Shown piece by piece: positions 1 to 20,451 of a stretch of 20,451 nt of DNA. Origin of the DNA: a virus. The translations under genes were made by a program, and so were the position numbers. The stretch is from IMG/VR virus record IMGVR_UViG_3300035689_000108, positions 1-20,451 of that record, one strand, 5' to 3'. A model generated the notes under the pieces. It was not told the origin of the DNA. It worked only from the letters and a program-made list of their open reading frames with translations, and ran no database searches. Numbering within the stretch: position 1 is the first letter of the stretch; every line of letters begins with the position of its first letter.

Positions 1-579
1 AAAACCCTTGCGATAATAGTCTATATCATCAACAAATCTCATATTTTCAACTTTTTCATCGCTCCAAACTGGAATTGCAAGTGAATTTCCATAACGAAAA
101 TCAGGATTTCTACGAAAATGAACTTCGATTAACTTATCTCCAATGAATTCGCAGTTAATCCAGTCATAAGTTCCCTTTAGGTCTTTTAAAATCTCAGGAA
201 ATTCAACTTTTTGATCAATTTTTTCCCACTTTTTCCATTTATAATAAGGGTCATTCTCATCTCTAGTGCCAACGACAACCAATTCTGCCTTCTGCTGACA
301 AAAATCAATACTTAAATGCTCACCTTTAAAGATTTCACACCAAAACTCACCTGGATGAAATTGATCAGTGTGTTTTTCAATCCATTCATTACGAGCAAAA
401 CGCCCCATACCGAGCAAGTTCACCATCGGGCGAACAATATAAAAGTCGGGTTGAGGAACAGTAGTCCCAACAGGACCACATGTATACTCTAAAACCCGAC
501 TTAAAAACAATTTATTATAAACCCAGAGGTCTGACGGATGTATATTTTCCCATTCATCATTACCGTCTAGGTAATACAT
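1..579 (-). CDS. Conserved hypothetical protein, 3' end outside window
   Basis: An open frame of 193 codons runs from ATG at 579 off the left edge, so the C-terminus is missing. The protein begins MYYLDGNDEWENIHPSDLW. Near residues 145-175 it has a stretch reading CEFIGDKLIEVHFRRNPDF, which resembles the strand-rich C-terminal half of ATP-grasp proteins, where Glu and Arg/Asn bind ATP-Mg; this is only a resemblance. The start codon shares one base with the stop of the upstream gene (TAATG), so the two are probably translationally coupled. Function unknown. Confidence 0.75.
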   Translation of the reverse strand, partial: MYYLDGNDEWENIHPSDLWVYNKLFLSRVLEYTCGPVGTTVPQPDFYIVRPMVNLLGMGRFARNEWIEKHTDQFHPGEFWCEIFKGEHLSIDFCQQKAELVVVGTRDENDPYYKWKKWEKIDQKVEFPEILKDLKGTYDWINCEFIGDKLIEVHFRRNPDFRYGNSLAIPVWSDEKVENMRFVDDIDYYRKGF

Positions 580-731
580 TATCCCTTACCTTGCCCTCTA
601 TATTTTTTTCTAGCTCCATTACGAGAAGAGGCAGCGTATTTTGTTCCAGCTCCATCGCCTTGGCGAGACTTTTTAGGTGGTCCAGGACTATAAGACGTGC
701 GCTTATTCAATCCACCAGTTGCTTTTGCCAT
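579..731 (-). CDS. Small basic conserved cyanophage protein (50 aa)
   Basis: A 50-residue protein starting MAKATGGLNKRTSYSPGPPK. It is rich in Lys, Arg, Gly and Ser, has no hydrophobic segment and is probably unstructured; its charge suggests nucleic acid or ribosome binding, which is inference only. I recognise the sequence as a small hypothetical protein conserved in marine T4-like phages. It overlaps the upstream gene by 25 bases and its stop shares one base with the next ATG. That continuous overlap is the main support for such a short gene. Confidence 0.75.
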   Translation of the reverse strand: MAKATGGLNKRTSYSPGPPKKSRQGDGAGTKYAASSRNGARKKYRGQGKG

Positions 732-898
732 TTATGATTCTCCAATAAAATTTCAGTTTCAAGATCTTCAGGGGATGGAGAACCTGTCTGATAAAATTCA
801 ATCGACAGATCCTCCATTACATCGAAATATTCTTCTTCTGTGAGACTTGAATAAATTCGTCTTCCTTTACAAAGAATATTGTAACGTTCGTTAGACAT
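707..898 (-). CDS. Conserved hypothetical protein (63 aa)
   Basis: Starts MSNERYNILCKGRRIYSSLT. The ATG at 898 overlaps the stop of the glycosyltransferase gene (TGATG); an in-frame TTG one codon earlier is a less likely start. The middle is acidic (TEEEYFDVMEDLSIEFYQTG), and the whole looks like a small soluble alpha/beta protein. It is the middle gene of a chain 1656-898-731-579 read in one direction without gaps. Function unknown. Confidence 0.75.
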   Translation of the reverse strand: MSNERYNILCKGRRIYSSLTEEEYFDVMEDLSIEFYQTGSPSPEDLETEILLENHKWQKQLVD

Positions 899-1656
899 CA
901 AATCACTCTTGTTTTTTCGTGACCAACGCGGATGCGAGGATCACACCAGATTTCAAAACCTGCTTCCTTTGCATCCAAACAGAATGATACATCTTCTCCA
1001 CACATATCCTGAACTTGCCCAGATTCAAAGACTTGCATCTTTGGAGCAAACCAAGGATATTTCATTTCTGAATGTTCAAAGACTCCATTCTTAATCAACA
1101 ACCAACCAAAACCAGTATAGTCTACTGTGAATGGCTTTCTACGCTTTGAAATACTTTCAACAGTTTCATGATTCATCACACCACCATTGTTTCGGAAATC
1201 ATCTTCCTCTAACCAATGTGCCACTGAGGTTGTTACACCATCTTCAGTCGCATACCAACCAGCAGCAATGTCCTGATCCATTAGAACCAGTTGCCAAAAC
1301 TTTTCAGTGTTGAATACAATGTCAGAATCAATCCAAAGTTGCCAATCATATTTCAGTTTCCCATCCCAAGGTACCTGATCAGGTCCTCTCAGAACATTTG
1401 CTCCCAAACACTTACAGCGAGCAAAATTAACCATTGATGAATAATCTTGCGAAATCTGAATGCTAGCACCTGCTTGAACTAAATCAAAACAAAGTTGCAC
1501 GAAGTTCTTAAGATAAACATAAGAAACTCCTCTACCAGGCAGACAGAAAACAACTGACTTTCCTCGCACCATTTCTTTTGCCTTATTGTAATCCCATTCT
1601 TCAGCAGAATTACTTGGAGACGGTGCTTTTGCTTTTACTGTGAATCCTTTAGCCAT
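898..1656 (-). CDS. Glycosyltransferase, GT-A fold
   Basis: A 252-residue protein. The region around residues 35-60 (VVFCLPGRGVSYVYLKNF) fits the first Rossmann-like strand of a GT-A enzyme. WIDSDIVF near residues 108-115 is the DxD motif that binds a metal and nucleotide-sugar, and GEDVSFCLDAKEAGFEIWCD near 219-238 is the acceptor-side acidic motif typical of family-2-like enzymes. The sugar and the acceptor cannot be deduced; virion protein or host surface glycan modification are both possible. No SD-like sequence is obvious before ATG at 1656. The gene heads a four-gene coupled unit that continues to the left edge. Confidence 0.85.
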   Translation of the reverse strand: MAKGFTVKAKAPSPSNSAEEWDYNKAKEMVRGKSVVFCLPGRGVSYVYLKNFVQLCFDLVQAGASIQISQDYSSMVNFARCKCLGANVLRGPDQVPWDGKLKYDWQLWIDSDIVFNTEKFWQLVLMDQDIAAGWYATEDGVTTSVAHWLEEDDFRNNGGVMNHETVESISKRRKPFTVDYTGFGWLLIKNGVFEHSEMKYPWFAPKMQVFESGQVQDMCGEDVSFCLDAKEAGFEIWCDPRIRVGHEKTRVI

Positions 1657-1707
1657 AAGATAAAACGTTTACTTCAGTATCATACGTTATTATGTAGTGA
1701 ATGTCAA

Positions 1708-1878
1708 TCACTCCCGTTCTGAGAGAATTACTTCATCACCTTCGATTGAAAATTGAATCTCAGTATCTTCATACCATGAGAGTTCATTAACAATTTCTTC
1801 TGGAACAACAAGGTAGTACTCACCAGAAATTGGATCGACTTGTAGGGACTCAAAAATATCTCCGGAATTTTTTTTCAT
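1708..1878 (-). CDS. AbrB/MazE-like small protein (56 aa)
   Basis: Starts MKKNSGDIFESLQVDPISGE. Residues 19-54 follow the swapped-hairpin AbrB/SpoVT pattern: a strand (GEYYLVVP), then EEIVNELSWYEDTEI, then a strand pair (QFSIEGDEVILSE). Family members are DNA-binding dimers, including antitoxins such as MazE; no toxin partner is adjacent. A 13-base sequence (AAAAAATTCCGGA on this strand) occurs both in the start of the gene and upstream of its -10 box, which could be an autoregulatory operator. The 51-base gap to the glycosyltransferase gene makes co-transcription possible. Confidence 0.75.
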   Translation of the reverse strand: MKKNSGDIFESLQVDPISGEYYLVVPEEIVNELSWYEDTEIQFSIEGDEVILSERE

Positions 1879-1931
1879 TTGGTGTATTATATGCGACCTT
1901 TTTCAGAATTATATAGTATCCGGAATTTTTT
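1861..1931 (-). promoter_or_regulatory. Promoter of the AbrB-like gene with flanking direct repeat
   Basis: On the minus strand TATAAT lies at 1913-1908, 29 bases before the ATG, and a second TATAAT at 1891-1886 is only 7 bases before it. No good -35 box is visible. A 13-base direct repeat (AAAAAATTCCGGA) lies at 1931-1919 and again at 1873-1861, so both -10 boxes sit between the two copies. TCCGGA is itself a palindrome. Operator function is inferred. Confidence 0.5.
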
Positions 1932-2000
1932 GAATAGAGAGATATTGAGAGGTCGATCTGGGTCGTTTATAGCTTAGGGTAGTGGTGCGTTTTTATATCA

Positions 2001-2014
2001 CGGGGGCGCCCCCG
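2001..2014. repeat. Perfect 14-bp GC palindrome
   Basis: CGGGGGCGCCCCCG is its own reverse complement. It lies in the 213-base gene-free stretch 1879-2091, downstream of the 2092-2433 gene on the minus strand, and is followed in that direction by an AT-rich run. It may be the remains of a terminator at the left edge of the GC-rich block. Confidence 0.5.
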
Positions 2015-2091
2015 ATCGCGCACGGCGGCGGGGGACTGTCGTTCACGAACGAACGCATAAGGCGACCAACCCCCCACCAGACCCCAGAAGG

Positions 2092-2433
2092 TCAGAAGCG
2101 GACTGCCAGAGCAGAATGCCCGACGCGATCTGCCAGACGGTCACGGGCCGCGGCGATACGGTCGGCGCGATGCTGTGCCTTAGCGTTGCTAATGGTGCCC
2201 TTAAGATCAGCGACCATCTCACGACCCATCCCACCAACGGGATTCAGAGTGACCCCACGACCGACACACCGATCGCCGCTGCCCTGACCCCGACCACGAA
2301 CGGTGACGGATTCATCTCCATCACCACGGCGGACTTGCCCAACAGAAGCGCCACGCCCACGCTGACCCTGACGCTGCCAAAGTTCATCAGCACGGGGGTT
2401 GCGGCGGGGCAGGCGGGTAACGGTGTAGGTCAT
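2092..2433 (-). CDS. Arg/Gly-rich basic hypothetical protein (113 aa)
   Basis: Starts MTYTVTRLPRRNPRADELWQ. The first 65 residues are dominated by Arg and Gly (GQRGRGASVGQVRRGDGD, VRGRGQGSGDRCVGRG), like an RG-rich RNA- or DNA-binding tail. The last 40 form a predicted amphipathic helix (LKGTISNAKAQHRADRIAAA). The ATG at 2433 is set by the promoter-leader cassette at 2434-2464; the frame stays open upstream, but that part overlaps the -10 box. GC content is very high, as in the neighbours. Not recognised; nucleic-acid binding is inference. Confidence 0.65.
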   Translation of the reverse strand: MTYTVTRLPRRNPRADELWQRQGQRGRGASVGQVRRGDGDESVTVRGRGQGSGDRCVGRGVTLNPVGGMGREMVADLKGTISNAKAQHRADRIAAARDRLADRVGHSALAVRF

Positions 2434-2464
2434 CGGGGTGGGGTGGTGAACTGAGAGAATTGTA
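2434..2464 (-). promoter_or_regulatory. Promoter-leader cassette, CTCAGTTC type
   Basis: TACAAT at 2464-2459 is followed by TCTCTCAGTTCACC and the ATG after 25 bases. It is one of eight near-identical cassettes in this block. There is no convincing -35 hexamer. Confidence 0.7.
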
Positions 2465-2482
2465 GCACGGGCAGGGGGAGGG

Positions 2483-2662
2483 TCACCAGGTCGGCAGTGC
2501 CTCCTGTGCCTCATCGCGATGTGCCTCAGAGAACTGCCCTGCCCACGTGACGGCATCAGTTCCCCACGGCGGGGTCAGGCGGTTGAAGTTGGTGCCGTCG
2601 TTGCGGTAGGCGACCCAGATGGTCTGACGGTCGGTGAGGCGGGTGGCAGGAGAGAGGCGCAT
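2483..2662 (-). CDS. Hypothetical protein (59 aa)
   Basis: Starts MRLSPATRLTDRQTIWVAYR and ends with an acidic helix (FSEAHRDEAQEALPTW). The ATG is chosen because it lies 24 bases after the -10 box of its own cassette; a longer frame upstream runs through that promoter. Trp- and Arg-rich, no membrane segment. The pattern (an N-terminal strand pair followed by a helix) suits a small host-interacting protein, but I do not recognise it. Confidence 0.7.
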   Translation of the reverse strand: MRLSPATRLTDRQTIWVAYRNDGTNFNRLTPPWGTDAVTWAGQFSEAHRDEAQEALPTW

Positions 2663-2692
2663 TGGTTCGGGGTGTGAACTGAGAGAATTGTA
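2663..2692 (-). promoter_or_regulatory. Promoter-leader cassette, CTCAGTTC type
   Basis: TACAAT at 2692-2687, then TCTCTCAGTTCACACC and ATG at 2662. Just upstream of it GCACGTTCCGTGGC can form a short hairpin near the stop of the 2712-2957 gene. Confidence 0.7.
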
Positions 2693-2711
2693 GCACGTTC
2701 CGTGGCACAGA

Positions 2712-2957
2712 TCAGGCGACGGATTTGGCGGCAAGCATCAGGGCGTGGAATTTATGGAATTCGTGGGTCATGCCAGGGGAGAGCGTCGGGCGTCCCTTGC
2801 TGCCGTGAGCGGGAAGGTGGAAGGTCTGAGCGATGGCGGGATGGGTCACCTTGTCGTGACTGCCACCAGGTTTGATCGTGCCTCCTGATTTAATGATGAG
2901 GCGGCGGGCATCGCGGATCTTCAGGGGTTGCATCGGGTCCGTTGCTTTGGTTCCCAT
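2712..2957 (-). CDS. HicA-like protein (81 aa)
   Basis: After MGTKATDPMQPLKIRDARRL comes SGGTIKPGGSHDKVTHP and then FHLPAHGSKGRPTLSPG. The GSH-x-K-x-x-HP element followed by a Pro-x-His strand and a helix matches the double-stranded-RNA-binding-like fold of HicA toxins, mRNA interferases in which that His is catalytic. A start at ATG 2933 (MQPLKIRD) is also possible. No HicB-like antitoxin is visible next to it. It lacks the CTCAGTTC cassette of its neighbours; instead a strong GC hairpin ends 8 bases before the ATG. The toxin role is unproven. Confidence 0.7.
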   Translation of the reverse strand: MGTKATDPMQPLKIRDARRLIIKSGGTIKPGGSHDKVTHPAIAQTFHLPAHGSKGRPTLSPGMTHEFHKFHALMLAAKSVA

Positions 2958-2965
2958 AGCATAAA

Positions 2966-2991
2966 CCCCCCAGCGGCGAACCGTAGGGGGG
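2966..2991 (-). terminator. Hairpin terminator before the HicA-like gene
   Basis: Six C (2966-2971) pair with six G (2986-2991), and the inner GCGG/CCGT pairs around a CGAA loop. On the minus strand the stem is followed by TTTAT, so it can end transcription of the 3004-3147 gene. The G-rich 3' arm is also the only SD-like sequence before the HicA-like ATG, so the folded stem could hide its ribosome binding site. Confidence 0.6.
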
Positions 2992-3003
2992 CAATGGTCA
3001 GAT

Positions 3004-3147
3004 TCAGAATTGGATGGGTTCGGCGGTCGGTTCGCCGTCACCGTCCTGAGCGATGCGTTGTCCGTCAGAGAGTCCTTCCAGGATGCTCAGAATCTGGGAA
3101 CCGTTGCGACCCTGGCGGAGCAGGGAAAGGGCAAGGTCAAGGGTCAT
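3004..3147 (-). CDS. Small hypothetical protein (47 aa)
   Basis: Starts MTLDLALSLLRQGRNGSQIL. An amphipathic helix with a G-x-x-G-x-x-IL turn is followed by an acidic, Pro-containing tail (QDGDGEPTAEPIQF). The type is familiar from marine T4-like phages as an uncharacterised short protein. A CACAAT sequence precedes the start by only 12 bases, so its promoter is less clear than those of its neighbours; transcription may also come from the gene upstream. Confidence 0.65.
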   Translation of the reverse strand: MTLDLALSLLRQGRNGSQILSILEGLSDGQRIAQDGDGEPTAEPIQF

Positions 3148-3212
3148 GGGTATGCTAGGATTGTGAGTTGGTTTGGTGTGGGCGTCTTTCAGGGCGCACC
3201 CGTTCCCATGAG

Positions 3213-3377
3213 TCAGGCGGCGACCAGCAGATCCTCCTCCCAGCGGTAGAAGGTCAGAATCTCAGCGTAGGGGTCAACCTCCACAGTGGGGGCATTCGCT
3301 CTCATGATCGCTGCCTTGCACTGGGCGGCAATCTCATCAATGCTGAGGGCGCGGTCGGTGGCGGGGTTGTAGCGCAT
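3213..3377 (-). CDS. Small hypothetical protein (54 aa)
   Basis: Starts MRYNPATDRALSIDEIAAQC. Helical N-terminal half, then VEVDPYAEILTFYRWEEDLL. The ATG sits 25 bases after the -10 of its own cassette. Soluble, slightly acidic, one Cys. Not recognised. Confidence 0.7.
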   Translation of the reverse strand: MRYNPATDRALSIDEIAAQCKAAIMRANAPTVEVDPYAEILTFYRWEEDLLVAA

Positions 3378-3408
3378 GGTGTGGTTCGTTTGAACTGAGA
3401 GTATTGTA
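3378..3408 (-). promoter_or_regulatory. Promoter-leader cassette, CTCAGTTC type
   Basis: TACAAT at 3408-3403 followed by ACTCTCAGTTCAAACGAACC and ATG at 3377. Confidence 0.75.
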
Positions 3409-3418
3409 GAGCAGTTTA

Positions 3419-3437
3419 GGGTCAGTGCTCAGGACCC
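3419..3437. repeat. GC hairpin upstream of the 3378-3408 promoter
   Basis: GGGTC (3419-3423) pairs with GACCC (3433-3437). It lies between the stop-codon hairpin of the 3451-3627 gene and the next -10 box, the position where other cassettes also have a second GC hairpin. Confidence 0.5.
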
Positions 3438-3439
3438 GT

Positions 3440-3461
3440 ATGCCAGTTGATCAATCGGCAT
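3440..3461. repeat. GTGCCAGTT-family hairpin at a stop codon
   Basis: ATGCC and GGCAT arms flank a TTGATCAA palindrome. The TGA stop of the 3451-3627 gene lies in the centre. It is a diverged member of the hairpin family found between many genes here. Confidence 0.6.
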
Positions 3462-3627
3462 AGAGGGAGATGAAGTCCTCCACGAACTCCCGTGCCTCAT
3501 CGCCACTCATGCGGGAGATCATCTCACGGGCGACGGTCTCCCAGGAGAAGTCGTCTGCCAGGTCAAAGATGGCGCACCGTGCCTGAGAGGCGCTGAGGTT
3601 GGCGGCGGTGATCTGAGCGTAGGTCAT
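3451..3627 (-). CDS. Small acidic hypothetical protein (58 aa)
   Basis: Starts MTYAQITAANLSASQARCAI. An all-helical protein with many Asp and Glu (DLADDFSWETVAREMISRMS, then EFVEDFISLYAD). The ATG is fixed by its cassette, whose leader carries AAAGGAA as a good SD sequence. The start MTY is shared with the 2092-2433 product, but the rest is unrelated. I recognise the type as a cyanophage hypothetical protein. Function unknown. Confidence 0.75.
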   Translation of the reverse strand: MTYAQITAANLSASQARCAIFDLADDFSWETVAREMISRMSGDEAREFVEDFISLYAD

Positions 3628-3655
3628 GGGGTTCCTTTGAACTGAGAGTATTGTA
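3628..3655 (-). promoter_or_regulatory. Promoter-leader cassette, CTCAGTTC type with SD
   Basis: TACAAT at 3655-3650, then ACTCTCAGTTCAAAGGAACC and ATG at 3627 after 22 bases. The AAAGGAA is a clear SD sequence, so the cassette supplies both promoter and ribosome binding site. Confidence 0.8.
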
Positions 3656-3675
3656 AGGGGTCGGGGTGGGGTCTG

Positions 3676-3699
3676 AAGGGGTGGGTTGTGCCACCCCTT
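3676..3699. terminator. Hairpin between two small genes
   Basis: AAGGGGTGG and CCACCCCTT form a perfect 9-bp stem with a 6-base loop. It lies 6 bases beyond the stop of the 3706-3891 gene and before the next promoter. Without a T-run on the minus strand it is a weak terminator or a processing/stability element. Confidence 0.55.
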
Positions 3700-3705
3700 T
3701 GATTG

Positions 3706-3891
3706 TCACTCCATCCCCATCGCTTCCTTCAGGGCATTGTATGCCGCCAACCAGTGGGCGGCATCATCATGGTTGCCCTTGGTGCTCTCATCACAGGCGA
3801 TGCACAGGAGCGCGGTGCGGATGGTGCCCCACTTGCCTTCGGGCAGGGTGACGGTCGTCAGGGTCTCAGGGTTCCAGGGGGCAGCGGTCAT
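3706..3891 (-). CDS. Small hypothetical protein (61 aa)
   Basis: Starts MTAAPWNPETLTTVTLPEGK and continues as two helices (IRTALLCIACDESTKGNHDD, AAHWLAAYNALKEAMGME). Two Cys and two His are present, but not in a recognisable zinc pattern. Its own cassette lies 23 bases upstream. Not recognised. Confidence 0.7.
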   Translation of the reverse strand: MTAAPWNPETLTTVTLPEGKWGTIRTALLCIACDESTKGNHDDAAHWLAAYNALKEAMGME

Positions 3892-3920
3892 GGGAGGTCG
3901 TCTGAACTGAAAGTATTGTA
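3892..3920 (-). promoter_or_regulatory. Promoter-leader cassette, CTTTCAGTTC variant
   Basis: TACAAT at 3920-3915, then ACTTTCAGTTCAGACGACCT and ATG at 3891. One base differs from the CTCAGTTC core. Confidence 0.7.
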
Positions 3921-3933
3921 AGGGGTCTGGGGG

Positions 3934-4185
3934 TCAGAATGCCACCAGCTGGTCCAGATCCCATTGTGGCACACTGGCGACCCCATCGATCACGTAGGCG
4001 CCCTGATTCTTCCGCAACCAGGCGTTGATGTGCTTGGTGGTGGTGGCGCTCCACTGGTAGGCGGTGCGGATCCACCCTTTGCCAGGCACGATCGCGGCGA
4101 CGGGTTGATCATAGGAGAACAGGATGCAGGTCCCGTCTGCCAGGGTCACCTCAGTTTGGTTGCTGCCGACTTGCTGGACTTTCAT
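3934..4185 (-). CDS. Conserved hypothetical protein (83 aa)
   Basis: Starts MKVQQVGSNQTEVTLADGTC. An N-terminal beta-sheet is followed by WSATTTKHINAWLRKNQGAY and a C-terminal strand. The block around TTTKHIN-x-WL is familiar from cyanophage hypothetical proteins. ATG at 4185 is 24 bases after the -10 of a cassette with TATACT. No membrane segment. Function unknown. Confidence 0.8.
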   Translation of the reverse strand: MKVQQVGSNQTEVTLADGTCILFSYDQPVAAIVPGKGWIRTAYQWSATTTKHINAWLRKNQGAYVIDGVASVPQWDLDQLVAF

Positions 4186-4215
4186 GGTGGGGTCGTTTGA
4201 ACTGAGATCAGTATA
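4186..4215 (-). promoter_or_regulatory. Promoter-leader cassette, TATACT-GATCTCAGTTC variant
   Basis: CCCCTTATACT ending at 4210 is followed by GATCTCAGTTCAAACGACC and ATG at 4185. It is the same form as the one at 4948-4975, so two sub-families of the cassette exist. Confidence 0.75.
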
Positions 4216-4257
4216 AGGGGTCAGCGGTGCCCTTTGGGGCAGGGAGTGGACAGTGCC

Positions 4258-4416
4258 TCAGGTGTCCTCATCCTCCCCCAGAATGAACCCATCAACCCAT
4301 CCTGCTGTGTATCCGTCATCTTTGGTGAACAGGCGGATCTTAAGAAGTTTGGCGATTGCAAAGGGCAAACCGATCACCAGGGCTCCAGGGATGAGAATGG
4401 CAAGCAGTTCGGTCAT
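4258..4416 (-). CDS. Small membrane protein (52 aa)
   Basis: Starts MTELLAILIPGALVIGLPFA. One hydrophobic helix (about residues 4-24) is followed by a basic stretch (KLLKIRLFTK) and an acidic tail (GEDEDT), so the C-terminus is probably cytoplasmic by the positive-inside rule. Own cassette with SD 22 bases upstream. Function unknown; likely in the host inner or thylakoid membrane. Confidence 0.75.
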   Translation of the reverse strand: MTELLAILIPGALVIGLPFAIAKLLKIRLFTKDDGYTAGWVDGFILGEDEDT

Positions 4417-4444
4417 GGGGTTCCTTTGAACTGAGAGTATTGTA
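4417..4444 (-). promoter_or_regulatory. Promoter-leader cassette, CTCAGTTC type with SD
   Basis: TACAAT at 4444-4439, then ACTCTCAGTTCAAAGGAACC and ATG at 4416. Bases from -10 to ATG are identical to the cassette at 3628-3655. Confidence 0.8.
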
Positions 4445-4449
4445 GCGGG

Positions 4450-4614
4450 TCAGCGGGCGATCAGGTCGCCTGCAGTGTACAGTGCCTGAGCTGTCACAGT
4501 GCGGACGGGACGGATCGGTTCCCAGAGCAACCACAGCAGCAGAGCACCAACGGTCAGGCGAAGCATGGTAGCACGGTGGAAGTCAGCGGAGCGGGAACGG
4601 GTCAGGGATCGCAT
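4450..4614 (-). CDS. Small single-span membrane protein (54 aa)
   Basis: Starts MRSLTRSRSADFHRATMLRL at ATG 4614, which overlaps the stop of the upstream gene (TGATG). A second in-frame ATG at 4566 would give 38 residues. A basic N-terminus precedes a hydrophobic helix (LTVGALLLWLLWEPIRP), then a short helical tail. I recognise this as a conserved small cyanophage membrane protein. The stop is only 5 bases before the -10 of the next promoter. Confidence 0.75.
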   Translation of the reverse strand: MRSLTRSRSADFHRATMLRLTVGALLLWLLWEPIRPVRTVTAQALYTAGDLIAR

Positions 4615-4796
4615 CATGCGGGCAGGATGGAGTCCATCAATTCAACTTCGCGGGGTCCGTCAACGATCCATTCCTGCCACTCTTCAAACAGAGCATTCCT
4701 GGCGGCAACGTTGCCACTCTGCTGATGATGGTACATTGCGACCTTGACGGCGTGGATCAGGTCGTGGATCATGGCGGTGCGTTGGTTGTCGTTCAT
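4614..4796 (-). CDS. Small hypothetical protein (60 aa)
   Basis: Starts MNDNQRTAMIHDLIHAVKVA, all helical, with a His-rich segment (AMYHHQQSGNVAARNALFEE) and an acidic C-terminal half. The ATG at 4796 is 4 bases after the stop of the upstream gene; an earlier in-frame start would overlap that gene. Middle gene of a three-gene unit from the promoter at 4970. Not recognised. Confidence 0.7.
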   Translation of the reverse strand: MNDNQRTAMIHDLIHAVKVAMYHHQQSGNVAARNALFEEWQEWIVDGPREVELMDSILPA

Positions 4797-4800
4797 TGTA

Positions 4801-4947
4801 TCAGGCAGCAAGGTGAGCAGGGGAACCGCAGGAACGGTAGAAGTCTACCATGCGCTCCGCTTCCTCAAGGGTGGGGAACCATTGCGAGCGCCACTCACAG
4901 GCATTGTAGGGGACCTGGTAACGGACTTCGTAGCGGATCAGTGCCAT
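4801..4947 (-). CDS. Small hypothetical protein (48 aa)
   Basis: Starts MALIRYEVRYQVPYNACEWR. Beta-hairpin-like N-terminus, then a helix (TLEEAERMVDFYRSCGSP), the pattern of a small beta-beta-alpha domain. First gene after the promoter at 4948-4975. Not recognised. Confidence 0.7.
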   Translation of the reverse strand: MALIRYEVRYQVPYNACEWRSQWFPTLEEAERMVDFYRSCGSPAHLAA

Positions 4948-4975
4948 TGGGTTCGTTTGAACTGAGATCAGTATA
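4948..4975 (-). promoter_or_regulatory. Promoter-leader cassette, TATACT-GATCTCAGTTC variant
   Basis: CCCCTTATACT ending at 4970, then GATCTCAGTTCAAACGAACC and ATG at 4947 after 22 bases. It is preceded by a nested inverted repeat (4977-5043). Confidence 0.75.
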
Positions 4976-4976
4976 A

Positions 4977-5043
4977 GGGGTCAGGGGGGCAGGTCTACGG
5001 GGTGTGTGCCAGTTCAAAAGGTGGCACACGGGCGGCTGACCCC
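4977..5043. repeat. Nested inverted repeat at the right edge of the GC-rich block
   Basis: Outer arms GGGGTCAG (4977-4984) and CTGACCCC (5036-5043) are perfect. Inside, GTGTGCCA (5004-5011) and TGGCACAC (5022-5029) form the best copy of the recurring intergenic hairpin. Beyond the outer arms, GTATA on one side and GTATAC on the other extend the symmetry into the -10 box. On the minus strand it lies 14 bases after the stop of the 5058-5954 gene. Confidence 0.7.
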
Positions 5044-5057
5044 AGTATACCTAACTC

Positions 5058-5954
5058 CTACGCTGCCACGTTAAACCGACTGTTGTTGAAGTTAGCGTTA
5101 GAAAAGACCTCACGATTCACGAGTTTGAACATACCAAACTCATTGGTCATGACATAACCTTCTGCATCGATTCGGTTGCCGTAGAGATAAGCAGCAGGAC
5201 CATCATTGCGGCAGAGGAACAGGCAGTCATCTTTGATCGACTTCACCAATGCCCACAGACGCAGCAGGTTAGCATCACATTCAAAGTCATCAGGATTCAC
5301 TTCTTCACCAGCACGAATGCAGGCGTTGATTTGCTGTTTGATCTTTGCCGCTTCTTTATCAGAAACAAACTCACATGCAGTAGACATTTGACGAGCAAAA
5401 TCTACAACCTCTTTCACATCAGCGAAGGACTCCTGATTGTACAGGATGTATGCATTCGGTTGCACGAACTTCACCGTGTCAGTATCAGTCCAGATGCTAC
5501 GATCAGGCATTGCCACAGCGTCACGAAGATCGCTCTCAGCATAATAGCAAGTGTGCGGAGCGATGATAATTTGCTGGGAAACTACATCGGGAAACTGATA
5601 CGTAATGGTGTTGGGAGTGTATTCGGTATCACCACCGAACCCGATGAAATCGCCCTGATAGATGGTTTCAAAACGGGGCAGATAATCGAAGCAAGCGTGA
5701 AGAATACGTGCAACTTCGCCCTGATAGAAGAGATCGATCTCCTCATGATTATGGGCGATACGAATCTTTTTCTTGTTGAATACTGCTTTGGTTCCTACAA
5801 AGAACTCACCGTTGGCAGGGTTAGTTCCCCACACGATTGCAGGAGCACCATCAATCTTCACGCTCAGATTGCCCTGAGCAGTGAACCAATCAAGACAGGA
5901 AAGATCACCCGTGAGGATGGTATCTTCGGGGTGTTCGAGGTGTGTGTTTTTCAT
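5058..5954 (-). CDS. Nucleotidyltransferase/ligase-fold conserved phage protein
   Basis: A 298-residue protein. SVKIDGAPAIVWG has the K-x-DG signature (Lys33, Asp35, Gly36) of covalent nucleotidyltransferases, where the Lys takes up AMP or GMP. IYQGDFIGFGG near 100-110 fits motif III, EGYVM (265-269) motif IV and FKLV (276-279) motif V. These are the motifs of ATP-dependent DNA/RNA ligases and capping enzymes. The protein resembles a cyanophage family usually listed only as a domain of unknown function, so ligase activity is inference. It begins MKNTHLEHPEDTILTGDLSC; ATG at 5954 is 9 bases after a TGCAAT -10 box. Confidence 0.8.
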   Translation of the reverse strand: MKNTHLEHPEDTILTGDLSCLDWFTAQGNLSVKIDGAPAIVWGTNPANGEFFVGTKAVFNKKKIRIAHNHEEIDLFYQGEVARILHACFDYLPRFETIYQGDFIGFGGDTEYTPNTITYQFPDVVSQQIIIAPHTCYYAESDLRDAVAMPDRSIWTDTDTVKFVQPNAYILYNQESFADVKEVVDFARQMSTACEFVSDKEAAKIKQQINACIRAGEEVNPDDFECDANLLRLWALVKSIKDDCLFLCRNDGPAAYLYGNRIDAEGYVMTNEFGMFKLVNREVFSNANFNNSRFNVAA

Positions 5955-5969
5955 ACTGTTAGTATTGCA
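5955..5969 (-). promoter_or_regulatory. -10 box of the ligase-fold gene
   Basis: TGCAAT at 5969-5964, then ACTAACAGT and the ATG at 5954. The leader is far shorter than in the other cassettes, so the transcript would be almost leaderless. Confidence 0.45.
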
Positions 5970-5971
5970 CG

Positions 5972-5993
5972 AAAAAAGGGGAGTCGCAACCCC
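5972..5993 (-). terminator. Intrinsic terminator after the 6016-6198 gene
   Basis: On the minus strand GGGG (5993-5990), a short loop and CCCC (5981-5978) are followed by six T. This is the usual intrinsic terminator form and separates the acidic-protein genes to the right from the ligase-fold gene. Confidence 0.65.
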
Positions 5994-5997
5994 CCTT

Positions 5998-6019
5998 GTG
6001 CCACCTGTTCAACTGTCAC
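5998..6019. repeat. GTGCCA-family hairpin at a stop codon
   Basis: GTGCCA (5998-6003) and TGTCAC (6014-6019) pair with one mismatch. The right arm contains the TGA stop of the 6016-6198 gene. Confidence 0.5.
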
Positions 6020-6198
6020 TCCAGCAGGTCGGGATAGTAAGACTCAACCTCTGAAATCAGTTCCTCATCAGTATAACTGGTGAGATTTTCTTCCATCTGG
6101 TCACCAACAATACGCATCAAATCTTTGGTGCTCATGTTGTCAAGCAAACGGTCGATGTATGCTTCAACCAGTGCTTCACGATCAAAAGTGTTAGTCAT
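6016..6198 (-). CDS. Small acidic conserved protein (60 aa)
   Basis: Starts MTNTFDREALVEAYIDRLLD. All helical and strongly acidic (SYTDEELISEVESYYPDLLE). ATG at 6198 is one base after the stop of the upstream gene; an earlier in-frame ATG at 6210 would overlap it. I recognise the EELI-x-EV-x-x-YYP ending from cyanophage hypothetical proteins. Function unknown. Confidence 0.75.
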   Translation of the reverse strand: MTNTFDREALVEAYIDRLLDNMSTKDLMRIVGDQMEENLTSYTDEELISEVESYYPDLLE

Positions 6199-6199
6199 T

Positions 6200-6349
6200 T
6201 CAGAACTCATCAAGACAGTGGCGGTAGGTTTGATTCAGACGAATGAGAATGTCATCCCAGAACTCTTTATCCTCATCATCATTGTACTGGTTGTTATCTT
6301 CAACCAAACGAATCAGATTGTTAAGATCGTCGGGTGTGAGATAGTTCAT
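6200..6349 (-). CDS. Small acidic hypothetical protein (49 aa)
   Basis: Starts MNYLTPDDLNNLIRLVEDNN, with DDEDKEFWDDILIRLNQTYR in the middle. Acidic, helical, soluble. ATG overlaps the stop of the upstream gene (TGATG). Middle gene of a three-gene unit starting at the promoter near 6504. Not recognised. Confidence 0.7.
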   Translation of the reverse strand: MNYLTPDDLNNLIRLVEDNNQYNDDEDKEFWDDILIRLNQTYRHCLDEF

Positions 6350-6474
6350 CAGTAATCGTAATTAGCGTTCAGGTACTCATTGACATCGAACTTTTCATCA
6401 CGAAGTTCAGGAATGTCGAGGTCAAAAATCTCACCAGGAGCATCTTGAATCTCAGACCAGAGTTCATCAAACAT
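6349..6474 (-). CDS. Small acidic hypothetical protein (41 aa)
   Basis: Starts MFDELWSEIQDAPGEIFDLD and ends NEYLNANYDY. About a quarter of residues are Asp or Glu. First gene of a coupled trio (stop overlaps next ATG). The start is supported by the cassette spacing: a TACATT box 24 bases upstream. Function unknown. Confidence 0.65.
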   Translation of the reverse strand: MFDELWSEIQDAPGEIFDLDIPELRDEKFDVNEYLNANYDY

Positions 6475-6504
6475 GGTGTGTCTCTCAGGGACGAATGTAA
6501 TGTA
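6475..6504 (-). promoter_or_regulatory. Weak promoter-leader cassette
   Basis: TACATT at 6504-6499, 24 bases before ATG at 6474, the same spacing as the stronger cassettes. The leader contains CCTGAGAGACACACC and lacks CTCAGTTC. Confidence 0.4.
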
Positions 6505-6534
6505 TCAGGGATTGAGGTGCTTTACAAGCGCCGA

Positions 6535-6558
6535 TGTGCCAGTTCTCAGATCGTCACA
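6535..6558. repeat. Diverged GTGCCA-family hairpin at a stop codon
   Basis: TGTGCCA (6535-6541) and GTCACA (6553-6558) form a partial stem. The right arm holds the TGA stop of the 6554-6757 gene. Confidence 0.4.
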
Positions 6559-6757
6559 CCTCATTCATAACTTTAAGACGACGAATGATATCATACACTT
6601 CCATATCATCCATGTCGATGTCGTTCATATCAACGGGAGCGAATTCTTCGAGGTTAACATTACCATTTGCGTAGATCGGAGCATAATACAACTCATCGCC
6701 ATCTTCCTGCGATAAAGTATACACACAACCGTGATTGGTGGAAGTGAGAAAAATCAT
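6554..6757 (-). CDS. Small acidic conserved protein (67 aa)
   Basis: Starts MIFLTSTNHGCVYTLSQEDG. A beta-rich N-terminal part (CVYTLSQEDGDELYYAPIYA) is followed by a very acidic segment (VDMNDIDMDDMEVYDI) and a short basic helix. ATG at 6757 is preferred over upstream in-frame ATGs because a TATGTT box lies 22 bases upstream at 6785-6780. The type is known from cyanophages without a function. Confidence 0.7.
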   Translation of the reverse strand: MIFLTSTNHGCVYTLSQEDGDELYYAPIYANGNVNLEEFAPVDMNDIDMDDMEVYDIIRRLKVMNEV

Positions 6758-6815
6758 TGGAAATCTCAGGAACGAATCAAACATAACCCACCACGTGGCA
6801 GCTATCAACCCCTAC

Positions 6816-6839
6816 TGTGCCAGTTCTCCAATTGGCACA
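6816..6839. repeat. GTGCCAGTT-family hairpin
   Basis: TGTGCCA (6816-6822) and TGGCACA (6833-6839) are perfect; the inner GTT/AAT adds further pairs. First of three hairpins in a row. Confidence 0.65.
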
Positions 6840-6850
6840 TACTAAGTCTC

Positions 6851-6880
6851 ATTCTCAATAACGAAGGTCTTATTGAGAAT
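6851..6880. repeat. 11-bp inverted repeat, copy 1
   Basis: ATTCTCAATAA (6851-6861) and TTATTGAGAAT (6870-6880) are perfect arms with an 8-base loop. The identical arms recur at 7607-7636 with a different 8-base loop. Here the repeat lies between two GTGCCA-family hairpins. Confidence 0.75.
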
Positions 6881-6906
6881 ATGTGCCAATTTCCAAACTG
6901 TCACAT
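6881..6906. repeat. GTGCCA-family hairpin at a stop codon
   Basis: ATGTGCCA (6881-6888) and TGTCACAT (6899-6906) pair with one mismatch, extended by TTT/AAA. The right arm touches the TAA stop of the 6906-7058 gene. Confidence 0.6.
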
Positions 6907-7058
6907 TAATCGAACGGATCGAATTCTTTCACCCTACAGTGGATATCTTCCCCTGGTTCGAGTTGCAGTAATTCCCGCCAATCAATAATATCTAGATCTA
7001 GATCATCATAACACATGATGTCCAGTGTAACCTGTACGATACGCTTCTGTGCTAACAT
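6906..7058 (-). CDS. Small acidic hypothetical protein (50 aa)
   Basis: Starts MLAQKRIVQVTLDIMCYDDL. A strand (KRIVQVTLDIMCY) is followed by DDLDLDIIDWRELLQLEPG and a second strand (EDIHCRVKEFD), a compact beta-alpha-beta arrangement. ATG at 7058 lies 26 bases after a perfect TATAAT. It has two Cys. I believe it is conserved in cyanophages; no function known. Confidence 0.75.
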   Translation of the reverse strand: MLAQKRIVQVTLDIMCYDDLDLDIIDWRELLQLEPGEDIHCRVKEFDPFD

Positions 7059-7090
7059 GAGGTCTAGATGTGTATGTGTACTAGATTATA
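7059..7090 (-). promoter_or_regulatory. TATAAT promoter between two small genes
   Basis: TATAAT at 7090-7085 directly follows the TGA stop (7093-7091) of the upstream gene. The leader holds two CTAG sites and TACACATACACATC before ATG at 7058. Confidence 0.6.
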
Positions 7091-7243
7091 TCATGCATAA
7101 TGACGATATGCAAGACCTTCGTAATCTTGCCCATCACGTGCATAATCCTCGTCGAGCTCACGTGCATCTAGTGCATAATACTCTTCGAGATCGTATGAGT
7201 AATCTGATGCATATGTGTAGTCGAGATCGTAGTCGTCGTACAT
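7091..7243 (-). CDS. Tyr/Asp-rich small acidic protein (50 aa)
   Basis: Starts MYDDYDLDYTYASDYSYDLE and continues YYALDARELDEDYARDGQDY. Twelve of 50 residues are Tyr and eleven Asp, with no Phe, Pro or Lys, an unusual composition that recalls acidic DNA-mimic inhibitors or disordered linkers (inference). A TACAAT box lies 30 bases upstream of the ATG. The coding DNA shares the TCGAG/CTAG vocabulary of the repeat region just upstream. Confidence 0.7.
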   Translation of the reverse strand: MYDDYDLDYTYASDYSYDLEEYYALDARELDEDYARDGQDYEGLAYRHYA

Positions 7244-7279
7244 AGCTCGTCGAGATTTGATGAACGTATGAGTATTGTA
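7244..7279 (-). promoter_or_regulatory. -10 box and leader of the Tyr/Asp-rich gene
   Basis: TACAAT at 7279-7274, then ACTCATACGTTCATC and ATG at 7243. The leader shares ACGTTCAT with the cassette at 14428-14454. Confidence 0.55.
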
Positions 7280-7285
7280 GCATAA

Positions 7286-7420
7286 AGCTAGTCGAGATGC
7301 AATATGAACTAGATATGGAGCTCGACTAGCTTCTAGTACATATATATGTGAGCTCGACTAGATTTATTATGATATGCTGATGTTTCGACTAGATCTAGTG
7401 GTGCATAAGAGCTAGACTAG
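7286..7420. repeat. Iteron-like CTAGTCGAG repeats
   Basis: AGCTAGTCGAG (7286-7296) is inverted against CTCGACTAGCT (7321-7331). Further CGACTAG copies lie at 7355-7361 and 7386-7392, with a variant AGACTAG at 7414-7420, giving spacings of about 28-32 bases, close to three helix turns. The array lies just upstream of the -10 at 7274 and downstream of the sigma70-type promoter at 7421-7449. It could be an operator array, a structured leader or an origin-like element. Confidence 0.65.
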
Positions 7421-7449
7421 ATTTTAGCACGAACTCATAAGAATGTCAA
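7421..7449 (-). promoter_or_regulatory. Consensus sigma70-type promoter
   Basis: TTGACA at 7449-7444, a 17-base spacer and TAAAAT at 7426-7421 on the minus strand. It is the only promoter in the window with both a perfect -35 and a good -10. Transcription would start near 7413 and run through the CTAG repeats, giving about 170 bases of leader before ATG at 7243. Confidence 0.7.
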
Positions 7450-7606
7450 GTATTATAAGTCTTATGTGTGGGTCTCGGAGTATTTTCGCGTTCCGTGGGG
7501 GTTGACAACTGCGCGTTCTTATGGTAACGTGCTTAGCTTGCATAAGGCAGAGGGGTTTATAAGGATTCAAAAACATTAAAGATATTCTCAACAATATACT
7601 CAATTG

Positions 7607-7636
7607 ATTCTCAATAATATCAACTTTATTGAGAAT
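7607..7636. repeat. 11-bp inverted repeat, copy 2
   Basis: Arms identical to those at 6851-6880 (ATTCTCAATAA / TTATTGAGAAT) with an 8-base loop of unrelated sequence. A half site (ATTCTCAA) is also present near 7584. Here it lies about 160 bases upstream of the endonuclease start. Confidence 0.75.
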
Positions 7637-7743
7637 ATTATAAAATACACAAATATATTTAATTTAAAGTTAGGTTAAATGTACCTCCGAATACATAATC
7701 TACAAAATTCGGTATTGTATAGAATATATTTCTCATAGTATAC

Positions 7744-7751
7744 TATAAATC
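7744..7751 (+). promoter_or_regulatory. Possible T4-type late promoter of the endonuclease
   Basis: TATAAATC differs in one base from the T4 late promoter TATAAATA and lies 45 bases before ATG at 7797. Homing endonuclease genes of T4-type phages are often expressed late. The surrounding DNA is AT-rich, so chance occurrence is possible. Confidence 0.4.
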
Positions 7752-7796
7752 ACATTTCACTATATACTATACACTTTGTTACACCATACAATAACA

Positions 7797-8543
7797 ATGT
7801 CCAGAGGCATCATTTATCTCATTCTTAACAAGCAAACAGGTGAAAAATACGTCGGAAACACCACACTTGCGATGAATAAAGAATGGGTACACCACATAGA
7901 CCGTTCCAAGAGAATGTCTGCAGAACCCTTACATAAGGCATTTCGTCAGTATGGTGTGCATAACTTTATGATTAAAGAACTGGATGAATATGATGATACC
8001 TGTTTAGAGAGTAAACTGAATGAATGGATAGACAAATATAAACCTGAATACAATCCTATAAAAGAAAAAGAAATTATACAAGAGAAACCAAAACCTATTC
8101 CGACACCTGTTGTAAAAGAAAAAAGAAACTATAATGCAGATAACTTAAAACCATTCAATGAACACACTCGTGGTAATGGTAAACATCTTGGGTTAAAGAT
8201 AAGAGGAAAGAACTTACAAACTGGTGTGTGTAAAGACTATGATAGTGCAAGAGATGCGGCAATAGATGTGACAGGTAATCCGAATGCAAATGGAAATATA
8301 CTAAATGCTGCCCGTAAGTACCGCATTGCCTATGGTCATCGGTGGCAGATCTTAGAAGACAAGAATAAGAAAAAAGCGGTATTTGGTGTCAGTAAAAAAA
8401 CCGAACTCATTGAAGTTCGGTATGAATCAATTGCCGCTGCTGTGAGAGATCTTGGTGGCTCAGCATACAACACTGATATTGTAAGAAGTCTACGCAACCC
8501 TGGGCGTTATAGTTGGCGTGGTTACTTTTGGTTCTTTGGTTGA
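7797..8543 (+). CDS. GIY-YIG homing endonuclease, free-standing
   Basis: A 248-residue protein. GIIYLILNKQTGEKYVG (residues 4-20) is the GIY-YIG core, and E76 and Asn86 in NEWIDKYKPEYNP fit the metal-binding Glu and the conserved Asn. The usual catalytic Arg (as in I-TevI EKRW) appears as Glu in NKEW, so cleavage may be impaired or another Arg substitutes. A Lys/Pro linker (90-115) leads to two DNA-binding modules: about 132-193 (DYDSARDAAIDV ... YGHRWQI) and 196-248 (YESIAAAVRDLG ... YSWRGYFWFF), similar to intron-encoded nuclease repeats. ATG 7797 is preferred over an in-frame TTG at 7776. It is the only plus-strand gene. Confidence 0.9.
   Translation: MSRGIIYLILNKQTGEKYVGNTTLAMNKEWVHHIDRSKRMSAEPLHKAFRQYGVHNFMIKELDEYDDTCLESKLNEWIDKYKPEYNPIKEKEIIQEKPKPIPTPVVKEKRNYNADNLKPFNEHTRGNGKHLGLKIRGKNLQTGVCKDYDSARDAAIDVTGNPNANGNILNAARKYRIAYGHRWQILEDKNKKKAVFGVSKKTELIEVRYESIAAAVRDLGGSAYNTDIVRSLRNPGRYSWRGYFWFFG
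8394..8421 (-). terminator. Intrinsic terminator inside the endonuclease gene, antisense
   Basis: ACCGAACT (8400-8407) and AGTTCGGT (8414-8421) form a perfect 8-bp stem with a 6-base loop. On the minus strand the stem is followed by a run of T (8400-8394). It would stop minus-strand transcripts of the operon at 8606-10921 before they run antisense through the endonuclease. On the plus strand no T-run follows, so the endonuclease mRNA should not be cut short. Confidence 0.7.
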
Positions 8544-8581
8544 AGTCGGGGCTTAAAGTTTCTCATACCCTTCGGTTCAAC

Positions 8582-8596
8582 GATACCAAAGGTATC
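8582..8596. terminator. Short hairpin between convergent genes
   Basis: GATACC (8582-8587) and GGTATC (8591-8596) with a 3-base loop, between the endonuclease stop and the 3' end of the 8606-8857 gene. There is no T-run, so its role is uncertain. Confidence 0.35.
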
Positions 8597-8605
8597 TATA
8601 AGAAT

Positions 8606-8857
8606 TCACTTTTTGACCTCTTGTGTCTTATACGGAACTCTACCAGTCTCGTTATACATCAGAATATCATACTTAAACTTACATTCCAGTGGTTTTTGAT
8701 TGCACAGTTTTAGTGTTTCGTTAATTGTTGACTGATGTGTAATTGGACCAGAGAGTGTGTACCCAATGATTGCGGATAGAAGACAATAAACAGGTATCAG
8801 AATACTGGAAGTATTTCTGAGTCTGTGTATCCTTGTTTCTTCACGTGTTGTTCCCAT
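8606..8857 (-). CDS. Small membrane protein (83 aa)
   Basis: Starts MGTTREETRIHRLRNTSSIL. A basic N-terminus precedes one hydrophobic helix (SILIPVYCLLSAIIGYTL, about residues 18-35); the remaining 48 residues contain two Cys (LKLCNQKPLECKF) that could form a disulphide outside the cytoplasm. Last gene of the operon read from 10921. Not recognised. Confidence 0.7.
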   Translation of the reverse strand: MGTTREETRIHRLRNTSSILIPVYCLLSAIIGYTLSGPITHQSTINETLKLCNQKPLECKFKYDILMYNETGRVPYKTQEVKK

Positions 8858-8875
8858 AATGATGCATCCTCAATG

Positions 8876-9118
8876 TTATAAAAAATTGCGGTTTGTTTGC
8901 TGATTTTGTTCTTCTTGGATTTGAAGTATACAACTTGGTATTTCATCGTCATTCCAATGCCTTATGACGCCTGCAATAATGAATAAGTTAGTAAGAAGAT
9001 AAGTACCGAATATAACAGTCCGTATACCAGCAATGTGATCTGATTCTCTGTCATTTTTCGTCGCTTTCTCTCCAATCGCTTTCGCCCACAGTCTCCACAA
9101 CGTTTTTTTCTTCTTCAT
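8876..9118 (-). CDS. Small conserved membrane protein (80 aa)
   Basis: Starts MKKKKTLWRLWAKAIGEKAT. The basic N-terminal part is followed by one membrane helix (RTVIFGTYLLTNLFIIAGVI, about 33-52) and a polar tail. I recognise it as a conserved cyanophage membrane protein of unknown role. It overlaps the upstream gene by 68 bases in another frame, far more than other pairs here; both frames look genuine. Confidence 0.8.
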   Translation of the reverse strand: MKKKKTLWRLWAKAIGEKATKNDRESDHIAGIRTVIFGTYLLTNLFIIAGVIRHWNDDEIPSCILQIQEEQNQQTNRNFL

Positions 9119-9344
9119 ACACAGATTCTCTTGATTTGATATAAGTAAGTTCCTTCCACTGATTATTGTAACATAAAACCATCAAGCGATCATTGCGATG
9201 AATTGAACACGCTTCGTAATTCTCTTCATTCTTTGGTTTGACGCCTATCTCAATCGTAATGTATTCTTTATCCGTAAAGTACACCCAACCTTCAATATGA
9301 GGTTTCCATCTTACATAATCATTGACCTGTGGTTGATAACTCAT
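9051..9344 (-). CDS. Conserved hypothetical protein (97 aa)
   Basis: Starts MSYQPQVNDYVRWKPHIEGW. Residues 5-75 look like a small beta-barrel (DYVRWKPHIEGWVYF, ITIEIGVKP, NDRLMVLCYNNQWKELTYI), reminiscent of SH3- or KOW-like folds, with an acidic C-terminal tail. It is one of the more strongly conserved small cyanophage proteins I recognise. An alternative frame ending ESAFV stops on its start (ATGA), see the 9406-9579 entry. Confidence 0.85.
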   Translation of the reverse strand: MSYQPQVNDYVRWKPHIEGWVYFTDKEYITIEIGVKPKNEENYEACSIHRNDRLMVLCYNNQWKELTYIKSRESVYEEEKNVVETVGESDWRESDEK

Positions 9345-9405
9345 ACAAATGCAGATTCAAGTGGAGTTTGCTTTGGAATCATTGCAGAATACGGAGTCGT
9401 GCTCT

Positions 9406-9579
9406 CTATGTCCACCGATTGTCCAACACTTTTGGAGTTGATGGGGGAATAATAGGTTCTTGTTTTGGTATTATAGAATCCCCAGATACAACGAACCTCA
9501 TCACCAAGATTGTAATCAAACCGACGCTGATAATGAATCCAGATAGCAATAACATTGCGTTTAAACTCTGTTTGCTCAT
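9406..9579 (-). CDS. Small membrane protein (57 aa), possibly shortened
   Basis: Starts MSKQSLNAMLLLSGFIISVG with AAAGGA 7 bases upstream. One membrane helix (about 8-31) is followed by a Pro-rich tail (IIPKQEPIIPPSTPK). The frame ends at TAG 9406, leaving 61 bases to the next gene. In another frame that gap encodes VDIESTTPYSAMIPKQTPLE and ends exactly on the next ATG (ATGA), which looks like a continuation of the Pro-rich tail. A frameshift, real or a sequencing error, is therefore possible. Confidence 0.7.
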   Translation of the reverse strand: MSKQSLNAMLLLSGFIISVGLITILVMRFVVSGDSIIPKQEPIIPPSTPKVLDNRWT

Positions 9580-9611
9580 AATACATTCCTTTCGGTGGTT
9601 TGTGGGGAAAT

Positions 9612-9773
9612 TCAAGATTCACGGACAGCGCGAAGGTAGTTTGGATTGTATCCTCTTTCAAGATAGATTTGAAGTCTTTGATCACACTGCTCTTTCGTCA
9701 GTTGTTTTGCATCCTCTTCAATCAATTCCCAACCGTGAGAAAACATTTCTTCAATGCGATAGAGTTGCGTCAC
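9612..9773 (-). CDS. Conserved hypothetical protein (53 aa), GTG start
   Basis: Starts with GTG as MTQLYRIEEMFSHGWELIEE and continues AKQLTKEQCDQRLQIYLERG then NPNYLRAV. The pattern of W-x-L-x-E followed by LTKEQCDQRL is one I recognise from many cyanophages. The GTG overlaps the stop of the upstream gene (GTGA). A longer frame on the same strand across 9341-9685 is a shadow of this gene and its neighbour. Function unknown. Confidence 0.8.
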   Translation of the reverse strand: MTQLYRIEEMFSHGWELIEEDAKQLTKEQCDQRLQIYLERGYNPNYLRAVRES

Positions 9774-10000
9774 GTTGTAAATGCCTCCAGAATGCCAGAC
9801 TCGTAATCATCCTGCAATGCAAACTTTTGAGCACTGACAACCTTTGGCATAATGCGATCTTGATACTTTTCATCAAACGATTGTTCCTCTGAAAGAAGAG
9901 TGAACGCTTCAGTATCAGACTCAGCAATTAGATTAATGATTCCACCATACTCAGAAGATGGAAACGGAACCCAGTAATCAACAATATAAAGATATTTCAT
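9770..10000 (-). CDS. Conserved hypothetical protein (76 aa)
   Basis: Starts MKYLYIVDYWVPFPSSEYGG. A first strand (KYLYIVDYWVPF), a helix (INLIAESDTEAFTLLSEE) and a second strand (DRIMPKVVSAQKFAL) suggest a small ferredoxin-like or double-psi fold. Lies 13 bases after the upstream gene and overlaps the next by 4. Role unknown. Confidence 0.75.
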   Translation of the reverse strand: MKYLYIVDYWVPFPSSEYGGIINLIAESDTEAFTLLSEEQSFDEKYQDRIMPKVVSAQKFALQDDYESGILEAFTT

Positions 10001-10013
10001 TGTATGAGATAAA

Positions 10014-10184
10014 TTACTCGGTCATTTTAGAAGAATGTTCAAGATTTGTCAACTGTCTCTTGAGTTCAGTCCGAATCGGAATCAAATGAGAATACAGAAA
10101 TTGTTGATACTCATTTCCTTCAAGTAAGGAGATAAGATTATCAACTTGTATCAATCCCAGAACCAATTTGTTTTGCGTGTTCAT
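10014..10184 (-). CDS. Conserved hypothetical protein (56 aa)
   Basis: Starts MNTQNKLVLGLIQVDNLISL and continues LEGNEYQQFLYSHLIPIRTE, then LKRQLTNLEHSSKM. Two helices forming a likely coiled-coil hairpin. I recognise it from cyanophage genomes. ATGA overlap with the upstream gene fixes the start. Confidence 0.8.
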   Translation of the reverse strand: MNTQNKLVLGLIQVDNLISLLEGNEYQQFLYSHLIPIRTELKRQLTNLEHSSKMTE

Positions 10185-10363
10185 ACAAACTCCTGAATGT
10201 AATAGTCTACAGTAATCTCCAATTCTGCTGCTTTTTGTTCATAAAAGAGATCAGTGTAATTTTTTGCTTCTTCCCACTTTTGAAATGAATCAATTTGCTC
10301 TTCAGAGTGTTTCATAAAATCAGAGAATGCTTTCAGGAATTGAGTAATGTCTTCGTCGTTCAT
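10181..10363 (-). CDS. Small acidic helical protein (60 aa)
   Basis: Starts MNDEDITQFLKAFSDFMKHS. All helical, with EEQIDSFQKWEEAKNYTDLF and AELEITVDYYIQEFV. Overlaps both neighbours by 4 bases (ATGA). Not recognised; possibly a coiled-coil partner of the next gene product. Confidence 0.75.
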   Translation of the reverse strand: MNDEDITQFLKAFSDFMKHSEEQIDSFQKWEEAKNYTDLFYEQKAAELEITVDYYIQEFV

Positions 10364-10497
10364 TTCAGTTGCTCTTGATTTGTTCCATAATAAGCATCAA
10401 ACAACTTTTGGTCACGTTGTGCAAGAAAAGCATTGTATCCAAAGAAAGCAATCAGAAACACAATACCAACAAAAATATACTTAGAGGAAAGGTTCAT
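10360..10497 (-). CDS. Small membrane protein (45 aa)
   Basis: Starts MNLSSKYIFVGIVFLIAFFG. One membrane helix (about 7-26) and a short polar tail (DAYYGTNQEQLK). ATGA overlaps on both sides support it. Function unknown. Confidence 0.75.
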   Translation of the reverse strand: MNLSSKYIFVGIVFLIAFFGYNAFLAQRDQKLFDAYYGTNQEQLK

Positions 10498-10658
10498 CCG
10501 CACTCCAGGTCGTAAGAAACAGCAAAAGTCATTTCAGCAATAATTTTTTGATTTAAGTTATAAACATCATAACGGATTTCTTTTGAAAGTTCATTCCAGT
10601 CAGAGTGCTTTGTAAGAATGTTTAGCATTGCACCCAATTCAGCAGTTGAAAATGCCAT
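10494..10658 (-). CDS. Small hypothetical protein (54 aa)
   Basis: Starts MAFSTAELGAMLNILTKHSD. Helical, soluble, with WNELSKEIRYDVYNLNQKII. The start overlaps the upstream stop (TGATG) and its own stop overlaps the next start. Not recognised. Confidence 0.75.
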   Translation of the reverse strand: MAFSTAELGAMLNILTKHSDWNELSKEIRYDVYNLNQKIIAEMTFAVSYDLECG

Positions 10659-10921
10659 CAGCAGGCACCATAGAAAGGATTGCCAAGTTGAGGCAGATCG
10701 GAGTTGTCACCAGTTTCAGTGTAACCAAGCGCCAGACGCTCACGAATCGCAAGAGTCTTTTCAACGCGATTCAGAAACTTCTTGGAGATTTGGTCCACAC
10801 CTTTCCAAGACAGAACCTGCAAGCACCACTCCTGACTGATGTCTCCATAGGGGGTCTTCACGGGATAGTATCCGACCAGCATGGTGCCGTCTTTGGACTG
10901 GAGAGTAGGGAAGGTGGTCAT
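10658..10921 (-). CDS. Hypothetical protein (87 aa), first gene of an operon
   Basis: Starts MTTFPTLQSKDGTMLVGYYP. A beta-rich first part (TMLVGYYPVKTPYGDIS) is followed by a helix (KKFLNRVEKTLAIRERLALG). ATG at 10921 is 24 bases after a TATAAT. It heads the eleven-gene operon that ends at 8606. Its GC content is higher than that of the downstream genes. Function unknown. Confidence 0.75.
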   Translation of the reverse strand: MTTFPTLQSKDGTMLVGYYPVKTPYGDISQEWCLQVLSWKGVDQISKKFLNRVEKTLAIRERLALGYTETGDNSDLPQLGNPFYGAC

Positions 10922-10951
10922 TGGGTGTCTCCCGATTACCTCTGTATTATA
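10922..10951 (-). promoter_or_regulatory. Promoter-leader cassette, GGTAATC type
   Basis: TATAAT at 10951-10946, then ACAGAGGTAATCGGGAGACA and ATG at 10921. GGTAATC is shared with the leaders at 12472-12501 and 15110-15140. It starts 2 bases after the stop of the upstream gene. Confidence 0.75.
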
Positions 10952-10953
10952 GG

Positions 10954-11163
10954 TCAGAAGGACGGCACCACGTCGTTGCGTAGGACAGTTCCTGAAGTGT
11001 CCATCTGCTCGAATACCGTGTAAAGTTTGTTATACAGTGCTGGCACACTTCCATATTCCCGTGCAATTCTATTTTCCTCACGCAGATTCAGTTCCTGCAG
11101 CGCAGATAGAATCACACCAATTTCGTGAACATTCAGTTGTACATTTGCTTCGATCATTGTCAT
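10954..11163 (-). CDS. Conserved hypothetical protein (69 aa)
   Basis: Starts MTMIEANVQLNVHEIGVILS. Helical, with LQELNLREENRIAREYGSVP followed by ALYNKLYTVF; the GSVPALYNKLY block is one I recognise from cyanophages. The ATG overlaps the upstream stop (TGATG); a second in-frame ATG follows two codons later. Last gene of the operon from 12471. Confidence 0.8.
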   Translation of the reverse strand: MTMIEANVQLNVHEIGVILSALQELNLREENRIAREYGSVPALYNKLYTVFEQMDTSGTVLRNDVVPSF

Positions 11164-11543
11164 CAATCCCAAGAAACGTTTTGAAGTAGAAAACCTGGCA
11201 TCACCAGTGACCAAGCACCCTGCTCACCAGAACCAGCAACTTTATATTCCCACTTGTAGGCAAACTTATTATGACTATCCCAAGTCATAAAACCTTTCTC
11301 TTTATCAAACCAGGATTTAATGGTCAGACTAAACCGATTGGAGTAAATATTGCGAGTTCGCAATGCTCCACCAGATTCACGGGTTTCAACCACTTTGCAG
11401 GTATCAAATTGAGCCTGCAGACCTGAATCTAACGCACAGGGAGTTTCATACACAAATGGGCGATAAACTTTCGGTTTTGGTGCAGTCTGTGCCAACGCAG
11501 GAGAGGCAAACAGAAGAGCAGTCAGCAATAGAAGTTTTTTCAT
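11163..11543 (-). CDS. Exported protein with signal peptide (126 aa)
   Basis: Starts MKKLLLLTALLFASPALAQT, a textbook signal peptide with likely cleavage after Ala-Leu-Ala (residue 18). The mature part is beta-rich with Cys pairs (ETPCALDSG, FDTCKVVET), fitting a periplasmic protein with a disulphide. It is the only clearly secreted product in the window. ATGA overlap with the upstream gene. A role at the host envelope is inferred. Confidence 0.8.
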   Translation of the reverse strand: MKKLLLLTALLFASPALAQTAPKPKVYRPFVYETPCALDSGLQAQFDTCKVVETRESGGALRTRNIYSNRFSLTIKSWFDKEKGFMTWDSHNKFAYKWEYKVAGSGEQGAWSLVMPGFLLQNVSWD

Positions 11544-11698
11544 TCTTCAGATTCATCAAGTGCAAGTTCAAGATAATTGTATCCAATTGTCTTCCGTCCT
11601 TCATGAGTTGCAGTGTCAATTTTCACACCTTCGCCCATCAGTTTATCGATACGACGATTTGTTGCATCGTTCATTTTGGTTGTCCAATAGTAACTCAT
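11540..11698 (-). CDS. Small hypothetical protein (52 aa)
   Basis: Starts MSYYWTTKMNDATNRRIDKL. Mixed alpha/beta with an acidic end (LELALDESEE). A good SD (GGAGGA) lies 5 bases before the ATG, and the start overlaps the upstream stop. Function unknown. Confidence 0.75.
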   Translation of the reverse strand: MSYYWTTKMNDATNRRIDKLMGEGVKIDTATHEGRKTIGYNYLELALDESEE

Positions 11699-11859
11699 TT
11701 GATTCCTCCATTTTTGTTATATTCTATCATATATTTGCGAGCAGCGTAAGCCTCAAACTCAGTTGCAAATGATGCAATGGTTCTGTTGGTATCCGTCCAG
11801 ACCAGATACCAACGATTCGCAAACTGTTTGATAAAAATAGGTTTAGTATGAGTTGTCAT
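11695..11859 (-). CDS. Small hypothetical protein (54 aa)
   Basis: Starts MTTHTKPIFIKQFANRWYLV. Three strands followed by a helix (EFEAYAARKYMIEYNKNG). ATG 11859 is preferred over earlier in-frame starts, which would overlap a 32-residue membrane gene even more. The overlap with that gene is 17 bases. Function unknown. Confidence 0.7.
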   Translation of the reverse strand: MTTHTKPIFIKQFANRWYLVWTDTNRTIASFATEFEAYAARKYMIEYNKNGGIK

Positions 11860-11941
11860 AATCATCATCAAAAAACGATGCAACAAAGGAAATTGCAAGA
11901 AATAAGAAGAATAAGGATACAGCAGCAATTATGATTGTCAT
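11843..11941 (-). CDS. Micro membrane protein (32 aa)
   Basis: Starts MTIIIAAVSLFFLFLAISFV. It is almost entirely one membrane helix, ending in an acidic cap (DDDYDNSY). The start overlaps the stop of the upstream gene (ATGA) and there is no gap on either side, which is the main support for so short a gene. Confidence 0.65.
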   Translation of the reverse strand: MTIIIAAVSLFFLFLAISFVASFFDDDYDNSY

Positions 11942-12099
11942 ACAGAAAGACTCACATCAATCTCTTTGATATTCAGACCACACAGTTGCTCATAGACACG
12001 CTTGCAGATGATGTCAGTTGCTTTCTTTGCTTTGGACTTCTCATACCAGACGGTGCAGAGACCATCAAAGGTTTCAACACGAATGCGATAGTTTTTCAT
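11938..12099 (-). CDS. Small hypothetical protein (53 aa)
   Basis: Starts MKNYRIRVETFDGLCTVWYE. Two strands, a Lys-rich helix (KSKAKKATDIICKRVYEQLC) and a final strand, a plausible beta-beta-alpha-beta fold with three Cys. Coupled on both sides. Not recognised. Confidence 0.75.
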   Translation of the reverse strand: MKNYRIRVETFDGLCTVWYEKSKAKKATDIICKRVYEQLCGLNIKEIDVSLSV

Positions 12100-12308
12100 C
12101 AGTTTGGGAATTGAAGTTTGTACTTATCGATCAGAAGATCACGGACAAGTTCGCGGTCAACACTATCACCACAGAACTCTTGCCCTTTGATCTTAAGAAT
12201 GCGAATCAGATCCTTTGTCGCTTTGCGAACAACGGTCAGAGTGGCACCCATCGGATAGATGCCATCTTTGCCATAGAAAGAAAGAACGTAATCGTAGAAT
12301 TCAGTCAT
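12099..12308 (-). CDS. Conserved hypothetical protein (69 aa)
   Basis: Starts MTEFYDYVLSFYGKDGIYPM. Then ATLTVVRKATKDLIRILKIK and CGDSVDRELVRDLLIDKY. ATG 12308 is one base after the upstream stop; an earlier frame would overlap that gene fully. The FYGKDGIYP block is familiar from cyanophages. Function unknown. Confidence 0.8.
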   Translation of the reverse strand: MTEFYDYVLSFYGKDGIYPMGATLTVVRKATKDLIRILKIKGQEFCGDSVDRELVRDLLIDKYKLQFPN

Positions 12309-12309
12309 T

Positions 12310-12471
12310 TCAGTCCTCAGGATAGAGTTTCCAACCATCAGGGAGAATGCCCATTTCTTCACATCGCACCTCATAAACAATGCGTTTCAGAAGTTGCAGC
12401 GGCATTTCATTTTCAATCTTTTTCTGAATGGTGCGGCGGAGTTGTGCGTCCTGTGTAGTGTCGGTGACCAT
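12310..12471 (-). CDS. Small hypothetical protein (53 aa), first gene of an operon
   Basis: Starts MVTDTTQDAQLRRTIQKKIE. Helical, then RIVYEVRCEEMGILPDGWKL. ATG at 12471 lies 24 bases after TATAAT and follows GGGAAC as SD. It heads an eight-gene operon ending at 10954. Not recognised. Confidence 0.75.
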   Translation of the reverse strand: MVTDTTQDAQLRRTIQKKIENEMPLQLLKRIVYEVRCEEMGILPDGWKLYPED

Positions 12472-12501
12472 TGCGGTTCCCTTGATTACCTTCTTATTAT
12501 A
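12472..12501 (-). promoter_or_regulatory. Promoter-leader cassette, GGTAATC type
   Basis: TATAAT at 12501-12496, then AAGAAGGTAATCAAGGGAAC and ATG at 12471. The TAA stop of the methyltransferase-like gene (12499-12497) lies inside the -10 box. Confidence 0.8.
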
Positions 12502-13075
12502 GGGGAAGAACTGCCTCGCTGCTAGTTGTCTGTGCCAGTTTGGAAGGTGGCACAGTGAGTTCTTCCATTATGATTTGTTTTGGTAGAAAGTTCCAACAGT
12601 AATAACTGCTGCTGAACGTGATCTTATCATTTGGACGACCATCAGGACTATGAAACTTCATTCGCTTATCAAACATCAGTAACTGCAGATCCTTGTCCTT
12701 AAACAGTTGCTTTGGTGCAGAATCATTTAACCAAGTATTGGTCATAATCAGAGCAAATGGTTTGCCAAATGATAGTGCTCGCTCAAAGAACTTTCGCTTG
12801 TTTGTAAATGGTGGATTAGATACAATCACATCCCATTCAAAGTTTGGATCATATGTTAGAAAGTCTTGACCCGTTGAAATGTGTGTTGAAATGACTAAAT
12901 TTTGTGCTCCAATCTGCTTGACAAATTCACTCTCTTTGGTATCAAATGGGCACCATACCTTTGCATCTTTAGGAATATATTTGAGAATGGGTGCTACACC
13001 GTAGTTTGGTGTGTAACATTCATCATTATTTCCTTCAGAATACATCAGTTTGCTGCTGTTCAGGTTCTTAACCAT
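12497..13075 (-). CDS. Methyltransferase-like protein with NPPF motif
   Basis: A 192-residue protein. ECYTPNYGVAPILKYIPKD is followed by VWCPFDTKESEF (a changed SAM-binding motif I region), then DVIVSNPPF (NPPF at 87-90), the catalytic motif IV of N6-adenine methyltransferases. Similar phage proteins are often annotated as adenine methyltransferases. The glycine-rich motif I loop is not visible, so activity is uncertain. The last 20 residues are encoded by an intergenic hairpin repeat (12530-12555), and the stop lies inside the next promoter. An internal start at Met11 is possible. One base separates it from the upstream gene. Confidence 0.8.
   Translation of the reverse strand: MVKNLNSSKLMYSEGNNDECYTPNYGVAPILKYIPKDAKVWCPFDTKESEFVKQIGAQNLVISTHISTGQDFLTYDPNFEWDVIVSNPPFTNKRKFFERALSFGKPFALIMTNTWLNDSAPKQLFKDKDLQLLMFDKRMKFHSPDGRPNDKITFSSSYYCWNFLPKQIIMEELTVPPSKLAQTTSSEAVLPL
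12530..12555. repeat. GTGCCAGTT-family hairpin inside a coding end
   Basis: CTGTGCCA (12530-12537) and TGGCACAG (12548-12555) are perfect. The repeat is translated as part of the C-terminus of the methyltransferase-like protein (around VPPSKLAQ). Confidence 0.7.
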
Positions 13076-13076
13076 C

Positions 13077-13553
13077 TCATACCACCATCAAACGATTTGG
13101 AAGATATTTTATCACATCCTCCTGCAATTCACAACCATTCTTTTCAGACAGATACTCGATGTATAGGGTTTCTTCCTGCTCCCGTGCCTCTATTTCGTGT
13201 GGTTGATGCCAATAGTCGTACTTTTCGACAGGTTCTTTAGAATAACACAATTTTCCGTATCGGAACCGCAGCGAACCGACTACCCACTGGCGCAGGTGGA
13301 CCAGTTCGTGCAAAAGAGTTTTTATATACAACTCCTCATCCATATGGGTGTTGAGTTCAATCAGAAACTCACGTGGACGACGTGATTCTCCCACATAATC
13401 ACAATAACCATAAACCTGCTCACGACGCAGACCACGATGGAGAATCTCCACCTCAATCTTATGGCGTGGCAGAAACCTATTCAGAAACCAAGTGGTAACG
13501 TCCTCACAGAGGCGTTTAGAATAACCGTATCCAGAAATTTGAACGTAAGACAT
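13077..13553 (-). CDS. SprT-like zinc metalloprotease
   Basis: A 158-residue protein starting MSYVQISGYGYSKRLCEDVT. LLHELVHLRQW holds the HExxH zinc motif (His82, Glu83, His86), and PHEIEAREQE near 118-127 offers the third ligand, as in SprT/WSS1-like proteases. The frame continues upstream to a TTG (13574), but ATG 13553 is the normal start. No C-terminal zinc ribbon is present. Substrate unknown; family members clear DNA-protein crosslinks, while the phage role is unclear. Followed after one base by the methyltransferase-like gene. Confidence 0.8.
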   Translation of the reverse strand: MSYVQISGYGYSKRLCEDVTTWFLNRFLPRHKIEVEILHRGLRREQVYGYCDYVGESRRPREFLIELNTHMDEELYIKTLLHELVHLRQWVVGSLRFRYGKLCYSKEPVEKYDYWHQPHEIEAREQEETLYIEYLSEKNGCELQEDVIKYLPNRLMVV

Positions 13554-13601
13554 TGACCCCAGTGCAAAAACCAAAGGAATGATGAAATAAAGATCAGTTT
13601 G

Positions 13602-13691
13602 TCAGTCGTAGTCATCAGGTGTTTCAATTAACTTTCCAACGATTACTGCAACAGGAATAGAAAGTAAAATCCATAAAAGTATCCAAGTCAT
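13602..13691 (-). CDS. Micro membrane protein (29 aa)
   Basis: Starts MTWILLWILLSIPVAVIVGK. One membrane helix with a short acidic tail (LIETPDDYD), built like the 32-residue protein at 11843. Its ATG overlaps the upstream stop (ATGA). Very short, so less certain than the others. Confidence 0.6.
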   Translation of the reverse strand: MTWILLWILLSIPVAVIVGKLIETPDDYD

Positions 13692-13915
13692 CGGGCAATG
13701 ATGTCCAGAGATTCCAACAGCATCATAGCAAGTTCCACCTGGTTGTCCTCATCAACCACAGGGATGTTGGCATCCACAAACTCACTTGCAAGTTCGTGAA
13801 GCAACTCACACATTCTCTCATCGGCGTGTGCAAAGGTAGCAAACTCAGACTTGAAACCGTTGCACAGAAGGCGCAGAGACTTGGTAACGGTCAGGTTGTT
13901 GATGGTGTCGTTCAT
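13688..13915 (-). CDS. Small hypothetical protein (75 aa)
   Basis: Starts MNDTINNLTVTKSLRLLCNG. All helical, with ERMCELLHELASEFVDANIP and a Leu/Met-rich acidic end (VELAMMLLESLD). ATG at 13915 lies 24 bases after TATAAT; a longer frame upstream would cross this promoter. Not recognised. Confidence 0.75.
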   Translation of the reverse strand: MNDTINNLTVTKSLRLLCNGFKSEFATFAHADERMCELLHELASEFVDANIPVVDEDNQVELAMMLLESLDIIAR

Positions 13916-13945
13916 TGCGGGTGTGTTGAACATAAGGTTATTATA
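13916..13945 (-). promoter_or_regulatory. TATAAT promoter-leader cassette
   Basis: TATAAT at 13945-13940, then AACCTTATGTTCAACACACC and ATG at 13915. Preceded by the hairpin at 13954-13973. Confidence 0.7.
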
Positions 13946-13953
13946 GGGCATCT

Positions 13954-13973
13954 GGGGTGCTGTGAAGCACCCC
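13954..13973. terminator. Perfect GC hairpin before a promoter
   Basis: GGGGTGCT (13954-13961) and AGCACCCC (13966-13973) form an 8-bp stem with a GTGA loop. It lies between the stop of the 13996-14427 gene and the next -10. No T-run on the minus strand. Confidence 0.65.
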
Positions 13974-13995
13974 CTGTGCCAGTTGTTGAAGTGGA

Positions 13996-14427
13996 TCAAC
14001 GCAGGTACAAATAAGAACCTGCCCAGTCAGCATGTTGAAGCAACCATTCACGCTGCTCAATAATGCGAAGATCGTAGCGAACACCTTTGGCAGGTGCTTT
14101 CCAACTAGCAGACTTATAAACTTGACCAGTCTTCTTATCCACAAAAGCGTGAACAGAACGGGAACCGTTCGCATTCATAATGATTTTGTGATACTTACGA
14201 CCCGTTTCAGGGTAGAACTCATAATCACAAGTGCCTTCCTTCAGTTTAGCAATACAAGCATCGTGATACTCTTCATTTTCAGTACGAAGTGCGTGAGACC
14301 GAATGCTGTAATCGATGTAGTTCTGGCGCAGTGCCTCACAGAGAGCATAGGTATGCCCCAGAACAGCAGCAGCGATGTCCTTCCGCGCTTCAGCAGCGGC
14401 AGCGTAGTCGGCAAAGGTAGTGGTCAT
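13996..14427 (-). CDS. Conserved phage protein (143 aa)
   Basis: Starts MTTTFADYAAAAEARKDIAA. An N-terminal helical part (to about 60) is followed by GRKYHKIIMNANGSRSVHAF, then VDKKTGQVYKSASWKAPAKG with VRYDLR. The block VDKKTG-x-VYK-x-ASWK-x-PAKG-x-RYDLR is widely conserved in unannotated phage and bacterial proteins. It looks like a two-strand beta-sheet domain binding an unknown partner. Own TATAAT cassette 21 bases upstream. No catalytic motif visible. Confidence 0.85.
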   Translation of the reverse strand: MTTTFADYAAAAEARKDIAAAVLGHTYALCEALRQNYIDYSIRSHALRTENEEYHDACIAKLKEGTCDYEFYPETGRKYHKIIMNANGSRSVHAFVDKKTGQVYKSASWKAPAKGVRYDLRIIEQREWLLQHADWAGSYLYLR

Positions 14428-14454
14428 TGCTTGGTTGCGTATGAACGTATTATA
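14428..14454 (-). promoter_or_regulatory. TATAAT promoter-leader cassette
   Basis: TATAAT at 14454-14449, then ACGTTCATACGCAACCAAGC and ATG at 14427. Confidence 0.7.
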
Positions 14455-14472
14455 GCGGCATCTAGGCGCCGC
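14455..14472. terminator. GC hairpin touching a -10 box
   Basis: GCGGC (14455-14459) and GCCGC (14468-14472) form a short stem immediately next to the TATAAT at 14454-14449, downstream of the 14481-14606 gene. Confidence 0.5.
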
Positions 14473-14480
14473 TGAGAGGG

Positions 14481-14606
14481 TCAGTATGCCAGTTCAGAAT
14501 CTGGCACCCAGTAGTCGTCATTCTCCAAGTATCCCATCCAATCTTGGGGGTCAGACTCATACATTGCGATTTCCCGCAGTTCATCAATCAGTTCAGACAG
14601 ATCCAT
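14481..14606 (-). CDS. Small acidic protein (41 aa)
   Basis: Starts MDLSELIDELREIAMYESDP and ends NDDYWVPDSELAY. Strongly acidic, helical. ATG 23 bases after TATAAT. The C-terminal WVPDSELAY is encoded by an intergenic hairpin repeat (14487-14506), as in the methyltransferase-like gene. Not recognised. Confidence 0.65.
   Translation of the reverse strand: MDLSELIDELREIAMYESDPQDWMGYLENDDYWVPDSELAY
14487..14506. repeat. GTGCCAGTT-family hairpin inside a coding end
   Basis: TGCCAG (14487-14492) and CTGGCA (14501-14506) are perfect. It lies within the last codons of the 14481-14606 gene. Confidence 0.6.
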
Positions 14607-14635
14607 AAGAAACCCTCAGATACTTGAGTATTATA
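14607..14635 (-). promoter_or_regulatory. TATAAT promoter-leader cassette
   Basis: TATAAT at 14635-14630, then ACTCAAGTATCTGAGGGTTT and ATG at 14606. The leader has its own small inverted repeat (CTCAAGTATCTGAG). Confidence 0.7.
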
Positions 14636-14636
14636 G

Positions 14637-14661
14637 CAGAAAACCCGCCTTGTGGGCGGGT
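14637..14661 (-). terminator. Intrinsic terminator
   Basis: On the minus strand ACCCGCC and GGCGGGT form a 7-bp stem with a short loop, followed by TTTT. It ends transcription of the 14675-15109 gene just before the next promoter. Confidence 0.75.
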
Positions 14662-14674
14662 CTTGTGCCAGTTT

Positions 14675-15109
14675 TCAGACTGCCAGTGCGGCAGAAGGAA
14701 TCTCTACAACTTCAGGCAGTTTGCTGTCATCAAACTGGTGCATATCATAGCACACCCACTCACCAGCACGGAAGACGTAAGCATACTCTTCACTGTTATT
14801 GGGCAGAAGATATTCACACAGGTCAGCATCAAGGCGAGGAGGGCAATTCTCACCGCGCTGAGAGTAGTATTGAGGACCATATTCCTCAACCTTATTAGGA
14901 TAAGAACCCCAACGGTCTCCAGTCCAACGCTCATTAGTCCAACAAGTGCTCATATCGCCACCATCAATCAGTTCGGCAGCAAGTTCTTTGCTATTATAGT
15001 GTGTCTTCAGGATGCGACCCAACCATTCGGGATAACCATCCCAGTGGTGGTAGGAAGACAGGATAGAACCATCAGCAAGTTCAAGACCGATGCGAGCGCG
15101 GGTTGCCAT
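14675..15109 (-). CDS. Conserved phage protein (144 aa)
   Basis: Starts MATRARIGLELADGSILSSY. HHWDGYPEWLGRILKTHY is followed by AELIDGGDMSTCW and an aromatic-rich acidic C-terminal half (YAYVFRAGEWVCYDMHQFDD). The HHWDGYP block with the early GDGS-like turn is widespread in phage and bacterial proteins of unknown function, which may form a beta-barrel-like domain. ATG 25 bases after TATAAT. Ends with an intrinsic terminator. Confidence 0.85.
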   Translation of the reverse strand: MATRARIGLELADGSILSSYHHWDGYPEWLGRILKTHYNSKELAAELIDGGDMSTCWTNERWTGDRWGSYPNKVEEYGPQYYSQRGENCPPRLDADLCEYLLPNNSEEYAYVFRAGEWVCYDMHQFDDSKLPEVVEIPSAALAV

Positions 15110-15140
15110 GAGGCGTTTCGTCGATTACCCACATATTATA
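15110..15140 (-). promoter_or_regulatory. Promoter-leader cassette, GGTAATC type
   Basis: CCCCTTATAAT ending at 15135, then ATGTGGGTAATCGACGAAAC and ATG at 15109. Confidence 0.75.
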
Positions 15141-15141
15141 A

Positions 15142-15167
15142 GGGGTCCCCAGTGCCCCGAGAACCCC
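15142..15167. terminator. GC hairpin before a promoter
   Basis: GGGGTCCCC (15142-15150) and GAGAACCCC (15159-15167) can pair over nine positions as RNA on the minus strand when G-U pairs are allowed. It lies between the CP12 gene and the next -10. Confidence 0.45.
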
Positions 15168-15172
15168 CTGTG

Positions 15173-15191
15173 TGCCAGTTTTTCAACTGTC
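15173..15191. repeat. GTGCCAGTT-family hairpin after the CP12 gene
   Basis: CAGTT (15176-15180) and AACTG (15185-15189) form the core stem; the flanking GTGC side has diverged. It lies just after the CP12 stop codon. Confidence 0.5.
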
Positions 15192-15192
15192 C

Positions 15193-15405
15193 TCAGTCGT
15201 CATAAACTCTACACTCTAATGCGTTAGGATTGGCATCACAATAAAGTTCCAGAGGAGTAGGGTCGTGCGAATCTTCTGGATGATGCTCTTTATAAACTTT
15301 AAGAGCTTCCAATTCTTCTTCTGTATGTCTCCGTGCCTGTGGAGAAATTGTTGGGTCATTCAAAAGTTCTACGTCTTTTTGAATGTGTTGATCGATATTG
15401 TCCAT
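15193..15405 (-). CDS. cp12: Cyanophage CP12, Calvin-cycle inhibitor
   Basis: A 70-residue, Glu/Asp-rich protein starting MDNIDQHIQKDVELLNDPTI. The end LELYCDANPNALECRVYDD carries the C-terminal CP12 signature: Cys56 and Cys65 eight residues apart around a Pro, then Arg, Tyr and Asp. In CP12 this disulphide loop binds GAPDH, and the protein links GAPDH with phosphoribulokinase, switching off carbon fixation. The N-terminal Cys pair is absent and the AWD-x-VEEL core is reduced to EEELEAL, as I remember for phage CP12. During infection it is thought to divert NADPH to nucleotide synthesis. It follows the bilin reductase by 20 bases and may be co-transcribed. Confidence 0.9.
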   Translation of the reverse strand: MDNIDQHIQKDVELLNDPTISPQARRHTEEELEALKVYKEHHPEDSHDPTPLELYCDANPNALECRVYDD

Positions 15406-15425
15406 TGGAATACAAAACGTTAAGG

Positions 15426-16043
15426 TTATTTATTGGAAAATAAAAAGTTATTAATATATTCGTCAGCAAAATCTTTATTAAAATATGATTTTAAAATTCC
15501 ATATGCTGGATCATTGGTTTTCATATAAGAATTATATTCATTTTGTTGTTGCTCAAATGTAATAATATTCTTTTCTTCAGAATATAAACATTTTTTATAT
15601 TGATGCAGAAAACATTTTAACATTATTTGGTATTCATCATAAAAGTCTTCTGTTTCTCTTCTAACCCAGAGTTTCTCGGAGAAAAATTTATTTAAATCAT
15701 AAACATTAGTTCTAATTTCTTTCTTATCTGGAAATATGTCTAAAAATTTTAAATATTTTTTATTATCTGTAATTGGGTGAAAATCAATTGCCCCAAAATA
15801 CCTCTTGGAACCTATTTTAAGATATTCTGTACCAAAAATTGGAGTTTCATAATGAAAATCTGGATAAATGACTAGACTTTCGGCATAAAATTTAGATTCA
15901 ACTTCAAATTTACAAAATCTTATCTTATGACATCGTTCTGAATCACAGATATAGGATTTTAAAGATAAATGATTTTTCTTTAAATTTGTTTTTACGATTA
16001 CATTGGTCAATTCAAAAAATTCAGCAACAATATGATCAATCAT
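15426..16043 (-). CDS. pebA: Ferredoxin-dependent bilin reductase, PebA-like
   Basis: A 205-residue protein (208 if GTG 16052 is used) starting MIDHIVAEFFELTNVI. IYPDFHYETPIFG and GAIDFHPI match the central sheet of the family, with the catalytic-type Asp87; TNDPAYGILKSYF holds the second conserved Asp178, and NNFLFSNK is the typical ending. YPD-x-x-Y-x-x-P points to PebA (biliverdin to 15,16-dihydrobiliverdin) rather than PcyA or PebS, though I cannot align it. Family members have about 230-250 residues, so the N-terminus is short. The gene is far more AT-rich than its neighbours, a sign of separate acquisition. No heme oxygenase gene is in view. Confidence 0.82.
   Translation of the reverse strand: MIDHIVAEFFELTNVIVKTNLKKNHLSLKSYICDSERCHKIRFCKFEVESKFYAESLVIYPDFHYETPIFGTEYLKIGSKRYFGAIDFHPITDNKKYLKFLDIFPDKKEIRTNVYDLNKFFSEKLWVRRETEDFYDEYQIMLKCFLHQYKKCLYSEEKNIITFEQQQNEYNSYMKTNDPAYGILKSYFNKDFADEYINNFLFSNK
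15427..15434 (-). promoter_or_regulatory. Possible T4-type late promoter before CP12
   Basis: AATAAATA on the minus strand (15434-15427) differs in one base from the T4 late consensus and lies 21 bases before the CP12 ATG, overlapping the stop of the bilin reductase gene. The AT-rich setting makes chance likely. Confidence 0.3.
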
Positions 16044-16044
16044 T

Positions 16045-16251
16045 TTACTCACTTAAAGAAGATCCTCTCCAATTTTTAGGTGGTGGTGGGTCACACTTAC
16101 CTTCAAGTGAACGAACCATTAACTCAGCAAACTTTTCCATTTTTTCTGCAGAAACTGTTTGTGGAGCATAACTAATTGCCTCTTTGAGAGCAACAAGTTC
16201 ATCCCATTCTTCTTTTGTAAGAACTTCAGTGCCAGTTTTTGCGAGAGTCAT
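16045..16251 (-). CDS. Conserved hypothetical protein (68 aa)
   Basis: Starts MTLAKTGTEVLTKEEWDELV at ATG 16251, chosen for the AAGGAA SD 3 bases upstream; an in-frame start at 16293 adds 14 residues. Helical, then VSAEKMEKFAELMVRSLEGK and a Pro/Ser end. The LTKEEWDELVALK block is one I recognise from cyanophages. Its stop lies within the start region of the bilin reductase gene, so the two are probably coupled. Confidence 0.8.
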   Translation of the reverse strand: MTLAKTGTEVLTKEEWDELVALKEAISYAPQTVSAEKMEKFAELMVRSLEGKCDPPPPKNWRGSSLSE

Positions 16252-16335
16252 ACTTTCCTTGCGTTGTGTCCCAATATTAGCATTCCAATACATTACTATC
16301 TAGAAACTTAATGTTTTCTTTGGGATCACGTTACA

Positions 16336-16683
16336 TTACTTAATGAAATTATCAAGATTGTCTAGATCATCTCTGAGTTCTTTCTCTTTTTTCTGATCGT
16401 GGTAATAAGACCAAAGAGCATTGTGAATATCCATCAGATGATCAACCCAGAAACCTGTAGGGTAGATTCCAAGTGTATCTTGAAGACCACGATGACTAGT
16501 TCCTTGTTCTTCTGCTTTACACATAATGTAGCAGATTGCCTGGACCATATCAAGTTTGTCTTCTTCAGAAAGCATAAAATACTTTCCTACTGCTCGTTGT
16601 TTTGCCTCTTCATTTGCTTTTTGAAGTTGCTTACAAGCATCAGAATCCCACCATTCTTGCCAAGAATTTTTCTTTTCAGTCAT
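16336..16683 (-). CDS. Conserved hypothetical protein (115 aa)
   Basis: Starts MTEKKNSWQEWWDSDACKQL. All helical: EDKLDMVQAICYIMCKAEEQ, then GFWVDHLMDIHNALWSYYHD and an acidic Lys/Asp end. I recognise the protein as well conserved in cyanophages, without a function. ATG 16683 overlaps the upstream gene by 8 bases. Last gene of the long right-hand operon. Confidence 0.8.
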   Translation of the reverse strand: MTEKKNSWQEWWDSDACKQLQKANEEAKQRAVGKYFMLSEEDKLDMVQAICYIMCKAEEQGTSHRGLQDTLGIYPTGFWVDHLMDIHNALWSYYHDQKKEKELRDDLDNLDNFIK

Positions 16684-16906
16684 CTTTACCAAAGATAGTG
16701 CCAAAGAAACCAGAGTCACCTGGTTTTCGATTCTCCAATTTATCAAGAATCGCATCAGTACTTTGAAGTGATTCAATGCGATGAATAAGGTCTGCGATTA
16801 CACTACAAACCATCGGGCGTTCTTGACGGGCAGCGTATGCTAATGCATTACGCAGTGCTCCTTCTGCCTCTTTCAGTGATTCTTCAACAGATTGTGATAA
16901 TGCCAT
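16676..16906 (-). CDS. Conserved hypothetical protein (76 aa)
   Basis: Starts MALSQSVEESLKEAEGALRN. A helical hairpin (ALAYAARQERPMVCSVIADL, then HRIESLQSTDAILDKLEN) with a Gly/Phe-rich end (GDSGFFGTIFGKDD). Familiar from cyanophages. TAATG overlap with the upstream stop. Confidence 0.8.
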   Translation of the reverse strand: MALSQSVEESLKEAEGALRNALAYAARQERPMVCSVIADLIHRIESLQSTDAILDKLENRKPGDSGFFGTIFGKDD

Positions 16907-17142
16907 TACTTAACCTCACTTTTAAACAAATTGTGATAATAAAGAATATCTGGATTCTCTAAATCTTTACAACGGGGATAATAGATGCCGTCTTTATAAC
17001 AACCATCTTTTGGATCTTGTTTATCGTATTTTAACACATAATTGGGTGGTTGTCTAAAATTGCAGAGTTCTCCTTGTTTTGTCATAAAGTTTTCAAAACA
17101 AAGTCCAGCAACAAATGGAGCAAGAAATTGAAGTGTATACAT
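16906..17142 (-). CDS. Membrane-anchored small protein (78 aa)
   Basis: Starts MYTLQFLAPFVAGLCFENFM. The hydrophobic N-terminus (about 4-17) can act as a signal anchor. The rest is polar with three Cys (ELCNFRQPP, DGCYKDGIYYPRCKD), fitting a disulphide outside the cytoplasm. ATG 17142 overlaps the upstream stop (TGATG). Function unknown. Confidence 0.75.
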   Translation of the reverse strand: MYTLQFLAPFVAGLCFENFMTKQGELCNFRQPPNYVLKYDKQDPKDGCYKDGIYYPRCKDLENPDILYYHNLFKSEVK

Positions 17143-17930
17143 CAACACTCATCCATTCTAATTGCCTTAGGAACTTTTTCAAGGCGATAAGAACCATCAC
17201 CTAGATCCACCCACTCAATTTCATCACCTTCTTTCAGATTTACTGCTTCCAGAAGATCTTCAGGAAACGTTATGCAATATTCATCTTGATCAGTGTCTTC
17301 ATCTCTAACTTCTTCAACAGGAAGAACCCATTTTTTGACTTTATCCTGTTTCATCACAATTTTCTCATCAGATCCTACTTTGCGTTTGGTGACTGTTTTT
17401 CCACCATCGGGAGACTCATAAACCCATCCCGATTCAACTTTTAAACGAGTTGAATCATTTCTGGATACTTCTGGGTCTGGTGTCCACTCATATCCACCCG
17501 ATTCACGAATTGTCTCAATTTCTTTATCAATATCTCTTTGAGTAGCACTTGGTCGAACGTTTTTATAATATTCCTCTGGATAATAAGTTTCTTCCCAGAA
17601 ATCATTCCAAGCATTTTGACATTCTGGGGATTTATCGTCTTTGTCGCAAGATAGGGGTTTATCTTTGTTTGCAATTAGATACTCAAGATCACTATGACCC
17701 CAAGGACGCATACCATCATCCACACTTTCATCTTTCACAGGACGATGACCACTCAGAAGTTCCAGAAGTCCAGAAGCACGACTAATACAATCTTTATGAT
17801 AATAATAATCTTCACGAACTGCTTCACGGATCGCAGAATAAATTTCGTGCGGTGAAGCATCACTATTCATCGCATCGTGAACCCACTCTTGGAGTTTTTC
17901 AAGCGAATACTTTTTGTAATCAGAGGTCAT
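17142..17930 (-). CDS. Conserved phage protein with AbrB-like C-terminus
   Basis: A 262-residue protein starting MTSDYKKYSLEKLQEWVHDA. The first 70 residues are helical (HEIYSAIREAVREDYYYHKD). The middle is acidic and probably flexible, with WVLPVEEVRDEDTDQDEYC. From about residue 217 YCITFPEDLLEAVNLKEGDE followed by IEWVDLGDGSYRLEKV matches the AbrB/SpoVT beta-hairpin pattern, like the 56-residue protein at 1708. I recognise it as a frequent cyanophage hypothetical protein. It may be a DNA-binding regulator, which is inference. Confidence 0.8.
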   Translation of the reverse strand: MTSDYKKYSLEKLQEWVHDAMNSDASPHEIYSAIREAVREDYYYHKDCISRASGLLELLSGHRPVKDESVDDGMRPWGHSDLEYLIANKDKPLSCDKDDKSPECQNAWNDFWEETYYPEEYYKNVRPSATQRDIDKEIETIRESGGYEWTPDPEVSRNDSTRLKVESGWVYESPDGGKTVTKRKVGSDEKIVMKQDKVKKWVLPVEEVRDEDTDQDEYCITFPEDLLEAVNLKEGDEIEWVDLGDGSYRLEKVPKAIRMDEC

Positions 17931-18081
17931 TGAGGTAGTCTTTGATTGCTTGTTCCATAATAACCTGAATCTCCTTGGAAGTCAACCCATTCAACCAAGA
18001 CCAATTTGGGTCTTCCTTGTCCCATCCCATTGTATAAGACCCATCTTCATTTTGTGTTATCTTAAGACTATCAGCATTCAT
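17920..18081 (-). CDS. Conserved hypothetical protein (53 aa)
   Basis: Starts MNADSLKITQNEDGSYTMGW. A strand pair leads to DKEDPNWSWLNGLTSKEIQV and a final helix (VIMEQAIKDYLNDL). The LTSKEIQVIMEQAIKD block is one I recognise from cyanophages. It overlaps both neighbours by 11 bases. Confidence 0.8.
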   Translation of the reverse strand: MNADSLKITQNEDGSYTMGWDKEDPNWSWLNGLTSKEIQVIMEQAIKDYLNDL

Positions 18082-18256
18082 CGCAGTCAGTATCCTTGTG
18101 TTTCTTACGAATTTTTTTAAGTTGTTTCAGTTCTTCCTTAATCATCTTATAAGCAGTTTCAGAGTCAATCTTATCACCCAACTCAAGGGCAATAATAATA
18201 TCTACTCGGGTACCAAAATGTGCGAGTGCTTTTTCAAAACAATCTAAATCATACAT
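18071..18256 (-). CDS. Conserved hypothetical protein (61 aa)
   Basis: Starts MYDLDCFEKALAHFGTRVDI. Two helices, the second very basic (MIKEELKQLKKIRKKHKDTD), ending in DCDEC. The ALAHFGTRVD-x-I block is familiar. ATG 18256 is chosen over earlier starts that would overlap the upstream gene more; overlap is 8 bases. Confidence 0.8.
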   Translation of the reverse strand: MYDLDCFEKALAHFGTRVDIIIALELGDKIDSETAYKMIKEELKQLKKIRKKHKDTDCDEC

Positions 18257-18464
18257 CGTAATCAATCCTACAACGTTCGGCAAGAATATCTATACGAGCA
18301 TCCAAAGAGTTCTCCATACGATAGAGTTCGTTGGTCAGTTCCACATTTTCTTCTTCCAACTTTCTAACTTTATCTTCAAGTTCAACCAGACGATCATAAA
18401 CATCGTCCATAGGAACATTTGGTTTAAGTCCCCATTTTTTATGAAACCAATAAGGATCACTCAT
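18249..18464 (-). CDS. Coiled-coil protein (71 aa)
   Basis: Starts MSDPYWFHKKWGLKPNVPMD. Residues 20-65 form a heptad-like acidic/basic coiled coil (DRLVELEDKVRKLEEENVEL, then MENSLDARIDILAERC), so it is probably an oligomer. ATGA overlap with the upstream stop. Partner unknown. Confidence 0.8.
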   Translation of the reverse strand: MSDPYWFHKKWGLKPNVPMDDVYDRLVELEDKVRKLEEENVELTNELYRMENSLDARIDILAERCRIDYDV

Positions 18465-18625
18465 AATACACCAACCTCTTTCAAATAGTTTCTATATCTC
18501 ATAAAACGATTCCAGTTTGGTTGACCCTGAACATCCAATTGATGACAGATTTCACAGTAGCAGAGCCACTCATACCAAGGAGTTGTAGGATCTAATACGT
18601 GATATGGATAATCAGAGTTTTCCAC
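18461..18625 (-). CDS. Small Cys-rich protein (54 aa), GTG start
   Basis: Starts with GTG as MENSDYPYHVLDPTTPWYEW, followed by LCYCEICHQLDVQGQPNWNR. Three Cys and a His (C-x-C-x-x-C-H) could bind a metal. The GTG overlaps the upstream gene by 14 bases and the stop overlaps the next ATG (ATGA). I believe relatives occur in other cyanophages. Confidence 0.75.
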   Translation of the reverse strand: MENSDYPYHVLDPTTPWYEWLCYCEICHQLDVQGQPNWNRFMRYRNYLKEVGVL

Positions 18626-18818
18626 CTACTTCCGACTCATAAGTTTTGGATTCAGTGAAACCTTCCTGCCGTCCTTTAAGATAAAAATGTGTCGCTGAGA
18701 TACACTGCTGTTCAGTGAGAGACGTGATAAGTCCGTTTCCATCTTTATCAGTTGAATACCATAGTCCATACTTTTTTTGTTCAACGTAGAAGACATCATC
18801 AATTAGTTTCTTTTCCAT
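18612..18818 (-). CDS. Conserved hypothetical protein (68 aa)
   Basis: Starts MEKKLIDDVFYVEQKKYGLW. A strand-rich first half (KYGLWYSTDKDGNGLITSLT) leads to a helix (EQQCISATHFYLKGRQEGF). The LITSLTE-x-QCISATHFYLKG block is well known to me from cyanophage genomes. ATG 18818 is preferred over an upstream in-frame ATG that lies inside the previous gene. Confidence 0.8.
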   Translation of the reverse strand: MEKKLIDDVFYVEQKKYGLWYSTDKDGNGLITSLTEQQCISATHFYLKGRQEGFTESKTYESEVGGKL

Positions 18819-18966
18819 CTTTCTTAATATCAGGATGGGGAGCATAGAGTGGACCTTCATAATTGCCAGCAAACTTGGTCAGTTCTTGAATAGCAGTTAC
18901 AACTTCTTGAGTTTCTTCCCATTCAAAAGTAGTTCCTGATTTTGTAGTATAAGTGCGTGTTGTCAT
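18799..18966 (-). CDS. Small hypothetical protein (55 aa)
   Basis: Starts MTTRTYTTKSGTTFEWEETQ. Two strands, a helix (EVVTAIQELTKFAGNYEGPL) and a Lys-rich end. Overlaps the epimerase stop (ATGA) and the next gene by 20 bases. Function unknown. Confidence 0.7.
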   Translation of the reverse strand: MTTRTYTTKSGTTFEWEETQEVVTAIQELTKFAGNYEGPLYAPHPDIKKDGKETN

Positions 18967-19988
18967 AGAGTAATCCAGCGTTCGTTTTCAAGAGTCCATT
19001 GAGTCACTTCAGAAATACGCTCACGAACTGACTTCTGGGGAACCCATCCCAGTTGTTTCATTTTATCACCATCCAAAGCATAACGCAAGTCGTGACCAGG
19101 GCGTGAAGAGTGAAAATCTACGAGTTCATAACTCAATTCTCTTCCTTGGGATTTGGCAATGATTTGTGCCAGTTCCAAGTTGTTGAGTTCTTCCGAACCA
19201 ACAATGTTAAACTTAGGGCATTTAGCGTTACCCCAAGCAGGTTCAAACTTACCCTCATAATTCAGCAAGAAAATAACAGCAGATGCAACGTCTTCGGCGT
19301 GAATGTAATGACGTGAACCAGGAATAGTTCTCGTAGAATCACTATGAATCGTTACAGTTTCACCATCACGAATTCTACGAATACACATTGGAATGTATTT
19401 TTCAGGATGCTGACGCTCTCCAAACACATTCATCGTGTGTGTAACATAAACGGGAAGACCATAGGTATTCTCATATGCTACTGCCAGTTCTTCACCACCT
19501 GCTTTTGTAGCACTGTATGGGTTAGTTGAATTGTAGCGATCATTCTCTTTATACTTGATGCCATTTGGTGCAGGACCAAATACTTCGTCTGTGCCGAAAT
19601 AAATGAATCTTTCCAGATTATCTTGAGTTCTTGCAAATTCAAGAATGTTACAAGTAGCAACAACATTATCAAGAACAAATTCCATTGGATAGAGAATACT
19701 TCTATCTACGTGAGAACCTGCAGCAAGATGGAGAACATAATCTACTTTACCAATTTCTGATTTAATAAGAGGATTCAGTTCTGCTTTAAGATCGTGGTGA
19801 ACAATCTTAACCCTTTTACGAACCTCGGGATTAAAAGAAAGCATTAAATCGTGAAGACGGTTAAGATTACCACTGTAGTCCAAACGATCTAGTGTAACAA
19901 TTTCCCAATCTGTATTTTTTAATACTTGTCCAATTAGGTGATGAGCAATAAAACCTGCTCCACCAGTAATAAGTGCTCTTTTAACCAT
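18963..19988 (-). CDS. NDP-glucose 4,6-dehydratase (short-chain dehydrogenase family)
   Basis: A 341-residue protein. ITGGAGFIAHH (7-17) is the NAD-binding Gly motif, with Ala where most enzymes have Gly-Ser. FGTDEVFG (131-138) gives the Thr-Asp-Glu active-site triad of dTDP-glucose 4,6-dehydratases, Tyr158 and Lys162 of NPYSATK complete the catalytic core, and MNVFGERQHPEKYIP plus RPGHDLRYALD (296-306) are sugar-nucleotide contacts. It converts an NDP-glucose into the 4-keto-6-deoxy form, the first step to deoxysugars. With the glycosyltransferase at 898 it could modify glycans. Start at ATG 19988, 2 bases after the upstream stop. Confidence 0.9.
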   Translation of the reverse strand: MVKRALITGGAGFIAHHLIGQVLKNTDWEIVTLDRLDYSGNLNRLHDLMLSFNPEVRKRVKIVHHDLKAELNPLIKSEIGKVDYVLHLAAGSHVDRSILYPMEFVLDNVVATCNILEFARTQDNLERFIYFGTDEVFGPAPNGIKYKENDRYNSTNPYSATKAGGEELAVAYENTYGLPVYVTHTMNVFGERQHPEKYIPMCIRRIRDGETVTIHSDSTRTIPGSRHYIHAEDVASAVIFLLNYEGKFEPAWGNAKCPKFNIVGSEELNNLELAQIIAKSQGRELSYELVDFHSSRPGHDLRYALDGDKMKQLGWVPQKSVRERISEVTQWTLENERWITL

Positions 19989-19990
19989 AA

Positions 19991-20164
19991 TCACTCTTCA
20001 AATTTATAACTGAGTTTAATATCTTTCTTTTTTAGTTTGTACCGTTCAATGTGCTTTTTACGGTGGTCTTCAGATTGAAAATAGCACTTACGGGTTTCAT
20101 TTCCATCTTTATAAACTAACTTCCAGGGAAACTGGTCAAAGGGAAATTCTTCGGTGTAGTCCAT
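19991..20164 (-). CDS. Small basic hypothetical protein (57 aa)
   Basis: Starts MDYTEEFPFDQFPWKLVYKD. Then NETRKCYFQSEDHRKKHIER and a Lys-rich helix (YKLKKKDIKLSYKFEE). The basic middle suits nucleic acid binding, but no motif is visible. TGATG overlap with the upstream stop. I recognise the type from cyanophages. Confidence 0.75.
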   Translation of the reverse strand: MDYTEEFPFDQFPWKLVYKDGNETRKCYFQSEDHRKKHIERYKLKKKDIKLSYKFEE

Positions 20165-20325
20165 CAGGTAGGTTGCTCAGCACGTTGAGTATAGACGGAA
20201 TCAAACAGTTCGTCAAGTATTTCACCACACTCATGATACTCTTTACTGTCAAGGATGGTCTTTTCAAACTGATAACGACGAACTGCGGTGAAAATCAGTT
20301 TATATTGTTCGGGAGTAAAGTTCAT
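20164..20325 (-). CDS. Small acidic hypothetical protein (53 aa)
   Basis: Starts MNFTPEQYKLIFTAVRRYQF. Two helices with EYHECGEILDELFDSVYTQR. TAATG overlap with the upstream stop; the SD is AAGGAG-poor (GGAGAAATGTA). Known to me as a cyanophage hypothetical protein. Confidence 0.75.
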   Translation of the reverse strand: MNFTPEQYKLIFTAVRRYQFEKTILDSKEYHECGEILDELFDSVYTQRAEQPT

Positions 20326-20451
20326 TACATTTCTCCAAGTGTATGAATAACAGGTTTTTCGTGTGCTAAGATGCGGTAAAGATCTTCGTTTTGTGCTGCT
20401 GATATGGGGATAAACTCCGTCTTATCATCAAACTCATCATCACGAATTGCT
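20325..20451 (-). CDS. Hypothetical protein, 5' end outside window
   Basis: Only the last 42 residues are present. They include DDKTEFIPISAAQNEDLYRI and end LAHEKPVIHTLGEM. No domain can be assigned from this fragment. The stop overlaps the next ATG (TAATG), so it belongs to the same operon, whose promoter lies beyond the right edge. Confidence 0.65.
   Translation of the reverse strand, partial: AIRDDEFDDKTEFIPISAAQNEDLYRILAHEKPVIHTLGEM

Follow-up and report, generated by a model that had tools for sequence, protein, structure and literature searches.

A predicted bilin reductase of a phage-only clade, with glutamate in place of the central aspartate, encoded beside CP12 in a viral sequence

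The window analysed here, an IMG/VR virus record of 20,451 bases, carries on its minus strand a gene for a ferredoxin-dependent bilin reductase (FDBR; 15426-16043) directly followed by a gene for CP12 (15193-15405). PebA is by score the nearest known type to this FDBR, yet from its sequence the protein is not a PebA and is instead assigned to a distinct clade, hereafter X, with members in phages only. It is reasonably probable that the protein is an active FDBR of this unnamed phage-only clade, encoded by an AT-rich insert, and that the neighbouring CP12 can be expressed separately. We infer the activity of the enzyme, its substrate, its product and the order of reduction, as well as the transcription of the gene pair, and these are worded conditionally throughout.

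The gene pair and the predicted fold

The FDBR reading frame opens with an ATG at 16043 and closes with a stop at 15426 (205 amino acids), with a GTG at 16052 as the alternative start. Its ATG lies 1 nt from the stop codon of an upstream gene with no assigned function (16045-16293, minus strand; phrog_14124). The protein scores 89.6 bits against Pfam PF05996 (cut-off 31; E 3e-25), which places it in the FDBR superfamily. CP12, an inhibitor of carbon fixation, is encoded after a gap of 20 bp on the same strand as a protein of 70 amino acids with one C-terminal Cys pair, and matches both PF02672 (51.8 bits, cut-off 22.7; E 1.4e-13) and phrog_627 (E 7.5e-30). The identities, adjacency and coordinates of the two genes in the preliminary description of this DNA were therefore right.

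The AlphaFold2 model of the FDBR (mean pLDDT 89.5) presents the alpha/beta/alpha sandwich of the FDBR fold and superposes on PebA with a Z of 24.4 over 203 residues (VIA-align), compared to 23.1 for PebS, 22.1 for PebB, 22.0 for HY2, 20-21 for PcyA and 17.2 for PcyX (5owg). The gene is under purifying selection, with a dN/dS of 0.055 between the window copy and a 95%-identical relative. Pairwise values among the genes of clade X range from 0.05 to 0.25, and these genes are thus maintained for a function. The dN/dS of 0.055, the model confidence and the superposition on PebA together argue that neither gene of the pair is a chance open reading frame.

Placement among the known reductases

Searches of IMG/VR returned 9 loci with the window protein, 36 with its alignment and 79 with a C-terminal alignment, and the resulting clade X comprises 69 distinct members, exclusively from phages. 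Host PebA and PebB were drawn from 61 named cyanobacterial loci and the genomes reached through those loci, and PebS and PcyA for comparison from phage records and IMG/VR. In a tree of 125 rows, the window FDBR and 30 others form the single clade X (SH-aLRT 99), alongside clades of PebA (SH-aLRT 86; 32 PebA), PebS (SH-aLRT 100, including that of P-HM1) and PcyA (SH-aLRT 100); with three long-branched rows removed, X is still one clade (SH-aLRT 99). X is a separate clade in three trees and lies outside that of PebA (SH-aLRT 84-86). A phylogeny with PebA, PebB, PcyA, PebS and PcyX had been proposed for this gene; the present trees, built with the first four, place it outside PebS, whose own clade holds no member of X, and outside the PcyA branch. 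An origin in PcyX, described in the literature as a relative of PcyA, from which X stands apart in the tree, was considered and appears unlikely, as the X profile has no match to PcyX 5owg at E <= 1. Two viral scans with PcyA queries returned PcyA-like genes.

The AU test admits more than one branching order of X, PebA and PebS: a grouping of X with PebA is not rejected (p-AU 0.85), and one with PebS appears in the free tree of that test with weak support (77). The tree search used for the test was of the 'quick' kind and missed better constrained trees; only the clade itself, and no sister, is therefore claimed.

Scores and distribution add to this placement. Profile matches in the PDB favour PebA (E 6e-21) over PebS (E 1.7e-15), with identities of 20-30% between the window protein and the known FDBR types. 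Of the NCBIfam equivalog models, the two for PebA give the protein 82 and 55 bits, where their cut-offs stand at 263 and 290, and the cut-offs for PebB and PcyA are also missed widely. A search of 291 cyanobacterial genomes with the X profile found no member of X; the best host scores, of about 96 bits, belong to PebA genes adjoining PebB. Given clade X, viral genes labelled 'pebA' may conceal another enzyme. Three FDBRs from the Ocean Gene Atlas, reported in 2026 as near PebA, outside PebA, PebB and PebS, and perhaps a group of their own (PMC13198022), share this description with X and may belong to it. The phage FDBRs of the literature are PebS, PcyA and PcyX (PMC13193486 among the sources), and the open-licence papers found describe neither clade X nor its glutamate signature.

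The active site and the probable reaction

In GtPEBB, catalysis involves the pair Asp-99 and Asp-219, equivalent to Asp-84 and Asp-205 of PebA; the first of these, the Asp of 'FGxD' by the numbering of that study, was termed critical in all FDBRs, and where PebA, PebB and PebS have been examined they cannot do without this central Asp (PMC6755814). The window FDBR presents Glu-73 (codon 15825-15827, minus strand) in the column of this first Asp (PebS D105, PebA D84, PebB D99 and PcyA D105) and retains the second as Asp-178 (codon 15510-15512, minus strand; PebS D206, PebB D219 and PebA D205). The replacement is found in 69 of 69 distinct X proteins, whereas all 93 comparison rows (32 PebA, 16 PebS, 31 PebB and 14 PcyA) bear Asp; tomato HY2 bears Asn. 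An earlier survey relied on the pattern PIFGTEY, which includes Glu-73 and is hence biased, and was repeated with the C-terminal pattern DPA[HYF]GI[LI]K, by which the set of 69 was retrieved and which lies far from Glu-73 but selects Asp-178. The second Asp was accordingly counted in a set not selected on that residue, where 30 of 31 X proteins retain it. Red chlorophyll catabolite reductase has Glu at the site of the FDBR central Asp.

Other pocket positions are altered as well. Ser or Thr occupies the column of PebS Asn-88 in every X protein (69/69), with Asn or His elsewhere, and the Gln of the DFQP motif is His in all 69; in the window this is His-89 of DFHP (codon 15777-15779, minus strand), where PebA, PebB and PebS have Gln and PcyA has Ser. 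The column of PcyA Glu-76 holds Cys in 66 of 69, and the window protein, while sharing the fold of PcyA and PcyX, lacks both Glu-76 and His-88 of PcyA, with Cys and Ser at those columns. At the column of PebB Arg-215 and PebS Met-202, X is divided between Met (35) and Leu (34), with Met in the branch of the window, as opposed to Met in PebS, mostly Ser in PebA and Arg in PebB and HY2.

Compared to PebA (15,16-DHBV:ferredoxin oxidoreductase; 2x9o), its best match in sequence (21% identity) and fold, X keeps the DPAxG motif but differs by Glu for Asp-84, Ser/Thr for Asn-67, His for Gln-101 and Met/Leu for Ser-201, by its restriction to phages and by the lack of a PebB partner in its contigs. With PebS, the phage phycoerythrobilin synthase, X shares its nature as a phage-borne single FDBR, the conserved Asp-206 and, in about half of its members, Met-202; it differs by Glu for Asp-105, Ser/Thr for Asn-88, His for Gln-121, a separate clade, an identity of 22% and other gene neighbours. 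The preliminary description had named the enzyme PebA-like, which stands as a statement of best match and not as one of membership, given the failed equivalog cut-offs, the separate clade, Glu for Asp-84 and Met for Ser. Its further view, that a divergent two-electron PebA produces 15,16-DHBV to be passed to the PebB of the host, we regard as somewhat unlikely: those same features, together with Met or Leu where PebA mostly has Ser, count against it, and the best match by sequence and fold and the unrejected grouping with PebA count in its favour. As the protein fails the cut-offs, clade and residues of PebA, a need for host PebB is unproven.

In the reading that we favour, the enzyme would most likely take biliverdin from the host and electrons from host photosynthetic ferredoxin. 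By analogy to its kin PebA, PebS and PUBS, the C15=C16 bond would be reduced first, with Glu-73 replacing the usual central Asp as the proton donor, and Asp-178 would serve as the second acid, perhaps for a subsequent reduction of the A-ring. A four-electron reduction to phycoerythrobilin by this single enzyme seems to have a slight edge over a reaction that ends after two electrons at 15,16-DHBV, as Asp-178 is kept and the branch of the window has Met where PebS has Met, although the occurrence of Leu at this position in about half of X is a counterpoint. In PebS, mutation of a crucial active-site Asp halts the reaction at DHBV (PMC13198022), and X keeps its second Asp. In general, phylogeny predicts the product of an FDBR poorly (PMC13193486).

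Because the central Asp is essential where tested (PMC6755814), its exchange for Glu, together with that of Asn for Ser or Thr, could alter or abolish the reaction. An altered reaction, in which another bond or another tetrapyrrole is reduced to a product not known from phages, is in our estimation unlikely; three polar active-site positions have changed together and are fixed across X, and small changes are known to switch FDBR products (PMC13193486), but X retains the second Asp and, as predicted, the overall fold. An abolished reaction, leaving a protein that binds or sequesters bilins, is more doubtful still. The essential Asp is indeed replaced in every member of X, but Glu is itself a carboxylate, conservation extends to the second Asp and to pocket residues, and purifying selection is strong. 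A broader proposition, that X constitutes a new functional class, cyanophage-borne and absent from hosts, in which a Glu/Asp pair rather than Asp/Asp catalyses a reaction of distinct regiochemistry or product, is offered tentatively. FDBR catalysis has hitherto been interpreted around a central Asp, present in every PebA, PebB, PebS and PcyA of the present alignment. With its fixed Glu and two nearby changes, the clade provides a natural test of what sets FDBR regiospecificity, and it may bear on whether PebS arose from or beside PebA, termed unsettled in the field (PMC13198022).

The CP12 neighbourhood and the carriers of clade X

The CP12 of the window is an ordinary cyanophage CP12 by its PF02672 and phrog_627 matches and its usual upstream motif, and is unlike others only in the FDBR insert that precedes it. 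The motif, ATAAATA (15427-15433, minus strand), occurs once in the window, where it overlaps the FDBR stop codon at a distance of 28 nt from the CP12 ATG. Cyanophage late-type promoters of the form NATAAATA, known as the late promoter of S-PM2 (PMC2984593), have this motif as their core. It recurs 26-29 nt upstream of the CP12 ATG in 70 of 80 viral CP12 loci, and at 26-30 bp in most viral CP12 genes overall; counted over distinct genes, it precedes 44 of 54 viral CP12 genes against 15 of 320 other ORFs (Fisher p 1e-34, a nominal value, the loci being related). All 54 distinct proteins carry two Cys. CP12 belongs to the middle genes of phage P-HM2 (PMC5082946), and the motif therefore leaves the timing of CP12 expression unfixed.

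In 66 of the 80 viral CP12 loci, the gene directly upstream of CP12 belongs to the family of the 16045-16293 gene, and it often has the same 'SLSE' ending, after which come the promoter motif and then CP12. This gene also stands before the FDBR in the window and wherever else FDBR and CP12 adjoin and the sequence extends far enough, and the FDBR gene has a GC content of 24% compared to 39-41% around it. Since CP12 keeps its own motif and most relatives have the upstream gene abutting CP12 without an FDBR, the FDBR looks like inserted cargo, and the simplest reading of these sequences is that of an AT-rich insert between the small upstream gene and CP12. CP12 having kept its own predicted late-type promoter, the two genes could be expressed separately, and transcription may also read through from the FDBR into CP12.

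These observations bear on the suggestion in the preliminary description that the pair forms a unit for redirecting reductant. Direct adjacency on the same strand was found at 10 of 86 X loci, requiring three changes on the X tree and lying in up to three places of it, and CP12 occurs within the flank of no PebS locus, both of which would suit a co-expressed functional unit. CP12 is, however, absent from the fetched stretch at 75 of the 86 X loci, the commoner arrangement is the upstream gene with CP12 and no FDBR, and the promoter motif before CP12, in the window as in 44 of 54 distinct loci, would serve CP12 on its own; the suggestion is thus not borne out, and we hold such a unit to be distinctly improbable. 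Coupling is plausible at two loci (L453 and L454), where the motif is missing and the CP12 start codon falls inside the 3' end of the FDBR gene, an overlap that counts in favour of a unit. CP12 was also noted within the flank of 15 of 80 phage PcyA loci (L376-L414), about 0.5 kb upstream of pcyA where both ends are seen.

Of 14 long X contigs, 9 carry genes of the psbA type, which identifies the carriers as cyanophages infecting cyanobacteria. No contig searched, with lengths of up to 246 kb, has an FDBR other than X. The preliminary description had also pointed to heme oxygenase as a check. No heme oxygenase gene was found in any X contig searched, but among 6 complete PebS phage genomes 3 likewise lack one, as do 8 PebS fragments, and its absence, being shared with complete PebS phages, is uninformative and was rejected as a discriminator. 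At approximately 34 X loci (L425-L468 and others), a glutaredoxin-like gene follows the FDBR and a carbamoyltransferase gene precedes it, the examples seen being on the other strand. One X gene (L436; G320:3375-3980) is interrupted by an internal TAA stop, so that either the copy is broken or the sequence is in error.

Elsewhere in the window, a GC-rich block (about 60%) at 2000-5000 is comprised of small minus-strand ORFs. A leader-like repeat, TACAATACTCTCAGTTCAAA, is found on the minus strand in at least 7 copies just before most ORF starts of this block, with no match in the phage collection. A small ORF of the block at 2712-3041 matches the phage toxin family phrog_18430 (E 1e-17). A gene for a GIY-YIG/HNH-type homing endonuclease lies at 7776-8543 on the plus strand, against the direction of most genes of the window.
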